Positions 1-64,000 of a stretch of DNA of 64,000 bases are shown piece after piece (the first letter of the stretch is position 1; each line of letters starts with the position of its first letter). Both the position numbers and the translations under genes were made by a program. The notes beneath the pieces were generated by a model that saw nothing but the letters and a program-made list of their open reading frames with translations, was not told the DNA's origin and searched no databases. Source of the DNA: Allostella sp. ATCC 35155 (lineage in GTDB: Bacteria > Pseudomonadota > Alphaproteobacteria > ATCC43930 > Allostellaceae); NCBI GenBank assembly GCA_006738865.1, contig AP019701.1:3592001-3656000 (forward strand), given 5' to 3'.

Positions 1-5
1 CGACC

Positions 6-962
6 ATGATGCCCTCCGGAACCGACCCCTCCCCGCAGCCGCAGACCGCCGGCGAATGGCTGATCGCCCTGCGCGAGGCGTCCGGCGACGGCGGGTTGCG
101 CAGCGACTTCGCCGCCTGGCTCGCCGCCGACGCCGACCATCGCCGGGACTGGGAGGAGATCATCCGCGCCGACCGGGCGCTCGGTGCCCTCGGCCCGCAG
201 TTGCAGGAGCGCTGGCCGCCGATCGGTTTGCGGCCGCGCCCGGGTCGCCGTCGCCTCCTGCGCTGGTCCGGGGCCGCGGCGGCCGCGCTGCTGGCCGCGG
301 CGTGGCTGCCGGACGCCTGGCGAGACCGCAATGCGGACCACGTCACCGGCGCAGCCGAACTGCGCTCGATCACGCTGGCCGACGGCAGCCGCGCCCGGCT
401 CGGACCCGACACCGCCATTGCGGTCGAGTTCTCGCGGGCCGCGCGGCAGGTCCGCCTCATTCGCGGTCGCGCCTTCCTGGAGGTGGCGCCGGATGCCGCC
501 CATCCCTTCCGGGTCGTCGCCGGGCCGGCCACCGCCGCCGTGCTCGGCACCGCCTTCGAGGTTCGCCGCGCGCCGGAGGCGGCGACGGTCTCGGTCGCAC
601 ACGGAACGGTGCGGGTGGCGGCCACGTCCGGAGACGCGGTGCGCATGGCCCGCTCCGGCGACTGGGTCCGGGTGACCGCGGCGGGCGGGATCACGGCCGG
701 CCGCATCGCGCCCGAGGAGATCGCCCTCTGGCGCGACGGTCTGCTCGTCGCCCGGGATCACCCGGTCGCCGCCGTCGTCGACGAGCTGCGCCCCTACTTC
801 TCCGGGCGGATCATCGTGCGGGGCGCCGCACTCGCAGGGCGGCCGCTGACCGGCGTCTATCGCCTCGCCGACCCCGAAGGCACGCTGCGGGCCATCGCAC
901 AGACCCAGGGCGCCACGCTGCATCGGCTGACGCCATGGCTGCTCGTCCTCAGCGGCGATTGA
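6..962 (+). CDS. FecR-like anti-sigma/signalling protein
   Basis: FecR-type inner-membrane regulator, 318 aa. In the FecI-FecR-FecA scheme this protein senses the loaded outer-membrane receptor in the periplasm and controls an ECF sigma factor. Visible parts: an N-terminal cytoplasmic segment with the DUF4880-type pattern FAAWLAADADHRRDWEE (about residues 35-51), one membrane segment of Ala/Leu near residues 84-100, a FecR beta-rich domain (about 110-215, with LADGSRARLGPDTA), and a C-terminal STN-like tail (about 255-318). It ends 95 bp before the receptor start on the same strand, so the pair is a probable signalling unit. The partner sigma factor would lie left of the window. The start lies only 5 bp from the window edge, so a slightly earlier start cannot be excluded. 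Confidence 0.85.
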   Translation: MMPSGTDPSPQPQTAGEWLIALREASGDGGLRSDFAAWLAADADHRRDWEEIIRADRALGALGPQLQERWPPIGLRPRPGRRRLLRWSGAAAAALLAAAWLPDAWRDRNADHVTGAAELRSITLADGSRARLGPDTAIAVEFSRAARQVRLIRGRAFLEVAPDAAHPFRVVAGPATAAVLGTAFEVRRAPEAATVSVAHGTVRVAATSGDAVRMARSGDWVRVTAAGGITAGRIAPEEIALWRDGLLVARDHPVAAVVDELRPYFSGRIIVRGAALAGRPLTGVYRLADPEGTLRAIAQTQGATLHRLTPWLLVLSGD

Positions 963-1011
963 AGTTTTTCTGAACGATCGCCGACCGCCCAACGTCCTTG
1001 GACAGATACGT

Positions 1012-1030
1012 AATGCGTCGCATTCGCATT
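1012..1030. promoter_or_regulatory. Fur-box-like 19-bp palindrome
   Basis: AATGCG and CGCATT form perfect 6-bp arms separated by 7 bp (AATGCGTCGCATTCGCATT). The sequence resembles the 19-bp Fur consensus class AATGMGAATNATTCKCATT and lies 28 bp upstream of the receptor start. Seen: the palindrome and its position. Inferred: binding by Fur and iron repression. An Irr/RirA-type regulator is an alternative in alphaproteobacteria. Confidence 0.5.
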
Positions 1031-1057
1031 CCGTCGCGCATTGGGGGGACCAGAAGC

Positions 1058-3310
1058 ATGACCCGCAACCTTTCCCGCGGCCGTCGCCGGCAGGGCATGA
1101 CCGCCGCCGCCATCGTCGTCTCGACCGCCCTCGGCCTTCCGGCCATGCCGACCGCCCTGGGGCAGCCGACGGCGGCGCCGCTCGAGGCAGGCGCACCGCG
1201 CCCATTCGCCATCCCCCCGCTCCCGCTGGCCGATGCGCTGGCGCGCTTCGGCCGCCAGACCGGCATCCCGGTGTCGGCGCGCGGCGACCTGGTGCGCGGC
1301 CTGAATTCGCCCGGCGCCGTCGGGACGATGGCACCGGAGGCCGCACTGGCCCGCCTCCTCGACGGCACCGGACTGACGTTCCGCCGCGCCGCGGACGGCA
1401 CCCTCCTCATCGCGCCGCAACCGCCGGCCGCCGGCCCGGTCACCGTGCTCGAAGCCGTCCGCATCCAGGGCCGCTCGCCGGGCGACCCCCATGCGGGTGC
1501 CGCGGACCGCGCCCGTTCCATCGAAATCGACCGGGCCGATCTCGAACGGCGCAATCCGTCGAGCCTCAAGGGCGTATTCGCGGGCGAGGCATCGGTGTCC
1601 GTGGGCGGGGCGCAGCCCATGGCCCAGAAGGTCTATGTCCAGGGGGTGGAGGAAACCAACCTCGCGGTCACGATCGACGGCACCCGCCAGACCAACAAGA
1701 TCTTCCACCACAGCACGACCAACCTCATCGACCCTTCCCTCCTCAAGCGGGTCCGCGTCGACCCCGGCGTGGCGCCGGCCGATGCCGGCCCCGGCGCGCT
1801 GGCCGGCGCCATCGCGTACGAAACCGTGTCGGCCGGCGACCTGCTCGCGCCCGGCCGGACCATCGGCGGATTCGCCACCGCCGGCTTCTCCAGCAACGGC
1901 CGGACATTCACCAAGGGCGGCGCCCTCTACGCCCGGGAGAACGGCTTCGAGGGCCTGGGGTATGTCCAGCTCGGCAATGGCAGCGACTATCGCGACGGCA
2001 ACGGCGACAAGGTGAGCGGCACCGGTGCCGACATCGGCGCCTTCCTCGGCAAGGCCGCCTACGAGAGCGGCGGCGGCCATCGCTTCGAGGTTTCGGGCGA
2101 ACAGGTCCAGGACGAGGCGTTCCGCCGCTTCCGCCCGAACATCGGACGCCTGACCAACCGGACGGAAGGCGAGCGCCTCTACGACATGAAGCGGCAGAAC
2201 CTCGCCTTCAACTACAGCATGCCGGGGGCGAGCGGCCTCTGGGATCCCAAGATCGTGCTCGGATATGGGCGAACGCGTCTGCGCGTGCCCGAGCCCTATG
2301 GCAGCGCTGCGGAATCCGCCAGCCTGTCGGGCAAGGCGCAGAACACCTTCCACCTGTCGCCCGGCAACACGGTCACGGTCGGCGTCGACTTCTATGACGA
2401 CAAGGTGCGCTACAAGGATATCGAAGTCCGCTTGCGGGAAACCGCGACCAATATCGGCGCGTTCGCGCAGGCCCGGCTGACTCCGGTCGAGAATCTGCGC
2501 CTGTCGTTCGGCCTGCGCGGCGACCAGCAGTGGTTCAAGGGGGTCGACGGCACCGAGATCGACCAGGCCGGCATCAGCGGCAATGCATCGGCCGCCTACG
2601 ACGTCTTTCGCATCGTGACGCTGAAGGCGGGCTACTCCCGCGTCTTCGGCGGCATCCCGCTCGGCGAAAGCTTCGTCTTCAACCCGAACTGGAACTACCG
2701 CCTCGGCATGAAGGCGGTCGAATCCGAGAACCTGACCGCGGGATTCGAGGTCAACCACGCGGGCTTCACCTTCGGCGCCGGCGTCTTCCGCAGCGATTTC
2801 GAGAACGCCCGCAACGAGAGCTATGGGGGCGGACCGCATCTGACGAGCGATTTCCGGACCCAGGGCTACAACCTCTTCGCCGGCTATCGCTGGGCGTCCG
2901 GCTTCGTCCGCCTGACCTTCACCGACACCGACTTCGAGGTCGCCGGCAAAGCCGGCGATTCCGACGCCGGCCAGTATCTCGGCACGCCGATCGGGCAGAT
3001 CTTCGCACTCGAGGCCGCGCACCGGTTCCAATCGATCGGGCTCGCCGTCGGCGGCACGCTCGACGCCGCACTGGAATATGACGAGTTCGCCGACCAGGGC
3101 CTGCGCAAGCTCGACGGCTATGCGGTGGCCAGCCTCTATGCCGAGTACCAGCCGCCCGCCGCCGAATTCGTGACGCTGCGCGCGGAGGTGAACAACCTCT
3201 TCGACGCCACCTATGCCGACCGCGCCACCTACGGGCAGGAGTTCGCGAACGTCGTGCCGCTGTACGAGCCGGGACGGTCCTTCGTCGTGCGCGCGAAGGT
3301 CACGTTCTGA
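1058..3310 (+). CDS. TonB-dependent outer-membrane receptor with STN domain
   Basis: Outer-membrane gated channel, probably for a ferric siderophore or heme-type ligand. I chose the ATG at 1058 (750 aa) because a GGGGGG tract lies 10 bp upstream, a basic/hydrophobic signal peptide follows (TAAAIVVSTALGLPAM), and the in-frame start at 998 would place the Fur-like palindrome inside the coding region. Domains in order: signal peptide (about 1-40), STN signalling domain (about 50-105, LADALARFGRQTGIPV), TonB-box region TVLEAVRI, plug (about 150-270), 22-strand barrel, terminal aromatic residue F. The STN domain fits transcriptional control through the adjacent FecR-like protein. Wording such as YVQGVEETNLAVTIDG and C-terminal VNNLFDATYADRA is typical of siderophore/heme receptors. 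The substrate cannot be told from sequence. Confidence 0.9.
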   Translation: MTRNLSRGRRRQGMTAAAIVVSTALGLPAMPTALGQPTAAPLEAGAPRPFAIPPLPLADALARFGRQTGIPVSARGDLVRGLNSPGAVGTMAPEAALARLLDGTGLTFRRAADGTLLIAPQPPAAGPVTVLEAVRIQGRSPGDPHAGAADRARSIEIDRADLERRNPSSLKGVFAGEASVSVGGAQPMAQKVYVQGVEETNLAVTIDGTRQTNKIFHHSTTNLIDPSLLKRVRVDPGVAPADAGPGALAGAIAYETVSAGDLLAPGRTIGGFATAGFSSNGRTFTKGGALYARENGFEGLGYVQLGNGSDYRDGNGDKVSGTGADIGAFLGKAAYESGGGHRFEVSGEQVQDEAFRRFRPNIGRLTNRTEGERLYDMKRQNLAFNYSMPGASGLWDPKIVLGYGRTRLRVPEPYGSAAESASLSGKAQNTFHLSPGNTVTVGVDFYDDKVRYKDIEVRLRETATNIGAFAQARLTPVENLRLSFGLRGDQQWFKGVDGTEIDQAGISGNASAAYDVFRIVTLKAGYSRVFGGIPLGESFVFNPNWNYRLGMKAVESENLTAGFEVNHAGFTFGAGVFRSDFENARNESYGGGPHLTSDFRTQGYNLFAGYRWASGFVRLTFTDTDFEVAGKAGDSDAGQYLGTPIGQIFALEAAHRFQSIGLAVGGTLDAALEYDEFADQGLRKLDGYAVASLYAEYQPPAAEFVTLRAEVNNLFDATYADRATYGQEFANVVPLYEPGRSFVVRAKVTF

Positions 3311-3320
3311 CCGCCGGCGC

Positions 3321-4127
3321 TCACCCCATCAGGCTGTCGAGCCCCCGGCGCAGGCCGACCGCCTCGCCGACCCGGCGGGCGGCCAGCAGGGTGCCGGCGA
3401 CGTAGGGAGCGGCGCTGCTGCCGGCGTCGTGGCGGATGACGAGGCGCTCGTCGGGCAGGCCGAAGACCGCCTCGCAGGAGAGGACGAAGGACGGCATCCG
3501 GACCGAATGCACCGGCACCGGGGTGCCCGCCCCGACCTGGGCGCCGCGCGTCGCGCCGAGGCCGGAGAGCTCGGCGACCGGCTTGGCGGTCGGCCGGCGC
3601 TCGACCGCCGACAGCATCTCGGCCAACTCGCGCGCCGTGCCGGAGGGCACGTCGGGCTTGCCGGCCGAGGCGTAGTCGATGACCTCGACGTCCGGGACGT
3701 AGCGCGCCGCCTCCAGCGCGAAGCGGCGCAGCAGCGTCGCGGTGACCGAGAAGTTGCCGGCCGCGAGCACCCCGCGTCCGGCCGCCCGGGCGGCCGCGTC
3801 GATCTCGGCATAGTCGTCGGCGCCCAAGCCCGAGGTGCCGACGACGACGTGGCGGCCGGCGGCGAGCGCCTCCAGCACATGCCCCTTCACATAGGCGGGC
3901 TTGGTGTAGTCGACGACAACGTCCGACGGCGCCGCCAGCGCCTCGGCCAGCGTGGCATGGACCGCGACGCCGAGCGCATTGCCGCCCGCCGCCTCGCCGG
4001 CATCGCGGCCGGCCGCGCCGCGGGCGACCGCGCCCGCCAGCGCCAGATCGGGCGCGGCGGCGATGGCCGGCACGAGGGCGCGGCCGACCCAGCCGGTCGC
4101 GCCGGCGACGACGATGCGGACGGTCAT
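3321..4127 (-). CDS. DapB-like dihydrodipicolinate reductase, atypical active site
   Basis: 268 aa, close to the length of DapB (about 270), the NAD(P)H-dependent 4-hydroxy-tetrahydrodipicolinate reductase of lysine and diaminopimelate synthesis. It has the Rossmann N-terminus (VVAGATGWVGR, 7-16), VVDYT (71-75), VVGTSGL (95-101), NFSVTATLL (125-133) and KPDVPSGTA (157-165). The canonical catalytic pair His-His in EAHHxxKxDxPSGT is replaced by Ala153-Ser154, while the catalytic-loop Lys157 is kept. The start has GGGGAGG upstream and lies 14 bp after the DUF2817 gene, so the two are probably cotranscribed. Either a divergent DapB or a relative acting on another imine or dicarboxylic substrate. 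A longer frame upstream only overlaps the DUF2817 gene. Confidence 0.75.
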   Translation of the reverse strand: MTVRIVVAGATGWVGRALVPAIAAAPDLALAGAVARGAAGRDAGEAAGGNALGVAVHATLAEALAAPSDVVVDYTKPAYVKGHVLEALAAGRHVVVGTSGLGADDYAEIDAAARAAGRGVLAAGNFSVTATLLRRFALEAARYVPDVEVIDYASAGKPDVPSGTARELAEMLSAVERRPTAKPVAELSGLGATRGAQVGAGTPVPVHSVRMPSFVLSCEAVFGLPDERLVIRHDAGSSAAPYVAGTLLAARRVGEAVGLRRGLDSLMG

Positions 4128-4141
4128 GGCGGTCCTCCCCC

Positions 4142-5245
4142 TCAGGCCTGCGCCAGCCCGTCCAGCGTCATGCGGATCGTCTGGCGGCTGCGGAACAGCA
4201 CCGCCTCGCGCCAGTCGTCGGTGTCCGGATAGAAGGCCTTGCGGATCTGCGCCTTGATCGCCTTCGTCTGCGGCGCCTCCCAGTCGGCGTTGGTGTGGGC
4301 GTGCAGCCAGTGGTCGGCCCGGAGCGCCGGCCGGACATGGGTGTCGGACGGATAGGTGCCGTATTCCAGCGCGACGAAGGTGAAGCGCTCGTCGCCCAGC
4401 CGCTCCTCGAGCAGGCGGGCGCAGAAGCCGTGGCGGGCGCCGGCGGTCGAGGTGCCGGCCAGCGGCTCGGTCACCGAATCGCCCCACCAGCGCTTGGCGC
4501 GGGCCGCGGCCTGGGTCTCCGGCAGGTGGACGCAGATGAGTTCGCCGTAGGAATGGGGGCCGAGGCCGGTGTGGTAGTCGATGCAGCCGACATGGCGCCG
4601 CTCGGCCAGGCGATGGTCGTCGGTGATACGGCCGAGGGTCCGGTTCGACCAGGTCGGACCGTTGCCGCCGAAGAAGAGGCCCTTGGGATGCTTGTACTGG
4701 CCGCCGGAGATGGCGACCGACAGCGCCGGCTGGCCCTTCTCCTGGCGGAACGCGGCGATCCGGGCATCGGCCGCCTCGCGCTCGGGCCCTTCGAGGGCCG
4801 GCGGCAGGATGGCGTCGGCAAGTTCGTCGTACCCCGGATTCTCGGGCAGGGGCTTGGCGAAGTCGACGAAGTTGCGGTTGAGGTCGACCCCCTCCTCCGT
4901 CACGCGGCGCACCCAGGCGAAGCCATGCGGGTTGATGGCGTGGACGACCAGGGCGGCGGTGTCCGCCGGCAGCCGGCGGTCGCCCGTCATCCAGTCGATC
5001 TGGCAGCCCGACCCGCAGAAGCCTTCGACCCCGTGGGTGGCGGAGATCAGCATGAGGACGCGGCTTGCATCCTCGGGTCCGATCCAGGCGCAGTCGGTCG
5101 CCAGCGCCTCGCCGCCCGGCCCCCGGTTGGGATTCTCATAGCTGCGGACGGGTGCCCCGATCGCCGCGGCGCTGGCCAGAAAACGGCGGCGGGCGTCGGC
5201 GTAGTCGGCGGAGAAGGCGGTCCGGGCCGCCTCGAGCTCGTTCAT
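4142..5245 (-). CDS. DUF2817 (M14-like zinc carboxypeptidase/amidohydrolase) protein
   Basis: 367 aa with a perfect AGGAGG ribosome-binding site ending 6 bp before the ATG, which decides the start over a longer frame. The protein matches the DUF2817 family, related to M14 zinc carboxypeptidases: zinc-ligand motif HGVE (His71, Glu74), NLNRNF-type DLNRNFVDF, and DYHTGLG carrying the probable third zinc ligand. No signal peptide is visible, so it should act in the cytoplasm on small amides or peptides. It is the first gene of a two-gene unit with the DapB-like reductase, suggesting that the product of one feeds the other. Substrate unknown; family function is largely uncharacterised. Confidence 0.75.
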   Translation of the reverse strand: MNELEAARTAFSADYADARRRFLASAAAIGAPVRSYENPNRGPGGEALATDCAWIGPEDASRVLMLISATHGVEGFCGSGCQIDWMTGDRRLPADTAALVVHAINPHGFAWVRRVTEEGVDLNRNFVDFAKPLPENPGYDELADAILPPALEGPEREAADARIAAFRQEKGQPALSVAISGGQYKHPKGLFFGGNGPTWSNRTLGRITDDHRLAERRHVGCIDYHTGLGPHSYGELICVHLPETQAAARAKRWWGDSVTEPLAGTSTAGARHGFCARLLEERLGDERFTFVALEYGTYPSDTHVRPALRADHWLHAHTNADWEAPQTKAIKAQIRKAFYPDTDDWREAVLFRSRQTIRMTLDGLAQA

Positions 5246-5341
5246 GGGATCCTCCTGACAGGACCGCCTAGGTAGCGCACCAGCGCGGCGATTGACCACC
5301 CCGCCTTGCAGGGGGCGGCGCGCGCGGCTATCTCAGCACGG

Positions 5342-6712
5342 ATGATCCACTCCGATACGGCCCGCCCCCGACCGGTTCATGTCGTCGGCGGCGGCCTCGC
5401 CGGCAGCGAAGCTGCTTGGCAGATTGCCCGCGCGGGCGTTCCCGTGATCCTGCACGAGATGCGGCCGGTCCGTCCGACCGACGCCCACCAGACCGACGCG
5501 CTGGCCGAGTTGGTCTGCTCCAACTCCTTCCGTTCCGACGATGCGGTGAACAATGCGGTCGGCCTGCTGCATGCCGAAATGCGCCGGGCCGGCAGCCTGA
5601 TCCTGGCCGCCGCCGACGCGCACAAGGTGCCGGCGGGCGGCGCGCTCGCGGTCGACCGGACCGGCTTTTCCGCCGCGGTGCAGTCGGCGCTCGAAGCCGA
5701 GCCGCTGGTCGAGATCGTCCGCGGGGAAGTGACCGACCTGCCGCCCGAGGAGTGGGGTTCGACCATCGTTGCGACCGGCCCCCTCACCTCGCCCGCGCTG
5801 GCGGAAGCGGTGCGGCAGCTGACCGGCGAGGAATCGCTCGCCTTCTTCGATGCCATCGCGCCCATCGTCCACAAGGATTCGATCGACTTCGAAACCGCCT
5901 GGTTCCAGTCGCGCTACGACAAGCCGGGCCCCGGCGGCGACGGCAGCGACTATATCAACTGCCCGCTCGACGCCGACCAGTACCGGGCCTTCGTCGCCGC
6001 CCTCCTTGCCGGCGAGAAGACCGAGTTCAAGGAGTGGGAGGCGAACACGCCCTATTTCGAGGGCTGCCTGCCGATCGAGGTCATGGCGTCGCGCGGCATC
6101 GACACGCTGCGCTACGGGCCGATGAAGCCGGTCGGCCTGCGCGATCCGCGCACCGGCCACCGGCCCCATGCCGTCGTCCAGCTGCGCCAGGACAATGCGC
6201 TGGGCACGCTCTACAACATCGTCGGCTTCCAGACGAAGCTGCGCCATGGCGAGCAGGCGCGGATCTTCCGCATGATCCCGGGGCTGGAGAAGGCCGAGTT
6301 CGCGCGGCTGGGCGGGCTGCACCGCAACACCTTCCTCAACAGCCCGCGGCTCCTCGACGGCACGCTGCGCCTGAAGCCGCGGCCGCAACTGCGCTTTGCC
6401 GGCCAGGTGACCGGCGTCGAGGGCTATGTCGAGAGCGCGGCGATCGGCCTGCTCGCCGGCCGCTTCGCCGCCGCCGAAGAGCGCGGCGGGCAGCCGGTCG
6501 CGCCGCCCCCGACCACGGCCTTCGGCGCACTGCTGGCGCACATCACCGGCGGCGCCGCGGCCGAGACGTTCCAGCCCATGAACGTCAATTTCGGCCTCTT
6601 CCCGCCGCTCGACGCGAGCGTGCGCAAGAACGAGCGAAAACCGGCATTGTCCCGCCGGGCGCTCGCCGACCTCGACCGGTGGTTGGGCATGAAAGTGGAC
6701 GAGGCCGCCTGA
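5342..6712 (+). CDS. trmFO: Methylenetetrahydrofolate-tRNA-(uracil-54-C5)-methyltransferase
   Basis: Flavoprotein that methylates U54 of the tRNA T-loop using methylene-tetrahydrofolate and FADH2. 456 aa from the ATG at 5342, in the usual family range; an upstream in-frame start adds 12 residues with no ribosome-binding site. Seen: the FAD-binding [19 protein letters not shown] (about 11-29), HEMRP, the TrmFO signature [49 protein letters not shown] and the C-terminal [10 protein letters not shown]. Divergent from the DUF2817 gene across 96 bp; the CorC-like gene follows 10 bp downstream, probably cotranscribed. Confidence 0.95.
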
Positions 6713-6722
6713 CCCCGCGAAG

Positions 6723-8024
6723 ATGAACCCGATGGTCTACGTCGAACTGGTCTTCGTCTTCCTGCTGACGGTCCTCAACGGCGTCCTCGCGATGTCCGAG
6801 CTCGCCGTCGTTTCCTCCCGCCGGGCCCGGCTCGAGCACATGGCGGGCTCGGGCAATCGCGGCGCCCGGGCCGCCCTCAAGCTGGTCGACGATCCGGGGC
6901 GCTTCCTGTCGACGGTGCAGATCGGCATCACGCTGATCGGCATCCTCGCCGGCGCCGTCAGCGGCGCGACGCTGGCGGACCGGCTCGGCGACTGGCTCGA
7001 CACCTTCCCCAGGCTGACCGGCCGGGGCGACGCGATCGCCATCCCCCTCGTCGTCGTCAGCATCACCTACCTGTCGCTGGTCGTGGGCGAACTGGTGCCC
7101 AAGCGCGTCGCGATGAGCAATCCGGAGCGCATCGCCGCGATCGTCGCACGGGCGATGTACTTCATGTCGCAGGTGGCCGCGCCCGCGGTCTGGCTGCTCC
7201 GGGTCTCGACCGAGGCCCTGCTGCGCCTGCTTCGGGTCGAGCAGGGCAAGGCATCGACCGTGACCGAGGAGGAGGTCCGGTCACTGATCGCCGAGGGCAC
7301 CCAGGCCGGCGTCTTCGCGCCTCAGGAAAAGGCGATGATCGAGGGCGTGCTGCGACTGGCGGACCGGCCCGTGGTCGCCATCATGACGCCGCGGCAGGAC
7401 GTCGTCTGGATCGACGTCAACGCGCCGGAGGAAACGGCGCGGAGCATCCTGGCGGAGAGCCGGTTCTCGCGCCTGCCGGTATGCGAAAGCGTCGTCGACC
7501 ATGCGCTGGGCGTCGTCCACACCAAGACCCTGCTGCCGCGCGCCCTCCGGGGTGAGCCGGTCGCCATCCCCGAGACCATGGTCCCGGCGCTCATCGTGCC
7601 GGAATCGACGCCGGTGCTGGCGCTTCTCGACCGTTTCCGGCGCGAGGGCATCCACATGGCGATCATCGTCGACGAGTACGGCCTGACCCAGGGGATCGCC
7701 ACGCCGACCGACATCCTGGAGGCGATCGCCGGCCATATGACCGAGGTCGGCGAGGACGATTCGAAGTCCCTCGTGCGGCGGGCGGACGGTACCTGGCTGG
7801 CGGACGGACGGATGCCGATCGACGAGTTCGAGGACGGCGTCGGCCTACGCGGCCTCGCCGGCTCGGGCGACTTCCATACGCTGGGGGGCTTCGTGCTCCA
7901 CCGGCTCGGCCACCTGCCCTCCGTCGGCGAGAGCTTCGAGGAGCTGGGTGCCCGCTTCGAGGTCGTCGACATGGACGGGCGGCGCATCGACAAGGTCCTG
8001 GTGCAGCTCGCGCCGGAGGACTGA
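6723..8024 (+). CDS. CorC/HlyC-family (DUF21-CBS) membrane protein
   Basis: 433 aa. Order of domains: DUF21/CNNM transmembrane domain (about residues 1-190, with helices such as VYVELVFVFLLTVLNGVLAMSE split over the N-terminus and LPKRVAMSNPERIA after it), a CBS pair (about 210-340; IMTPRQDVVWID, RFSRLPV, HMAIIVDEYG) and a CorC_HlyC C-terminal domain (about 350-430; FHTLGGFVLHRLGHLP). Proteins of this build are proposed magnesium/cobalt efflux or homeostasis factors; the old name hemolysin C does not imply a toxin. Starts 10 bp after trmFO. Confidence 0.9.
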   Translation: MNPMVYVELVFVFLLTVLNGVLAMSELAVVSSRRARLEHMAGSGNRGARAALKLVDDPGRFLSTVQIGITLIGILAGAVSGATLADRLGDWLDTFPRLTGRGDAIAIPLVVVSITYLSLVVGELVPKRVAMSNPERIAAIVARAMYFMSQVAAPAVWLLRVSTEALLRLLRVEQGKASTVTEEEVRSLIAEGTQAGVFAPQEKAMIEGVLRLADRPVVAIMTPRQDVVWIDVNAPEETARSILAESRFSRLPVCESVVDHALGVVHTKTLLPRALRGEPVAIPETMVPALIVPESTPVLALLDRFRREGIHMAIIVDEYGLTQGIATPTDILEAIAGHMTEVGEDDSKSLVRRADGTWLADGRMPIDEFEDGVGLRGLAGSGDFHTLGGFVLHRLGHLPSVGESFEELGARFEVVDMDGRRIDKVLVQLAPED

Positions 8025-8033
8025 CCGCACCCG

Positions 8034-8873
8034 CTACCACCAGCGGCCGCTCCAGGCGCCCCAGGCGACGCGTAGCGCGCGCAGGCCGTCGGGCCGCGCG
8101 AGTTCCGGCGCGAAGGGATCGTAGCCGGCCCGGGCGAGGCGGCCGAGATGCGCCCGCGCCAGCCGCGCCGGCAGCAGCGCGGGCCGCAGCACCGGCAGCG
8201 GGCGCAGCGCCCGTGCCGCGGCGAACTGCGACTCCGCCCGCCCGGCGACGCGGCGCACGATGGCCGCCAGCCCCTCGCCGCCGCGGGCCGCGGCGACGGC
8301 ATGGGGCGTGAGGCCGGCCGCTGCCATCTCGTCGGCGGGAAGCGATATCTCGTTGTGGCGCGCGCGCCAGGGAACGGCCCGCAGGATGCCGGTCAGCGCC
8401 CAGCCGGTGCCGACGGCGACCGCCGCTTCGGCGGGTGCCTGCGGATCGAGGGCGGCGGCGAGCGCGCGGCCGACGGCCCCGCCGGTGGCGCGGGCATAGT
8501 CCTCCAGCGCGTCGAGGGTGGCTGGTGGCCCGTCCTCGAGATCGCGGCGGCGGCCCTCCACCATCGCCGCCAGCGCCGGCGGCGGGACACGGCCCTCCGT
8601 CACCGCCGCCTCCAGCGCCGGGACGATGTCCGCAGCCGCCACCGGCCCTTCCCCAAGGGCTGCCACGGCATCGGCCCACCACTGCAATCGGATCTCCCCG
8701 AGCAGCGGCTCGGACACGACGTCGCGCGTCCGCGCGATCTCATGCTCCAGCGCCAGGACGGCGAAGAGATGCTCGCGCCGGGCCGGCGGCGCGGTCAGCG
8801 CCGCCAGGAAGCGGTCGGGATCGTGGCGGCGGGCGCTCGCCCCGGCAGGGGAGAGGGCGGCGTCGGAGGGCAT
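8034..8873 (-). CDS. Squalene/phytoene-synthase-fold protein, NDUFAF6-like
   Basis: 279 aa from the ATG at 8873; the frame stays open further up but has no good start there. It has the all-alpha prenyl-synthase pattern LFAVLALEHEIARTRD and EPLLGEIRLQWW, and GTGWALTGILRAVPWRARHNEISLP, but both Asp-rich metal-binding motifs of true squalene/phytoene synthases are absent (HEIARTRD and ILRAVPWRARHNE at those places). That pattern is the one of NDUFAF6 (C8orf38), a respiratory complex I assembly factor. The nearby NDUFAF3-like gene (about 1.7 kb away) supports this reading. It is convergent with the CorC-like gene (9 bp gap) and divergent from a second family member. A direct isoprenoid-synthase role looks unlikely. 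Confidence 0.75.
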   Translation of the reverse strand: MPSDAALSPAGASARRHDPDRFLAALTAPPARREHLFAVLALEHEIARTRDVVSEPLLGEIRLQWWADAVAALGEGPVAAADIVPALEAAVTEGRVPPPALAAMVEGRRRDLEDGPPATLDALEDYARATGGAVGRALAAALDPQAPAEAAVAVGTGWALTGILRAVPWRARHNEISLPADEMAAAGLTPHAVAAARGGEGLAAIVRRVAGRAESQFAAARALRPLPVLRPALLPARLARAHLGRLARAGYDPFAPELARPDGLRALRVAWGAWSGRWW

Positions 8874-8956
8874 CGGCGGAACGCGCTTTGTCGATGGTGG
8901 CGGAGCGGTTAAGCTAACCCATCTTTGTCCGTGGCAGTGTGCTTCCGGCATCCTTC

Positions 8957-9829
8957 ATGCGACCCGATACCCCCATCCTGACACCGGCGGCCGAACGGCG
9001 CCGCCGCGGCGCGGTCGCGTTCGCCGGGCGTCCGGTCGGACGGGGCCCCAGCCCCTGGCCCGCCCGCTACATGACCGGCGTGCAGCGGGCATCGCTCCTC
9101 GCGCTCGACCGGCTGCACCGGATGCTCGACGATCTCGCCGACTCCGAGCTAGCGGCCGACGATCGCCTGTCGCTGCTGCTGACGCTGCGGGAGGAACTGG
9201 GTCAGCTCGCGCTCGGAAGCGACGCCGGGGGGGGCCTGGCCCGGATGATGGCGCCCCTGATGGCCCTGTCCCCGCCGGCCGAGGAGCTGGAGGCGATGGT
9301 CGACGCCCGCCGCATGGCGATCGACGGCCGCATGCGCGCGCCCAGCGTCGCGGACCTCCGCCTCTATGTGCGCCGGCGCCAGGGCGCGCTCGCCTTCCTC
9401 GCCCTGCATTGCCTCGATCTCGACGCCCCGGCGCTCGACCGGGTCGTGCTGCCGCTCGGCGAGGCCGTCGGCATGACCGAGATCCTGGTCGACCTCGGCC
9501 GGGACGCCGGCCACGGCCGCCTGATGCTGACCCGCGAGAGCCTGGCCGAAGCCGGCATCGCCGCCGGCGACCCTGCCGCCGCCCTGCGCCATCCGCGCAT
9601 CGGACAGGCCTGCCGCACCCTCGCCCGGCTGGCCGAGGAGCGGTTCGAGACGGCCGCCGGCCGCTTTGGCGGCAACCATCGCAGCGCCTGGCCGTTGCGT
9701 TATCTGATGCAGGGCCAGCGCCGGCTGCTGCAGCGGGCGATCCGGCGCGGCTGGCAGAATGTCGAGCGCCGGCCGCAGATCGGAGCGGTCGAATCCCTGG
9801 TTCTCATGCTGCGCGCCCGATACGGCTGA
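8957..9829 (+). CDS. Squalene/phytoene synthase family protein
   Basis: 290 aa from ATG 8957 (a GTG at 8939 would add six residues; neither has a clear ribosome-binding site). Pattern of a head-to-head prenyl synthase: first Asp-rich motif DDLAD (58-62), second Asp-rich motif DLGRD (179-183) followed by GRLMLTRESLAEAGI, matching the GRxYLP-x-ExLxxxG stretch of HpnC/HpnD/CrtB. Both metal-binding motifs are kept, unlike the divergent neighbour, so activity on prenyl diphosphates (squalene or phytoene, hopanoid or carotenoid precursors) is possible. The overall similarity is weak and no other terpenoid gene is in the window. Two family members back to back is noteworthy. Confidence 0.6.
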   Translation: MRPDTPILTPAAERRRRGAVAFAGRPVGRGPSPWPARYMTGVQRASLLALDRLHRMLDDLADSELAADDRLSLLLTLREELGQLALGSDAGGGLARMMAPLMALSPPAEELEAMVDARRMAIDGRMRAPSVADLRLYVRRRQGALAFLALHCLDLDAPALDRVVLPLGEAVGMTEILVDLGRDAGHGRLMLTRESLAEAGIAAGDPAAALRHPRIGQACRTLARLAEERFETAAGRFGGNHRSAWPLRYLMQGQRRLLQRAIRRGWQNVERRPQIGAVESLVLMLRARYG

Positions 9830-9846
9830 AAGCCGCACCGGGGCGC

Positions 9847-9875
9847 TTCACAAGCCGCCCGCCCCGTCCTATCAG
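9847..9875 (+). promoter_or_regulatory. Possible sigma-70 promoter of sodB
   Basis: TTCACA (9847-9852), 17-bp spacer, TATCAG (9870-9875), 42 bp before the sodB ATG, which has AAGAGGTG as ribosome-binding site. Pattern match only. Confidence 0.4.
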
Positions 9876-9917
9876 AGGGGGCGACGCTTTCCACCATCCC
9901 TGCCCAAGAGGTGACGC

Positions 9918-10511
9918 ATGGCTTTCGAACTGCCTCCGCTTCCCTATGCGCCGAACGCGCTCGAGCCGCATATGTCGGCCAATACCTTCAGCTTCCACCA
10001 TGCGAAGCACCATCAGGCCTACGTCACGAACCTCAACAACCTGATCAAGGACACGCCGCTCGCCGACAAGTCCCTCGAGGACATCATCATGGCGACGGCG
10101 TCGGATGCCTCCAAGGCGGGCGTGTTCAACAACGCCGCCCAGGTGTGGAACCACACCTTCTTCTGGAACTCGATGAAGCCCCAGGGCGGCGGCGCGCCGT
10201 CGGGCGATCTGGCGGCCAAGATCGACGCCGCCTTCGGCAGCCTCGCCAAGTTCAAGGACGAGTTCAAGGCGGCCGCGGTCGGCCAGTTCGGGTCCGGCTG
10301 GGCCTGGCTCGTGCTCGACGGCAGCGACCTGAAGATCGTCAAGACCGGCAATGCCGGCACGCCGATGACCAGCGGCCAGAAGGCGCTGCTGACCGTCGAC
10401 GTGTGGGAGCATGCCTACTATCTCGACTACCAGAACCGGCGCCCGGACTTCGTCCAGACCTTCCTGGACCATCTGGTGAACTGGGACTTCGCAGCCAAGA
10501 ACCTCGGCTGA
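9918..10511 (+). CDS. sodB: Iron superoxide dismutase
   Basis: Converts superoxide to oxygen and hydrogen peroxide. 197 aa, full family length. Metal ligands are visible as His27, His79 (WNHTFFW), Asp161 and His165 (DVWEHAYY). Gln75 in NNAAQVWNH is the second-sphere glutamine typical of Fe-type enzymes, rather than the late glutamine of Mn types. No signal peptide, so cytoplasmic. It has its own predicted promoter and a strong rho-independent terminator, making a single-gene unit. Confidence 0.97.
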   Translation: MAFELPPLPYAPNALEPHMSANTFSFHHAKHHQAYVTNLNNLIKDTPLADKSLEDIIMATASDASKAGVFNNAAQVWNHTFFWNSMKPQGGGAPSGDLAAKIDAAFGSLAKFKDEFKAAAVGQFGSGWAWLVLDGSDLKIVKTGNAGTPMTSGQKALLTVDVWEHAYYLDYQNRRPDFVQTFLDHLVNWDFAAKNLG

Positions 10512-10538
10512 CGGGCCGGCGTTTCGCCGGCGGACGGA

Positions 10539-10565
10539 GGGGCGGCCGGTCGGCCGCCCCTTTTT
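10539..10565 (+). terminator. Rho-independent terminator after sodB
   Basis: Perfect 9-bp stem GGGGCGGCC / GGCCGCCCC with a GGTC loop, directly followed by TTTTT (10561-10565). It lies 27 bp after the sodB stop and is the best intrinsic terminator in the window. Confidence 0.9.
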
Positions 10566-10584
10566 CGTGGCCGGAGCGCGGACG

Positions 10585-10959
10585 TCAGGGCAGCGCGACG
10601 AGCGCGGCCGCGACCAGCCGCCCTTCCGCCATCAGCACATTGTAGGTGCGGCATGCCGCGCCGGTATCCATCACGTCGAGCACGAGGCCTGCGTCACGCA
10701 GCCGCTGCCGCCGCGCGGGCGGCACGAAGACGATGCGCGGGCCGGCGCCCAGCAGCAGCACCTGGGCGCCGCCGGCGGCCGCCAGGATGTCGGCGACCTG
10801 GGCCTCGTCCAGCACCGCCTCGGTCGCCGGCCAGGACACGGTCGCGGCCGGGGTGATGATGATCGAGCCGTGATACTCGACCCCGTTGACTCGGAAGCGG
10901 CCGGGCCCGTAGCCCTGGATCACCTGCCGGTCGGCGGGGATGGTCGGTTGGATCGCCAT
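10585..10959 (-). CDS. Mth938-like domain (DUF498) protein, NDUFAF3 homologue
   Basis: 124 aa, the complete Mth938/DUF498 fold: IQGYGPGRFRVNGVEYHGSI at the N-terminus and a central VLLLGAGPRIVFVPP, ending TYNVLMAEGRLVAAALVALP. Human NDUFAF3 is the mitochondrial member and helps assemble respiratory complex I; in alphaproteobacteria the gene is commonly found beside secDF, as here. It lies 45 bp downstream of secF on the same strand with an 11-bp stem-loop in between, so its expression may be set separately from the translocase genes. Confidence 0.85.
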   Translation of the reverse strand: MAIQPTIPADRQVIQGYGPGRFRVNGVEYHGSIIITPAATVSWPATEAVLDEAQVADILAAAGGAQVLLLGAGPRIVFVPPARRQRLRDAGLVLDVMDTGAACRTYNVLMAEGRLVAAALVALP

Positions 10960-10980
10960 CGGCGGACGAAGCTTCCCGTC

Positions 10981-11006
10981 GATCCCGGCCCCGAAGGGCC
11001 GGGATC
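10981..11006 (-). other. Intercistronic stem-loop with UUCG loop at the secF stop
   Basis: Perfect 11-bp stem GATCCCGGCCC / GGGCCGGGATC; read on the minus strand the loop is UUCG closed by C-G, an exceptionally stable tetraloop. It overlaps the secF stop codon and precedes the NDUFAF3-like gene. No U-run follows, so an mRNA-stabilising or attenuating hairpin is more likely than a terminator. Confidence 0.65.
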
Positions 11007-11943
11007 AGGGGCGGGCGGCGGCCTTGTCGGCGGCGGCCGCAGTGTCGCGGCTGCCGCGGGGCGGCGGGAACCACACCAGGAGCGGCGTCGCGACGAAGAG
11101 CGACGAGAAGGTGCCGATCACGACGCCGAACAGCATCGCGCCCGAGAAGTCGCGGATGACCTCGCCGCCGAACAGGAACAGGGCGCCCAGCGCACAGAAG
11201 GTGGTGCCGCCGGTCAGGATCGTGCGGGACAGCGTCTCGTTGAGGCTGAGGTTGCACAGTTCGATGAACGGCATCGTCTTGTACTTCCGCAGGTTCTCGC
11301 GGATGCGGTCGTAGATGACGACGGTATCGTTGATCGAGTAGCCCGCGATCAGCAGGATCGCCGCCACCGTCGAGGTGTTGAACTCGAGCCCGAGCAGCGC
11401 GAACAGCCCGACGGTGGCCACGACGTCGTGAATGGTCGAGGCCATGGCGCCGACGGCGAACTGCCATTCGAAGCGCGCCCAGACATAGATCGCGATGGCC
11501 AGGATGGCGAGGACGGTCGCCAGGATGCCCGCCTCGATCAACTCGTCGCCGACCTTCGGGCCGACCACCTCGACGCGGCGGAAATCATACTCGGCGCCGA
11601 GCGCGTCGCGCACCCGCTGCACGGCGGCCATCTGCGCCGCCTCGTCGCCGTCCTGCCGGGCGATCCGGATCAGCACGTCGTTGGGCGAGCCGAAGCCCTG
11701 CAGCGCCACCTCGCCCACGCCGGCCGCTCCGACCTTGCCGCGCATGTCGGAGAGGTCGGCCGGGCCGGCCGTGCGCACCTCCATCATGACGCCGCCGCGG
11801 AAGTCGATGCCGAAGTTGAGATGGCCGACCGCGACCAGGGCCGCCGTGGCGACGATGATGAACCCTGCGATCGCCAGACCGACGTTGCGCAACGGCATGA
11901 AGGGAAGGTTCGGAACCTTCGTGAGAAGCTGGATCGGACGCAT
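11005..11943 (-). CDS. secF: Protein translocase subunit SecF
   Basis: 312 aa inner-membrane partner of SecD that uses the proton gradient to pull preproteins through SecYEG. Seen: an N-terminal membrane helix (about 15-40), the conserved FGIDFRGG motif followed by a periplasmic domain, and five C-terminal helices with VVATVGLFALLGLEFN, GYSINDTVVIYDRIRENLR and LSRTILTGGTT. Starts 13 bp after the secD stop; order yajC-secD-secF is the usual one. Confidence 0.97.
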   Translation of the reverse strand: MRPIQLLTKVPNLPFMPLRNVGLAIAGFIIVATAALVAVGHLNFGIDFRGGVMMEVRTAGPADLSDMRGKVGAAGVGEVALQGFGSPNDVLIRIARQDGDEAAQMAAVQRVRDALGAEYDFRRVEVVGPKVGDELIEAGILATVLAILAIAIYVWARFEWQFAVGAMASTIHDVVATVGLFALLGLEFNTSTVAAILLIAGYSINDTVVIYDRIRENLRKYKTMPFIELCNLSLNETLSRTILTGGTTFCALGALFLFGGEVIRDFSGAMLFGVVIGTFSSLFVATPLLVWFPPPRGSRDTAAAADKAAARP

Positions 11944-11956
11944 CGGCGTTGGCCCC

Positions 11957-13537
11957 TCAGATCGGCAGGCTGGTCAGGCGCCGCTTGCGGCCGAGCCACC
12001 AGATGATCAACAGCCGGGTGACCATGGTGGCGGTGAACAGCGTCGTCAGGATGCCGAGACACAGCGTGACGGCAAAGCCACGGATGGGTCCCGAGCCGAG
12101 CCAGAAGAGCAGGATACCGGCGATCAGCGTCGTCAGCTGGGAGTCGATGATCGTGCCGAAGGCGCGGGAATGGCCCGCCTCGATGGCCGAGATCGGCGTT
12201 CGCCCGTTCCGCACCTCTTCCCGGATGCGCTCGAAGATCAGCACGTTCGCGTCCACCGCCATGCCGAGCGTCAGCGCGATGCCGGCGATGCCGGGCAGCG
12301 TCAGCGTTGCCTGCAGCACCGACAGCACGGCGATCATCAGCGCCAGGTTGAACAGCATCGCGATCGCCGCGAAGATCCCGAACAAGCCGTAGAAGATCAC
12401 CATGAAGACGGCGACGAGGACCACCGCGACGATGCTGGCGGTGGTACCGGCAGCGATCGAATCCGCGCCGAGATCCGGCCCGACCGTGCGCTCCTCCAGC
12501 ACCTTCAGCGGCGCCGGCAGGGCGCCGGCGCGCAGCAGCAGCGCCAGATCCTGGGCCGACTGGGCGGTGAAGCTGCCCGAGATCTGGCCGGAGCCGCCGA
12601 GGATCGGCTCCCGGATCACCGGCGCGCTGATCACCTTGCCGTCGAGCACGATCGCGAAGAGGCGCCCGACATTGTTCTTGGTGACGTCGCCGAAGCGTCG
12701 CGAGCCGGCCGAATCGAAGCGGAAATTGACCACCCACTCGCCGGTCTGGGAGTTGTTGGCGGCCTGGGCGCTGGTCAGCATCTCACCCGAAACCATGGCG
12801 CGCCGCTGCACCACATATTGGCGCTGCGCGCCACCGTCGCGTTCTTCGGAAGGCAGCAGTTCGGTGCCGGGCGGCAGGCGGCCGCGGCGGGCATCCTCGA
12901 TCGAGGCGTTCATGTCGACGAGACGGAAGGTCATCTTGGCCGTCTGGCCGAGCAGCTGCTTCACGCGCTGCGGGTCGTCGATGCCCGGCAGCTGCAGCAG
13001 GATGCGGTCGGCACCCTGGCGCTGGATCGTCGGCTCGCGGGTGCCGGTCTCGTCGATGCGCCGGCGCACGATCTCGATCGACTGGTCGATCGCGTTGCGG
13101 CGGATGTCGTTCAGCACCCGCTCGGGATAGCGCAGCGTGAACCGCCCGCCCGCTCCCGCCGTCACCTCGGCGTCCGGATCGGCGGCGCGCAACAGGCGCA
13201 GCGCCTCGTCGGCGCGCGCCGGATCGCGCAGCGTGAAGGTCACGCTGTCGGGCTGCGCCTGCAGGTCGAGGTAGCCGATCTGCGGCTGCCGGAAGGCGCT
13301 GCGGACCGAATCCTGCAGACCCGCCACCCGCTCGCGGACGACGGTCGCCACCTCGACCTCGAGCAGGAGGTGCGAGCCGCCCTGGAGGTCGAGCCCGAGA
13401 TTGAACTGCTGGCGCGGCAGCCAGGAGGGGATGGCCTCCGCCTGCTCGCGCGACAGGAAGTTGGGCGCCGAGTAGACAGCACCGAACAGGCAGATCAGTA
13501 CGACCAGCGCCGTCTTCCAGCGCGAGAAATGCAGCAT
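11957..13537 (-). CDS. secD: Protein translocase subunit SecD
   Basis: 526 aa. N-terminal membrane helix (about 8-27), the D1 motif LGLDLQGGSHLLLEV, a large periplasmic P1 domain (to about 350; GADRILLQLPG, VDMNASIEDA), and a C-terminal six-helix half with LTLGMAVDANVLIFERIREE and FGTIIDSQLTTLIAG. Works with SecF and YajC in the holotranslocon. Lies between yajC (26 bp) and secF (13 bp). Confidence 0.97.
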   Translation of the reverse strand: MLHFSRWKTALVVLICLFGAVYSAPNFLSREQAEAIPSWLPRQQFNLGLDLQGGSHLLLEVEVATVVRERVAGLQDSVRSAFRQPQIGYLDLQAQPDSVTFTLRDPARADEALRLLRAADPDAEVTAGAGGRFTLRYPERVLNDIRRNAIDQSIEIVRRRIDETGTREPTIQRQGADRILLQLPGIDDPQRVKQLLGQTAKMTFRLVDMNASIEDARRGRLPPGTELLPSEERDGGAQRQYVVQRRAMVSGEMLTSAQAANNSQTGEWVVNFRFDSAGSRRFGDVTKNNVGRLFAIVLDGKVISAPVIREPILGGSGQISGSFTAQSAQDLALLLRAGALPAPLKVLEERTVGPDLGADSIAAGTTASIVAVVLVAVFMVIFYGLFGIFAAIAMLFNLALMIAVLSVLQATLTLPGIAGIALTLGMAVDANVLIFERIREEVRNGRTPISAIEAGHSRAFGTIIDSQLTTLIAGILLFWLGSGPIRGFAVTLCLGILTTLFTATMVTRLLIIWWLGRKRRLTSLPI

Positions 13538-13563
13538 CGGAGGTGCTCCCGGCCCGCCGGGCG

Positions 13564-13923
13564 CTACTTGCCGGCCTTCGCCGGCTTCTCCACGTCGGAG
13601 CCGCTATCCTCGGCCGGCCCCCGGGTCAGCACCGAGCTGATGGTGCCGCGCAGCACCCGCACCCGGACGCCGTCGGCGATGTCGACCACGACCTCCTCGT
13701 CGTTCGGCACGCGCGCGACCGTGCCGATGATGCCGCCGCCGGTGACGACGCGGTCGCCGCGCCGCAGCGCGCCCAGCATCGCCTTGTGCTCCTTCATCCG
13801 CTTCTGCTGCGGACGGATCAGGAGGAAGTAGAAGACCACGAAGATCAGCACCAGGGGTGCCAGGGACAAAAGCATGTCCTGGCCGCCGCCGGCGGCCTGG
13901 GCGTAGGCTGGCGAGATCAACAT
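13564..13923 (-). CDS. yajC: Preprotein translocase subunit YajC
   Basis: 119 aa with one membrane helix (about residues 17-38, LLSLAPLVLIFVVFYFLLI) followed by the family signature RPQQKRMKEH and a cytoplasmic domain (GDRVVTGGGIIGTV). First gene of the secDF unit; the divergent DUF815 ATPase starts 225 bp away. The ATG at 13923 has GAGG-rich sequence upstream. Confidence 0.95.
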   Translation of the reverse strand: MLISPAYAQAAGGGQDMLLSLAPLVLIFVVFYFLLIRPQQKRMKEHKAMLGALRRGDRVVTGGGIIGTVARVPNDEEVVVDIADGVRVRVLRGTISSVLTRGPAEDSGSDVEKPAKAGK

Positions 13924-14147
13924 ACCTCGGGGTCTCCTCTGGGGCGGCTGTCAGCGTCTTCGAACCGGGCGCCCCCGCCCTTTCGGCCCGCGGGCCGCTC
14001 GGCCGGGGCCGCGCATTAGGTAAGCGACTTCCCCGGCCAGCGCAACCGGGCCGGTATGGATGGCCGCGAGCGGCGGTTGACGCGCCGGGCGGGCCGGTCG
14101 TATCTGCCACGACGGCCTTCCGCCCCATCCCGAGCTTCCCGGAGACC

Positions 14148-15011
14148 ATGACCGACCAAACCACCGAGGCGCTGCTGCGCCGCATCGCCGACGCGCTCGA
14201 GCGCCTCGCCCCGCCCGCGCCGCCGGCCGCCGACCTGCACGGCTACGATGCCTATGTCTGGCACGCCGAGGGCAGCCGCCTCGAGCCGGTGCCGCGGGTC
14301 AACCGCGTGGCGATGACGCTGCTGCGCGGCATCGACCGCCAGGCCGACACCCTGACGGACAACACCCGACGCTTCGCCACCGGCCTGCCGGCGAACAACG
14401 CGCTGCTCTGGGGCGCGCGCGGCATGGGCAAGAGTTCGCTCGTCAAGGCGGTCCAGGCCACCATCGCCGCCGAGCTGCCGGGCGCGCTGGCGCTGGTCGA
14501 GATCCATCGCGAGGACATTCCCTCGCTGCCGGCGCTGCTGACGGTCCTGCGCGGTGTGGACCGCCGGTTCATCATCTTCTGCGACGATCTGTCCTTCGAC
14601 GGCAACGACACCAGCTACAAGTCGCTGAAGGCGGTGCTCGACGGCGGCGTCGAAGGACGGCCGGCCAACATCGTGTTCTATGCCACCTCGAACCGCCGCC
14701 ACCTGCTGTCGCGCGACATGATCGAGAACGAGCGCTCGACCGCCATCAATCCCGGCGAGGCGGTGGAGGAGAAGGTGTCGCTGTCCGACCGCTTCGGGCT
14801 GTGGCTCGGCTTCCACCATTGCGACCAGGACACCTACATGGCGATGGTCCGCGGCTATGCCGACCATTACGGCCTGGAGATCGCCGACGACGAGCTGAAG
14901 CGCGAGGCCAACGAATGGTCGGTGACGCGCGGCGCGCGGTCCGGCCGCGTCGCCTGGCAGTTCATCCAGGATCTGGCCGGGCGGCGAGCAAGGTCGCTCG
15001 ACGCCTCGTGA
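14148..15011 (+). CDS. DUF815 AAA-type ATP-binding protein
   Basis: 287 aa from ATG 14148; an open frame extends far upstream but is the shadow of yajC. Seen: DLHGYDAYVW near the N-terminus, Walker A LLWGARGMGKSS (about 85-96), Walker B RFIIFCDDLSF, and NRRHLL, the normal DUF815 layout. The family is common in proteobacteria and has no established cellular role. Single-gene unit, convergent with nlpD and overlapping its 3-prime end by 50 bp. Confidence 0.85.
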   Translation: MTDQTTEALLRRIADALERLAPPAPPAADLHGYDAYVWHAEGSRLEPVPRVNRVAMTLLRGIDRQADTLTDNTRRFATGLPANNALLWGARGMGKSSLVKAVQATIAAELPGALALVEIHREDIPSLPALLTVLRGVDRRFIIFCDDLSFDGNDTSYKSLKAVLDGGVEGRPANIVFYATSNRRHLLSRDMIENERSTAINPGEAVEEKVSLSDRFGLWLGFHHCDQDTYMAMVRGYADHYGLEIADDELKREANEWSVTRGARSGRVAWQFIQDLAGRRARSLDAS

Positions 15012-16638
15012 ACGCGGGCGCCGCCGGATCGCCGTCCGGCGGCGCCTCGATGCCGGTCACCTGGGAGCCCAGATGCTCCGAAGGGTCGATCGCCCGGGTG
15101 CCGCGCCGCAGCTCGAAATGCAGCTGCGGCTGCCCGACATTGCCGGTCTGGCCGACGCGCGCGATCGGCTGGCCGCGGCGGACGCGCTCGCCGCGCCGCA
15201 CCAGCAGCGCCTCGTTGTGGGCATAGGCGGTGATCCAGCCGTCGGCGTGCTTGATCAGCAGCAGGTTGCCGAAGCCGCGCAGCTCGTTGCCGGCATAGGC
15301 GACGACGCCCGCCTCCGCCGCCACCACGGTCGAGCCGCGCGGGGCGGCGATGTTGATGCCGTCATTGTGCAGGCCGCGTCCGGTCGGGCCGAAGCGGGTG
15401 ACGATGCGGCCGCGGACCGGCCAGACGAAGCGACCTTCGCGCGGCGGCGGCGCACCCGCATCGACCGGCGGCCGTGGCGGCGACACGACCGCGGGCGGGA
15501 CCGGCGGCGGCGCCATGGCGACGGCAGGCGGTGCCGTGCGGTCCGGGCGCCGGCCCCCGTCGGGCCGGGCCGGCGGTTCGGGCGCGGGCGATGCGTCGTC
15601 GGTCGGCGCACGCCCCGGCCGCTGCGGCGGCAGGACCGGCTCGACGCCGGACGGAGGCGTCGGCGCGACCGGTTCGGCACCGGGCGGCGGGGTCAGGAAG
15701 CCGCTCTGGGGTGGCGCAGGAGGCTCCTCGGCGGCCGGGGGCTGCAACTGGGCGGGTGCCTGTGGCTGGGCAGGTGCCTGTGGCTGGGCAGACGGCGGCA
15801 GGCGCAGCACCTGGTCGGGCCCGGGCCGCGGCGGCTCGGCCGGGTGCCCCGGCGGCAGGCGCAGCACGCCGGTGGAGGGCGCGGCGGCGACCAACGTCTC
15901 CGGCTCCTCGACGGCCGGGGGAATCTTGAGGCGCTGGCCGGAGCGCACGCCGTAGGGCGCCTCCAGCCGGTTCTCGCGGACCAGGACGCTCATCGCGACG
16001 TCGAAGCGACGGGACACGCTGTAGAGCGTCTCGCCCGGCTGGACCTCATGGAAGCGGGTCGCCGGCACGGTGACCTTCTGCCCCGCGAGAAGATGGTAGG
16101 GCGGGTTGAGATCATTGGCGTCGATCAGTGCGCGGACCGGCACCCCGGTGCGGCGGGAGATCGCAAACAGGGTCTCGCCGGCAGCGACCGTGACGACGCC
16201 ACCGGGCGGCGCGCGTTCGGGCGGTGCTGTGCGTTCGGGCGATGCCGGGCGCTCCGGCGGGGCCGCGCGTTCGGGCGGGGTCGCGCGTTCGGGTGATGCC
16301 GGGCGCTGCGGTGGTGCAGAGCGCTGCGGCGACGCGGACGCCGCCGCGGGTGAAGACGAGGGCGGCGGCAGCGGCGCCGATTCGACGGCGGGCGCCGGCC
16401 GCCGGCCACCGCGGACGGGACGGCGGGCCGGCAGGCGCGGCGCCGGCTCCGCCGCGGCGCGGTCTGCCGGGGGCGGCGCGGCCCTGTCCTGCGCGCCCCG
16501 CGCCGCCGCAGACAATTGCGGATTCTCCGGATCCCAGACGTCGATCGGCTCATAGCGGTTGCAGCCGGCGAGCCCGATCAGCCCCGCCAGGACGAGGGCG
16601 GCCGGTATGCGCCGGCGGTGTGACCGTCCGTTCTTCAC
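14962..16638 (-). CDS. nlpD: NlpD-like lipoprotein, two LysM domains and a LytM (M23) domain
   Basis: 558 aa envelope protein that probably activates cell-wall amidases at division. Lipobox LAGC with lipidated Cys26; Pro-rich linker with seven hexapeptides of type P(E/Q)RxxP (104-145); LysM 1 (about 148-191) and LysM 2 (about 197-240), which bind peptidoglycan; a second Pro/Gln/Ala-rich linker (about 245-400); M23 domain (about 405-520). In the M23 site the first-motif Asp is replaced (HNDGIN, 424-429) while His474 and His507 remain, the degenerate pattern of NlpD/EnvC activators rather than of active endopeptidases. The surE-pcm-nlpD order is the same as in enterobacteria. It overlaps the convergent DUF815 gene by 50 bp. 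Confidence 0.88.
   Translation of the reverse strand: MKNGRSHRRRIPAALVLAGLIGLAGCNRYEPIDVWDPENPQLSAAARGAQDRAAPPPADRAAAEPAPRLPARRPVRGGRRPAPAVESAPLPPPSSSPAAASASPQRSAPPQRPASPERATPPERAAPPERPASPERTAPPERAPPGGVVTVAAGETLFAISRRTGVPVRALIDANDLNPPYHLLAGQKVTVPATRFHEVQPGETLYSVSRRFDVAMSVLVRENRLEAPYGVRSGQRLKIPPAVEEPETLVAAAPSTGVLRLPPGHPAEPPRPGPDQVLRLPPSAQPQAPAQPQAPAQLQPPAAEEPPAPPQSGFLTPPPGAEPVAPTPPSGVEPVLPPQRPGRAPTDDASPAPEPPARPDGGRRPDRTAPPAVAMAPPPVPPAVVSPPRPPVDAGAPPPREGRFVWPVRGRIVTRFGPTGRGLHNDGINIAAPRGSTVVAAEAGVVAYAGNELRGFGNLLLIKHADGWITAYAHNEALLVRRGERVRRGQPIARVGQTGNVGQPQLHFELRRGTRAIDPSEHLGSQVTGIEAPPDGDPAAPAFTRRRATLLAARPDPG
16204..16329 (-). repeat. Seven 18-bp repeats encoding P(E/Q)RxxP hexapeptides in nlpD
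   Basis: Residues 104-145 read PQRSAP, PQRPAS, PERATP, PERAAP, PERPAS, PERTAP, PERAPP, i.e. seven in-frame hexapeptides in 126 bp. The number of copies could change without breaking the frame. A second, shorter repeat of the same unit length (PQAPAQ) occurs at about residues 286-297. Confidence 0.85.
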
Positions 16639-16676
16639 GGGGGGATTCTAGCGGTGCGGCCGAGTCAGGAGCAAAC

Positions 16677-16700
16677 CCGGTCCGCGCCGGAGCGGACCGG
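16677..16700 (-). other. Stem-loop between pcm and nlpD
   Basis: Perfect 9-bp stem CCGGTCCGC / GCGGACCGG with a 6-nt loop, beginning 2 bp after the pcm stop codon. No long U-run follows, so partial attenuation or 3-prime-end protection of the upstream mRNA is more likely than full termination. Confidence 0.6.
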
Positions 16701-16702
16701 CG

Positions 16703-17359
16703 TCAGGCCCGTCGTTCCTGCGCGCCGCGCGGCAGGCCGGCGACCAGCGGCACGAAGCGCACCGTGCCCATGTCGTCGCAGACGAACCCGTCCTCGTCGC
16801 GCACGATGCGCACGAGGCGCTGGGTGTCGCCGCGCTCGCCCACCGGAATGATCATGATGCCGCCCGGCGCCAGCTGTTCCGGCAGCGTGTCGGGGATCTC
16901 CAGCCCGGCGGCGGTGACGATGATGCGATCGAACGGTGCCGATTCCGGCCAGCCCTTGGTGCCGTCGCCCCAGCGCGTCGTGACGTTGTGCAGGCGCAGC
17001 TCGCGGAACCGGGCCTCGGCCGCCTGCAGCAGCGCGCGGTGCCGCTCGATGGTGTAGAGGCGGCGGCAGAGCCGGGCCAGGACTGCCGCCTGATAGCCCG
17101 AGCCGGTGCCGATCTCGAGCACCCGGTGGCGATCGCCGACGGCCAGCGCCTCAGTCATGCGCGCGACGACGGTCGGCTGGCTGATGGTCTGGCCATGGCC
17201 GATGGGCAGGGCCGTGTCCTCGTAGGCCTGGTCGCGGAAGGTCTCAGGGATGAAGTTCTCGCGCGGGATCCGCTCGATGGCGCCCAGCACGCGCGTGTCG
17301 GCGATGCCCTGCCGCCGCAGCTCCATCACGAGTCGGAGCTGGCGCGGCCCGGCGATCAC
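16703..17359 (-). CDS. pcm: Protein-L-isoaspartate O-methyltransferase
   Basis: 218 aa enzyme that repairs isoaspartyl residues in aged proteins with S-adenosylmethionine. Canonical motifs: ALPIGHGQTISQPTVVARM, including the active-site Ser in TISQP, and the SAM-binding VLEIGTGSGYQAAVLARL. The start is GTG and overlaps the surE stop by 4 bp (GTGA), so translation is probably coupled. Compare the second, non-canonical family member at 37614-38270. Confidence 0.95.
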   Translation of the reverse strand: MIAGPRQLRLVMELRRQGIADTRVLGAIERIPRENFIPETFRDQAYEDTALPIGHGQTISQPTVVARMTEALAVGDRHRVLEIGTGSGYQAAVLARLCRRLYTIERHRALLQAAEARFRELRLHNVTTRWGDGTKGWPESAPFDRIIVTAAGLEIPDTLPEQLAPGGIMIIPVGERGDTQRLVRIVRDEDGFVCDDMGTVRFVPLVAGLPRGAQERRA

Positions 17360-18132
17360 GGGAAGATCTCCGCCAGCGGCTTGAGGGTCGGCCGGTGCGT
17401 CAGGTCGAGATAGAGCGGCGTCACGGAGATGCGCAGGTTGCGCACCGCGTGCAGGTCGGTGCCCTCGACCCCGTCATCCTCGTCCCGGGTGGTGGCGATC
17501 CAGTAATAGGGCAACCCGCGCGGGTCGCGCCCCTCCTGGAGCGCGCCGCCGATCTTGTGCCGGCCCTGGCTGGTCGCCTGGACGCCCGCCACCGATCCGG
17601 GGGGACAGGGCGGAAAGTTCAGGTTGATCAGGACGTTCTTCGGCCAGCCGACGGCGCAGACCCGGCGGATGACGTCGGGCGCATGGTGCTCGGTCGCCGC
17701 CCAGTGGATCGGCTGCCCGGGGCGCGTGCACTGGCTGAGCGCGATCGACGGGATGCCCAGCTGGGTTCCTTCCATCGCGGCCGCGACAGTGCCCGAATAG
17801 GTCACGTCCTCGCCGAGATTGGCGCCGCGATTGACGCCCGAGAGGACCAGGGTCGGCGGCTTCGACTTGAGCAGCACCCGCACGCCCATCAGCACGGCAT
17901 CGGTCGGCGTGCCGTCGACGGCGAAGCGCCGGCGCGAGAGCTGGCGGATGCGCAGGGGATAGCGCAGGGTCAGGGAGTGGCCGGCGCCGGAATGCTCCTC
18001 CTCCGGCGCGACGGTCCAGACATCGCGCGACAGCGACCGCGCGACCTTCTCCAGCACCTTGATGCCGGGCGCGTGGATACCGTCGTCGTTGGTGACGAGG
18101 ATGCGGGCCTGGGAGAGGTCGATGGCGGTCAT
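17356..18132 (-). CDS. surE: 5-prime/3-prime-nucleotidase SurE
   Basis: 258 aa nucleoside-monophosphate phosphatase of stationary-phase survival. Metal-binding motif [14 protein letters not shown] (about 10-23) and the SurE stretches VDGTPTDAV and [25 protein letters not shown] (split in the fold around the catalytic Asp/Asn/Ser). Overlaps serS by 4 bp (ATGA) and pcm by 4 bp (GTGA). The frame continues upstream but that part is a shadow of serS. Confidence 0.97.
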
Positions 18133-19415
18133 GCCGCCGCTCCCGTCCGGCCGATCACCTCGGCGCCGCCGATGTAGGGCCGCAGCGCCTCCGGCACGGT
18201 CACCAGCCCGTCCTCGCGCTGATAGTTCTCCAGGATCGCGATCAGCGTGCGTCCGACGGCGAGGCCGGAGCCGTTCAGGGTATGCACGAAGCGGGTTCCC
18301 TTCTCTCCGGGCACGCGGTACCGGCCCTTCATGCGGCGCGCCTGGAAGTCGCCGCAGGTCGAACAGCTGGAAATCTCCCGGAAGGTCCCCTGCCCCGGCA
18401 GCCAGACCTCCAGATCGTAGGTCCGGCGCGCCGAAAAGCCCATGTCGCCGGTGCACAGCGCCATGACGCGGTAGTGCAGGCCGAGCCGCTGCAGCACGGT
18501 CTCGGCCGCCTTCGTCATCCGCTCGTGCTCGGCGTCGGACTGATCGTCGGCGGTGATCGAGACCATCTCGACCTTGCCGAACTGGTGCTGCCGCAGCATC
18601 CCGCGCGTGTCGCGCCCGGCCGCCCCGGCCTCCGAGCGGAAGCAGGGCGTATAGGCGGTGAAGCGCAGCGGCAGTTCCTCCAGGTCGAGGATCTGGTCGG
18701 CCGCGAGATTGGTCAGCGGCACCTCGGCGGTCGGGATCAGCCACAGGCCGGTCGTGGTCCGGAACAGGTCGTCGCCGAACTTCGGCAGCTGGCCCGTGCC
18801 GAACACCGCCTCGTCGCGCACCAAGAGCGGCGGCTGGACCTCGGTATAGCCGAACTCGCCGGTGTGGATGTCGAGCATGAAGGCGCCCAGCGCGCGTTCC
18901 AGCCGCGCCAGCTGTCCGCGCAGGACGACGAAGCGGGCACCGGACAGGCGGGCGGCCGCCTGGAAGTCCATCAGGCCCATTCCCTCGCCGATATCGAAAT
19001 GCTCGCGCGCGGGATGGTTGAAGGCCGGCCGCTGGCCGGAGCGGCGCAGTTCGCGGTTGTCCGCCTCCGACGCCCCGTCGGGCACATCGTCGGCCGGCAG
19101 GTTGGGCAGTTCGGCCAGCACCCGCTCGAGCTCGGCCGCAAGCTCCGCCTCGCGCGCATCGAGCCGCGGCAGTTCCTCCTTCAGCCGTGCGACCTCGGCA
19201 ATGGCCGGGCCGGCATCCTCGCCGCGCGCCTTGGCCTGCCCGATCGCCTTGGAGGCCTCGTTGCGCCGCTGCTGCAGCTCCTGGACGCGCGTCTGCAGCG
19301 ATCGCCGTTCGGCATCCAGCGCCAGGATCGACTGCGCGCGCGGCTCCACGCCGCGGCGGGCGAGGCCGCGATCGAAGAGGTCGGGTTGCTCGCGGATGGC
19401 TCGGATGTCATGCAT
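18129..19415 (-). CDS. serS: Serine-tRNA ligase
   Basis: 428 aa class II synthetase. N-terminal coiled-coil arm (about 25-105, [19 protein letters not shown]) that grips the long variable arm of tRNA-Ser; motif 2 [21 protein letters not shown]; motif 3 [18 protein letters not shown]. Starts 59 bp after tatC and overlaps surE by 4 bp. Confidence 0.97.
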
Positions 19416-19474
19416 GATCGTGCTTCGCTGGGAATGGCTGGCGTGCGGGGTTCAGGGGGTGGCCGGTCCGGCGG

Positions 19475-20356
19475 TCACGATCGCCCGCCCGGAACGGTCG
19501 GCTGCCCGGCGATGTCGGCCGCCGCCTGCTCGGCCGCGGCGTCGGCGGCAGCCTCGGCAGCCGCTTCATCGGCCTCCTCCGCCTCTTCCGCCTCTTCACG
19601 CTTGCGGCGCGCGCGCTCGGCCAGCTTGGCGGAGATGATCGAGATCTCGTAGAGCGCGATCATCGGGATCGCGAGGCCGATCTGGCTGATGACGTCGGGC
19701 GGGGTCACGACCGCGGCGAAGATGAAGATGCCGACGATGGCATAGCGCCGGCCCTTCGCGAGCATCTCCGCGCTGACGATGCCGACGCGGGCGAGCAGCG
19801 TCAGCAGCACCGGCAGCTGGAAGGCAAGCCCGAAGGCGAAGATCATGGTCATCACGAGCGACAGGTACTCGTTGACCTTGGCCTCGAGCTGGATCGGCAG
19901 CGCGCCGGCGACGCCGGGCGTCTCGAAACTGAGGAAGAAGCGCCAGGCGAGCGGGAAGATGAAATAGTAGACCATCGCCCCGCCGAGGAAGAACAGCACC
20001 GGCGTGGCGACGAGGAAGGGCAGGAAGGCCTTGCGCTCGTGCTTGTAGAGCCCGGGCGCGACGAACATCCAGACCTGGCTGGCGATGATCGGGAACGCCA
20101 GCAGCGCCGCGGCCCAGAACGCCACCTTGATGTAGGTGAAAAAGGCCTCGGTCAGGTCGGTGAAGATCATCCGCCGGCCCTCGCCCAGTACGTCGGCGAG
20201 CGGGCGGGTGAGGAAGCCGTAGATGTCGGCCGAGAAGTAGTAGCAGATCAGGAACGCGACCAGGATGGCGCCGACCGACCACATCAGCCGGTTGCGCAGC
20301 TCGACCAGATGATCGAGCAGGGGCATCTTCTTGTCTTCGATATCCTCGTCGCTCAT
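19475..20356 (-). CDS. tatC: Sec-independent protein translocase TatC
   Basis: 293 aa, six membrane helices; receptor for twin-arginine signal peptides. Signature MPLLDHLVELRNRL (about 11-24), FTDLTEAFFTYIK and VTPPDVISQI are conserved. The start at 20356 removes 32 upstream Pro/Arg-rich residues that overlap tatB. The tail after the last helix is an unusual Glu/Ala run (about 245-285) of low complexity. Order tatA-tatB-tatC. Confidence 0.97.
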   Translation of the reverse strand: MSDEDIEDKKMPLLDHLVELRNRLMWSVGAILVAFLICYYFSADIYGFLTRPLADVLGEGRRMIFTDLTEAFFTYIKVAFWAAALLAFPIIASQVWMFVAPGLYKHERKAFLPFLVATPVLFFLGGAMVYYFIFPLAWRFFLSFETPGVAGALPIQLEAKVNEYLSLVMTMIFAFGLAFQLPVLLTLLARVGIVSAEMLAKGRRYAIVGIFIFAAVVTPPDVISQIGLAIPMIALYEISIISAKLAERARRKREEAEEAEEADEAAAEAAADAAAEQAAADIAGQPTVPGGRS

Positions 20357-20366
20357 CGCTCGGCCC

Positions 20367-20909
20367 CTATGCCGACGCGGCCGGCGGCTTGGTCGCGGGT
20401 GGCTCGACCGCCTCGGAGGGGGCGGGTGCCGGCGTATCGGCGACAGGCGCAACCGGCGGGGGCACGTCGGGCACCGCCCCGGCCGGCGTGTCGTCCGGCA
20501 CCGGCGCTTCCCCGCCGGATTCGGGCGGCGGAAGGTAGTCGACCGGATGGCGGATGGAGGCGTCGGACGCGGGCGTCGCAGGATGGGCCGGATCGTCCGC
20601 GAAGGGATCGTGGCTCAGTTCCTTCGGCGGCTCCAGCGCCTCCCGCAACTCCCCCTTGGGATCGAGGTGCTTCTCGATCAGGGACGACACGTTGGTCGTG
20701 CGCAGGTCGTCGATATGCTTCTTCACGTCCTGCAGGTCGGCCTCGCGCGCCATCTCGTCGACGCTGGACTGGAAGTCGCGGGCGACGGTCCGCGCGCGGG
20801 CGACCCACTGGCCGATGGTGCGCAGGACGCGCGGCAGATCCTTGGGCCCGATGATGACCAGCGCCACCACCGCGACCACGGCGAGTTCGGACCAGCCGAG
20901 ATCGAACAT
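20367..20909 (-). CDS. tatB: Sec-independent protein translocase TatB
   Basis: 180 aa. N-terminal helix MFDLGWSELAVVAVVALVI with the TatB-type GPKDLPRVLRTIGQW (about 21-35), an amphipathic helix (about 35-75), and a Pro-rich C-terminal tail with low complexity. Forms the receptor complex with TatC. 10 bp separate it from tatC. Confidence 0.95.
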   Translation of the reverse strand: MFDLGWSELAVVAVVALVIIGPKDLPRVLRTIGQWVARARTVARDFQSSVDEMAREADLQDVKKHIDDLRTTNVSSLIEKHLDPKGELREALEPPKELSHDPFADDPAHPATPASDASIRHPVDYLPPPESGGEAPVPDDTPAGAVPDVPPPVAPVADTPAPAPSEAVEPPATKPPAASA

Positions 20910-20942
20910 GCGCCTAGCGGACCCGCAGCCGGCCGGGCCGGA

Positions 20943-21140
20943 TCATCCCGCGTGCGGCGGGCGGGGCAGCGCGGCCACCGGGGCCGGCTCCTCTCCCGCG
21001 GCCGCGGACGGCGCGCCGGTCATGCGCCGCAGCCGCCCTGCCCAGCGGCCGGCGTCCCGCATCGCGCCCGACATCCGGGATGCGCCGAAGAACAGCGCGA
21101 CGGCGGCGGCCACCAGGACGATCTCGAGGGCACTCGGCAT
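20943..21140 (-). CDS. tatA: TatA-family protein, short and divergent
   Basis: 65 aa from the ATG at 21140. One N-terminal membrane helix (SALEIVLVAAAVALFFG), the Phe-Gly hinge (18-19), then an amphipathic segment ASRMSGAMRDAGRWAGRLRRM and a short Pro/Ala tail. It lacks the usual G(R/K)GKIxxLMGD motif of TatA, so it is assigned mainly by topology and by its position directly upstream of tatB. The pore-forming TatA may also be encoded elsewhere. Confidence 0.7.
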   Translation of the reverse strand: MPSALEIVLVAAAVALFFGASRMSGAMRDAGRWAGRLRRMTGAPSAAAGEEPAPVAALPRPPHAG

Positions 21141-21230
21141 GCGGAACGGCGCTCGGGTTGTGGGTGGGGCCGGAAAACGGAGCCGGATACTGGCAGAAAC
21201 CCCCTCCAGCCGCAACGACGGCCACCCGCT

Positions 21231-22352
21231 TCAAACCGCCGCTTCCCGGGCGAAGACGAAGGTCTGCTCGGGATCGAGACGGGCGGCGAGCAAGGCCCCC
21301 TCCGGGGGCAGATAGCGGCCGGGAACCCGCGCGTGGAGGTGCAGCGGGGCGCCATCGGCGACCTCCGCCTCGAGGTGGACCAGCGACGAGCGCCCGAGCA
21401 TCCGCGCCGCGACGACCTGCACGCGCCCGGGCGCGGCGCCCGACTCGGCTTCCGGTCTCGCCGGCGCCGACAGGCGGATCGCCTCCGGCCGGATCAGCAC
21501 CTCGACCGCGGCGCCGTCGAGATGGACACCGGCCGCCACCGGGCCCAGCGGCGTCGCCACCCGGCCATGACGAACCGTCCCGTCGAGGCGGTTGACGTCG
21601 CCGAAGAAGGCCGCGACGAAGGCGTTCTCCGGCTGGCAATAGAGGTCGGCCGGCGGGCCGAGCTGCTCCAGCCGGCCGGCCCGCATGACGGCGATACGAT
21701 CAGCCATGAACATCGCCTCCTCCGGGTCGTGGGTGACCAGGAGCGTCGCCGTGCCGCTGTCCTTCAGGACATGCAGGGTCTCGTCCCGGACATGGTCGCG
21801 GAGCCGGGTGTCGAGCCCCGAGAAGGGCTCGTCCAGCAGCATGACGCGGGGCTGCGGCGCAAGCGCCCGGGCCAGCGCAACGCGCTGCTGCTGGCCGCCG
21901 GAGAGCGTGTGCGGATAGGCGTCGGCGAGGCCGGCGAGCCCGACCCGCTGTAGCACGGCCAGCGCCCGGCGGCGGCGCTCCGCGGCCGCCAGCGGGCGCA
22001 GGCCGAACCCGACATTGTCGACGACCGAGAGATGGGGAAAGAGCGCGTAGTCCTGGAAGACCAGGCCGACTCCGCGCTCCTCGGGCGGGATGTCGACCCC
22101 TTCGCCCGCGACGGTGCGGCCGTCGATCGCCACCCGCCCCTGCTGCAGGCGCTCCAGCCCGGCGGCGACCCGGAGGACCGTCGTCTTGCCGCAGCCGGAC
22201 GGTCCGAGCAGGCAGACGACCTCGCCCGGCCCGATGGCGATGCTGACGTCGCGCACCGCCTCGACCCCGTCATAGGCATGGCCGATGCCTTCCAGCACGA
22301 GGGCGGCCGATGTTGCCGGCGCCCGCTCGCCGGTCATTGCCAGCGCGCTCAT
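21231..22352 (-). CDS. ABC transporter ATP-binding protein (FbpC/PotA type) without partners
   Basis: 373 aa importer ATPase: Walker A GPSGCGKTT (about 50-58), Q-loop VFQDYALFPHL, signature LSGGQQQR, Walker B VMLLDEPFSGLD, H-loop VTHDPEEA, then a C-terminal TOBE-type regulatory domain (about 270-373). Closest in appearance to ferric-iron/spermidine-type ATPases (FbpC, PotA). No permease or binding protein lies beside it. Its ATG overlaps the scpB stop by 4 bp, so it is translated with the scp genes; it is an insertion in the otherwise conserved scp-tat order. Confidence 0.88.
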   Translation of the reverse strand: MSALAMTGERAPATSAALVLEGIGHAYDGVEAVRDVSIAIGPGEVVCLLGPSGCGKTTVLRVAAGLERLQQGRVAIDGRTVAGEGVDIPPEERGVGLVFQDYALFPHLSVVDNVGFGLRPLAAAERRRRALAVLQRVGLAGLADAYPHTLSGGQQQRVALARALAPQPRVMLLDEPFSGLDTRLRDHVRDETLHVLKDSGTATLLVTHDPEEAMFMADRIAVMRAGRLEQLGPPADLYCQPENAFVAAFFGDVNRLDGTVRHGRVATPLGPVAAGVHLDGAAVEVLIRPEAIRLSAPARPEAESGAAPGRVQVVAARMLGRSSLVHLEAEVADGAPLHLHARVPGRYLPPEGALLAARLDPEQTFVFAREAAV

Positions 22353-23005
22353 CGCAATTCCTCCGCCGCGGTCTCGTCCCCGTCCGTTGCGTCGCCATCC
22401 GCTGCGTCGCCATCCGCCGCGCCCTCACCCTCCGCATCGTCGCCCGCCTCCTCCGACGGCATCGGCGGAAGGACCGGCCGCTGGTCGAGCAGGCCGGCCG
22501 CCTTCAACTCGTCGATGCCCGGCAGGTCGGAGAGCTGTTCGAGGCCGAAATGCGCCAGGAACTGGTCGGTCGTGACCCAGGTCGCCGGGCGGCCGGGCGT
22601 CTGGCGGCGGCCCTTGGGCTTGATCCAGCCGGCCTCCATCAGCGTCTCCAGCGTGCCGCGGCTCAGCGCGACGCCGCGGATTTCCTCGATCTCGGCCCGC
22701 GTCACCGGCTGGTGATAGGCGATGATGGCCAGCGTCTCGATCGAGGCGCGGGTCGGCTTGCGCGCGACCGTCCGTTCGAGGCGGAGCGCGCCGGCGAGAT
22801 CGGGCGCCGTGCGCAGCGCCCAGCGCCCGGCCACCCGCACGACCTCGACCCCGCGTCCGGCATACTCCGCCGTCAGCCGCTCCATCAGCGCCTCGACGTC
22901 GGCATCCTCCGGCAGCCGTGCGGCGATCGTGGCCGCGTCGAGCGGCTCGGCGGCGGCGAACAGCAGCGCCTCGGCGAGGCGGATTTCCGGGTCGGCCGCG
23001 GTCAT
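22349..23005 (-). CDS. scpB: Segregation and condensation protein ScpB
   Basis: 218 aa subunit of the SMC-ScpAB condensin. Two winged helices are visible: RLAEALLFAAAEPLD and later the hallmark TLAIIAYHQPVTRAEIEEIRG, GTLETLMEAGWI and TPGRPATWVTTDQFL. The C-terminal tail is a repetitive Asp/Gly/Ala stretch (DGDAADGDATDGDE). Overlaps scpA by 4 bp (ATGA) and the ABC ATPase by 4 bp. Confidence 0.95.
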   Translation of the reverse strand: MTAADPEIRLAEALLFAAAEPLDAATIAARLPEDADVEALMERLTAEYAGRGVEVVRVAGRWALRTAPDLAGALRLERTVARKPTRASIETLAIIAYHQPVTRAEIEEIRGVALSRGTLETLMEAGWIKPKGRRQTPGRPATWVTTDQFLAHFGLEQLSDLPGIDELKAAGLLDQRPVLPPMPSEEAGDDAEGEGAADGDAADGDATDGDETAAEELR

Positions 23006-23817
23006 GCCGGGTCGCTCTCCGCGTCGGGCGCCGGCAGCGCATCGGGGTTGTTGCGAACGAATATCGGGCCGAACATCTGGTCCTGACGTAGCATGATCCG
23101 GCCTTCGCGCGCCAACTCCAGGCTGGCCGCGAACATCGCCGCCATCGCCGCGCGCGTGATGATTCCGGGGCGGAGATCGTCGGGGAGGTAGCTCGCCAGC
23201 GTGCTCCAGCCCGGCGTGCGCCCGACCAGGTGCGACAGGCGCTGCAGCGCATCGTCCATCGACAGCAGCTCCAGCCGGTCGATGTGCAGCACCGCCCCGT
23301 CCTGCTGGCGGCGATGCTCGGCATAGGCCTTCAGCAGCTCGAAGAGGGAGAGATCGAGGACGCCGCGGGTGACGTTGCGCACGCCCTCGGGCGCGCCGCG
23401 GGCGAAGACGTCGCGGCCGAGCAGCGGCCGGGCGAACAGCGCCGCGCCGACCGTCTGCATCGCCTCCAGCCGCTGCAGCTGGAAGGCCAGCGCGGCGGCG
23501 AGATCCTGGCCGGACGGCTCGTCGTCGCTCTGCGGCTCCGGCAGGAGGAGACGCGACTTGAGATAGGCCAGCCAGGCGGCCATCACGAGATACTCGGCCG
23601 CCAGTTCCAGACGCAGCGTCCGCGCCTGGGTGACGAAGGCCAGGTACTGGTCGGCGAGCGCCAGGATCGAAATGCGCGTCAGGTCGACCTTCTGGTCGCG
23701 CGCCAGCGCCAGCAGCACGTCGATCGGCCCCTCGAAACCGTCGAGGTCGACGACGAGCGCGCCCTCCGCGGCCGTCGCCGGGCGGTCCTCCTCGAACGGC
23801 TTGGGATCGACGGCCAG
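23002..23817 (-). CDS. scpA: Segregation and condensation protein ScpA, predicted CTG start
   Basis: 271 aa kleisin of the SMC-ScpAB complex: N-terminal DGFEGPIDVLLALARDQKVDL, middle YLVMAAWLAYLKSRLLLP, and C-terminal winged helix FAASLELAREGRIMLRQ. The frame upstream to 24156 is only the shadow of the site-2 protease and holds no ATG, GTG or TTG between that gene's end and the conserved domain. A perfect AGGAGG (23824-23829) is followed after 6 bp by CTG at 23817, giving the normal family length. So CTG is the most likely start; initiation at the other CTG at 23829 is less well placed. Confidence 0.85.
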   Translation of the reverse strand: MAVDPKPFEEDRPATAAEGALVVDLDGFEGPIDVLLALARDQKVDLTRISILALADQYLAFVTQARTLRLELAAEYLVMAAWLAYLKSRLLLPEPQSDDEPSGQDLAAALAFQLQRLEAMQTVGAALFARPLLGRDVFARGAPEGVRNVTRGVLDLSLFELLKAYAEHRRQQDGAVLHIDRLELLSMDDALQRLSHLVGRTPGWSTLASYLPDDLRPGIITRAAMAAMFAASLELAREGRIMLRQDQMFGPIFVRNNPDALPAPDAESDPA

Positions 23818-23823
23818 GTTCCG

Positions 23824-23830
23824 CCTCCTC
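23824..23830 (-). promoter_or_regulatory. Ribosome-binding site that decides the CTG start of scpA
   Basis: GAGGAGG on the minus strand, overlapping the stop codon of the site-2 protease, with 6 bp to the CTG at 23817-23815. The next possible ATG/GTG/TTG downstream lies inside the conserved domain. Confidence 0.65.
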
Positions 23831-24539
23831 AGCGCATGACGCTCAGCGTCGCCAGCGGGTCGAACCCGGTCGCCTCGAGTATCCAGCCGATCAGGTACTC
23901 GCTCGGTCCGCCGACGAGCCAGCGCAGCACGTCGAGATCGATCCCGAGCTGGTTGCCCAGCATCGGCAGCAGGAACAGCGCCCCGATCAGCACGAAGAGG
24001 CCGTAGGGCTCGATCCGCGCCAGCCGGTAGGCGAGCGGCGCCGGCAGGATGCCGACCGCGACCCGGCCACCATCGAGCGGCGGCAGCGGCAGCATGTTGA
24101 AGACCGCCAGCACGACGTTGATCTGGATGGCGTTGACCAGATTGAAGAGCGCCCATTCGCTCATGAAACCGGGAAGCGCCGGAACGGCATGGCCCAGGAT
24201 GGCCGCCGCCAGCGCCAGGACGATGTTGATGCCGGGGCCGGCCAGTGCGACCCAGATCATGTCGATGCGCGGGTTGTGGAGGCGCGAGAAATCGACCGGC
24301 ACCGGCTTGGCGAAGCCGAACATGAACCGCCCGCCCGAGCCGATCAGCAGCATCGCCGGCAGGAGCACCGTGCCGAAGGGGTCGACGTGCTTGAGCGGGT
24401 TGAAGGTCACCCGGCCCAGCATCCAGGCGGTATCGTCCCCCCGCATGCGGGCGACGAAACCGTGTGCGGCCTCATGGAAGGTCACGGCGATCAGGACCGG
24501 CAGGGTCCAGACCGAGATGGTGAAGATGAGATCGTCCAA
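23829..24539 (-). CDS. Site-2-protease-family (M50) membrane metalloprotease
   Basis: 236 aa integral membrane protein. Zinc motif HEAAH (22-26) in the first helix and the second ligand region NMLPLPPLDGG, with several hydrophobic helices. Belongs to the short, PDZ-less group often found near scpA; physiological substrate unknown. Stops 12 bp before the scpA start, so the two are probably coupled. Confidence 0.9.
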   Translation of the reverse strand: MDDLIFTISVWTLPVLIAVTFHEAAHGFVARMRGDDTAWMLGRVTFNPLKHVDPFGTVLLPAMLLIGSGGRFMFGFAKPVPVDFSRLHNPRIDMIWVALAGPGINIVLALAAAILGHAVPALPGFMSEWALFNLVNAIQINVVLAVFNMLPLPPLDGGRVAVGILPAPLAYRLARIEPYGLFVLIGALFLLPMLGNQLGIDLDVLRWLVGGPSEYLIGWILEATGFDPLATLSVMR

Positions 24540-24575
24540 GGGAATCCTAGGGGGTCGCGCCGGGCCGGAGCCGGC

Positions 24576-25661
24576 TCATCCGGAAAGCAGCATCATGTCG
24601 CGCCACTCGGCGAGCCGGTCGGTCACGGCCGGGCGGCGGCTCCGGCGGCGCATGTCCTCCGCGATCTGCCAGCGGCGCAGCGCATGGCGCCCCATCTCCG
24701 GCACGGCGTCGGCGACCCGGCGCATCTCGTCGAAGTCGCCGTTGCAGTGGAGGGCGACGTCGCAGCCGGCGGCGACGGCACCGGCGGCCCGGTCCTCGAT
24801 CGCGCCGGGCAGGGCCTCCATCGACAGATCGTCGCTGAAGAGCAGGCCGGCAAAGCCGATGCGGTCGCGCACGAACTCGCCCAGCACCACCGGCGACAGG
24901 GTCGCCGGCCGGGTCGCGTCGAGATCGAGATAGCGGACATGGGCCGTCATGCCGAGCGGCATGTAGCGCAGGGCGCGGAACGGCGCGAAATCATGGGCCG
25001 TCAGCTCCGCCTCGGAGGCGGCGACGGTGGGCAGCTCGCGATGGCTGTCGACGCCGGCCCTGCCATGGCCGGGCAGGTGCTTGACGACCGGCAGCACGCC
25101 GCCCTCCAGCAGCCCTTCGGCGGCGGCGAGGCCGAGCTGGGCGACGGCGATCGGATTTTCCGAATAGGCGCGGTCGCCGATGACGTCGTGGCTGCCCGGC
25201 ACCGGCACGTCGAGCACCGGCAGGCAGTCGACGGTGATGCCGAGCGGCAGCAGCAGGTCGGCCAGCAGGCGGCTGTTGGCGCGCACCGCCTCGACGGCGC
25301 GTTCGGGATCGCGCTCCCAGGCCTCGCCGAAGCGCCGGGCGGGCGGGAACTCCGGCCAATGGGGCGGACGCAGCCGGGCGACGCGGCCGCCCTCCTGGTC
25401 GATCAGCACCGGGGCGTCGCGCCGGCCGATGGCGGCGCGCAGGTCCGCGGTCAGGCGGGCCACCTGTTCCGGCCGCTCGATATTGCGCCGGAACAGGATG
25501 AAGCCGAGCGGACGGGCCGCCCGGAAGAAGGCGCGCTCCGCGTCCGACAGGACCGGGCCGGCGCAGCCGAAGACGACGGCCCGGGGTGCGCCGGCAGACG
25601 CCGGAGCCGGCGGCAAGCCGGCCGGGCGGACCTCAGGGACGGACGACGAGGCAGCTGACAT
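24576..25661 (-). CDS. nagZ: Beta-N-acetylhexosaminidase NagZ
   Basis: 361 aa cytoplasmic glycoside hydrolase family 3 enzyme of peptidoglycan recycling, releasing GlcNAc from GlcNAc-anhydroMurNAc peptides. Motifs: PVLIDQEGGRVARL, the catalytic-loop KHLPGHGRAGVDSHRELP (Asp/His pair of NagZ) and FSDDLSMEAL. The chosen ATG (25661) overlaps the end of the SPOR gene by 29 bp; the region upstream of it in this frame is the SPOR shadow. Confidence 0.93.
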   Translation of the reverse strand: MSAASSSVPEVRPAGLPPAPASAGAPRAVVFGCAGPVLSDAERAFFRAARPLGFILFRRNIERPEQVARLTADLRAAIGRRDAPVLIDQEGGRVARLRPPHWPEFPPARRFGEAWERDPERAVEAVRANSRLLADLLLPLGITVDCLPVLDVPVPGSHDVIGDRAYSENPIAVAQLGLAAAEGLLEGGVLPVVKHLPGHGRAGVDSHRELPTVAASEAELTAHDFAPFRALRYMPLGMTAHVRYLDLDATRPATLSPVVLGEFVRDRIGFAGLLFSDDLSMEALPGAIEDRAAGAVAAGCDVALHCNGDFDEMRRVADAVPEMGRHALRRWQIAEDMRRRSRRPAVTDRLAEWRDMMLLSG

Positions 25662-26610
25662 TCCGCTCCTTGAGCGCGGCGCAGGCGCGCCGGGCCGCGT
25701 CCGCATCGCCATACGGGCCGGCCTGGATGCGGTAGAAGACGCCGCGCTCGCCACCGAGATCGACGCGGACGATCTGCGAGGCGAGCTTTCCCAGCACGGG
25801 CGCGTGCGCGGCCTTCATCTTCTCCCACTCCTGGTGCGCGGAGTCCTGCGAGCGCACTGCCGCGAGCTGGATGCGGTAGGCGCCGGCGAGCGAGGGCGGC
25901 GGTGCCGCCGGCGGGGGGGGGGCGGCCGGGGGGGGCGGGGGGGAGGGGGGCGGCGGGGACGGGGAGGCCGCGGCGGGTGTCGGGGCACGGCCGGCAGCCG
26001 GCGGCTGCGGCGCCGGGCTCGGCCGGGTGGCGGCGGGCGGCGGCGGCGAGGGCGCGACCTGGGGCGCGGGGGCCGAGGGCTGGGTAAAGGGCGCCGACGG
26101 CGCCGCGAATCCGGGCGGCGTGCTGCTGCCTGACTGCGGCGCGGACGGCCGCGCGGGCGCAGCCTGGGGGGGCGCGGTCTGGTACGACGGCTGGGCCGGG
26201 GCGACGGGAGAGACCGGCGTGACGGCCGCGGGTGGTGGTGGCGGCGCGACCGGGCGGGCGATCGGCGTCTCCGGCGGCGGCAGCATGCGCTCGACCGTCG
26301 GCGGCAGGCTGGCCCCGCCGCGCGCCATCTGGTCATAGACCAGCTTGTCGGTGTGCGGCACCTTCATGCCGCCCGGCTCGGTCGGGCGCTCGCGCGTCGG
26401 CGCCGGGTCCGCCCGCAGCACCGGCAGCGAGCCGCCGCGCGACCCCTGGCTCAGCCCCTGGGTGTAGGCGTACCAGACGATGCCGCAGAAGGTGCCGATG
26501 ACGGCGAGCGCGACGACCCCGATCAGCCAGGGACGCGCCCGCCGATCGTCGCTGCCGTAATCCCGTCCGAGCGCCCGCTCGGCGGCGTCGTGATTGAGCT
26601 CGATGGTCAT
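25633..26610 (-). CDS. SPOR-domain membrane protein with long Pro-rich linker
   Basis: 325 aa. Cytoplasmic N-terminus, one membrane helix (about 27-49, [21 protein letters not shown]), a periplasmic Pro/Ala/Ser-rich linker (about 90-245) and a C-terminal SPOR domain (about 247-325; [29 protein letters not shown]), which binds glycan strands lacking stem peptides at the division site. ATG overlaps the argS stop by 4 bp. The linker is encoded by long homopolymer tracts (see the repeat entry). Sits between argS and nagZ as usual in alphaproteobacteria. Confidence 0.88.
25913..25967. repeat. Dense G/C homopolymer tracts in the SPOR linker
   Basis: On the plus strand, runs of 10, 8, 7 and 6 G follow each other within 40 bp (25913-25922, 25928-25935, 25937-25943, 25945-25950), then shorter ones. 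They encode Pro runs on the minus strand. Four or more runs of at least four G close together can form a G-quadruplex. Such tracts also slip in replication and are prone to sequencing error. Confidence 0.85.
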
Positions 26611-28364
26611 GCGCGCATCTCCTCGACGGGTTCGACGCCGAAAACCCGGAGCCCCGCAGCAATCACCAGGGCGAAGGCCTGGACCAGCGCCAAGCGGGCC
26701 AGCGTCAGGTTTTCGTCGTCCCGTACCAGGAAGCGAAGACTTGCGTCGTCTTTGCCCTTGTTCCACAACATATGGTACGCACTGGCCAGATCATAGAGAA
26801 AAAACGCGATCCTATGAGGCTCGTGGGCCTCCGCCGCGCTCTCCACGATCCGCGGCCACTGCGCCATCAGGCGAACGAGCGCCAGCTCCGCCGAATCCGA
26901 AATACCGGTCAATTCTACGCCCGCGAGGGCCGCCGGTGAAAGGTCTGCGCCCGGCATCGTTTCCCGCGCATGCCGCAGCACCGAATGCGCGCGGGCATGC
27001 GCATACTGGACATAGAAGACCGGGTTGTCCTTCGACTGCTCGCGCACCCGGGCAAGGTCGAAGTCCAGTGTTTCGGTATTCTTGCGGGTCAGCATGATGA
27101 ACCGGACAACGTCGCGGCCGACGGCGTCGACGACTTCGCGCAGGGTGACGAAGGTGCCGGCGCGCTTGGACATCTTCACCGGCTCGCCGGCGTCGAGCAG
27201 GTTGACGAGCTGGCAGATCTTGACGTCGAGCGCGGCTTCGCCGCCGGTCACCGCCGACACGGCCGCCTGCATCCGCTTGACGTAGCCGCCATGGTCGGCG
27301 CCCCAGACGTCGATCTGCGTCGCAAAGCCGCGCCGGAACTTGTCGAGATGATAGGCGATATCGGCGGCGAAATAGGTCCAGCTGCCGTCCGACTTGCGCA
27401 GCGGCCGGTCGACATCGTCGCCGGACGCGGTCGCGCGGAAGAGGGTCTGCGGACGCGGCTCCCAGTCCTCGGGCTGCTTGCCCTTCGGCGCTTCCAGCAC
27501 GCCGGTGTAGATGAGATCCCGGCCTTCCAGCACCTCCAGCGCGCGCTCGATGGCGCCGGCCTCGACGAGGCTGCGCTCGGAGGTGAAGACGTCGTGGTCG
27601 ACGCCGAGTGCCGCCAGGTCGTCGCGGATCATCGCCATCATCGCGTCGATGGCGTAGCGGCGCAGCACCGGCAGCCACTCGCCCTCCGGCACGCCGAGCC
27701 AGCGGTCGCCGTCGCGCCGGGCGAGCTCCTCGCCGACGGCGCGCAGATAGTCGCCGGGATAGAGGCCCTCGGGAATCGGCCCGATCTCCTCGCCCAGCGC
27801 CTCGCGATAGCGCAGATGGGCCGAGGCCGCGAGGACGTCGACCTGCCCGCCGGCGTCGTTGATGTAGTATTCGCGGGTGACGGCGTATCCGGCCTTCTGC
27901 AGCAGCGCGGCCAGCGCGTCGCCCACGACCGCGCCGCGCGCGTGGCCGATATGCATGGGCCCGGTCGGATTGGCCGAGACATACTCGACATTGACCGCCT
28001 GCCCCTGCCCCATCGCCGAATCGCCGTAGGAGACGCCCTGCCGCAGCACCTCGCGGATGCGCTCGCGCCAGAAGCCGGCATCGAGGCGCAGATTGAGGAA
28101 TCCCGGACCCGCGACCTCGACCGCGACCACCCCCTCGCCGCCGCGCAGCGCCTCGGCCAGCAGCTCGGCGAGCTGCCGCGGATTGGCGCGCGCCGGCTTG
28201 GCCAGGATCATCGCCGCGTTGGTCGAGAGGTCGCCATGCGCGGCGTCGCGCGGGGGCTCCACGACGACGCGCGAGAGGTCGAGATCGGCGGGCAGCCGCC
28301 CCGCCGCCTGGAGGCCGGCGATCGCCGCCAGCACCCGGTCACGGAAGTGGTGAAAGACGTTCAT
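26607..28364 (-). CDS. argS: Arginine-tRNA ligase
   Basis: 585 aa class I synthetase. HIGH motif as HIGH (138-141, in [17 protein letters not shown]), ArgRS N-terminal additional domain (1-about 90), and the C-terminal DALR anticodon-binding domain (about 460-585; [26 protein letters not shown]). The KMSKS loop is [11 protein letters not shown]. Overlaps the SPOR gene by 4 bp and starts 39 bp after dgt. Confidence 0.97.
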
Positions 28365-28403
28365 GGGCCTTCCTATGCCCCGATTCCGGGGCGTTGTCCC
28401 GCG

Positions 28404-29570
28404 TCAGGTGCGCGCATGCACGTCGAAGAGACGCCGATGCTCGTCGAGCGCGAAGCGGTCCGTCATGCCGGCGACATAGTCGGCGACGACGCGGGCGGTG
28501 CGCACGCTGCCGGGCGCGTCGACCTGGGCGCGCCAGTCGTTCGGCAGGCAGTTCGGCTCGGCCACCAGCATGCCGAAAAGGTCGCGCACGACGCGCCGCG
28601 CCTTGCTCGCCATGCGGTTGACGCGCCAGTGGCGGTACATGCGCTCGAAGAGGAACGCCTTCAGCGCCCGGTCGTGGGTGCGCATCGTCTCGCTGAAGGC
28701 GACGACCGGCCCGCCGGCCGCGCGGATATCGTCGGCCGAGCGGGGAGCGAGGTCGGCGAGGCGCGCGCGCGTCTCGGCCAGCAGATCCTCGACCATGCGG
28801 TCGATCATCCGCCGCACCCCCTCGTGGATGACGCGCGACGGCTCGAGGCCGGGATAGGTGCGGGCCACCTCGGCGAAGACCGGCCCCGCGAGCGGCACGT
28901 CGGCGAGGTCGGCGAGGGAGAAGAGGCCGGCCCGCAGCCCGTCGTCGATGTCGTGGTTGTTGTAGGCGATGTCGTCGGACAGCGCCGCCACCTGCGCCTC
29001 CAGCCCCGGCCAGCCGCCGAGGTCGAGGGGACAGTCGCGGTCGAAGGCGGCGATGGTCGGCGGCACCGCATGCTCGCCCAGGAGCGGGCCGTTGTGCTTG
29101 ACCGTCCCCTCCAGCGTCTCCCAGGTCAGATTCAGCCCGTCGAAGGCGGCGTAGCGGCGCTCCAGCAGCGTCAGCACGCGGAAGGTCTGGTCGTTGTGGC
29201 TGAAGCCGCCGAAATCGGCCATGGCGGCGTCGAGCGCATCCTCCCCGGCATGGCCGAAGGGCGTGTGACCGAGGTCGTGGGCGAGCGCGACCGCCTCCGC
29301 CAGATCCTCGTTGAGGGCCAGCGCACGGGCGAGCGAGCGGGCGATCTGCGCCACTTCGATCGAATGGGTGAGGCGCGTCCGGTAGTGGTCGCCCTCGTGG
29401 TTGACGAAGACCTGGGTCTTGTATTCCAGGCGCCGGAAGGCCGTCGAATGGATGATCCGGTCGCGGTCGCGCTGGAACGGCGTGCGCGTGCGGCTCTCGG
29501 GCTCGGCCGCACGCCGGCCGCGCGTCTCCTCCGGCCGGCAGGCATAGGGGGCGAGGGCGGCGGGAGCCAT
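28404..29570 (-). CDS. dgt: Deoxyguanosinetriphosphate triphosphohydrolase-like protein
   Basis: 388 aa HD-superfamily enzyme that hydrolyses dNTPs to nucleoside and triphosphate. Metal-binding residues show as RLTHSIEVAQIARSLA and LAHDLGHTPFGHAGED, with the dGTPase-type start RTPFQRDRDRIIHSTAFRRLEYKTQVF and a later SDDIAYNNHDIDDG. First gene of the long minus-strand array and divergent from erpA, an arrangement common in alphaproteobacteria. Confidence 0.93.
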   Translation of the reverse strand: MAPAALAPYACRPEETRGRRAAEPESRTRTPFQRDRDRIIHSTAFRRLEYKTQVFVNHEGDHYRTRLTHSIEVAQIARSLARALALNEDLAEAVALAHDLGHTPFGHAGEDALDAAMADFGGFSHNDQTFRVLTLLERRYAAFDGLNLTWETLEGTVKHNGPLLGEHAVPPTIAAFDRDCPLDLGGWPGLEAQVAALSDDIAYNNHDIDDGLRAGLFSLADLADVPLAGPVFAEVARTYPGLEPSRVIHEGVRRMIDRMVEDLLAETRARLADLAPRSADDIRAAGGPVVAFSETMRTHDRALKAFLFERMYRHWRVNRMASKARRVVRDLFGMLVAEPNCLPNDWRAQVDAPGSVRTARVVADYVAGMTDRFALDEHRRLFDVHART

Positions 29571-29630
29571 GATCGGGAGGCGAACCTATCGAATGCGCAC
29601 GCAATGGACAATCGCGGGCGTCGGCGCCCC

Positions 29631-29659
29631 TTGGACCCCTGCCCGACACGGATTACATA
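29631..29659 (+). promoter_or_regulatory. Predicted sigma-70 promoter of erpA
   Basis: TTGGAC (29631-29636), 17-bp spacer, TACATA (29654-29659), 24 bp before the erpA ATG. Good spacing and box match. Confidence 0.6.
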
Positions 29660-29683
29660 TGGGGCTCCGAATTCGAGGTTCCC

Positions 29684-30040
29684 ATGCCCGAAGGCACAAA
29701 CCTGACCGAAGAGCGCCGGATGACGCTCACCGAGAGTGCGGCGCGGCGCATCCGCGAACTCCAGGAACAGGACGAGTTCCGCGGCATGTTCCTGCGCGTC
29801 GCGGTATCCGGCGGCGGCTGCTCCGGCTTCCAGTACGGATTCAGCTTCGACGACCAGCGCAATGCCGACGACCACGCATTTTCCGACCATGGCGTGACGG
29901 TGGTGGTCGACGATTCCTCGCTCGACCTCCTGAACGGGGCGGCGCTGGACTATGTCGACGAGATGGTCGGCGCCTCATTCCGCATGACCAACCCGAACGC
30001 CACCTCCTCCTGCGGCTGCGGCAGCTCCTTCGCGGTCTGA
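29684..30040 (+). CDS. erpA: Iron-sulfur cluster insertion protein ErpA
   Basis: 118 aa A-type carrier that hands Fe-S clusters to target enzymes. Cys46 (GGGCSGFQY) and Cys110/Cys112 (SSCGCGSSF) are the three cluster ligands. The ATG at 29684 has GAGG 5 bp upstream. Probably monocistronic or cotranscribed with xthA, which starts 117 bp later. Confidence 0.95.
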   Translation: MPEGTNLTEERRMTLTESAARRIRELQEQDEFRGMFLRVAVSGGGCSGFQYGFSFDDQRNADDHAFSDHGVTVVVDDSSLDLLNGAALDYVDEMVGASFRMTNPNATSSCGCGSSFAV

Positions 30041-30157
30041 CGGGCTGCGGGCGGCGCGGGTCGACGGACCCTGCGCCCCACTGACCCGGCTTGCCCCGGC
30101 GCGGGGCCGGCGGCACATTGCGGCGGCCCGTCCCACCGCCCGAGGCCCGTCCCCGCC

Positions 30158-30931
30158 ATGCGCATCGCGACCTGGAACGTCAATTCGGTGAAGGCGCGAC
30201 TGCCGAACCTCGTCGCCTGGCTGGCCGAGGCGCGGCCGGACGTCCTGCTGCTGCAGGAACTGAAATGCGTCGACGAGGCCTTCCCGGCGGCCGAGATCGA
30301 GGAACTCGGCTACAATTTCGCCACCCATGGCCAGAAGAGCTACAACGGCGTGGCGATCCTGGCGAAGCGCCCGATCGAGGATGTCGCCCGCGGCCTGCCC
30401 GGCGACGAGGCCGACATCCAGGCACGCTACATCGAGGCGACGGTCGCGGGCGTGCGCGTCGCCTCGATCTACCTGCCGAACGGCAATCCGGCCCCCGGCG
30501 AGAAGTTCGACTACAAGCTCGCCTGGATGGACCGGCTGGTGCCGCACGCCCGCGAACTGCTGGCCAGGGAAGAGACCTTCGTGCTCGGCGGCGACTACAA
30601 TGTCTGCCCGACCGACGACGACGTCTACGACCCCGTCAAATGGGCGGACGATGCACTGTGCCGGCCGGAGAGCCGGGCCCGCTTCCGCACCCTCCTCCAT
30701 CTCGGCCTGACCGACGCCTTCCGGGCGCTGCACCCGGAGCCGCACCAGTATTCCTATTGGGATTACGTCCAGCGCCGCTGGGAACTCGACCACGGGCTGC
30801 GGATCGACCACCTGCTGCTGTCGCCGCAGGCGGCCGACCGGCTGCTCGAATCAGGCATCGACAAGGAGCCGCGCGGCCGCGAGCGCGCCTCCGACCACAC
30901 GCCGGTCTGGTGCACGCTCGCGGACGGCTGA
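30158..30931 (+). CDS. xthA: Exodeoxyribonuclease III
   Basis: 257 aa apurinic-site endonuclease/3-prime exonuclease for base-excision repair. Motifs: ATWNVNSVKARL, LLQELKC (catalytic Glu), GGDYNVCPTDDD (Asp/Asn pair) and SDHTPVW (terminal Asp/His). Convergent with the M81 peptidase, 6 bp between stops. Confidence 0.96.
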   Translation: MRIATWNVNSVKARLPNLVAWLAEARPDVLLLQELKCVDEAFPAAEIEELGYNFATHGQKSYNGVAILAKRPIEDVARGLPGDEADIQARYIEATVAGVRVASIYLPNGNPAPGEKFDYKLAWMDRLVPHARELLAREETFVLGGDYNVCPTDDDVYDPVKWADDALCRPESRARFRTLLHLGLTDAFRALHPEPHQYSYWDYVQRRWELDHGLRIDHLLLSPQAADRLLESGIDKEPRGRERASDHTPVWCTLADG

Positions 30932-30937
30932 TGCGGC

Positions 30938-32440
30938 TCAGGCCGCCTGGAACTCCGGCCCGCCCGGGTTGATCCGCACGCCGGCGCGCAGCCGGGTGAA
31001 GGGCAGGTTGGCGGGGTCGACGATCATCGGGCCGGGCGCCTCGACGACGAGGATGGTCTCGGCGATCGGCTGGAAGTCGGCGCGGAAATGCACCGAACTC
31101 TTGAGGCCGAGGATCGAGAGCCTGGTCGGCTCGATACCGACATGGCGGAACATCTCCTGGTCGGCCGCCTGGCACTTCTTCGACGAAACCGCGATGCGCA
31201 CGCCGCGGACCGACAGGCAGGCCATCAGGCCCAGTTCCATGTGCGCGCCGCCGTAGAAGGGGCCGGTGCAGGTGAACTTGCCGTCGCCGAGCTTCTCGAC
31301 CTTGTAGTCCGCCTCGACCGGCTCGATGCCGGCGACGCCCGAGACCGCGCCGAGCTTGAGGCGGATGGTCGCCCCCACCCCTGCCGCATGGGCCGCCTTG
31401 GCCGAGGCCGGATCCCACAGCAGGCCCAGCGCGCAGTTCTGGGCATCGTTGCGGATCATCGCCGCCAGCAGGCCGGTCGTGTCGGAATTGCCGCCGGCGC
31501 CGGGATTGTCCTGGGTATCGGCGATGACGACGGGCTTGGTCGCGCCGTTGGCGATGCGGGCGGCCTCCTGGACCACCGAATCGGGATCGTAGAGCTTGCC
31601 GGCGAAGGCCATCTCGGCTTCCGCGACGGCATTGGCCATCTTGTCCGCGGCCTCGTCGGCTGCCTCCTGGGTCCAGCCATAGGCCAGGACCGCCGGGCCG
31701 CAATGGTGGATGTCGGCCGCCGGAAACCCCGGCGTGAAGGAGACGGAGAGGACATCGCCGCCCTCAAGCGAGGCGCAGAAGTCGTAGAGCGACTTGCCGG
31801 GCTCGATGAAGGTGCACTGCCAGGTCAGCGGGATGAGGAAGGGCAGCTGGCGGAAGGCCTTGAAGACCGGCCGCTTCTCCTTGAGCGCGCGGTCGAGCAG
31901 CAGCCCGGCGCGCCCGCCCGTCTCCGCCATGTCGACATGCGGATAGGTGCGATATGCGACCATCAGGTTCGAGAACTCGACCATGTCGGGCGTGGTGTTC
32001 GAATGCAGGTCGAGGCTGGTGAAGACCGGGATGTCGGGCCCGACGATCGCGCGCACCCGGCGCAGCAGCTCGCCCTCCCCGTCCTCGAACTGCTCGACCG
32101 CCATCGCCCCGTGCAGGTCGAGATAGACCGCGTCGTAGGGCCCCTGCGCGGCAAGGTCGCCGACGATGAGGGCCGAGATGCGCTCGAAGGCGTCCTGGGT
32201 GACGTAGGAGGACGGCACGGCTGCCGCCCACACGACGGGCACCACCGCGTGCCCCTTCTTCTGCAGCACGTCGATGGCGCCGGCCATCGGCAGGTTCATG
32301 CCGTGGACGCGTGCCGGCAGCTCGTTGCCGCGCAGCAGCGGCGGCCAGCCGCCCCCTTCGACGAAGGCCTGATAGGTCGCCTTGGCAGGGGCGAAGGTGT
32401 TCGTCTCGTGCTGGAAACCTGCGACGGCGATGCGCGCCAT
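30938..32440 (-). CDS. M81-family metallopeptidase (MlrC-like)
   Basis: 500 aa, the usual length of the MlrC family named for microcystin degradation; most members have unknown peptide or amide substrates. Seen: N-terminal ARIAVAGFQHETNTFAPA, AVYLDLHGAMAVEQFEDGEGELL, FTSLDLHSNTT, AYRTYPHVDMAETG and ADTQDNPGAGGNSDTTG, which carry the conserved Asp/His residues. No signal peptide. ATG 32440 is chosen because the family begins exactly there; GAGGAC lies upstream. No partner gene next to it. Confidence 0.88.
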   Translation of the reverse strand: MARIAVAGFQHETNTFAPAKATYQAFVEGGGWPPLLRGNELPARVHGMNLPMAGAIDVLQKKGHAVVPVVWAAAVPSSYVTQDAFERISALIVGDLAAQGPYDAVYLDLHGAMAVEQFEDGEGELLRRVRAIVGPDIPVFTSLDLHSNTTPDMVEFSNLMVAYRTYPHVDMAETGGRAGLLLDRALKEKRPVFKAFRQLPFLIPLTWQCTFIEPGKSLYDFCASLEGGDVLSVSFTPGFPAADIHHCGPAVLAYGWTQEAADEAADKMANAVAEAEMAFAGKLYDPDSVVQEAARIANGATKPVVIADTQDNPGAGGNSDTTGLLAAMIRNDAQNCALGLLWDPASAKAAHAAGVGATIRLKLGAVSGVAGIEPVEADYKVEKLGDGKFTCTGPFYGGAHMELGLMACLSVRGVRIAVSSKKCQAADQEMFRHVGIEPTRLSILGLKSSVHFRADFQPIAETILVVEAPGPMIVDPANLPFTRLRAGVRINPGGPEFQAA

Positions 32441-32643
32441 TCTTCTGTCCTCGGATTTGCGGCGGACCCATGCCGGTGCGGGAACCGCACCCGGGCGCGA
32501 TGGTCGCCGCGGGCAGCGCCGGCGATCAAGCGATTTCGCCGAATTCTCATCGAGCTGCCACGGAGGCGCCACGGCTTCGTCATGCTCCGCCGCTAATTTC
32601 CGCCATCGAGTGCGACAGGGCGGCAATGCCGGAGTCCGGAGCA

Positions 32644-32757
32644 ATGAGCAGCCTGCGGTTGATCTATTCGACCATCAAGCGCCGGGTCACCGACGCGCAC
32701 CGCCGCCGCCTGTTCCGGCACTGGCGCGACGAACGCGAGCAACGCCGCGGCGCCTGA
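32644..32757 (+). CDS. Possible small basic protein, 37 aa
   Basis: Reading frame starting MSSLRLIYSTIKRR and ending QRRGA, very rich in Arg, with GGAG just upstream of the ATG; an ATG at 32626 would give 44 aa. It lies in the 360-bp gap between the M81 gene and valS and is followed by a stem-loop. Codon use cannot prove coding at this length. Not recognised; may be a small regulatory or nucleic-acid-binding peptide, or a chance frame. The rest of the gap (32441-32643) shows nothing I can name. Confidence 0.35.
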   Translation: MSSLRLIYSTIKRRVTDAHRRRLFRHWRDEREQRRGA

Positions 32758-32766
32758 GCGGCCGCC

Positions 32767-32788
32767 GGCAGGGGCGAAAGCCCCCGCC
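32767..32788 (-). terminator. Stem-loop after valS
   Basis: Stem GGC-G-GGGGC / GCCCC-U-GCC on the minus strand (nine pairs including one G-U) with loop UUUC, starting 13 bp after the valS stop. No U-run follows. It could end either valS or the small plus-strand frame. Confidence 0.4.
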
Positions 32789-32800
32789 CTCTCCCGGCGA

Positions 32801-35479
32801 TCAGGCGGCCGCGATGCGCGCCAGCGCCGCCTCAAGCTTTGCCTTGGCCTCCTGGGCGGCCTGAGCGCGTTCTCGCTGCTCCTCGACGATCTCCTCCGGT
32901 GCCTTCGCCAGGAAGTCGGGGCTGCCCAGCTTCTTCTCGATCTTGCCGATCTCGTCGCCGAGCTTGCCGACCTCGCGGGCGAGGCGCGCGCGTTCCTTGG
33001 CGAGGTCGATGATCCCCGCAAGCGGCAGGGCGATCGTCGCCTCGTCGACGACCGCCTGGGCTGCGCCCGCCGGCGGATCACCGGCCAGGGTCTCGATCGC
33101 GGCGAGGCGCGCGAGGCGCCGGATGATGTCGGCATGGGTCGCCAGCCGTGCCTCGGTCTCCGGGCCGGCTCCCTTGACGAGCAGCGAGACCTCGGCCGCG
33201 ACGGGCACGTTCATCTCCGCCCGGATCGTGCGGACCTCCGAGACGAGGCGCACGACCCAGTCCATCTCCGCCGCCGCCTCGGCGTCGCGGTGCGCCTCGC
33301 CATAGACCGGCCAGGGCGAGGTGATCAGCGCCACGCCACCGCCGAGCTGCTCGCGCAGTTCCTCGGTGATGTAGGGCATGACCGGGTGCAGCAGCAGCAG
33401 GATCTGGTCGAGCACCCAGGCCGTGGTCGCCCGCGTCTCGGCCGCCGCCGCGGCGTCGGAGCCGGCCAGGATCGGCTTGGTGAACTCCAGGTACCAGTCG
33501 CAGAAGGTGCCCCAGACGAACTGGTAGAGCACGTTGGCGACGTCGTTGAAGCGATAGGCGGCGTATTCCTGTTCCAGCCGTTCGGCCGTGCGGGCGACCT
33601 CGCCGACGATCCAGCGGTTGACCCGCAGCTTCGCCGCCTCGGGATCGAAGCCCTCGACCCGCACGCAGCCGTTCATCTCGGCATAGCGGGCGGCGTTCCA
33701 CAGCTTGGTCGCGAAGTTGCGGTAGCCCTCGACCCGGCTCTCGGCCAGCTTGATATCGCGGCCGGGCGCGGCCAGCGCCGCCAGGGTGAAGCGCAGCGCA
33801 TCGCAGCCGAAGCGGTCGATGAGGTCGAGCGGGTCGATGACGTTGCCCTTCGACTTCGACATCTTCTGGCCGCGCGCGTCGCGCACCAGGGCGTGGATGT
33901 AGACGGTGCGGAAGGGCACGTCGCCCATGAAGTGGTGCCCCATCATCATCATCCGGGCGACCCAGAAGAAGATGATGTCGAAGCCGGTCACCAGGACGTC
34001 GCCCGGATAGTAGCGGGCGAGTTCGGGCGTCTGTTCGGGCCAGCCGAGCGTCGAGAATGGCCACAGGGCCGACGAGAACCAGGTGTCGAGCACGTCCGGA
34101 TCGCGAGTCAGTTCGACGTCGCTGCCGAAATGCCGGCGCGCCGCCGCCACGGCCTCGGCCTCCGTCTCCTCGACGAAGATGGTGCCGTCGGGCGCGTACC
34201 AGGCCGGCACCTGATGGCCCCACCAGAGCTGGCGCGACACGCACCAGGGCTGGATGTTGCGCATCCACTCGAAGAAGGTGTTCTCCCACTGGCGCGGCAC
34301 GAACACCGTCTGGCCGCTCTCGACCGCGGCGATCGCCGGCTTGGCCAGGGTCGCGGCGTCGACGTACCACTGGTCGGTCAGCCACGGCTCGATGGCGACG
34401 CCGCCGCGGTCGCCATGGGGCACGACGTGGGTGTGCGGCTCGATCTTCTCGACGAGGCCGAGCGCCTCCATGTCGGCGACGATGCGCTTCCGCGCCTCGT
34501 AGCGGTCGAGCCCGCGATAGGGCTCCGGCACCGTGTCGAGCAGGCGGGCGTCGGCGTCGAAGATGTTGATCGCCGGCAGCTGGTGGCGCCGGCCGACCTC
34601 GAAATCGTTGAAGTCGTGGGCGGGGGTGATCTTGACCGCGCCGGTGCCGGTCTCGGGGTCGGCATATTCGTCGGCGACGATCGGAATGGCCCGTCCGACG
34701 AGCGGCAGCACGACATTGCGGCCGACGAGGTCGCGGAAGCGCGGGTCGTCCGGATGCACCGCGACGCCGGTATCGCCCAGCATCGTCTCCGGCCGGGTCG
34801 TGGCGACGGTGACGAAGGTGTCGTCCATGCCCTCGACGGGATAGCGGAAGTGCCAGAGATGGCCCTTCACCTCCCGCTGCTCGACCTCGAGGTCGGAGAT
34901 GGCGGTGTGCAGCTTGGGATCCCAGTTGACCAGCCGCTTGTCGCGGTAGATCAGGCCCTGGCGGTGCAGCTCGACGAAGACCTTGCGGACGGCCGCGCTC
35001 AGCCCTTCGTCCATGGTGAAGCGCTCGCGCGGCCAGTCGAGCGAGGCGCCGAGGCGGCGCAGCTGGCGGGTGATGGTGCCGCCGGACTCGGCCTTCCACT
35101 CCCACACCTTCTCGATGAAGGCCGCGCGGTCGACGGTCTTCGTGTTGCCGTCGGCGACGACGCCCGGCCGGTCGAGCACGATCCCCTTCTCGGCGAGCTG
35201 GCGTTCGACGACCATCTGCGTCGCGATGCCGGCATGGTCGGTCCCGGGCTGCCAGAGCGCGTCGCGCCCGCGCATCCGGTGATAGCGGATCAGCACGTCC
35301 TGGATCGTGAACGTCAGCGCGTGGCCCATATGCAGGCTGCCGGTGACGTTCGGCGGCGGGATCATGATCGTATAGGGCTGCCTGGACGAGTTCGGGTCGG
35401 CGGCGAACGCGCCCGATTCTTCCCAGCGGCGGTAGTGCTTCGCCTCGACCTCGGCCGGGCGATAGGTCTTCTCGATCAT
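32801..35479 (-). CDS. valS: Valine-tRNA ligase
   Basis: 892 aa class I synthetase. HIGH-type motif HMGH (50-53), CP1 editing domain (about 150-360; [11 protein letters not shown]), KMSKSKGN near residue 539, and a C-terminal coiled-coil arm (about 825-892; [18 protein letters not shown]). The frame is open 49 codons further up, but family alignment and the ATG at 35479 set the start. Downstream of popZ by 59 bp. Confidence 0.97.
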
Positions 35480-35538
35480 CGAAGGGGAACCCCGTATCCC
35501 GAATCCACCGCCCGCCGCATCGGTGCGGCGGGGGACCG

Positions 35539-36150
35539 TCAGCGCAGATTGGAGCGCCGTACGATGCGCTCGATCTCCTCGCGGACGACCGCTTCTACGA
35601 GAGCAGGCAGGCGGGAATCCAGCCATTCCTTCAGCATCGGCCGCAGCATGTCCTGCAGCAGCTCCTCGACGGTGCGGCCGCTGCCGACCACGAGGCTGCC
35701 GAATTCCGCCGCCGCGGCCGCCTGCCCCGCCCGTCCGATCGCCGCGAATGCGGCCGCCGCCTCCGCGGCCACGTCGGCCGACACCAGCGGCGCCTGCGGC
35801 TCCTTCCGGTCGTCCCCATCCGGCAGGATGCCGGGCTTGTAGACCTCGGTCAGTTCCAGCACGTCCTCGCGGGGGGCGCCCTTCCGGCGCGACCGCCGCT
35901 CGATCCGCAGCGGCTCGACGCGCAGCGGCCCCTCCTGCGAATTGCGCGGAGAATCACCCTTGGGCGGCGTGTCGGCGATGTCCGGCACCGGCCCGAGCGG
36001 AATCGGGATGACCGGCTCGACCTTGGGCGGCGGAGCGCGCTCGCCCGCGGACGGCGCCGGGGCCTTAGCGCCGTCGTCGGAGATGATCCGGCGGATCGAC
36101 GCCAGGATCTCCTCCATCGACTGCTCGGGCGGCTCGCGCCGTTCGCTCAT
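35539..36150 (-). CDS. popZ: PopZ-like polar organising protein (DUF2497)
   Basis: 203 aa. Three-part build of PopZ: short N-terminal helix [15 protein letters not shown] (about 12-26), an acidic/Pro-rich linker (about 28-100), and a C-terminal helical oligomerisation region (about 135-203; [20 protein letters not shown] then [17 protein letters not shown]). In Caulobacter PopZ forms polar condensates that anchor the centromere through ParB. The gene neighbourhood with valS and tolC is that of PopZ in alphaproteobacteria. Confidence 0.85.
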
Positions 36151-36193
36151 GGCACCCTACCTTTGCCCGGCGGACCGCCGGGGCTCGGTTGTC

Positions 36194-37573
36194 CTAGTCG
36201 AGGGGATCGCCGAGGCCGATCCACTTGTCCTTCACGGCCTCGTAGTGGGCATCCATATCGTAGATCTCGACCGGCAGGCCGAGATAGCGCGCCGTCATGC
36301 GCCCCGTCGCGGCCGTCAGGTCATAGACGCCGACGATCTCGTCGCGCTGCGAGCTGACGAGATTGACCCGCGCATTGAACAGTTCCTGCTCGGCATCGAG
36401 GATGTCGAGCACGGTGCGCGAGCCGACCGCCGCTTCCTGCTGGACGCCGTCGAGGGCGATCTGGGCGGCGCGGATGTTCTCCTGCAGGGCCTCGATCTGG
36501 GCGCGGGCGGACTGCAGCGTGTCCCAGCGCGAGCTGGCGAGTTCGACGACGCTGCGGCGGCTCGTCTCGATCTCGATGCGGCGCTGGCCTGCGGTCTGCT
36601 TCGCCTCCCGCACGCGCGAGTAGGTCGAGCCCGCCTCGTAGAGCGGCACCGAGACGCGCGCGACCACCTGGCCGGTCGTGATCTTGGTGTTGACGTTCTG
36701 GGCTTCTTCGTTGCGCGCGACCGTGGCGTCCAGGCTCACCGTCGGCAGCAGTTCGCCCGTGATCGACCGCACGTTGCTGCGGGCGGAAAGCTCGTTGAAG
36801 CGGGCGGAGACGATCTGCGGATTGTTCACTTCCGCCAGCCGCTTGGCCTCGTCGCGAGTCACCGGCGTCTTCGGGATCCGCTTGGGGAAGCTGATGTCGA
36901 TCGGTACCAGACCGCTGACGCGCTCGAAGGTCGCGCGGGCCGCCTCGACATTGCCGTCGGCCTGGCGCTTGTCCGCGATCGCCCGAGCCATGCGCGATTC
37001 CGCCTGGGCGACGTCGGTCCGGGTGACCTCGCCGACGCGGAAGCGATCCTGTGCCGCCTCGAGCTGCCGCTTCAGCACCTCGATGTTGTTCGCGTTGAGC
37101 TGGACCACCGCCAGCGCGCGGAACAGATTCATGTAGGCCTGGACCGCGGCGAACAGCACCTGCTGCTCGACCACGAAGACCTGGGCGCGCTGCGACTGGA
37201 TCTGGAAGATCGACCGCTCGGTGTTCGCCTGCGTGCGGCCGCCGCGATAGAGCGGCTGGCTGACCTGAAGGTTGAGGCTGAACGGGTTCAGGCTTTCGTT
37301 GCGGCGGATTCCCGGAACCTCCGTGCGCTCGCGCCCGAAGCCGTAGGAGCCGGACGCCTGCACGGTCGGTCGCCATCCGGCCAGCGACTGCGGCACCAGT
37401 TCGTCCACGGCGCGCAGTCGCGCCCGCTCCGACAGCAGCTGCGGGTTGGAATTGTAGGTGCTGACCAGCACCTCCTCCAGGCTCTGGGCTCCGGCCGCGC
37501 CGGGCAGGGCTGCCGCAACGGCCGCGAGCCACGCCGCGCCGACCGTCCCCTTCACTGTTCTCTTCGTGGCCAT
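36194..37573 (-). CDS. tolC: TolC-family outer-membrane efflux channel
   Basis: 459 aa with signal peptide (VGAAWLAAVAAALPGAAGA, cleavage near residue 30), then two TolC repeats: SLEEVLVSTYNSNPQL, VSQPLYRGGRTQA, VARVSVPLYEAGSTYS and the C-terminal LFNARVNLVSSQRD. Forms the trimeric exit duct for type I secretion and RND efflux. ATG 37573 has GGAGGG upstream at good spacing; nine further upstream residues are possible but unsupported. Confidence 0.93.
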   Translation of the reverse strand: MATKRTVKGTVGAAWLAAVAAALPGAAGAQSLEEVLVSTYNSNPQLLSERARLRAVDELVPQSLAGWRPTVQASGSYGFGRERTEVPGIRRNESLNPFSLNLQVSQPLYRGGRTQANTERSIFQIQSQRAQVFVVEQQVLFAAVQAYMNLFRALAVVQLNANNIEVLKRQLEAAQDRFRVGEVTRTDVAQAESRMARAIADKRQADGNVEAARATFERVSGLVPIDISFPKRIPKTPVTRDEAKRLAEVNNPQIVSARFNELSARSNVRSITGELLPTVSLDATVARNEEAQNVNTKITTGQVVARVSVPLYEAGSTYSRVREAKQTAGQRRIEIETSRRSVVELASSRWDTLQSARAQIEALQENIRAAQIALDGVQQEAAVGSRTVLDILDAEQELFNARVNLVSSQRDEIVGVYDLTAATGRMTARYLGLPVEIYDMDAHYEAVKDKWIGLGDPLD

Positions 37574-37613
37574 CGGGACCCTCCACGCCGCCCGCAGCAT
37601 CGCGGGCAGCCAA

Positions 37614-38270
37614 TCAGAATACGAACTCGCGCTTCAGCGCCGTGCCGGGCAGCAGGGGCGTCGCCGCATCGAAGATGACGCGGCGCGATACCGCACCGCC
37701 GGTGCGCCGGCAGAGGATGGCCCGGCCGATCCCCTCTCCCGTCTCCACCGCGAGGAGGCGTCCGCCCTCGGCCAGTTGCGCCTCGATCGCCGGCGGCACC
37801 CGGCCGACCGCGCCGGAAAAGAGGATAAGGTCGAAGGGGGCCTGCTTGGGGCAGCCTTCGAGGAATTCGCCCGCCGTCACCACGGCGTTCTCGACGCCCA
37901 GCGCGACCAGGTTCTCGGTCGCGCGGCGCAGCAGTTCGGGATCGCTCTCGATGCCGACCACGGAGCCCACCAGCCGGGCCAGGACGGCGGTGCCGTAGCC
38001 CGTGCCCGAGCCGATCTCCAGCGCGACGTCGGACCGGCGCGGCGCGGCGAACTGCAGCAGCCGCCCGAGCACCATCGGCTCGACGAGATATCGGCCGTCG
38101 GCGATCGGGATGTCCTCGTCGACATAGGCGACCCCGCGCAGCGCAGGCGACACGAACCGCTCGCGCGGGACGTCGAGGAAGGCCTGGACGACCGTCCCGT
38201 CCGTCACCTTGTTGGGCCGGATCTGGCTCTCCACCATGTTGGCGCGGGCCGCTGTGTAGTCGATCGCCAT
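37614..38270 (-). CDS. Pcm-family methyltransferase, non-canonical
   Basis: 218 aa with the PCMT fold: NMVESQIRPNKVTD at the N-terminus, SAM-binding VALEIGSGTGYGTAVLARL and FDLILFSGAVGRVPP. The substrate-side motif TISxP of true isoaspartyl methyltransferases is LVEP here (PIADGRYLVEPMVLGRLL), so the active-site Ser is missing. Members of this type commonly precede tolC in alphaproteobacteria. The window also holds a canonical pcm at 16703-17359, which argues for a different substrate. First gene of the unit with tolC, popZ and valS. Confidence 0.8.
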   Translation of the reverse strand: MAIDYTAARANMVESQIRPNKVTDGTVVQAFLDVPRERFVSPALRGVAYVDEDIPIADGRYLVEPMVLGRLLQFAAPRRSDVALEIGSGTGYGTAVLARLVGSVVGIESDPELLRRATENLVALGVENAVVTAGEFLEGCPKQAPFDLILFSGAVGRVPPAIEAQLAEGGRLLAVETGEGIGRAILCRRTGGAVSRRVIFDAATPLLPGTALKREFVF

Positions 38271-38334
38271 GACGCTCGGATGTCTCGCTTCCTGGTCGCG
38301 AATCCGCCCGCAGCCCGAGGGGCGCGCGCAGGGT

Positions 38335-38364
38335 TTTATACTTGCTGCACTGCGGGGAGCGCAA
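38335..38364 (-). promoter_or_regulatory. Predicted promoter of the Pcm-like/tolC/popZ/valS unit
   Basis: On the minus strand: TTGCGC (38364-38359), 18-bp spacer, TATAAA (38340-38335), 64 bp before the ATG at 38270. Pattern match only. Confidence 0.45.
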
Positions 38365-38467
38365 TCACCCGGCCGGCGTGGAATGCAACCGATTGCTCCA
38401 CCCCGGCGCCTATCGCCCCGGCCCGCAAGGCCTTTTTCCGCCTGCCGTACCGGCGGCGGGCATCGCC

Positions 38468-38497
38468 TTGACCGGGCCGGGCGCGCCCGCGTATACA
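38468..38497 (+). promoter_or_regulatory. Possible promoter of tRNA-Cys
   Basis: TTGACC (38468-38473), 18-bp spacer, TATACA (38492-38497), 41 bp before the tRNA. A second TATACT (38520-38525) lies only 13 bp before the tRNA but has no good -35 box. Confidence 0.45.
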
Positions 38498-38538
38498 GCG
38501 CCGTCCTCGGCGGGCCTTGTATACTACAGCCGTTCCGG

Positions 38539-38612
38539 GGCGCGGTGGCCGAATGGCTAGGCACCGGACTGCAAATCCGTTTATCCCGGTTCGATTCCGG
38601 GCCGCGCCTCCA
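38539..38612 (+). tRNA. tRNA-Cys (anticodon GCA)
   Basis: 74 nt. Acceptor arms GGCGCGG / CCGCGCC pair perfectly; D-arm with GAATGGCTAGGC, anticodon stem CGGA/TCCG around CTGCAAA with GCA at 38571-38573, T-arm CCCGG-TTCGATT-CCGGG. The 3-prime CCA (38610-38612) is encoded. Confidence 0.95.
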
Positions 38613-38740
38613 CAGTTTCCGGCCCCTGCTGCGCCGACCGGACCGGCCACCCGCCCTGTCCCGCGACATCCGATCATTGGGTCCGGCCCCATGCCCGGTG
38701 TATTCCGGCCGGGCAATCCCGCGTCCGGAGACACCGTCCG

Positions 38741-39370
38741 ATGCCGAAACCGGCCCGCCGCCCGCCGCAGCCCCGCCCCCTCCTGTGGCCATTCGAGCTG
38801 TCGCCGCTCGAACGCGCCTACAGCAGCATGACGATGAAGGCCGATGCGCTGAGCGCCGAGGAGTGCGACCGCGTCATCGCGCTCGGCGAGGCAGCACTGC
38901 AGCAGGGCGGAACCGCCGGAGTCGCCGGCGAGGGCGTCCATCCCGAGATCCGCCAGTCGACCATCGCCTGGCTGCCGCCCTCCGCGGACACCCGCTTCCT
39001 CTACCGGCGGATCGAACGCATCGCGCGCTCGGCCAACGACCGTTTCTTCGGCTTCTCGCTGCTCGGGATGGGCGAGGCGGTGCAGTTCGCCCGTTATGCC
39101 GCCGGCGGCGACCATTACGGCTGGCACCAGGATCTGGGCGACGGCCCGCCCATCCTGCGCAAGCTCAGCGTCGTCATCCAGCTGTCCGACCCGGCCACCT
39201 ACGAGGGCGGCGACCTCGAGTTGCGCCTTTCCCAGCGGGTGACCCCGACCCGCCGCGAGCGCGGCATGATGATCGTTTTTCCGCCCTGGCAGCTGCATCG
39301 CGTGACGCCGGTCACCGCAGGCGTGCGCTACAGCCTCGCCTGCTGGATCTCCGGGGAACCGTTCCGGTGA
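38741..39370 (+). CDS. 2-oxoglutarate-Fe(II) oxygenase
   Basis: 209 aa, jelly-roll dioxygenase of the prolyl-4-hydroxylase/PKHD (PiuC) type. Iron ligands His129-x-Asp131 (YGWHQDLG) and His186, with Arg196 to hold 2-oxoglutarate (HRVTPVTAGVRYSL). The ATG has GGAG 9 bp upstream. Overlaps the next gene by 4 bp (GTGA), so the two are cotranslated. Substrate unknown; PKHD relatives are often linked to iron starvation, but no iron box is visible here. Confidence 0.85.
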   Translation: MPKPARRPPQPRPLLWPFELSPLERAYSSMTMKADALSAEECDRVIALGEAALQQGGTAGVAGEGVHPEIRQSTIAWLPPSADTRFLYRRIERIARSANDRFFGFSLLGMGEAVQFARYAAGGDHYGWHQDLGDGPPILRKLSVVIQLSDPATYEGGDLELRLSQRVTPTRRERGMMIVFPPWQLHRVTPVTAGVRYSLACWISGEPFR

Positions 39371-40530
39371 CACCAGCCGTCCGCCCTGCGCCCCGCGCGA
39401 CCGCCGCCGGTCTTGCCCTGCTGGTCGCGACGGCGGCCTTGGCCGCCGCCGACCCGGTGCGCGGCCCCCGGCCGCAGCCCTTCGCGGACGAACGCATCGC
39501 GGCGCCGGCCGGCATCCAGGTCGAGAGCTGGGTCGAGGGCCTGGAGGCGCCCTGGTCCCTCGTCTTCCTGCCGGACGGTCGCGCCATGGTCAGCGAACGG
39601 CCGGGCCGCATCCGCCTCGTCCGCAATGGCCGCCTCGCCGCCGAGCCGGTGATCACGCTCGACGTCCGCCAGGGCGGCGAAGGCGGCCTGATGGGGCTCG
39701 CGCTCGATCCGGGCTTTCCCGGGCGTCCCTATCTCTATGCGATGCACACCCACGCCGCGGGCGGCGAAACCGGCAACCGGGTGGTGCGGCTGGCGGTCGA
39801 GGGCGACCGGGCCCGGCTCGACCGGGTCATCCTCGAGGGCGTCCCCGGCGCCCGCTTCCACAATGGCGGCCGGATCGCCTTCGGCCCCGACGGCATGCTC
39901 TATGTCGGCACGGGCGAGATCTTCGATGCGCCGCGGGCGCAGGTGCCGGTCGACCTCGGCGGCAAGATCCTGCGGGTGACGCCCGAGGGCGCGGTGCCCG
40001 GCGACAATCCCGATCCCGGCTCGCCCGTCTGGTCGCTCGGCCATCGCAACGTCCAGGGGCTCGCCTTCCATCCCGAGTCGGGCGATCTCTTCGCCAGCGA
40101 GCACGGCCCCTCCGGCGAGTTCGGGCTGCGCGCCCTCGACGAGGTGAACGTCGTCCGCCGCGGCGGCAACTATGGCTGGCCCCTGGCGGTGGGCGCGCCG
40201 GCCGACCGGCGCTGGATCGACCCCATCCTCGCCTGGCCCGACGAGGCGACGCCGCCCGCGGGCGCCGCCTTCTGGCGCGGCGACCTCTTCGTCGCGACCC
40301 TGCGCAGCCGGGCGCTGCTGCGCATCGCGCTCGCCCGGGACGGAGGCGGCAACTGGCGGGCAACCACCGTCGAACGCTGGTTTGCCGAAGGCTCGGCGCA
40401 GCCCTTCGGCCGGCTGCGCGACGCCGTCGCCGGGCCCGACGGCGCGCTCTACGTCCTCACCAGCAACCGCGACGGCCGCGGCCGCCCCCGCCCGGGCGAC
40501 GACCGCATCCTCCGCCTCACGGCGCGCTGA
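39367..40530 (+). CDS. PQQ-dependent sugar (aldose/sorbosone) dehydrogenase, exported
   Basis: 387 aa from a GTG start overlapping the oxygenase stop. N-terminal signal peptide (AGLALLVATAALAAA, cleavage near 30), then a six-bladed propeller of the Asd/YliI family: VESWVEGLEAPWSLVFLPDG, ARFHNGGRIAFGPDGMLYVGTGE, GHRNVQGLAFHP, SEHGPSGE and NYGWPL, the regions that hold PQQ and calcium. It should oxidise aldoses in the periplasm. The long open frame upstream in the same phase is not coding. Pairing with a dioxygenase is not a known system to me. Confidence 0.88.
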   Translation: MTPAVRPAPRATAAGLALLVATAALAAADPVRGPRPQPFADERIAAPAGIQVESWVEGLEAPWSLVFLPDGRAMVSERPGRIRLVRNGRLAAEPVITLDVRQGGEGGLMGLALDPGFPGRPYLYAMHTHAAGGETGNRVVRLAVEGDRARLDRVILEGVPGARFHNGGRIAFGPDGMLYVGTGEIFDAPRAQVPVDLGGKILRVTPEGAVPGDNPDPGSPVWSLGHRNVQGLAFHPESGDLFASEHGPSGEFGLRALDEVNVVRRGGNYGWPLAVGAPADRRWIDPILAWPDEATPPAGAAFWRGDLFVATLRSRALLRIALARDGGGNWRATTVERWFAEGSAQPFGRLRDAVAGPDGALYVLTSNRDGRGRPRPGDDRILRLTAR

Positions 40531-40549
40531 GAAAGCCGGCAACAAGGGG

Positions 40550-40578
40550 TTGGCATCCCGGGAGTCGGCTGCTATAAG
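40550..40578 (+). promoter_or_regulatory. Predicted promoter of tRNA-Asn
   Basis: TTGGCA (40550-40555), 17-bp spacer, TATAAG (40573-40578), 14 bp before the tRNA. Confidence 0.65.
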
Positions 40579-40592
40579 CCGCGCCGCGCTGA

Positions 40593-40668
40593 TCCCCGGT
40601 AGCTCAGTTGGTAGAGCAAGCGGCTGTTAACCGCTGGGTCGCTGGTTCGAGTCCGGCCCGGGGAGCCA
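40593..40668 (+). tRNA. tRNA-Asn (anticodon GTT)
   Basis: 76 nt. Acceptor arms TCCCCGG / CCGGGGA, D-arm GCTCAGTTGGTAGAGC, anticodon GTT at 40626-40628 in loop CTGTTAA, T-loop TTCGAGT. CCA encoded at 40666-40668. Confidence 0.95.
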
Positions 40669-40877
40669 TCGCCTCATACTGTGAGGCCATGGCCAGGATC
40701 CCGGCGCGATCTCACCGCCGCCTCCGCGATATGCGCCGCTGCTTGACGCCTTGCCGTGGCGATTCTGGATACCGGCGGAATGGACCTGAGCCGCGACCGG
40801 CAGGCCGCCGGTATCGATCGCAATTTGGCGCCTGCGGCCCATGACCATCTCAAACCATCGTGCGGTATCGACTGCGC
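40669..40877. other. Gap after tRNA-Asn with a small hairpin
   Basis: GCCTCA-TACTG-TGAGGC (40671-40687) forms a 6-bp stem right after the tRNA and may mark its 3-prime processing or termination. I see nothing else in these 209 bp. Confidence 0.5.
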
Positions 40878-41780
40878 CTACATCGCCGCCCGCAGCGCCG
40901 CGATATCGCTGCCGGCGCCGGGGAGCGACAGAGCAACCTGGAAGAAGGCCTTGATCGAGCGGCGCATCCACTCGCTCTTGAGGCAAGCGACATAGTCGGT
41001 GCTGTGGATGCCGTCGCCGGCGATCGGGATGGTGACGAGGCGGGGGGCGCCGTGCGCCTCCAGCTCCCAGACGATGCCGATGCCGAGCCCCGCGCCGACC
41101 GCCTCGCACAGCGCCTCGCGGCTGCCGAGCTCGAGGACGAGCCGCGCGGTGGCGCCGGCCTTGGCGAGCGCCTCGTCGACGCGGCGCTGGGTCATCGAGC
41201 CCTCCTCGCGGCCGACCATCGGCTGGCCGTCGAGCTCGGCGAGGTCGATCGCCGTCCGCTCGGCCCAGGGATGGTGGCGGGCGACGATGACGACGCCGCG
41301 ATGGTGCCAGAGCGGCGCTGCGTGGATCTGCGGGTGGCCCTCGACCCCGGGAAGGATTGCGATGTCGGCCCGGCGGTCGAGCAGCTCCTGGCGCACGAAG
41401 CGGCTGTTGCCGAGCGCGACCGACAGCCCGACCCCCGGATGGCGGGCGAGGAAGCGGGCGAAGATGCCCATGACGATGTGCGGCCCGTCGACCGCAAGGC
41501 GCAGCTGCCCCTGCTCCAGATCCTGCGAGGCCGCCAGCGTCTCGCGGATCTGCTCCTCCAGCCCGGCTAGGCGGCGCGACATCTGGAACAACCGGGCGCC
41601 CAGCTCCGTCAGCTGCACCGAGCGGCCCTGGCGCAGCAGCAGCTTGACGCCGTAGCGTTCCTCCAGCGCCTTGACCTGGATGGTCAGCGCCGGCTGGGTG
41701 ACGCCCAGCATCTCGGCCGCGCGGGAGAAGCTGCCCTCGCGGGCGACCGCGTCGAAGGCGCGGATCTGCGTGTAGATCAT
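40878..41780 (-). CDS. LysR-family transcriptional regulator
   Basis: 300 aa from ATG 41780 (a TTG two codons upstream is an alternative). N-terminal winged helix-turn-helix (about 1-60; FDAVAREGSFSRAAEMLGVTQPALTIQVKALEE) and a periplasmic-binding-protein-like effector domain (about 90-300). Divergent from the M20 hydrolase/peptide-importer genes across 100 bp, so it probably controls them and itself. Effector unknown; likely a compound related to the imported peptide. Confidence 0.93.
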   Translation of the reverse strand: MIYTQIRAFDAVAREGSFSRAAEMLGVTQPALTIQVKALEERYGVKLLLRQGRSVQLTELGARLFQMSRRLAGLEEQIRETLAASQDLEQGQLRLAVDGPHIVMGIFARFLARHPGVGLSVALGNSRFVRQELLDRRADIAILPGVEGHPQIHAAPLWHHRGVVIVARHHPWAERTAIDLAELDGQPMVGREEGSMTQRRVDEALAKAGATARLVLELGSREALCEAVGAGLGIGIVWELEAHGAPRLVTIPIAGDGIHSTDYVACLKSEWMRRSIKAFFQVALSLPGAGSDIAALRAAM

Positions 41781-41787
41781 CGCCAAC

Positions 41788-41828
41788 TATAAAATTTCCT
41801 AAGATCGATGCTCAAACTCTAAATTTCC
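41788..41828. promoter_or_regulatory. A+T-rich divergent control region with repeated AAATTTCC
   Basis: In a roughly 70% G+C genome this stretch is A+T-rich. AAATTTCC occurs twice on the plus strand (41792-41799 and 41821-41828), 29 bp apart, i.e. close to three helical turns, as for LysR tetramer half-sites. Binding is inferred only. Confidence 0.45.
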
Positions 41829-41880
41829 CTGGGGCTTCGGAGCCGCCCATGATCGTTCCCGAACAGGGCGCGGGGGCGGC

Positions 41881-43272
41881 ATGGCCGAGGGATTGAAGCG
41901 GGCGCTGGAACTGGCCGCGGCGGGGCGCGAACGCAGCGTCGCCGCGCTGGCCGGCCTCGTCCGCGTGCCGAGCCTGACCGGCGAGGAGGGCGCGGCCCAG
42001 CAGCACCTCGCCGCCCGCCTGCGGGCGATCGGGGCCGAGATCGACCTGACCGAGCCCGACGTCGCGGCGATGTTCGAGCGCTTTCCCGCCGTCGCCCAGT
42101 ATCCGACCCACTGGCAGCATGACCTGATCCTGCCCTACGACCGCCTGCCGACCGCAGAGGCCTTGAAGGCGAGCGGGCTGGAGGGCGTGCTGAATTATCG
42201 CGGACGGCCGAACCTCGTCGGCATCCTGCGCGGCAGCGGCGGCGGCCGTTCGCTGATCCTCAACGGCCATGTCGACACGGTGACGATCGAGCCGCGGGGG
42301 GAATGGACCAAGGATCCGTTCGGCGCCGAGATCGAGGGCGGGCTGATGTACGGCCGCGGCACGTCCGACATGAAGGGCGGCCAGATGGCGGCGCTGATGG
42401 CGCTCACCTGGCTGGCCGAGGCGGGTGTCCGGCTGCGTGGCGACGTCATCTACCAGAGCGTCGTCAACGAGGAGCATGCCGGCAACGGCACGCTCGACCT
42501 CGTGCGGCGCGGCTTCACCGCGGACGCCGCCATCGTGCTGGAGCCGACCAACAACACCATCTCCGTCAGCCATCCGGGCGGGCTCTATTGGCAGGTGCGG
42601 GTGCCGGGCACCCAGCGCTCGCCGGGCGCGCGCTGGCAGGGCGAGCGCCAGGACGGCGTCAGCGCGATCGAGAAGCTGCCGGTCGTGATCGGAGCGCTGC
42701 TGGCACTGGAGGAGGGCTACAACGCCCGCCGCTCGGACGATCCGATGGAGGCCGGGCGCGCGCCCTTCGCGCTGGTCATCGGCAAGGTCCAGGGCGGCCA
42801 CTACGAGACGGTGACGGCGGGCGAGGCGGTGCTGAAGGGCGGCACCTACTTCTCGCCGGCGGCGGGCGACGTCGGCGACATCATGGACGGCTTCCGCGCC
42901 GCCATCGAGGGTGCCAACGCATCGGACCCGTTCCTCGCCACGAACCCGGCCACGCTCGAATTCCTGCATCACGACGACAGTACGCGACAGAGCCCGCAGA
43001 TCCCGCTCGCCCGCCATATCGGCGAGGTCGTGGCGCGGCGCGGCGGTCGCGGCGAGCCCTGCCCCGGACCCTTCTGCTGCGACATGCGCCACCTGGTGAA
43101 CCAGGGCGGCATCCCGACGGTCATCTTCGGCCCCGGCACGATCGCCCAGGCGCACAAGCCGGACGAGCACATCCGGGTCGAGGAGTACCTGGAATCGATC
43201 GAGCACCTGATCGAGTTCATCTGGCACTGGTGCAATCAAGACGCGGAGCCGAGCGCGGCCGCCCGCTTCTAG
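41881..43272 (+). CDS. M20-family metallohydrolase (ArgE/DapE/acetylornithine-deacetylase type)
   Basis: 463 aa. Metal ligands visible in ILNGHVDTV (His/Asp), GRGTSDMKGG (bridging Asp) and VNEEHAGNGT (catalytic Glu-Glu); also a dimerisation lid region and C-terminal AQAHKPDEHIRVEEYL. No signal peptide, so cytoplasmic. It heads the peptide-importer genes and may remove an N-acyl group or split the imported dipeptide. The ArgE-like substrate cannot be fixed from sequence. Confidence 0.88.
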   Translation: MAEGLKRALELAAAGRERSVAALAGLVRVPSLTGEEGAAQQHLAARLRAIGAEIDLTEPDVAAMFERFPAVAQYPTHWQHDLILPYDRLPTAEALKASGLEGVLNYRGRPNLVGILRGSGGGRSLILNGHVDTVTIEPRGEWTKDPFGAEIEGGLMYGRGTSDMKGGQMAALMALTWLAEAGVRLRGDVIYQSVVNEEHAGNGTLDLVRRGFTADAAIVLEPTNNTISVSHPGGLYWQVRVPGTQRSPGARWQGERQDGVSAIEKLPVVIGALLALEEGYNARRSDDPMEAGRAPFALVIGKVQGGHYETVTAGEAVLKGGTYFSPAAGDVGDIMDGFRAAIEGANASDPFLATNPATLEFLHHDDSTRQSPQIPLARHIGEVVARRGGRGEPCPGPFCCDMRHLVNQGGIPTVIFGPGTIAQAHKPDEHIRVEEYLESIEHLIEFIWHWCNQDAEPSAAARF

Positions 43273-43358
43273 GCGGCCGCGCGCGGGACAACCCGCCGCA
43301 ACACAGGGACGACGAACCGACGACCGACGACAAGGCATCCGGAAGGGAGATCCTGGAC

Positions 43359-44963
43359 ATGACGACCAACCTGACCAAGGCGATCATGGGGGCCGCGGCG
43401 CTGGCGGCCCTGGCCGGAACGGCCGCGGCGCAATGCCCGAAGACGGGCGGCACGCTGACCTATCTCTACCATCCCGAGCCGACGGCGCTGTCGACCATCG
43501 CGACCTCGGCGGTCCCGGTCGCGATCGTCTCGACCAAGATCTACGAGAGCCTGCTCACCTACGAAGGCGCCGGCATGACGCCGAAGCCGGGGCTGGCGGA
43601 ATCCTGGACCGTCTCGGACGACCAGAAGACCTACACCTTCAAGCTGCGCCAGGGCGTGAAGTGGCACGACGGCAAGCCCTTCTCGGCCGACGACGTGAAG
43701 TACAGCATCGAGAAGGTCGTGAAGCCCTACACCTCGCGCGGCCGGGTCTATTTCGGCGATGTCGAGGCGATCGAGACGCCGGACCCCTATACGGTCGTCT
43801 TCAAGCTGAAAGCGCCGGTGCCCTTCTTCATGAACGTCTTCCAGCCGGGCGAGGCGCCGATCCTGCCCAAGCACATCCTGGAGACGATCGACACCAGCGC
43901 CTCCGGTCCGGTCCGCCAGTCCTCGCTGATGCGCCAGCCGGTCGGCACCGGGCCGTTCAAGCTGAAGGAATGGACGCGCGGCAGCCACGTCATCCTGGAG
44001 CGCAATCCCGACTACTGGCGCAAGGGCCACCCCTGCCTCGACCAGGTGGTGCTGCGCGTCCTGCCGGACGGCGCCGCCCGCGCCATCGCCATGGAGAGCG
44101 GCGAGGCCGACGTCGCGCCGATGAGCGCGCTGCCGGAGGCCGAGATCGAGCGCATCGCCAAGCTGCCGCACATCCAGGCGACCAAGGAAGGCGCCGAGGC
44201 GCTCGGCCCCAACATGTGGCTCGAGGTCAATCTGCGCGACAAGCCGCTGTCCGACGTGCGGGTGCGCCGGGCGATCAGCATGGCGCTCGACCGCAGCCGC
44301 ATCGTCGACGTCATCTGGTACGGCCAGGGAACCCCGGCGACCGGGCCGATCGTCAGCGCCAACCCCAACTTCTACAACAAGGCGCTGAAGCCGTTCGTCT
44401 ACGACCCGAAGGCGGCCAACCGCCTGCTCGACGAGGCCGGCTACAAGCGCGGGGCCGACGGCGTCCGCTTCCGCATGACCCAGAACTTCCTGCCCTATGG
44501 CGAGTCCTGGGTGCGGCTCGGCGAATACATCCGCCAGGAACTCGGCAAGATCGGCATCGCCGTCGACACGAAGAGCCTCGACCTCGCCGGCTGGCTGAAG
44601 GCGGTCTACACCGACTGGGACTTCCACCTCACCAGCACCTTCAGCCACAACTACTCCGACCCGACGATCGGGGTGCAGCGCACCTTCATCTCCTCCAGCA
44701 TCCGCAAGGGCGCGACCTTCACCAACTCGATGGGCTACCAGAATGCCCGCGTCGACGAGCTGTTCGCCAAGGCCGCGCGCGAGACGGACAAGGCCGCGCG
44801 CAAGAAGCAGTTCGACGAGATCCAGCAGATCCTGCACGACGAGCTGCCGGTGATCTTCCTGGTCGAGCTGTCCTACACCTCGCTGTGGAACAAGCGGGTG
44901 CATGGGCTGATCACCAACGGCATCTCGATGTATTCGAGCTGGGATTCGGTCTGGAAGGAGTAG
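43359..44963 (+). CDS. Peptide ABC transporter substrate-binding protein (family 5)
   Basis: 534 aa exported binding protein: signal peptide (IMGAAALAALAGTAAA, mature start near Gln26), then the family-5 motifs GLAESWTVSDDQKTYTFKLR, GVKWHDGKPFSADDV, VGTGPFKLKEW and the C-terminal IQQILHDELPVIFLVE. ATG 43359 preceded by GGAAGGGAGA. Delivers oligopeptides or opine-like amides to the permeases that follow after a strong stem-loop. Confidence 0.94.
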   Translation: MTTNLTKAIMGAAALAALAGTAAAQCPKTGGTLTYLYHPEPTALSTIATSAVPVAIVSTKIYESLLTYEGAGMTPKPGLAESWTVSDDQKTYTFKLRQGVKWHDGKPFSADDVKYSIEKVVKPYTSRGRVYFGDVEAIETPDPYTVVFKLKAPVPFFMNVFQPGEAPILPKHILETIDTSASGPVRQSSLMRQPVGTGPFKLKEWTRGSHVILERNPDYWRKGHPCLDQVVLRVLPDGAARAIAMESGEADVAPMSALPEAEIERIAKLPHIQATKEGAEALGPNMWLEVNLRDKPLSDVRVRRAISMALDRSRIVDVIWYGQGTPATGPIVSANPNFYNKALKPFVYDPKAANRLLDEAGYKRGADGVRFRMTQNFLPYGESWVRLGEYIRQELGKIGIAVDTKSLDLAGWLKAVYTDWDFHLTSTFSHNYSDPTIGVQRTFISSSIRKGATFTNSMGYQNARVDELFAKAARETDKAARKKQFDEIQQILHDELPVIFLVELSYTSLWNKRVHGLITNGISMYSSWDSVWKE

Positions 44964-44972
44964 ACGGGTTCC

Positions 44973-45000
44973 GCCGCCGCCCCCTGGCCGGGGCGGCGGC
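44973..45000 (+). other. 11-bp GC stem-loop between binding protein and permease genes
   Basis: Perfect stem GCCGCCGCCCC / GGGGCGGCGGC with a 6-nt loop, 9 bp after the stop of the binding protein and 18 bp before the permease. No U-run. Such elements raise the level of the binding-protein mRNA over that of membrane components in many importer operons. Confidence 0.7.
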
Positions 45001-45018
45001 ATCCCCGACGGGCCACCC

Positions 45019-45996
45019 ATGCCACCCACCCTCGCCTTCCTCGCACGCCGGCTGCTGCAGCTGGGACCGGTCGTCCTCGCCATCGCCGCGCTCAACTTCG
45101 CGCTGCTGCACATGGCACCCGGCGACGTCGCGGACATCATCGCCGCCTCCTCGGGCGGTGCGCCGGTCGAGTTCGTCGAGGAGCTGCGCCGCAACTTCGG
45201 CCTCGACCGCCCGCTGTGGGAGCAATTCCTGGTCTTCCTCGGGCGGCTCCTCGTCCTCGACCTCGGCTGGTCGCACATCCAGCAGGCGCCGGTGCTGGAG
45301 CTCGTGATGGAGCGGGTGCCGGCGACCCTGCTGCTGATGCTGGCGGCGATCCTGGTCGCGGTCGCGGCCGGGATGCTGCTCGGCATCCTCGCCGCCATGC
45401 GCCACCGCAGCTGGATCGACGCGGTCCTGTCGATCCTCGCCCTCGTCGTCTATGCGACGCCGCAATTCTGGCTCGGCCTGATGCTGATCGTGCTCTTCTC
45501 GGTGACCCTGGGCATCCTGCCCTCGGGGGGCATGATGACGATCGCGACCGACCTCTCCTGGTCCGCGCGCGCCCTCGACATCGCGCGCCATCTCGTCCTG
45601 CCGTCGCTGACGCTCGGCCTCTTCTACGTCGCGCTCTACACGCGGCTGATGCGCGCCTCGATGCTGGAGGTGTTCACCCTCGACTTCATCACGACGGCGC
45701 GGGCCAAGGGCCTGTCGGAGACGCGGATCAGCTTCGTCCATGCCGCCCGCAACGCGCTGCTGCCGGTCGTCACGCTGGCCGGCGTGCAGATCGGGCACAT
45801 CCTCGGCGGCTCGATCCTGGTCGAGACGGTGTTCGGGTGGCCCGGCCTCGGCCGCCTCGTCTTCGACGCGCTGCTGCAGCGCGACCTGCCGCTGCTGCTC
45901 GGCGTCCTCCTCGTCTCCTCGGTCGTGGTCGTGCTGGTCAACCTGCTGGTCGACCTCGTCTACGGCCTGCTCGACCCGCGGATCGTCCAGAGGTGA
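45019..45996 (+). CDS. Peptide ABC transporter permease (DppB type)
   Basis: 325 aa with about six membrane helices. N-terminal LARRLLQLGPVVLAIAALNF and APGDVADIIA, RNFGLDRPLWEQF, and the EAA-loop region RAKGLSETRISFVHAARNALLPVV mark the DppB/OppB family. Forms the channel with the next gene. Confidence 0.94.
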   Translation: MPPTLAFLARRLLQLGPVVLAIAALNFALLHMAPGDVADIIAASSGGAPVEFVEELRRNFGLDRPLWEQFLVFLGRLLVLDLGWSHIQQAPVLELVMERVPATLLLMLAAILVAVAAGMLLGILAAMRHRSWIDAVLSILALVVYATPQFWLGLMLIVLFSVTLGILPSGGMMTIATDLSWSARALDIARHLVLPSLTLGLFYVALYTRLMRASMLEVFTLDFITTARAKGLSETRISFVHAARNALLPVVTLAGVQIGHILGGSILVETVFGWPGLGRLVFDALLQRDLPLLLGVLLVSSVVVVLVNLLVDLVYGLLDPRIVQR

Positions 45997-46006
45997 GTGG
46001 ACAGCG

Positions 46007-46843
46007 ATGAGCGGCCTCGCCCTCTTCTGGCGGCGCTTCCGGCGCAACACCGCAGCGGTCGGCGGCCTCGTCGTCCTGCTGCTGATCGTGGGCGCCGCCG
46101 TGTTCGGGCCGGTCCTCCACCCGGTCGACCCGTTCGACATGCTCGGCCGGCCGACGCAGCCGCCGTCGGCCCGCTTCCTGCTCGGCACCGACGTGTCGGG
46201 CCGCGACATCCTGGCCGGCCTGCTGCACGGCGCCCGCGTCTCGCTGGTCGTCGGCATCGTCGCCAGCCTCGCGGCGACGGTGGTCGGCCTGCTGGTCGGG
46301 GCGGTCGCCGGCTATTATGGCGGGGTGATCGACAACCTGCTGATGCGGGCCACCGACTTCTTCCTGACGATCCCCTCCTTCGTGCTGGCGATCGTCATCG
46401 TCGCCATCTTCCAGCCCTCGATCTTCACCGTGACGGCGGCGATCGCCACCGTCTCCTGGCCGTCGGTGGCGCGCCTCGTGCGCGGCGAGTTCATCGCCCA
46501 GCGCGACCGCGACTATGTCCGCGCCTGCCGGGCGCTCGGGATGCGGGACTGGGAGATCATCCTGCGCCAGATCCTGCCGAACGCTTTGCCGCCGGTGATC
46601 GTCGTCTCCTCGCTGATGGTCGCGACCGCGATCCTGACCGAGAGCGGCCTCTCCTTCCTCGGCCTCAGCGACCCCGACGTCGTCTCCTGGGGCTACCAGA
46701 TCGGCGTCGGGCGGAGCGTGCTCCGCGTCGCCTGGTGGATGTCGGCGATCCCCGGCGTCACCATCCTGGTCACGGTGCTGGCGATCAACCTCGTCGGCGA
46801 GGGACTCAACGACGCCCTCAATCCGCGGGTGCAGCAGCGATGA
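46007..46843 (+). CDS. Peptide ABC transporter permease (DppC type)
   Basis: 278 aa; membrane helix near residues 16-34, then FLLGTDVSGRDILAGLLHGARVSL and the EAA loop RACRALGMRDWEIILRQILPNALPPVIV. ATG 46007 is 10 bp after the DppB stop; the longer frame upstream is a shadow. Overlaps the first ATPase by 4 bp. Confidence 0.94.
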   Translation: MSGLALFWRRFRRNTAAVGGLVVLLLIVGAAVFGPVLHPVDPFDMLGRPTQPPSARFLLGTDVSGRDILAGLLHGARVSLVVGIVASLAATVVGLLVGAVAGYYGGVIDNLLMRATDFFLTIPSFVLAIVIVAIFQPSIFTVTAAIATVSWPSVARLVRGEFIAQRDRDYVRACRALGMRDWEIILRQILPNALPPVIVVSSLMVATAILTESGLSFLGLSDPDVVSWGYQIGVGRSVLRVAWWMSAIPGVTILVTVLAINLVGEGLNDALNPRVQQR

Positions 46844-47804
46844 CGGCGCTGCTGCAGGTCGAGGGCCTGTCGGTCCATTTCGACACCGTGCGCGGCGTCG
46901 TGCGCGCGGTCGAGGACCTGTCCTTCGCGGTCGAGCGCGGCCAGACGGTGGCGCTGGTCGGTGAATCCGGCTCGGGCAAGAGCACCGCCGCGCTGTCCCT
47001 CCTGCGCCTGCTGCCGCCCGGCGCCGGGAGGATCGCCGGCGGCCGCGTCCTGCTCGACGGCCGCGACCTGCTGGCGCTGCCGGCGCGCGACCTGCGCCAG
47101 GTCCGGGGCGCCGCCGTCGGGATGATCTTCCAGGATCCGATGATGGCGCTGAACCCGGTTCACACGGTCGGACGCCAGATCGCCGAGACCCTGCACCATC
47201 ATCTCGGCCAGCGCGGGGCGGCCGCCGAAGCGCGCGTGGTCGAGCTGCTGCGCCGGGTCCAGGTGCCGGCGCCCGAACAGCGGATGCGGCAGTATCCGCA
47301 CAATCTTTCGGGCGGGATGCGCCAGCGGGTGATGATGGCGATGGCGCTCGCCTGCCGCCCGTCGCTGCTGATCGCGGACGAGCCGACGACCGCCCTCGAC
47401 GTGACGGTGCAGGCCCAGGTGCTGAGCCTGATCGACGAACTCAAGGCCGAACTCGGCATGGCCGTCCTGCTGATCACCCACGACCTCGGCGTCGTCTGGG
47501 AGACGGCCCAGCGCGTTGTCGTCCTCTATGCCGGGCGCAAGGTCGAGGAAGGCCCGGTGACGGAGATCCTCACCCGCCCGCGCCATCCCTACACGGCCGG
47601 CCTGCTGCGCGCGGCGGAATGGCGCGAGGATGGCGGCCGGCTGGCCGAGATCCCGGGCTCCGTGCCCTCGCCCCATGCGATGCCACCCGGCTGCGCCTTC
47701 GCCCCCCGCTGCCCGCTGGCCGACGACCGCTGCCGCGCGGCGATCCCGCCGATCCGCCCGATCGGCCCTGCCCATACCGCGGCCTGCTTCCGCGCGGAGG
47801 CCGC

Positions 47805-47808
<4 letters not shown>
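46840..47808 (+). CDS. Peptide ABC transporter ATP-binding protein (DppD type)
   Basis: 322 aa. Walker [11 protein letters not shown]-loop [11 protein letters not shown], signature LSGGMRQR, Walker [14 protein letters not shown]-loop ITHDLG, and a C-terminal Cys-rich oligopeptide-transporter tail ([15 protein letters not shown]) seen in DppD/OppD. ATGA overlap with both neighbours. Confidence 0.95.
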
Positions 47809-48797
<989 letters not shown>

Positions 48798-48820
48798 CCA
48801 AGGCGGAGCCCGCGTCCGGC

Positions 48821-49330
48821 ATGGCCAAGCCAGTCGTCGTCTCTTCGAGCTGGACCGGGCTCATCGTGCTCCTCGGCACGGTCGCCCTGCTCGCCGTCGC
48901 GGCAAGCTTCGGCATCTCCTGGTTCCTCGGCCGGACCGCCGCCACCGAGCAGCGGCTGCGAACGGAGTTCATCGAGCCCTATGTCGCGGCGCTGCGCGCG
49001 GCGGACGGGCAGACGGCTTGGCGCGAGCTGACGACCGAGCGCTATCGCGCGCGCTATCGTGAAGGCGACTTCCTCGCCAACTTCCAGACGGTCGTCGCGC
49101 GCTACGGCCAGCCGGAAGCGGTCGAGATCGTCCGGGTCACCGGCACGGTGGAGCCCGGCCGCACCTTCCAGTACGTCCGCACGATCTGGCAATGGTCGGG
49201 CGGCGGCAGCTTCGTGCGCGGCCTCCAGCTGGTCGACGTGCCCGGTCTCGGGTTCCGACTCGACGGTGCGACACTCGGCGGGCACAACGGCAGCATCGTC
49301 CCGGCCAACGTCCTCTCGGGCCCCTGGTAG
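48821..49330 (+). CDS. Unrecognised membrane-anchored protein
   Basis: 169 aa. One N-terminal membrane helix (about residues 11-36, GLIVLLGTVALLAVAASFGISWFLG) followed by a soluble domain (about 50-169) of mixed alpha/beta character, with TAWRELTTERYRARYREGDF. The charge pattern places the domain outside the cytoplasm. No family recognised. Starts 23 bp after the importer and ends 15 bp before the next membrane gene, so the two are probably expressed together. Confidence 0.65.
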   Translation: MAKPVVVSSSWTGLIVLLGTVALLAVAASFGISWFLGRTAATEQRLRTEFIEPYVAALRAADGQTAWRELTTERYRARYREGDFLANFQTVVARYGQPEAVEIVRVTGTVEPGRTFQYVRTIWQWSGGGSFVRGLQLVDVPGLGFRLDGATLGGHNGSIVPANVLSGPW

Positions 49331-49345
49331 AGGGCCCGCCCGATC

Positions 49346-50341
49346 ATGCTCCGATTTCGCAGCCTGGAGGTCGGTGTCATTGCCGCGCTGGCCGGCATCG
49401 GCGGGCTCGTCGCACTCGGCGATCGGGCAGAGGGCGCGTATGTCCGATGGGGATTGGAGGGGCTTGTCTGCCTCCTCGCCGTCCTGTGGCTCTGGCGGAC
49501 CCGCCGGGGCGTGTGGCGCCCCGCGGGTGTCGTGCTGCTGGCGGCCGCCGCGATGCTGACGCTCGTCCTTGCCGCGCCGGGAGGACACGCCCCGACCGTC
49601 GAGACGTTCGCGGCACCGCTGGCGGGATGGCTGTTTCTCGGAACCCTGGCATGGCTGCTGCTGCGCGCGGTGGCGCCGCGACTGACCCAGCAGCGACAGG
49701 CGTTGCCGGTACTGGGTCTCGCTTCGGCCATGTCGATCGGGATGCTGGCCTGCAGCCTCGGCATGTGGCTGCAGGCGGTCGACATTCACGCCCTGCCGGG
49801 CAATCCCGTCGTCACTACGCTGGCCGAACTCGATCGCCAGCGGGAACGACCCTGGGGCGAGCGGCCGAACGGCATCTTCGCGGCCGGGACCGTGGCCGGG
49901 CCCGCCGCGTCCTTCGTCGCCTACTACAATCGGACCCGCAACGCACCGACCTGGCTGCCGTCCGCCTACACGCTGCGCCTGTCCGACGGCGGCGAGGTCC
50001 GCAGCGACGGCGTCAGCGGGGTCCGCCGGGTGGCCGGCTGGCCGGATTGCGGGCCGCACCCCTGGCAGCGCTGCCTGCGGGCCGGCGATCCGGTCGTGAT
50101 CTGGGCCGACCCCGGCTGGCTCGTTTCCGCAGGCGAACGGTCGGGCGCCCTCCTCGCCACCCGACTGATTGCCTATGGGACGCTCGACGCCTTCCGCGAC
50201 GGCCCGCTCGCCCGCATCGTCGCGACCGCACGGCCGTTCGGATGGCTCGGCCTCGCGCTCGCGCTCGTTTCCCTGCTGCCGGCCGTCTTCGGCCTGCGCG
50301 CCGCGCTGCGGCTGCGGCGAACCGCTACCGCTGGCGGTTGA
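49346..50341 (+). CDS. Unrecognised multi-helix membrane protein
   Basis: 331 aa. Predicted helices near residues 8-25, 33-50, 57-74, 88-108 and 122-145, then a soluble domain (about 160-285, with two Cys in DCGPHPWQRC and a beta-rich AAGTVAGPAASFVAYY), then a last helix (about 297-318). The late soluble part lies between two membrane sections. I cannot assign a family. Overlaps the convergent secreted-protein gene by 17 bp. Confidence 0.65.
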   Translation: MLRFRSLEVGVIAALAGIGGLVALGDRAEGAYVRWGLEGLVCLLAVLWLWRTRRGVWRPAGVVLLAAAAMLTLVLAAPGGHAPTVETFAAPLAGWLFLGTLAWLLLRAVAPRLTQQRQALPVLGLASAMSIGMLACSLGMWLQAVDIHALPGNPVVTTLAELDRQRERPWGERPNGIFAAGTVAGPAASFVAYYNRTRNAPTWLPSAYTLRLSDGGEVRSDGVSGVRRVAGWPDCGPHPWQRCLRAGDPVVIWADPGWLVSAGERSGALLATRLIAYGTLDAFRDGPLARIVATARPFGWLGLALALVSLLPAVFGLRAALRLRRTATAGG

Positions 50342-50939
50342 AGAGGTTCATCGGCAGCGGCATGCGCCGATAGCCGGCCGGCACCGTCAGGAGCGCGCGG
50401 TCGATGGCGCCGACCCGCAGATTGTGCAGTTCCTGGCGCACCCGCGTCACCTTGCCCTCGCGGCGGACCTCGAGGTCGGCGCGGACCATGATGTTGTCGC
50501 CCGTCACCCAGGCATGGCCGGTGACGCGGTCGCCGCGGCCGCTGGTGCCGTCGACGCGATGCTTGCGGGCGCGGACGCCGGCGACCTGCTCCATCCCGAG
50601 CGGGCGCTTCGTCCAGCGCAGCCGGAAGAGTTCACCGACCCCGGGCACCAGCGAGATGTCGGCATCCATGGCGACCCGCTGGTCGGGCAGCAGCAGGCTC
50701 GCCCGGCGGGAGCGCTGGTCGATCAGGACGATGCGGCGGATGCCCCGGGTCACCATCTCGCGGCGTTCGAGCGGCCCGCTGGCAACCACCCGCATCTCGT
50801 AGCTGCGGCGCCCGAGCGTGACGGTGGCATCGGCCGAGTACGCGGCGTCCGGCGGCCCGAACGGCCCGATGCCCTGGGCCGCCGCCGCGGGGACGACCGC
50901 GAGCAGCGCCAGGACGAGGGCGACGAGCCGGGCCGCCAT
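50325..50939 (-). CDS. Secreted DUF4412-like protein, copy 2 of a tandem pair
   Basis: 204 aa with signal peptide (LVALVLALLAVVPAAAA, cleavage near residue 21). Shares with its upstream neighbour PFGxPxAxYSAD, the motif ERREM, LIDxxxxxAxxLxxxQxVAM, and the ending LHNLRVGxxDxxLxxVPAGYxRM. The pattern resembles DUF4412/LolA-like beta-rich periplasmic proteins. Function unknown. Only 5 bp separate it from its paralogue, so it is the second gene of the pair. Confidence 0.75.
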   Translation of the reverse strand: MAARLVALVLALLAVVPAAAAQGIGPFGPPDAAYSADATVTLGRRSYEMRVVASGPLERREMVTRGIRRIVLIDQRSRRASLLLPDQRVAMDADISLVPGVGELFRLRWTKRPLGMEQVAGVRARKHRVDGTSGRGDRVTGHAWVTGDNIMVRADLEVRREGKVTRVRQELHNLRVGAIDRALLTVPAGYRRMPLPMNLFNRQR

Positions 50940-50944
50940 CGGCG

Positions 50945-51559
50945 TCACTGCCGGCCGGACGGCGGCGCGGCCATGCCCGCCGGCATCGCCATGCGCTGAT
51001 ATCCCGCCGGCACCTCGAAGAGCTTGGCGTCGACCGGGCCGACGCGGAGGTTGCTGAGTTCCTGGACGACGCGCACCGTCTGTCCCTCCTCCGTCACCTC
51101 GAGCGCCGACTTCAAGGGGATCTTCTCCTTGGTCAGCCAGACCTCGCCGACGACGCGGGCGCCGTCCTCGCCCTGGCCGTCGATATGGTGGCGGGTGACG
51201 GCGTGGCCGCCGAGCTGTTCGCGGCCGAGTTCGCGCGTCTTCCAGTTCGTCGCCGACATCGGGTCGCCCGCGGCCGCCATGTCGACCTCCATCGCGACCT
51301 TCTGCTCGACCACCAGCATCGTCGCCTTCTTCGTGCCATGGTCGATCAGCATGATCTGCTCCATCCCGCCCTCGCGCATCTCCCGGCGCTCGCGCTGGCC
51401 GTCGGCGTGGATGCGCGCGGTGATGGCGCGCCCGTCGGCCGTGATGCGGCTGTCGGCCGAATAGGGTGCGGTCGGCAGGCCGAACGGCCCGAAATCCGCC
51501 GCCTGGGCCAGCGGGGCGGCGAGGAGCGCGAGTACCGTCGAGAGCGTGCGCAGGATCAT
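50945..51559 (-). CDS. Secreted DUF4412-like protein, copy 1 of a tandem pair
   Basis: 204 aa, identical in length to the next gene and colinear with it throughout; signal peptide LSTVLALLAAPLAQA (cleavage near 20). Contains ERREM, LIDHGTKKATMLVVEQKVAMEVDM and VPAGYQRMAMP. Family members of this look are periplasmic and their role is unclear; the fixed ERREM-to-QxVAM core suggests a common ligand or partner. Divergent from ridA across 149 bp. Confidence 0.75.
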   Translation of the reverse strand: MILRTLSTVLALLAAPLAQAADFGPFGLPTAPYSADSRITADGRAITARIHADGQRERREMREGGMEQIMLIDHGTKKATMLVVEQKVAMEVDMAAAGDPMSATNWKTRELGREQLGGHAVTRHHIDGQGEDGARVVGEVWLTKEKIPLKSALEVTEEGQTVRVVQELSNLRVGPVDAKLFEVPAGYQRMAMPAGMAAPPSGRQ

Positions 51560-51708
51560 GAGGGAACCTTCTCCGAGGGGGGACCGATCGGACGAGCCTA
51601 GCGGACGAATCGGGGCGAAGTGATGGCGCTCGGCCCCCGCCGTCCCATATCCTCACCGACTTCCGGATCCCGCCCGACTCAACGCCGACCGAACGAAGGA
51701 CCGAACCC

Positions 51709-52173
51709 ATGGCCGGAGCCATCGAAGCCCGTCTCGCCGCCCTCGGCATCGAACTGCCGCAGGCCGCGGCGCCCGCCGCCAACTATGTCCCCGCGACGAT
51801 GCATGGCGGCGTGCTCTACGTGGCCGGCCAGATCCCGATGTGGAACGGCGAGCGCCGCTTCGTCGGAACGCTCGGCAACGGCGTCGCCATCGCCGACGGG
51901 CAGGCCGCCGCACGGCTCTGCGCCCTCAACATCATCGCCCAGGCCAAGCGCGCGCTGGGCGACCTCGACCGGATCACGCAGATCCTGCGCCTCGGCGGCT
52001 TCGTCGCCTCGACGGCCGATTTCGGTGACCAGCCGCAGGTGGTGAACGGCGCGTCCGACCTCATGGTCGAGGTCTTCGGCGACAAGGGCCGCCATGCGCG
52101 TGCCGCCGTCGGCGTCTCCGCCCTGCCCTTCGGAGTCGCGGTCGAGGTCGAGGCGACCATCGCCTTCGCGTGA
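51709..52173 (+). CDS. RidA-family protein
   Basis: 154 aa of the YjgF/YER057c/RidA family, related to enamine/imine deaminases. GGVLYVAGQIPMWNGE, RLCALNIIAQAKRALGDLDRI and RHARAAVGVSALPFGVAVEVEATIAF are typical; the longer N-terminus places it in a RidA-like subgroup rather than RidA itself. Starts a run with NTF2-like and GNAT-like genes on 14-29 bp spacing, so probably an operon. Confidence 0.85.
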   Translation: MAGAIEARLAALGIELPQAAAPAANYVPATMHGGVLYVAGQIPMWNGERRFVGTLGNGVAIADGQAAARLCALNIIAQAKRALGDLDRITQILRLGGFVASTADFGDQPQVVNGASDLMVEVFGDKGRHARAAVGVSALPFGVAVEVEATIAFA

Positions 52174-52187
52174 CGGGAGAACCGGCC

Positions 52188-52559
52188 ATGGCCCATGTCA
52201 CACTGGAACGGCTGCACGAGGTCGGGATGCATTTCGCGCGCCGCGATGTCGCGGGCATCGTCGGCTGCTTCGCCCCGGACGGCGAGTTCCGCAATGCCGT
52301 CGGACCCGACATCTGGGGCGAGACCTATCGCGGGCACGATGCGATCCGCGCCTTCTTCACCGCCCTCTTCGAGCGCAGTCCCGACGTGCGCTGGGACCAC
52401 ACCGCCGAATATGTCGCCGGCGACCGCGGCGTCACCGAATGGCGGCGCACCGCGACGCTGGCGGACGGCCAGCGGCAGGAATGGCTGGGCTGCGACCTCT
52501 ACACCTTCCGCGACGGGATGATCCTGCGGAAGGACACCTACATCAAGGTCGTGCGCTGA
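52188..52559 (+). CDS. NTF2-like/SnoaL-type small protein
   Basis: 123 aa from ATG 52188, which has GGGAGA upstream at good spacing. Helix HVTLERLHEVGMHFARRDVAGIVGCFAPDGEF and then beta-strands with GHDAIRAFFTALF and FRDGMILRKDTYIKV: the NTF2-like fold used by ketosteroid isomerase and polyketide cyclases. Acts with RidA-like and GNAT-like neighbours on an unknown small substrate. Confidence 0.78.
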   Translation: MAHVTLERLHEVGMHFARRDVAGIVGCFAPDGEFRNAVGPDIWGETYRGHDAIRAFFTALFERSPDVRWDHTAEYVAGDRGVTEWRRTATLADGQRQEWLGCDLYTFRDGMILRKDTYIKVVR

Positions 52560-52588
52560 CAGCCCGATCGGCCAGCAACGCGGCCGGA

Positions 52589-53746
52589 TTGCGACGGCAG
52601 CCGGCGCGCGTCCGCATCCTGGAGCGGATATCCCAGGTGCCGGCCGCCGCCTGGGATGCCTGCGCGGGCCCCGACAACCCGTTTCTCGCCCACGCCTTCC
52701 TGCTGGCGCTGGAGGAGTCGCGATCGGTCGTGCCCGATACCGGCTGGCTGCCGCACCATGTCGTCGTCGAGGATGCGACCGGCGCGGTGATCGGCGCCGT
52801 GCCGGCCTATCTCAAAGGCCATTCCTACGGCGAATATGTCTTCGACCATGGCTGGGCCCATGCCTATGAGCGCGCGGGCGGCCAGTACTATCCCAAGCTG
52901 CTGGCGGCGGTGCCCTTCACGCCGGTGCCGGGCCATCGGCTGCTGCTGCATCCCGAGGCGGCCCCGGAGGTTCGCGACCAGCTCGTCGGCACCCTGATCG
53001 AGATCGCCCGGCAGGCCGAGTTGTCCTCGATCCACGTCAACTTCGCGACGGCCGAGGAGTGCCAGGCACTGGCCGCCTACGGCTTCCTGCCCCGCATCGG
53101 CCAGCAGTTCCACTGGGAGAACCGCGGCTATCGCAGCTTCGACGACTTCCTCGGCGAACTCGCCTCGCGCAAGCGCAAGCAGGTGCGGCGCGAGCGCGAG
53201 GGCGCGCTGGCCGATGGCGTCACCATCCGCGCGCTCTCCGGCGCGGAACTGACGCCGCGCTACTGGAGCGCCTTCTACCGCTTCTATCTCGCGACGGCCG
53301 ACAAGAAGTGGGGCAACGCCTATCTGGAGAAGGACTTCTTCCTGCGTCTCGGCGAGACGATGGGCGACCGGGTCGTGCTGGTCGTCGCCGAGCGCGACGG
53401 CCGGCCCATCGCCGGCGCCCTCAACCTGCGCGGCACCGACACGCTCTATGGCCGCAATTGGGGGGCGGCGGAGGAGCGGCCCTTCCTCCATTTCGAGTGC
53501 TGCTACTACCAGGCGATCGAGTACGCGATCACCCATGGCCTGGCACGCGTCGAGGCCGGCGCCCAGGGCATGCACAAGATCCAGCGCGGCTATCTGCCGG
53601 TCGCCACCCATTCCGCCCACTGGATCGCCGATCCGCACCTGCGCGCCGCGATCGCCCAGTTCCTCGATCAGGAGACCCCCGCCATGCTGGCCGAGATGGA
53701 GGCGCTCGGGGAACACTCGCCCTATCGCTCGGCCGCCGGCGGCTGA
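52589..53746 (+). CDS. DUF482/FemAB-related acyltransferase-fold protein
   Basis: 385 aa. Start uncertain: no ATG in frame; a TTG at 52589 leaves seven residues before the conserved RVRILERI; a CTG at 52556 overlapping the previous stop is the other choice. Matches the family often called peptidogalycan biosynthesis or GNAT/DUF482: DACAGPDNPFLAHAFLLALE, YLKGHSYGEYVFDHGWAHAYERAGG, KRKQVRREREGAL and the C-terminal ECCYYQAIEYAI. Overlaps the convergent oxidoreductase by 25 bp. Function not proven in any member I know. Confidence 0.75.
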   Translation: MRRQPARVRILERISQVPAAAWDACAGPDNPFLAHAFLLALEESRSVVPDTGWLPHHVVVEDATGAVIGAVPAYLKGHSYGEYVFDHGWAHAYERAGGQYYPKLLAAVPFTPVPGHRLLLHPEAAPEVRDQLVGTLIEIARQAELSSIHVNFATAEECQALAAYGFLPRIGQQFHWENRGYRSFDDFLGELASRKRKQVRREREGALADGVTIRALSGAELTPRYWSAFYRFYLATADKKWGNAYLEKDFFLRLGETMGDRVVLVVAERDGRPIAGALNLRGTDTLYGRNWGAAEERPFLHFECCYYQAIEYAITHGLARVEAGAQGMHKIQRGYLPVATHSAHWIADPHLRAAIAQFLDQETPAMLAEMEALGEHSPYRSAAGG

Positions 53747-55026
53747 GGCGGCGTCGCCGGGTCGGCGTTCCGTGGCGGTCCGGTCATTAGCCGCGCGCTG
53801 CGCCCGTGGGTGAGATAGGACCACAGCCAGTCGAGCGAGACCGACACCCGGTTGCGGAAGTCGATCAGGAAGAAGACGTGGACGATGCCCCAGAACCACC
53901 AGGCAATCATTCCCGTCAGCCGGATGCGCCCGAGATCGACGACCGCCTCGCCGCGCCCGATGGTCGCCAGATTGCCCTGGTCGCGATAGCGGAAGGGCGG
54001 CGGCGCCGGCCGCCCTGCGACGGCCGCACGGATCGCGGCGGCGGCGTACCGGCCCTGCTGCTTGGCGGCCGGCGCCACGCCCGGAACCGGCCGCCCTTCC
54101 GGCCCGGCCACGGTCGCCGCATCACCGATCACCCGCACGGCCGGATCGCCGGGCAGAGTCAGGTCGGGCGCCACCTGCACCCGGCCGGCCCGGTCGACCG
54201 CGACGTCGCCACCCAGCCAGCGCGCAACCGGTGACGCGGCGACGCCCGCCGCCCAGACGATGGTCCGGCACGGCACCGTCTCCGCCCCGATCGCGACCCG
54301 GTCGGCGGCGCAGGCGGTGACAGCACTGCCCAGACGCACCTCGACGCCGAGCCGCTCCAGGCCGGCCTGGGCCCGCGCGGAAAGTCCGGGCGGCATCGCC
54401 GGCAGGATGCGCGGGCCCGCCTCGACCAGCAGGATGCGGGCGCTCGCGGGGTCGATCCGGCGGAACTCGCGCGCCAGCGTCTTGCGGGCGAGTTCGGCGA
54501 TCGCGCCCGCCATCTCGACGCCGGTCGGGCCGCCGCCGACCACGACGAAGGTCAGGAGCGCCGCCCGCTCGGCGGGGTCGGCCGCGATTTCCGCCCGCTC
54601 GAAAGCGTCGAGGATGCGGCTGCGGATGGCCGTCGCATCGTCGAGCGTCTTGAGGCCGGGCGCGAAGAGCTGCCATTCCTCATGGCCGAAATAGGCGTGG
54701 GACGCCCCGGTCGCGAGCACGAGGTGCGCGTAGGGCAACTCCGCGCCGTCGTGCGTGCGGACGATGCGGCGGGCCCGGTCGATCGCCACGACCTCGCCCA
54801 GCACGACGCTCGCATTGGCCTGGCGGCGCAGGACGGTGCGGATCGGCTGGGCGATCTGGGCGGGCGACAGGGCGGCGGTGGCGACCTGATAGAGCAGCGG
54901 CTGGAAGAGGTGGTGGTTGCGCCGGTCGACCAGCGTCACCTCGACCGGCACGCCCGCCAATCCGCGCGCCGCGGCGAGGCCGCCGAAGCCGCCGCCGACG
55001 ATCACCACCCTGGGCCGCTGCGCCAT
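53722..55026 (-). CDS. ndh: Type II NADH:quinone oxidoreductase
   Basis: 434 aa flavoprotein of the inner-membrane surface that passes electrons from NADH to quinone without pumping protons. Two Rossmann sites: VVIVGGGFGGLAAARGL (about 6-22) and VVVGGGPTGVEMAGAIAEL (about 163-181). C-terminal amphipathic segment WWFWGIVHVFFLIDFRNRVSV anchors it, as is typical of NDH-2. AAGGAGG lies upstream of the ATG at 55026. Longer open frame upstream is a shadow of the MFS gene. Confidence 0.9.
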   Translation of the reverse strand: MAQRPRVVIVGGGFGGLAAARGLAGVPVEVTLVDRRNHHLFQPLLYQVATAALSPAQIAQPIRTVLRRQANASVVLGEVVAIDRARRIVRTHDGAELPYAHLVLATGASHAYFGHEEWQLFAPGLKTLDDATAIRSRILDAFERAEIAADPAERAALLTFVVVGGGPTGVEMAGAIAELARKTLAREFRRIDPASARILLVEAGPRILPAMPPGLSARAQAGLERLGVEVRLGSAVTACAADRVAIGAETVPCRTIVWAAGVAASPVARWLGGDVAVDRAGRVQVAPDLTLPGDPAVRVIGDAATVAGPEGRPVPGVAPAAKQQGRYAAAAIRAAVAGRPAPPPFRYRDQGNLATIGRGEAVVDLGRIRLTGMIAWWFWGIVHVFFLIDFRNRVSVSLDWLWSYLTHGRSARLMTGPPRNADPATPPQPPAAER

Positions 55027-55076
55027 CGCCGATCGCCTCCTTCGCCCGGAGGAAATGGCGCCGCCGGCCCGCGGTT

Positions 55077-56234
55077 TCATCCCTTGCGGTGCAGGCGGCC
55101 GAGCCAGACGGCGGCCGCGACCACCACCAGCCCGAGCCCGGCCGACAGGTGGAGCGCGGCGGCGCTGCCCGCCCGCTCGATGAGGGCGGCATAGGCGACG
55201 GGCGCGATCGCGGCCGCAAGGAAGCTCGGCGCCACCAGCCGCCCGGCCAGCGCGCCGTAGCGGGCGGGATCGAAGAGCACCAGCGGCAGGGCGCCGCGCA
55301 CGATGGTGACCAGCCCGTTGCCGGCACCGTATACGACGGCGAATGCCACGGCCGCCGCGGCGAACTCGCCGCCGAGGCTGCCGGCCGCAAAGCCGAGCGG
55401 CAGAAGGGCCGTCGCCAGCACCGTCAGGGTCCGCACGTCCATCCGGCCGCCGAACAGGATCTCGGCCAGCCGTGCGGCCGACTGGCCGATGCCGCGCAGC
55501 GCCGACACCCAGACGGCCAGCGTCGCGCCCATGCCGAGGCCGGCCAGGATGCCGATCATGTGCGCCGACATCGCCGAGGCGAGAAAGGCGGTGACGGTGA
55601 CGATCAGCGCGTAGAGGAAGGCCGGCATCGGATCGCCCACCCGGCCGCCCCCGGCCGTCGCCGCAGGCGCCGGCCGTTTCTCGCCGCGCGGGATCGCGAG
55701 GTGCAGCGGCAGCGTCGCCAGGGCGAAAGCGGCATAGGCGAATGCCGCCCCGCGCCAGCCCAACCACTCGCCGAGCCCGTAGCCGATCGGCCAGAAGACG
55801 GTCGAGGCAAGGCCGCCCAGCAGCGTGATCTGCGAGATCGACCGCCGCGCCCCGGCCCCGGCGATGCGCGCCAGCGTCGCGAAGGCTGCGTCGTAGAGCG
55901 TCATCCGCATGGCGACGCCGAGCAGCGCCCAGGCGAGATAGTAGGCGAGAACGCCGTGCCCGGCGGCGAGACCGGCGCAGGCCGCCGCCGAGAGGCACGA
56001 ACCCGCCGCCATCACCGGCCGGCCGCCATGGCGGTCGATCGCCTGCCCGACCCAGGGCGACGCCAGCCCCATCGTCACCAGCGCGACGGAGAAGCCGCCA
56101 TGGACGAGCGTTGCGCTCCAGCCGAGATCGGCCTCGATCAGCGTTCCGAGCGCGCCGACGAGATAGTAGGTGACGCCCCAGCAGACGAGCTGCGAGACGC
56201 CGAGCGCGAGGACGACGGCGCGCGTGGCCGCCAT
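55077..56234 (-). CDS. MFS transporter
   Basis: 385 aa with about 12 membrane helices. Signature between helices 2 and 3 as GQAIDRHGGRPVM, and a family-typical helix 1 with LALGVSQLVCWGVTYYLVGAL. Looks like the group of small-solute/metabolite carriers; substrate unknown. ATG overlaps the GNAT stop by 1 bp (TGATG), so translation is coupled. Confidence 0.88.
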   Translation of the reverse strand: MAATRAVVLALGVSQLVCWGVTYYLVGALGTLIEADLGWSATLVHGGFSVALVTMGLASPWVGQAIDRHGGRPVMAAGSCLSAAACAGLAAGHGVLAYYLAWALLGVAMRMTLYDAAFATLARIAGAGARRSISQITLLGGLASTVFWPIGYGLGEWLGWRGAAFAYAAFALATLPLHLAIPRGEKRPAPAATAGGGRVGDPMPAFLYALIVTVTAFLASAMSAHMIGILAGLGMGATLAVWVSALRGIGQSAARLAEILFGGRMDVRTLTVLATALLPLGFAAGSLGGEFAAAAVAFAVVYGAGNGLVTIVRGALPLVLFDPARYGALAGRLVAPSFLAAAIAPVAYAALIERAGSAAALHLSAGLGLVVVAAAVWLGRLHRKG

Positions 56235-56761
56235 CAGCCGGGGCCGGTGCCGGCCAGCGGGCGCTGCATCAGCACGCTGTCGACCCATCGCCCGAACTTG
56301 AAGCCGACCGCCTCCAGCCGTCCGGCAGGCCGGAAGCCGAGCCGCTCATGCAGCCGGATCGAGGCATGGTTGGCGCTGTCGCCGATTACCGCCACCATCT
56401 GCCGCCAGGGGCCCTGCTCGCAGCGCGCGATCAGGCCCTCGAGCAACCGGGTCCCGAGGCCCTGACCTTCGCGCCCGGGCGCCAGATAGATCGAGTTCTC
56501 GACCGCGAAGCGATAGGCGCTGCGCGTCCGGTAGGGCGAGACATAGGCATAGCCGGCGATCGCGCCGGCCAGCTCGGCGACGAGATAGGGCATGGCGCGA
56601 TCGGTCACGTCCGTCATCCGCCGCGCGATCTCGCCGGCCGGGGGCGGCTCCTCCTCGAAGCTGGCGAGACCGAAACGGACATGGTGGGCGTAGATCGCGG
56701 CGATGGCGGGAACGTCGGCGGCGGCGACGGCGCGCAGGACGGGGGTGGAGGCGGGCGGCAT
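56234..56761 (-). CDS. GNAT N-acetyltransferase (phosphinothricin/Pat type)
   Basis: 175 aa. IYAHHVRFGLASFEEEPPP near the N-terminus is the Pat/bar pattern; acetyl-CoA site as GREGQGLGTRLLEGL; later ANHASIRLHERLGF. Members acetylate the amino group of phosphinothricin, methionine sulfone/sulfoximine or similar amines. Expressed with the MFS exporter-like carrier, an arrangement that fits detoxification. Divergent from the LysR gene at 56860. Confidence 0.85.
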   Translation of the reverse strand: MPPASTPVLRAVAAADVPAIAAIYAHHVRFGLASFEEEPPPAGEIARRMTDVTDRAMPYLVAELAGAIAGYAYVSPYRTRSAYRFAVENSIYLAPGREGQGLGTRLLEGLIARCEQGPWRQMVAVIGDSANHASIRLHERLGFRPAGRLEAVGFKFGRWVDSVLMQRPLAGTGPG

Positions 56762-56811
56762 GTGGGCCTTCGTCGGTTGGGAACGGGCGGCACCTTGCCC
56801 TGCAGCGCAAA

Positions 56812-56857
56812 CAAAGAATAATCGCGGTTTCTTATCCCTGGCATGAGGGATTCTTTG
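56812..56857. promoter_or_regulatory. Nested inverted repeats upstream of the LysR/NCS2 genes
   Basis: Outer pair CAAAGAAT (56812-56819) and ATTCTTTG (56850-56857), perfect 8-bp arms; inner pair ATCCCT (56834-56839) and AGGGAT (56846-56851) separated by 6 bp. All end just before the LysR ATG at 56860. The region is A+T-rich for this genome. Likely autoregulatory operator; also able to control the divergent GNAT/MFS pair. Confidence 0.55.
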
Positions 56858-56859
56858 GA

Positions 56860-57810
56860 ATGCGCCGCCTCAATCCCGACCATCTCGACGCCTTCGCGCA
56901 GGTCGTGCGGCTGGGCAGCTTCTCGGCCGCGGCCGCCCACCTCAACCTGACCCAGCCGGCGATCAGCCTGCAGCTGCGCCAGCTCGAACGACGCCTCGGC
57001 GTCCGCCTGCTCGACCGGATCGGGCGCAAGGCCACCGCCACCGCCGCGGGGGAGGAACTGCTGCACCACGCCGCGAGCATCGCCGCCGCCATCGCCGCCG
57101 CCGAGGAGGCGCTGGCGGGGCACGCCAGCGGCGAGCGCGGACGCGTGCGCATCGGCACCGGGGCGACCGCCTGCATCTACCTGCTGCCACCGGCCCTGGC
57201 GGCGGTGCGGACCCGGCTGCCCGGGATCGAGATCGTCGTGACGACCGGCAACACGCCGGAGATCCTGCGGGCCGTCGAGGACAACCAGATCGACGCCGCG
57301 CTCGTCACCCTGCCGGCCGGGGGCCGCGCCTTCCAGGTGCGGCCGCTCTTCGAGGATCCGTTCGTCGCCATCTTCCCGGCCGACAGCGACGCGCCGGCCC
57401 GCGCGACTCCCGCCGGGCTGGCGGAGCGGCCCGTCCTGCTGTTCGAGCCCGGTGCGCGCACCCGCAGCCTCGTCGACCACTGGTTCCTGGCCGCCGGCAT
57501 CGCCGTTCAGCCAGTGATGGAGCTCGGCAGCGTCGAGGCGATCAAGGAGATGGTCGGCGCCGGGCTCGGCTGCGCCGTGCTGCCGGGCATGGCGCTCGGC
57601 GGCCGCCATCCGCGCCTGGACGTGCGGCCGCTGTCGCCGCGCCTGTCGCGGCGGCTCGCCCTCGTGCTGCGGCAGGACAAGCCGATGACCCGCGGCCTGC
57701 GCGAGATGGTGGCCGCCATCGAACGATTGCGCAAGAATGCCGGCCCGCTCGCGACTCCCGCCCCGCCCGTCCGCGAGCCCGTTTCCCGATCGCGAGGAGC
57801 GCCAGCGTGA
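56860..57810 (+). CDS. LysR-family transcriptional regulator
   Basis: 316 aa. Helix-turn-helix (about 1-65; FAQVVRLGSFSAAAAHLNLTQPAISLQLRQLERRLG) and effector domain (about 90-300). Overlaps the NCS2 gene by 4 bp (GTGA), so the regulator and the permease are made together. The ligand is probably a nucleobase or breakdown product, inferred only from the neighbour. Confidence 0.93.
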   Translation: MRRLNPDHLDAFAQVVRLGSFSAAAAHLNLTQPAISLQLRQLERRLGVRLLDRIGRKATATAAGEELLHHAASIAAAIAAAEEALAGHASGERGRVRIGTGATACIYLLPPALAAVRTRLPGIEIVVTTGNTPEILRAVEDNQIDAALVTLPAGGRAFQVRPLFEDPFVAIFPADSDAPARATPAGLAERPVLLFEPGARTRSLVDHWFLAAGIAVQPVMELGSVEAIKEMVGAGLGCAVLPGMALGGRHPRLDVRPLSPRLSRRLALVLRQDKPMTRGLREMVAAIERLRKNAGPLATPAPPVREPVSRSRGAPA

Positions 57811-59534
57811 GCGACAACACCCATCTTCGGTACGAACCCGAGGAGCGCCCGCCGCATGCGCTGGCCGCGGCCATGGGCGCCCAGATCGTGGCCATGATCC
57901 TGACCGGCATCATGATCACGCCGCTGGTCGTCTCGCGGACCGCCGGGCTCGACGCGGGCCAGACCAGCTGGCTCGTCTTCGGCGCCCTCATCGCCGCCGG
58001 CGTCTCGACCTGGCTGCAGGTCAGCCGGATCGGGATCATCGGATCGGGCTACGTCATGTTCGTCGGTTCGAACGCCGCCTTCATCTCGGTCGCGGTGGCG
58101 GCGATCGAGGGCGGCGGGCCCGCGCTGCTGGCGACGCTGGTCGCGGTGTCGGCCCTGGCGACGTTCCTGTTCACGACCAACCTGCCGGCGCTGCGGCGCA
58201 TCCTGACGCCGGCGGTCGGCGGTACCGTGCTGATGCTGATGGCGCTCAGCGTCGCGCCGGTGGCCTGGGGCATGATGAAGCGGGTACCGGCACCCTTCGA
58301 GGGGACGCCGGCGGTGCCGCTGACCGTGCTGGCGACCGTGCTCGCGATCGTCGGCATCTCGCTGTTCGGCCGCGGCATCACCCGGCTCTGGGCGCCGCTG
58401 CTGGGCGTTCTGGGCGGTTCGGCGGTGGCGGCCGCGTTCGGCATGATCGACATCGCTCCGATCGGCCGCGCGCCGTGGTTCGGCCTGCCTTCCGGCAGCT
58501 GGCCGGGCCTCGCCCTCGATTTTCCGCCGACCTTCTGGATGCTCCTGCCGGCCTTCGTGCTGATCACGCTGGTCGGGGGCATCGAGACCTATGCCGACAG
58601 CATCTCGGTCCAGCGCACGTCCAGGCGCGAGGCCCGGCCGATCGACTTCCGCGGCGTCCAGGGCGCGATCAATGCCGACGGCGTCGGCAGCTTCTTCGCC
58701 GGGCTGCTCGGCACGGTGCCCAACACCGTCTATTCCTCGAGCGTCGCCGTCGTCGAGATGACCGGGGTGGCCGCGCGGCGGGTCGGCTGGTGGGGCGGCG
58801 GCTTCCTCATCCTGCTGGCGTTCTGCCCGAAGATCTCGGCGGTGGTCGGGGCGATGCCGGGGCCTGTGGCCGGCGCCTTCGTGATGATGATCATCGTCCT
58901 GCTGTTCGCCCACGGGGTCCGGCTGCTGAACGAGGACGGACTGGGCTTCGAGGTGGGACTGGCCGTCTGCCTCGGCTTCTGGGTCGGCTTCGGGTTCCAG
59001 CAGGGGGCGCTGTTCAACGAGATGCTGCCCTCCTGGGCGCAGCTGTTCCTGTCGAACGGCACGACGTCGGGCGGCATCACCGCCATCGTGCTGATGCTGG
59101 TGATCTCGCTGGGGCGGCGCAGCCGCGACCGCCTCACGGTGCCGCTGGCGCTGGGCTCGATCACCGAGGTGCGCACCCTCATCCAGGGGTTTGCCAAGCG
59201 GCTGGGCTGGGACCAGGCGGCCGAGGACCGGCTGATGCTGGCGGCCGAGGAGGCGATGCTCTTCCTGCTGGAGGCCCGCGTCGGCGACCGTACGCCGGGC
59301 CAGCTGCTGGTGCGGCTGCGGCGGATCGACGACGATGCGGAACTGGAATACGTCTCGGCGCCGGTCGGAACCAACGCGGAGATGGCGCTGACCGCCGTCG
59401 CCGCCGGCGGCGCCACCGTCGATCCCGAACAGGATCTCTCGCTGCGGCTCCTGCGCGCCATGGCAAAGGAGGTGAAGCACCTCCAGTACCACGGCACCGA
59501 CTATCTGCTGGTCCGGGTCGACAGCTCCGGCTGA
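57807..59534 (+). CDS. NCS2 nucleobase permease fused to a degenerate RsbW-like ATPase domain
   Basis: 575 aa, GTG start in the LysR stop. Residues 1-about 435 are a nucleobase:cation symporter-2 permease (uracil/xanthine family) with about 12-14 helices and LVGGIETYADSISV, NADGVGSFFAGLLGTVPNTVYS in the substrate-site region. Residues about 443-575 look like an HATPase_c_2 (RsbW anti-sigma kinase) fold: FAKRLGWDQAAEDRLMLAAEEAML, then LSLRLLRAMAKEVKHLQY and YLLVRV. The N-box Asn is Phe486 in this alignment, and the G1 DxGxG is not present, so ATP/Mg binding is doubtful. Why a transporter carries this domain is unclear: sensing of state, partner-switching, or a relic. Confidence 0.82.
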   Translation: MSDNTHLRYEPEERPPHALAAAMGAQIVAMILTGIMITPLVVSRTAGLDAGQTSWLVFGALIAAGVSTWLQVSRIGIIGSGYVMFVGSNAAFISVAVAAIEGGGPALLATLVAVSALATFLFTTNLPALRRILTPAVGGTVLMLMALSVAPVAWGMMKRVPAPFEGTPAVPLTVLATVLAIVGISLFGRGITRLWAPLLGVLGGSAVAAAFGMIDIAPIGRAPWFGLPSGSWPGLALDFPPTFWMLLPAFVLITLVGGIETYADSISVQRTSRREARPIDFRGVQGAINADGVGSFFAGLLGTVPNTVYSSSVAVVEMTGVAARRVGWWGGGFLILLAFCPKISAVVGAMPGPVAGAFVMMIIVLLFAHGVRLLNEDGLGFEVGLAVCLGFWVGFGFQQGALFNEMLPSWAQLFLSNGTTSGGITAIVLMLVISLGRRSRDRLTVPLALGSITEVRTLIQGFAKRLGWDQAAEDRLMLAAEEAMLFLLEARVGDRTPGQLLVRLRRIDDDAELEYVSAPVGTNAEMALTAVAAGGATVDPEQDLSLRLLRAMAKEVKHLQYHGTDYLLVRVDSSG

Positions 59535-59870
59535 CGCCGCGGCTGCGCGCGCTCGCGCTCCACATTCTCCGCGCCGTCGCGGGTGCCGCCATGGGCGTCG
59601 GCGCCCTCGCCCTTGCGGGGCGGGCCGCCCTGGTCGGGATGGTTGCCGGTATGCTGCTGCCGTCGAACGGCTTCGCTCGTCCGAACGGCTTCGCTCGTCG
59701 TGTCGCGGATGCGCCAGTCGTCTTTCGCCATCGCCTCGCCTCTTGCGATTCAGCCCCCCGCGCAAGGTGAACCATGGCCGCCACGGACGGTTCCGCGCCG
59801 ACGGGAACACCAGGGGCCACTCCGCGTTGGACCGGGACGCAACCGGCATTCAGCCGACGGAGGAAGAGAC
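59535..59870. other. 336-bp gap with an 18-bp tandem repeat
   Basis: Perfect direct repeat CGAACGGCTTCGCTCGTC twice (59664-59681 and 59682-59699). Open frames cross the gap in several phases, including one on the minus strand from 59731, but none has a ribosome-binding site or a family match. Otherwise nothing recognised. Confidence 0.6.
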
Positions 59871-60500
59871 ATGGACGACGGACATACCACCCGCACGGCC
59901 GGCGCCAGCGAGACCGAGACGATCCGCCTGGTGCGCGGCCTGGCGGCGCAGGTACGCGACAGCGCGGCTGGCTACCGCAAGGCGCAGGAGGAAACCCGGG
60001 ATTCCGCGCTGGCGGCCGAGTTCGGCCACCTCGCCGACGAGCGCGACGACATGGTCGAGGCGCTGGACGAGTGCCTGACGGGCCTGGGCGCCACGCCGGA
60101 GACGGGCGGGACCATGCTGGGGGCGGCCCATCGCCTCTTCATCGACCTGCGCAGCGCCATCAGCCGCCGCGACCGCACCGCCATCCTCAGCGAGATCGTC
60201 CGCGGCGAGAGCGTCCTGGAAGAGGCGTACGATACCGCGATCCGGGCCGGCCTGCCGCCCGAGATCCACAACATCGTGCGCCGACAGCACCGGCTGGCCC
60301 GGCGCAGCCGCGACCGCTTCCGGGCCGCCATTCCCGACTATCCGGATCAGCAGCGGGGTCGCCATGGCTTGCCCGTGACGCTGGCCTCGGCCTGCGCGGC
60401 GATGCAGCGCCATCCGACGACGACCGCCGCGACGCTGGGCGCGCTCGCCGCCGGCTTTGCCGCGGCGCTGTGGCTGACGCGGCAGCCCGGACGGCGATAG
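59871..60500 (+). CDS. DUF2383-like (PA2169-type) helical protein with C-terminal membrane helix
   Basis: 209 aa from ATG 59871, which has GGAGGAAGAG upstream. Four-helix-bundle pattern (about 15-150): RLVRGLAAQVRDSAAGYRKA, LAAEFGHLADERDDMVEAL, ILSEIVRGESVLEEAYDTAI, as in DUF2383/ferritin-like PA2169 proteins linked to stress. It ends with a small-residue helix TTTAATLGALAAGFAAALWL (about 182-201) as in tail-anchored proteins. Upstream in-frame extension to 59583 is unsupported. Confidence 0.75.
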   Translation: MDDGHTTRTAGASETETIRLVRGLAAQVRDSAAGYRKAQEETRDSALAAEFGHLADERDDMVEALDECLTGLGATPETGGTMLGAAHRLFIDLRSAISRRDRTAILSEIVRGESVLEEAYDTAIRAGLPPEIHNIVRRQHRLARRSRDRFRAAIPDYPDQQRGRHGLPVTLASACAAMQRHPTTTAATLGALAAGFAAALWLTRQPGRR

Positions 60501-60510
60501 AAGTCAGGCG

Positions 60511-60648
60511 ATGGATATTCTCCGATGCCGACCGGGGCATCGGAGCGAAGGCCCGTCCCGTCGGCGCCGACGGGAGTGGGCGCTGTTGATCGGCCTGACG
60601 ATCGCCGTTCTGTCCTTGTCCGCCGCGCTCGTCGCGGTCATACGCTGA
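60511..60648 (+). CDS. Small membrane protein, 45 aa
   Basis: Frame starting MDILRCRPGHRS, with a cluster of Arg (about 17-21) and one membrane helix (WALLIGLTIAVLSLSAALVAVI, about 23-44), then TGA. Begins 10 bp after the DUF2383-like gene. The positively charged side faces the cytoplasm. Too short for a family call, but charge and helix design suggest a genuine product; possible partner of the preceding tail-anchored protein. Confidence 0.5.
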   Translation: MDILRCRPGHRSEGPSRRRRREWALLIGLTIAVLSLSAALVAVIR

Positions 60649-60691
60649 CGGCGATACGCGTCGGCGGCGTGGACAGGGAACGGGGCAGGCG

Positions 60692-61561
60692 ATGGCGGAT
60701 GGCAAGGCGGCGGTAGAGCCCGTCGTCCGGGAGTTCCGGCAGTTCTTCAACTACGAGTTCACGCAGATCCGCTATCGGCGGTGGGGCGCCCGGACGGCAC
60801 CCCGCCGAGCGGTGCTGGTACACGGCTTCATGCAGAACGGTTGCGAGCACAGCCGGTTCGCCAGCCGGCTCGTCGCCGCCGGCTGGTGCGTCTACGGCGT
60901 CGACCTGCCCGGGCACGGACTGAGCGGCCGCCGCCGCAACCCGGCCGACTACAGCTACGAGCACTACGCGGCCACCCTCTCGACGATGCTGGCGCTGGCC
61001 GGCGGCACCGGCGTCGACCTCTATGGCAACTCGATGGGCGGCTTCATCGCGATGCTGCTGGCCGCGACGCCGGGCGCATCGATCCGCAGCCTCGTGCTGA
61101 ACGACATCGCCACGGAGTGGCACGAGGACGGCATCCGCTGGTTCATCGACAACACCCCGCAGACGGATCGCTTCCCCTCCGAGGAGGCCGCCCGCGCGGC
61201 CGCCGGCTCACTGCTTCGGCTGCGCGGCACGCTGCCGCAGTCGGAATGGGACAAGGTCTTCGACTATCTGATCTTCCGCGACGGTCCACACTGGCGGGCG
61301 CGCTTCGATCCGGCATTGCGCCGGCACATGGAGACGCTGGAGAGCAAGCCGATCCATTGGGCCCAGTGGCAGCGCATCGCCTGCCCGACCCTGCTGATTC
61401 GCGGCGCCGATTCGAACATGCTGGCCGCCGATACCGCCGCCCGGATGGTGGAACGGCAGCCGCGATGCGAACTGCTGACCTTCCCCGACGCGGGGCACTC
61501 GCCGTGGCTGCGGATGCCCGACCAGATCGACCCGGTCGTCGAATGGATGCAACGCCAGTGA
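60692..61561 (+). CDS. Alpha/beta-hydrolase
   Basis: 289 aa. AVLVHGFMQNGCEHSRFASRLVAAG, GVDLPGHGLSG, nucleophile elbow GNSMGG (Ser), acid in IRGADSNML and catalytic His in DAGHSPWL: a complete triad of the alpha/beta-hydrolase fold. No signal peptide. It precedes the hydantoinase genes by 131 bp, on the same strand, but may have its own transcription. Confidence 0.88.
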   Translation: MADGKAAVEPVVREFRQFFNYEFTQIRYRRWGARTAPRRAVLVHGFMQNGCEHSRFASRLVAAGWCVYGVDLPGHGLSGRRRNPADYSYEHYAATLSTMLALAGGTGVDLYGNSMGGFIAMLLAATPGASIRSLVLNDIATEWHEDGIRWFIDNTPQTDRFPSEEAARAAAGSLLRLRGTLPQSEWDKVFDYLIFRDGPHWRARFDPALRRHMETLESKPIHWAQWQRIACPTLLIRGADSNMLAADTAARMVERQPRCELLTFPDAGHSPWLRMPDQIDPVVEWMQRQ

Positions 61562-61610
61562 GAAGCCGGCACGCAGCTTGCGTTGCCGCACCACAGGCGC
61601 CAGACGCCAT

Positions 61611-61640
61611 TTGACAGCGCAAGAGACGGCACCCTACCGT
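61611..61640 (+). promoter_or_regulatory. Possible promoter of the hydantoinase genes
   Basis: A consensus -35 TTGACA (61611-61616), 18-bp spacer, TACCGT (61635-61640); the -10 box is poor. The palindrome CGTTCGAACG (61638-61647) overlaps it and could be an operator. Confidence 0.35.
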
Positions 61641-61692
61641 TCGAACGATCGGGCGTCGCTCGACCAGCAGCAGCCGATTGGCCGGGGGCAGG

Positions 61693-63738
61693 ATGATGGG
61701 GCAATGGCAGGCCGGGGTCGACGTGGGCGGAACCTTCACCGACCTGCTCTTCGTCGACGACGCCGAACGGCAGTTCCGGGTCGTGAAGGTGCCATCGACG
61801 CCGGACGACCAGTCGCGCGGCATGCTGGCCGGCATCCGCGACAGCGGCCTGCCGCCCGAGGCGCTGGCCTCGCTGGTCCACGGGACCACGGTCGGCACCA
61901 ACGCCATCCTGGAGCGCAAGGGCGTCGCCTGTGGCCTGATCACCACGGTCGGGTTCCGCGACGTGCTGGAACTGGGCCGCCGCACCCGGCCCTACGGCTA
62001 CGGCATGATCGGCAGCTTCGAGGCGATCATCCCGCGCGAGATGCGGCTGGAGGTGCCGGAACGGCTGGATGCCAGGGGCGAGGTGCTGATCCCGCTCGAC
62101 GAGGAGGCCCTGGCGGCGGCGGTGAAGCGGCTTCTGGAAACCGGTGCCGAGGCGCTCGTCATCAGCTTCCTCCATTCCTACGTCAATCCCGCGCATGAGC
62201 GCCGCGCGGCCGAGATCGCCCGCGGACTGTGGCCGAACGGCTTCATCTCGGTCGGGTCCGAGATCCTGCGCGAGGTGCGCGAGTTCGAGCGCAGCAGCAC
62301 GGCCGCCGTCAACGGCTACATCCAGCCGATCATGGCGCGCTACCTGGGACGGCTGCAGAAGGAGCTGAAGCTCGCCCGCTTCCGTAGCGAGCTTCTCGTG
62401 ATGCAGGGCAATGGCGGCACCATGAGCGGGCGCGCCGCCGCCGACTATGCCGTACAGACGGTGATGTCGGGTCCGGCCGCCGGCGCGCTGGCCGCCGCGC
62501 GCATCGGCCAGCAGTCGGGCCATCCCAACCTCATCGGCTGCGACATGGGCGGCACCAGCTTCGACGTGACGCTGATCCGCAACGGCGAGCCCGCGCTCTC
62601 CGCAGAGAAGGACATCGCCTACGGCGTGCCCATCCGCGTGCCGATGATCGACATCCACACGATCGGCGCCGGCGGCGGCTCCATCGCCCGCATCACCAAG
62701 GCGGGGCTGCTGCAGGTCGGCCCCGACAGCGCCGGCGCCAACCCCGGCCCCATCTGCTACGGCCGCGGCGGCACCGAGCCGACCGTGACCGACGCCAACC
62801 TCGTGCTCGGCAAGCTCGATACGGCCGCCCTGCCCGGCGTCGCCGGCGGCGTGCCGCTGGAGGCGGTCAAGGCCGCCATCGTCGAGAAGATCGGCCAGCC
62901 GCTCGGGCTCGATGCGGTCGAGGCAGCAGCGGCCATCATCACCGTGGCGAGCAACCATCTCGCCAGCGCCATCCGCCTCGTCTCGATCGAGCGCGGCTAC
63001 GACCCGCGCGACTTCGCCCTCTTCCCCTTCGGCGGCGCGGGGCCACTGCATGCGGTGGCGCTGGCGCGCGAGCTGGGCGTCCCGACGGTGCTGGTACCGC
63101 GCTTTCCCGGTCTCACCTCGGCGCTCGGCTGCATCCTGGCCGATCTGCGGCACGACTTCGTGCGCACCCTCAACGTGCCGCTGGCGACCGTCGATCCGAC
63201 GATGGTGGATGCGCTCTATGGCGAGCAGGAGGCCGAGGGCCGGGCCCAGATCGAGGGCGAAGGCGTGCCGATCGAGGGCATCGAGGCGGTGTTCGAGGCC
63301 GACCTGCTCTATCGCGGCCAGAGCCACGTCCTGCGCGTTCCCGTCACCCGGCCGTTCGATCCCGCCGCCGTCAAGGCCGCGCTGGAGGCGCGCTACAAGC
63401 AGCGCTTCGACATCGAGTTGATGGAGATGACAGCGATCCTCTCGAACCTGCGGACCGCGGTCTTCGGCCGTCGCCAGCGGATCGATTTCGCCATCTTCGC
63501 GCCGGCGCCGGGCGGCTCGCTCGAAGATGCGCGCGTCGGCGGCAGAGCCGTCCATTTCGGCGGCCGGTGGCTCGAGACGCCGGTCTATGCGCGCGACCGC
63601 CTGCCGGTCGGCGCGGCGATTGCAGGGCCGGCGATCGTGGCCCAGCTCGACACCACCATCCTGATCGAGCCGGGGTCGACCGCGACGGTCGACCCGGTCG
63701 GAAACCTCGTGATCGCCGTCGGCGTGCAGCCGGCCTGA
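61693..63738 (+). CDS. Hydantoinase/oxoprolinase subunit A
   Basis: 681 aa from ATG 61693 (another ATG follows directly; a TTG 15 bp upstream is less likely). ATP-binding ASKHA-type motifs: DVGGTFTDLLF near the N-terminus, GTTVGTNAILERKG, MQGNGGTM, GCDMGGTSFDV, IGAGGGSIARI and FGGAGPLHAVALA. ATP-dependent ring opening of 5-oxoproline, hydantoins or related lactams, with subunit B encoded 15 bp downstream. Substrate class is open; acetophenone carboxylase and N-methylhydantoinase share this build. Confidence 0.92.
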   Translation: MMGQWQAGVDVGGTFTDLLFVDDAERQFRVVKVPSTPDDQSRGMLAGIRDSGLPPEALASLVHGTTVGTNAILERKGVACGLITTVGFRDVLELGRRTRPYGYGMIGSFEAIIPREMRLEVPERLDARGEVLIPLDEEALAAAVKRLLETGAEALVISFLHSYVNPAHERRAAEIARGLWPNGFISVGSEILREVREFERSSTAAVNGYIQPIMARYLGRLQKELKLARFRSELLVMQGNGGTMSGRAAADYAVQTVMSGPAAGALAAARIGQQSGHPNLIGCDMGGTSFDVTLIRNGEPALSAEKDIAYGVPIRVPMIDIHTIGAGGGSIARITKAGLLQVGPDSAGANPGPICYGRGGTEPTVTDANLVLGKLDTAALPGVAGGVPLEAVKAAIVEKIGQPLGLDAVEAAAAIITVASNHLASAIRLVSIERGYDPRDFALFPFGGAGPLHAVALARELGVPTVLVPRFPGLTSALGCILADLRHDFVRTLNVPLATVDPTMVDALYGEQEAEGRAQIEGEGVPIEGIEAVFEADLLYRGQSHVLRVPVTRPFDPAAVKAALEARYKQRFDIELMEMTAILSNLRTAVFGRRQRIDFAIFAPAPGGSLEDARVGGRAVHFGGRWLETPVYARDRLPVGAAIAGPAIVAQLDTTILIEPGSTATVDPVGNLVIAVGVQPA

Positions 63739-63753
63739 GGAGAGCACGGAGCC

Positions 63754-64000
63754 ATGGCCATCGATCCCGTCACCCTCGCCGTCATCCAGAACGGCCTGCG
63801 CCAGATCGCCAGCGAGATGGACCTCGTGCACGAGAAGACGTCGTTCTCGCCGGTCATTTCCGAGGCATTCGACCGTTCAAACGGCATCTACCACCGCGAC
63901 ACGGGCGAGGTGATCACCCAGGGCGAGATGGGCCTGCCGATCTTCGTCGGGGTCATGCAGTTCACGACCCAGGCGGTGATCGAGCGCCGGCGCGACCTCG
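63754..64000 (+). CDS. Hydantoinase/oxoprolinase subunit B, cut by the window edge
   Basis: First 82 codons only; the start (ATG 63754) has GAGGAG upstream. Family beginning DPVTLAVIQNGLRQIASEMD, then KTSFSPVISEAFDRSNGIY and GEVITQGEMGLP, the normal N-terminus of HyuB/oxoprolinase B. Partner of the gene before it; the rest lies to the right of the window. Confidence 0.9.
   Translation, partial: MAIDPVTLAVIQNGLRQIASEMDLVHEKTSFSPVISEAFDRSNGIYHRDTGEVITQGEMGLPIFVGVMQFTTQAVIERRRDL

Follow-up and report, generated by a model that had tools for sequence, protein, structure and literature searches.

Two neighbouring genes in the window, a 64,000-nucleotide stretch of the Allostella sp. ATCC 35155 genome (contig AP019701.1), raise the question of what a dihydrodipicolinate reductase (DapB) relative does once both histidines of its substrate site have been lost, and whether the putative zinc hydrolase encoded 14 bp away takes part in it. 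An earlier note, made from the sequence alone, had suggested that the pair may form a small catabolic or salvage pathway, in which the hydrolase releases a product for the reductase, rather than serving lysine synthesis.

The gene pair and its altered DapB motif

The reductase P0001 (268 aa) is encoded on the minus strand at positions 3321..4127, stop codon included, and the DUF2817 protein P0002 (367 aa; PF10994, 393 bits) on the same strand at 4142..5245. The 14-bp spacer between them (4128..4141, minus strand) holds the purine-rich ribosome-binding site of the reductase gene, and the AGGAGG that forms the ribosome-binding site of the DUF2817 gene lies at 5246..5256 (minus strand). Both starts are thus preceded by purine-rich sites (AGGAGGATCCC-ATG and GGGGGAGGACCGCC-ATG), and the spacing and good ribosome-binding sites described in the earlier note are as it had stated.

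P0001 was matched by the DapB_N (PF01113, 85 bits) and DapB_C (PF05173, 58 bits) profiles, and passes the NCBIfam equivalog model for dapB (TIGR00036; 152 bits, cut-off 122). Its DapB motif is DYASAGKPDVPSGT, and the altered substrate-site motif DYASAGKPDVPSGTA, comprising the codons for residues 151–165, lies at 3633..3677 (minus strand). In an alignment with E. coli DapB, which was taken from the K-12 record as the reference for residue numbering, His159, His160 and Lys163 correspond to Ala153, Ser154 and Lys157 of P0001, and S168-G169-T170 to S162-G163-T164. The alignment confirmed the earlier reading that the His-His pair has become Ala153-Ser154 while Lys157 and the PSGT loop remain.

To examine the fold, an AlphaFold2 model of P0001 was computed with 31 clade sequences (pLDDT 90.1, pTM 0.85) and compared with the PDB using VIA-align. 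The top matches were DapB chains, including M. tuberculosis DapB with 2,6-pyridinedicarboxylate (Z 30.1, rmsd 2.0 over 242 residues) and the E. coli DapB ternary complex (Z 27.5, rmsd 2.1, 242 residues), followed by amine dehydrogenases (Z about 20–22) and meso-DAP or D-amino-acid dehydrogenases (about 17.5–19.4).

A clade of DapB relatives without the general acid

The same type of protein was found in three of 41 genomes (the window's own and 40 relatives), namely the window's genome, the congener G001 (a match at 89 %) and G008 (67 %). A scan of genome contigs with two peptide patterns, a method biased to close relatives, yielded 76 loci, mainly in Hyphomicrobiales (Microvirga, Bosea, Phreatobacter, Aminobacter and Pleomorphomonas), the rest including three records of Actinomycetota, one of Chloroflexi and a few of Rhodospirillales. 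In a sample of the window's class, Alphaproteobacteria, 18 of 289 genomes carry the clade gene, and Pantoea, Mucilaginibacter and Persicobacter have more distant copies on plasmids. Among viral sequences a pattern was matched by 63 stretches, none of which encoded a relative.

For the tree and the residue counts 80 rows were kept: 71 clade rows, with Microvirga thinned to five plus L054 and L064 (of 32) and L112 (<200 aa) left out, and, as canonical rows, eight of 18 together with E. coli. The clade is separated from the canonical proteins by long branches with support of 100/100, and the window copy groups with that of G001 inside the clade (100/99). The rows of Pantoea, Mucilaginibacter and Persicobacter carry a long-branch warning, and the placement of three rows at the base of the tree is weak.

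Position 159 is occupied by Ala in 68 of the 71 clade rows, by Cys in two and by Ser in one. Since His is present there in none of the 71 rows, as opposed to all eight canonical relatives and E. coli, the change visible in the aligned sequences is beyond chance; and because it is clade-wide, with the lysine kept in every row, the loss of the histidine is a mark of the clade and no local mutation. Position 160 is more variable (Ser 52, Lys 10, Gly 7, Ala 1, His 1), the single histidine belonging to the Mucilaginibacter copy. The equivalent of Lys163 is present in 71/71 rows, as are Pro, Ser and Gly of the PSGT loop, and Thr is found in 70/71. Read over 78 clade rows (L112 stops short of it), the common motif is E[IV]xDYASxxKxDxPSGT. 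At the cofactor site, the equivalent of Arg39 is found in all 70 clade rows that have a letter there, and the equivalent of E38 is never acidic, a combination that we take, from what is known of E. coli DapB, to point to NADPH. The nucleotide-loop glycines and the cofactor-site arginine are near-invariant across the clade.

Looking for a second, canonical dapB was a check proposed in the earlier note, and one is present in the window's genome (about G000:C1:374208-375032, minus strand), with the motif MHHRHKVDAPSGT. Among 27 carrier genomes, chosen for spread from the 76 locus genomes, 24 contain another strong DapB_C match, scoring over 100 bits and called canonical by score and not by motif. 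In the other three (G058, which is also G095 of the class sample, G064 and G065), all metagenome-assembled, the clade gene is the only DapB_C match. Three clade proteins that were scanned all exceed the NCBIfam dapB equivalog cut-off of 122 bits, with scores of 152, 143 and 147, and dapB is also the annotation of two plasmid copies; the general-acid histidine is gone in these two and in the three scanned proteins.

Gene context in the window and among relatives

In P0002 the residues H71-x-x-E74, H225, E294 and D121-L-N123-R124-N125 (DLNRN) are invariant in 7/7 aligned sequences. By assignment from M14 enzymes, we take these to be the HxxE...H zinc ligands, the catalytic Glu and the N-R pair that binds a carboxylate, and on these residues the protein looks like an M14-type zinc carboxypeptidase. 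Comparison with E. coli MpaA by hhalign gave a probability of 85 % over 76 columns, and in a profile search of PDB sequences carboxypeptidase N and MpaA appeared only at E 0.2–0.3, among chance matches. The family is multicopy, with four matches in the window's genome. In Lichenicola, a plasmid DUF2817 copy heads a gene set with racemase, amidohydrolase and amino-acid transporter genes.

Counting how often DUF2817 and clade reductase genes are neighbours, as the earlier note had suggested, gave 0/76 related loci and 0/19 further stretches. Outside the window they are near each other only in G001, with one RTX-like gene between them. At the syntenic site of the congener G003, a TonB receptor gene (product 73 % identical over 459 aa) and the DUF2817 gene (91 %) are separated by 64 bp, trmFO is present and the reductase is absent, which makes the reductase a presence/absence gene at the window site. 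DUF2817 also occurs in G002, G003, G011, G030, G031 and G039, which have no clade gene, and on another contig in G008. A conserved DUF2817–reductase unit was rejected on the two counts and the G003 synteny. Together with the intervening gene in G001, these results also speak against the hydrolase–reductase pathway put forward in the earlier note; DUF2817 is a neighbour that is unlikely to be a functional partner, and it seems to be by local accident that the reductase lies so close to the zinc hydrolase gene. Co-transcription of the two genes in the window is possible, and would then be recent.

A different set of genes recurs beside relatives of the reductase. Genes for a glutaryl-CoA dehydrogenase (GcdH), a glutarate CoA-transferase (SugCT) or a piperidine-6-carboxylate dehydrogenase (Pcd) lie within 3 kb at 40 of the 76 loci, made up of 32/32 Microvirga and 8/44 others; full 3-kb flanks were available at 67 loci and not at nine. 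In most Microvirga a divergent LysR-type gene accompanies the order GcdH–reductase–SugCT. The order Pcd–reductase–TPP enzyme, with Pcd 7–8 bases (match to match) before the reductase, occurs in four Pleomorphomonas and a soil metagenome-assembled genome (MAG); an Alsobacter MAG has Pcd–reductase–GcdH–SugCT; and in Microvirga massiliensis Pcd–GcdH is followed by one opposite-strand gene and then by reductase–SugCT–TPP enzyme. In the tree, the lysine-linked rows fall into a starred Microvirga/Rhizobiaceae group (8/9 rows), a starred Pleomorphomonas/Alsobacter group (6/8) and one unresolved row.

The assignments of these neighbours differ in firmness. Pcd passes the NCBIfam equivalog for L-piperidine-6-carboxylate dehydrogenase (818 bits, cut-off 730), and the CoA-transferase scores best with succinate-glutarate CoA-transferase (623 bits, under the 750 cut-off). 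For the TPP enzyme only a subfamily model was passed. GcdH matched several solved glutaryl-CoA dehydrogenase chains (E 1e-171 to 1e-191), its best solved match being named only acyl-CoA dehydrogenase, and passed no NCBIfam cut-off (best 249 against 600). LysR, RTX, TrmFO, the TonB receptor, FecR, the G008 transporter and most further neighbours were named by eye.

At the remaining 36 loci none of Pcd, GcdH and SugCT was found within 3 kb (among them 10/10 Bosea, 4/4 Aminobacter, 3/3 actinobacterial and the Chloroflexi row), and neighbours vary at loci without lysine genes. A lysine-catabolic neighbour was likewise found in 0/19 of the more distant stretches, 16 from the class sample (L166 being a repeat of L103) and three from plasmids. 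The window's genome has Pcd, a gene resembling lysine dehydrogenase (LysDH-like) and a DAO relative, each distant from the reductase, Pcd by 289 kb. Other genes seen near clade copies include a Bcr/CflA transporter gene, considered as a partner but set aside as an oddity, located ~2.2 kb upstream, beyond the LysR gene, in 30 Microvirga loci and overlapping the reductase start in Rhodospirillales HOG25, and a divergent aminotransferase-type gene, named by eye, which adjoins four copies (L167, L173, L178 and L179).

Co-occurrence was also examined genome by genome. Pcd is present in 13/18 carriers and 57/271 non-carriers of the class sample, kinship and genome size being uncontrolled; it is present in 22/27 carriers reached via the loci, and absent from five of the 18 class-sample carriers and from G008. 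Of 19 carriers, 17 have a strong relative of the DAO-family FAD oxidase, which scores weakly to sarcosine-oxidase-type models and carries no pipecolate-oxidase assignment; in nine of the 17 (G041, G042, G044, G048, G049, G051, G057, G063 and G066) the relative is found within 2.1 kb of Pcd; in Pleomorphomonas it is far from Pcd. The Aminobacter oxidase beside Pcd scores best with the AmaA L-pipecolate oxidase (443 bits, under the 600 cut-off), and AmaA-type relatives (E 1e-60) were found in 12/18 carriers and were absent in six, including both Pleomorphomonas.

Ldh_2 (PF02615), which we take to be the family of the Pseudomonas putida P2C reductase, is represented in 11/15 carriers and absent in four (two Pleomorphomonas and two Virgisporangium). 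Since the family is broad, its presence in carriers proves little. No Ldh_2 (DpkA-type) gene was found in 2/2 Pleomorphomonas genomes, in which Pcd directly precedes the reductase. A LysDH/SDH-like gene (PF16653, PF03435) precedes Pcd in three other Microvirga loci and has a strong match in 10/14 other carriers; no match was found in the 4/4 genomes, from three genera, whose Pcd cluster includes the reductase (G044, G055, G056 and G059).

Candidate reactions and related enzymes

With moderate confidence, we regard a catabolic role in lysine metabolism as the best reading of the clade reductase. It is quite possible, if somewhat less than probable, that this DapB-derived clade has moved from lysine synthesis to lysine breakdown as an NADPH-dependent cyclic-imino-acid reductase, most likely converting P2C into L-pipecolate. 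In such a route NADPH would reduce a six-membered monocarboxylate cyclic imino acid, for which our best guess is delta1-piperideine-2-carboxylate (P2C); L-pipecolate would be carried to 2-aminoadipate by an FAD oxidase and Pcd, and the route would end with SugCT and GcdH. P2C is the best candidate because it is the ring compound of the route from D-lysine to L-pipecolate. D-Lys to P2C to L-pipecolate is a known route, and the P. putida reductase is NADPH-dependent according to a title cited in PMC6034422.

The residues of the site would suit this substrate. According to PMC11489326, E. coli DapB is proposed to use His159 as its general acid; the C2 carboxylate is contacted by His160, and Lys163 polarises the nitrogen of the ring imine. 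In the clade, the retained lysine would, together with the PSGT loop, bind that nitrogen and the one carboxylate left; a monocarboxylate would make His160 dispensable, and so would His159 be if the hydride passes directly to the C=N carbon. The loss of both histidines with retention of the lysine and PSGT thus fits a one-carboxylate ring imine reduced at C=N, with no carbon protonation. The cofactor, the substrate and the direction are in this way read from gene context and site residues. For the window copy, which is unlinked to lysine genes, we infer that it would share the lysine role of its relatives. The earlier note's suggestion of a function other than lysine synthesis, and perhaps catabolic, is favoured by the canonical dapB in the genome, the missing histidines and the many clade genes beside lysine or glutarate catabolic genes; its hydrolase-fed pathway is not.

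A lysine-related role could also take another form, in which the enzyme works on P6C (aminoadipate semialdehyde), either by converting it to pipecolate and back or by supplying it to Pcd as an NADP-dependent lysine dehydrogenase. The reductase could replace lysine dehydrogenase where no LysDH/SDH-like gene matched (4/4 Pcd-cluster genomes, compared with strong matches in 10/14 others), such a gene precedes Pcd in the three other Microvirga loci, and the fold is common to the NADP amine dehydrogenases (Z about 20–22). We nevertheless consider this form unlikely, as both genes occur together in 10/18 genomes, the four supporting genomes represent three genera only, and the DapB lysine and PSGT loop, both retained, are suited to binding a cyclic imine. 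Nearly the same standing, that of a rather unlikely but serious alternative, is given to a reductase that stands alone, is often transferred and has another substrate, in detoxification or metabolite repair, and that takes part in lysine breakdown only sometimes. In its favour are the patchy distribution across Pseudomonadota, Actinomycetota, Chloroflexota and Bacteroidota, the plasmid copies in Pantoea and Mucilaginibacter, the mixed neighbours and the transporter genes beside some copies, and the 0/19 count of lysine-catabolic neighbours in the class-sample and plasmid stretches strengthens it while weakening the lysine-catabolic explanation; that lysine linkage recurs, with differing gene orders, in two well-supported groups of the tree is harder to reconcile with it.

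Three further readings have less to recommend them. The co-directional genes, their 14-bp spacing and good ribosome-binding sites, the proximity in G001 with one gene between, and the resemblance of DUF2817 to M14 peptidases would suit a hydrolase that frees the substrate of the reductase, but the counts of 0/76 and 0/19, the G003 site and the DUF2817 genes in genomes devoid of the clade gene make this very unlikely. A second HTPA reductase for lysine/DAP synthesis is improbable to a similar degree: P0001 has a DapB fold and scores above the TIGR00036 equivalog threshold (152 bits, cut-off 122), and G058, G064 and G065 have no other DapB_C match, but His159 is lost in 71/71 rows and His160 in 70/71, and a canonical dapB exists here as does a strong second DapB in 24/27 carriers, the three exceptions being MAGs. 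That the protein is catalytically dead, with a binding or regulatory role, would account for the missing general acid but hardly for the near-complete conservation of the lysine, the PSGT loop, the nucleotide-loop glycines and the cofactor-site arginine, and is the least credible of all.

For the lysine-catabolic reading in its full form, we tentatively hypothesize an unrecognised family of DapB-derived NADPH cyclic-imine reductases, annotated 'dapB' today, that moved into lysine degradation and converts P2C to L-pipecolate without a DpkA-type enzyme, its general acid having been lost as direct C=N reduction needs no protonation at carbon. Searches of titles and the starts of abstracts returned no work on a DapB lacking the histidines in lysine catabolism, no co-mention of dihydrodipicolinate reductase with either DUF2817 or piperideine-2-carboxylate reductase, and DUF2817 alone only in work on another subject. 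If the clade members are lysine-catabolic imine reductases, a systematic mis-annotation as dapB would be corrected, and carriers that lack Ldh_2, such as Pleomorphomonas, would gain a candidate for the P2C reductase step. The clade would also offer a clean test of conserved active-site remodelling from a biosynthetic to a catabolic enzyme.

Among known enzymes, canonical DapB shares with the clade the Rossmann loop, the lysine and the PSGT loop, but has EMHH or EAHH where the clade has DYAS; DapB Arg16 is Trp in 66/71 clade rows, and Arg240 is also replaced. The NADP amine and meso-DAP dehydrogenases (6g1m, 6iau and 8hp0) have the same overall fold as P0001 (Z about 17.5–22), but their aligned parts are 12–20 % identical, their chains are mostly longer and their Z scores are below those of DapB. 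The CHMS dehydrogenase PmdC/LigC has a histidine site likened to the DHDPR motif by its authors, as reported in PMC11489326; it keeps the catalytic histidines that the clade loses, a distinction made by description rather than by sequence comparison. Closest in proposed function is the DpkA-type P2C/Pyr2C reductase of P. putida, whose reaction and NADPH use are those proposed for the clade, but which belongs to another protein family; P0001 has no match to Ldh_2 (PF02615) in Pfam up to E = 1.

The reductase site in two congeners

The stretch L031 1-4020 from G003, a congener of the window's strain, is syntenic with window 998-6712 and carries the genes for the TonB receptor, DUF2817 and trmFO, but the reductase gene (3321-4127, minus strand, in the window) is absent. 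The site in G003 and that in the window therefore show a natural presence/absence difference of one gene inside the genus. Convergent with the reductase gene in the window lie genes for a FecR-like protein (6-962) and a TonB-dependent receptor (998-3310), both named by eye, which form an ordinary uptake pair.

Relatives of the reductase and their neighbours

In Rhodospirillales HOG25, an MFS transporter gene (L005 341-1504, on the same contig as L105), Bcr/CflA-like by eye, overlaps by 4 bp the start of the His-less clade gene that follows it (1501 onward). In most Microvirga, a Bcr/CflA gene identified by a scan lies ~2.2 kb upstream of the clade gene. On the Mucilaginibacter plasmid (L182 6303-8538), an HTH regulator gene, the clade gene (4-bp overlap) and a DMT transporter gene are consecutive; this clade gene is annotated as dapB and retains only His160 of the two catalytic histidines.

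The related genome G004 contains two adjoining DapB-type matches (G004:C36:21950-23445, L027) and a third elsewhere, which by score fall outside the His-less clade.

Further copies of DUF2817

The window's own genome has four DUF2817 matches, with a tandem pair of further genes at G000:C1:2310600-2312847. In the congener G001, a partial match carrying an in-frame TGA (G001:C1:778109-778363) is probably a decayed copy. On a Lichenicola plasmid (L184 4977-10320), DUF2817 is the first gene in a set with aspartate/glutamate racemase, amidohydrolase and amino-acid ABC transporter genes, which offers a hint as to DUF2817 function.
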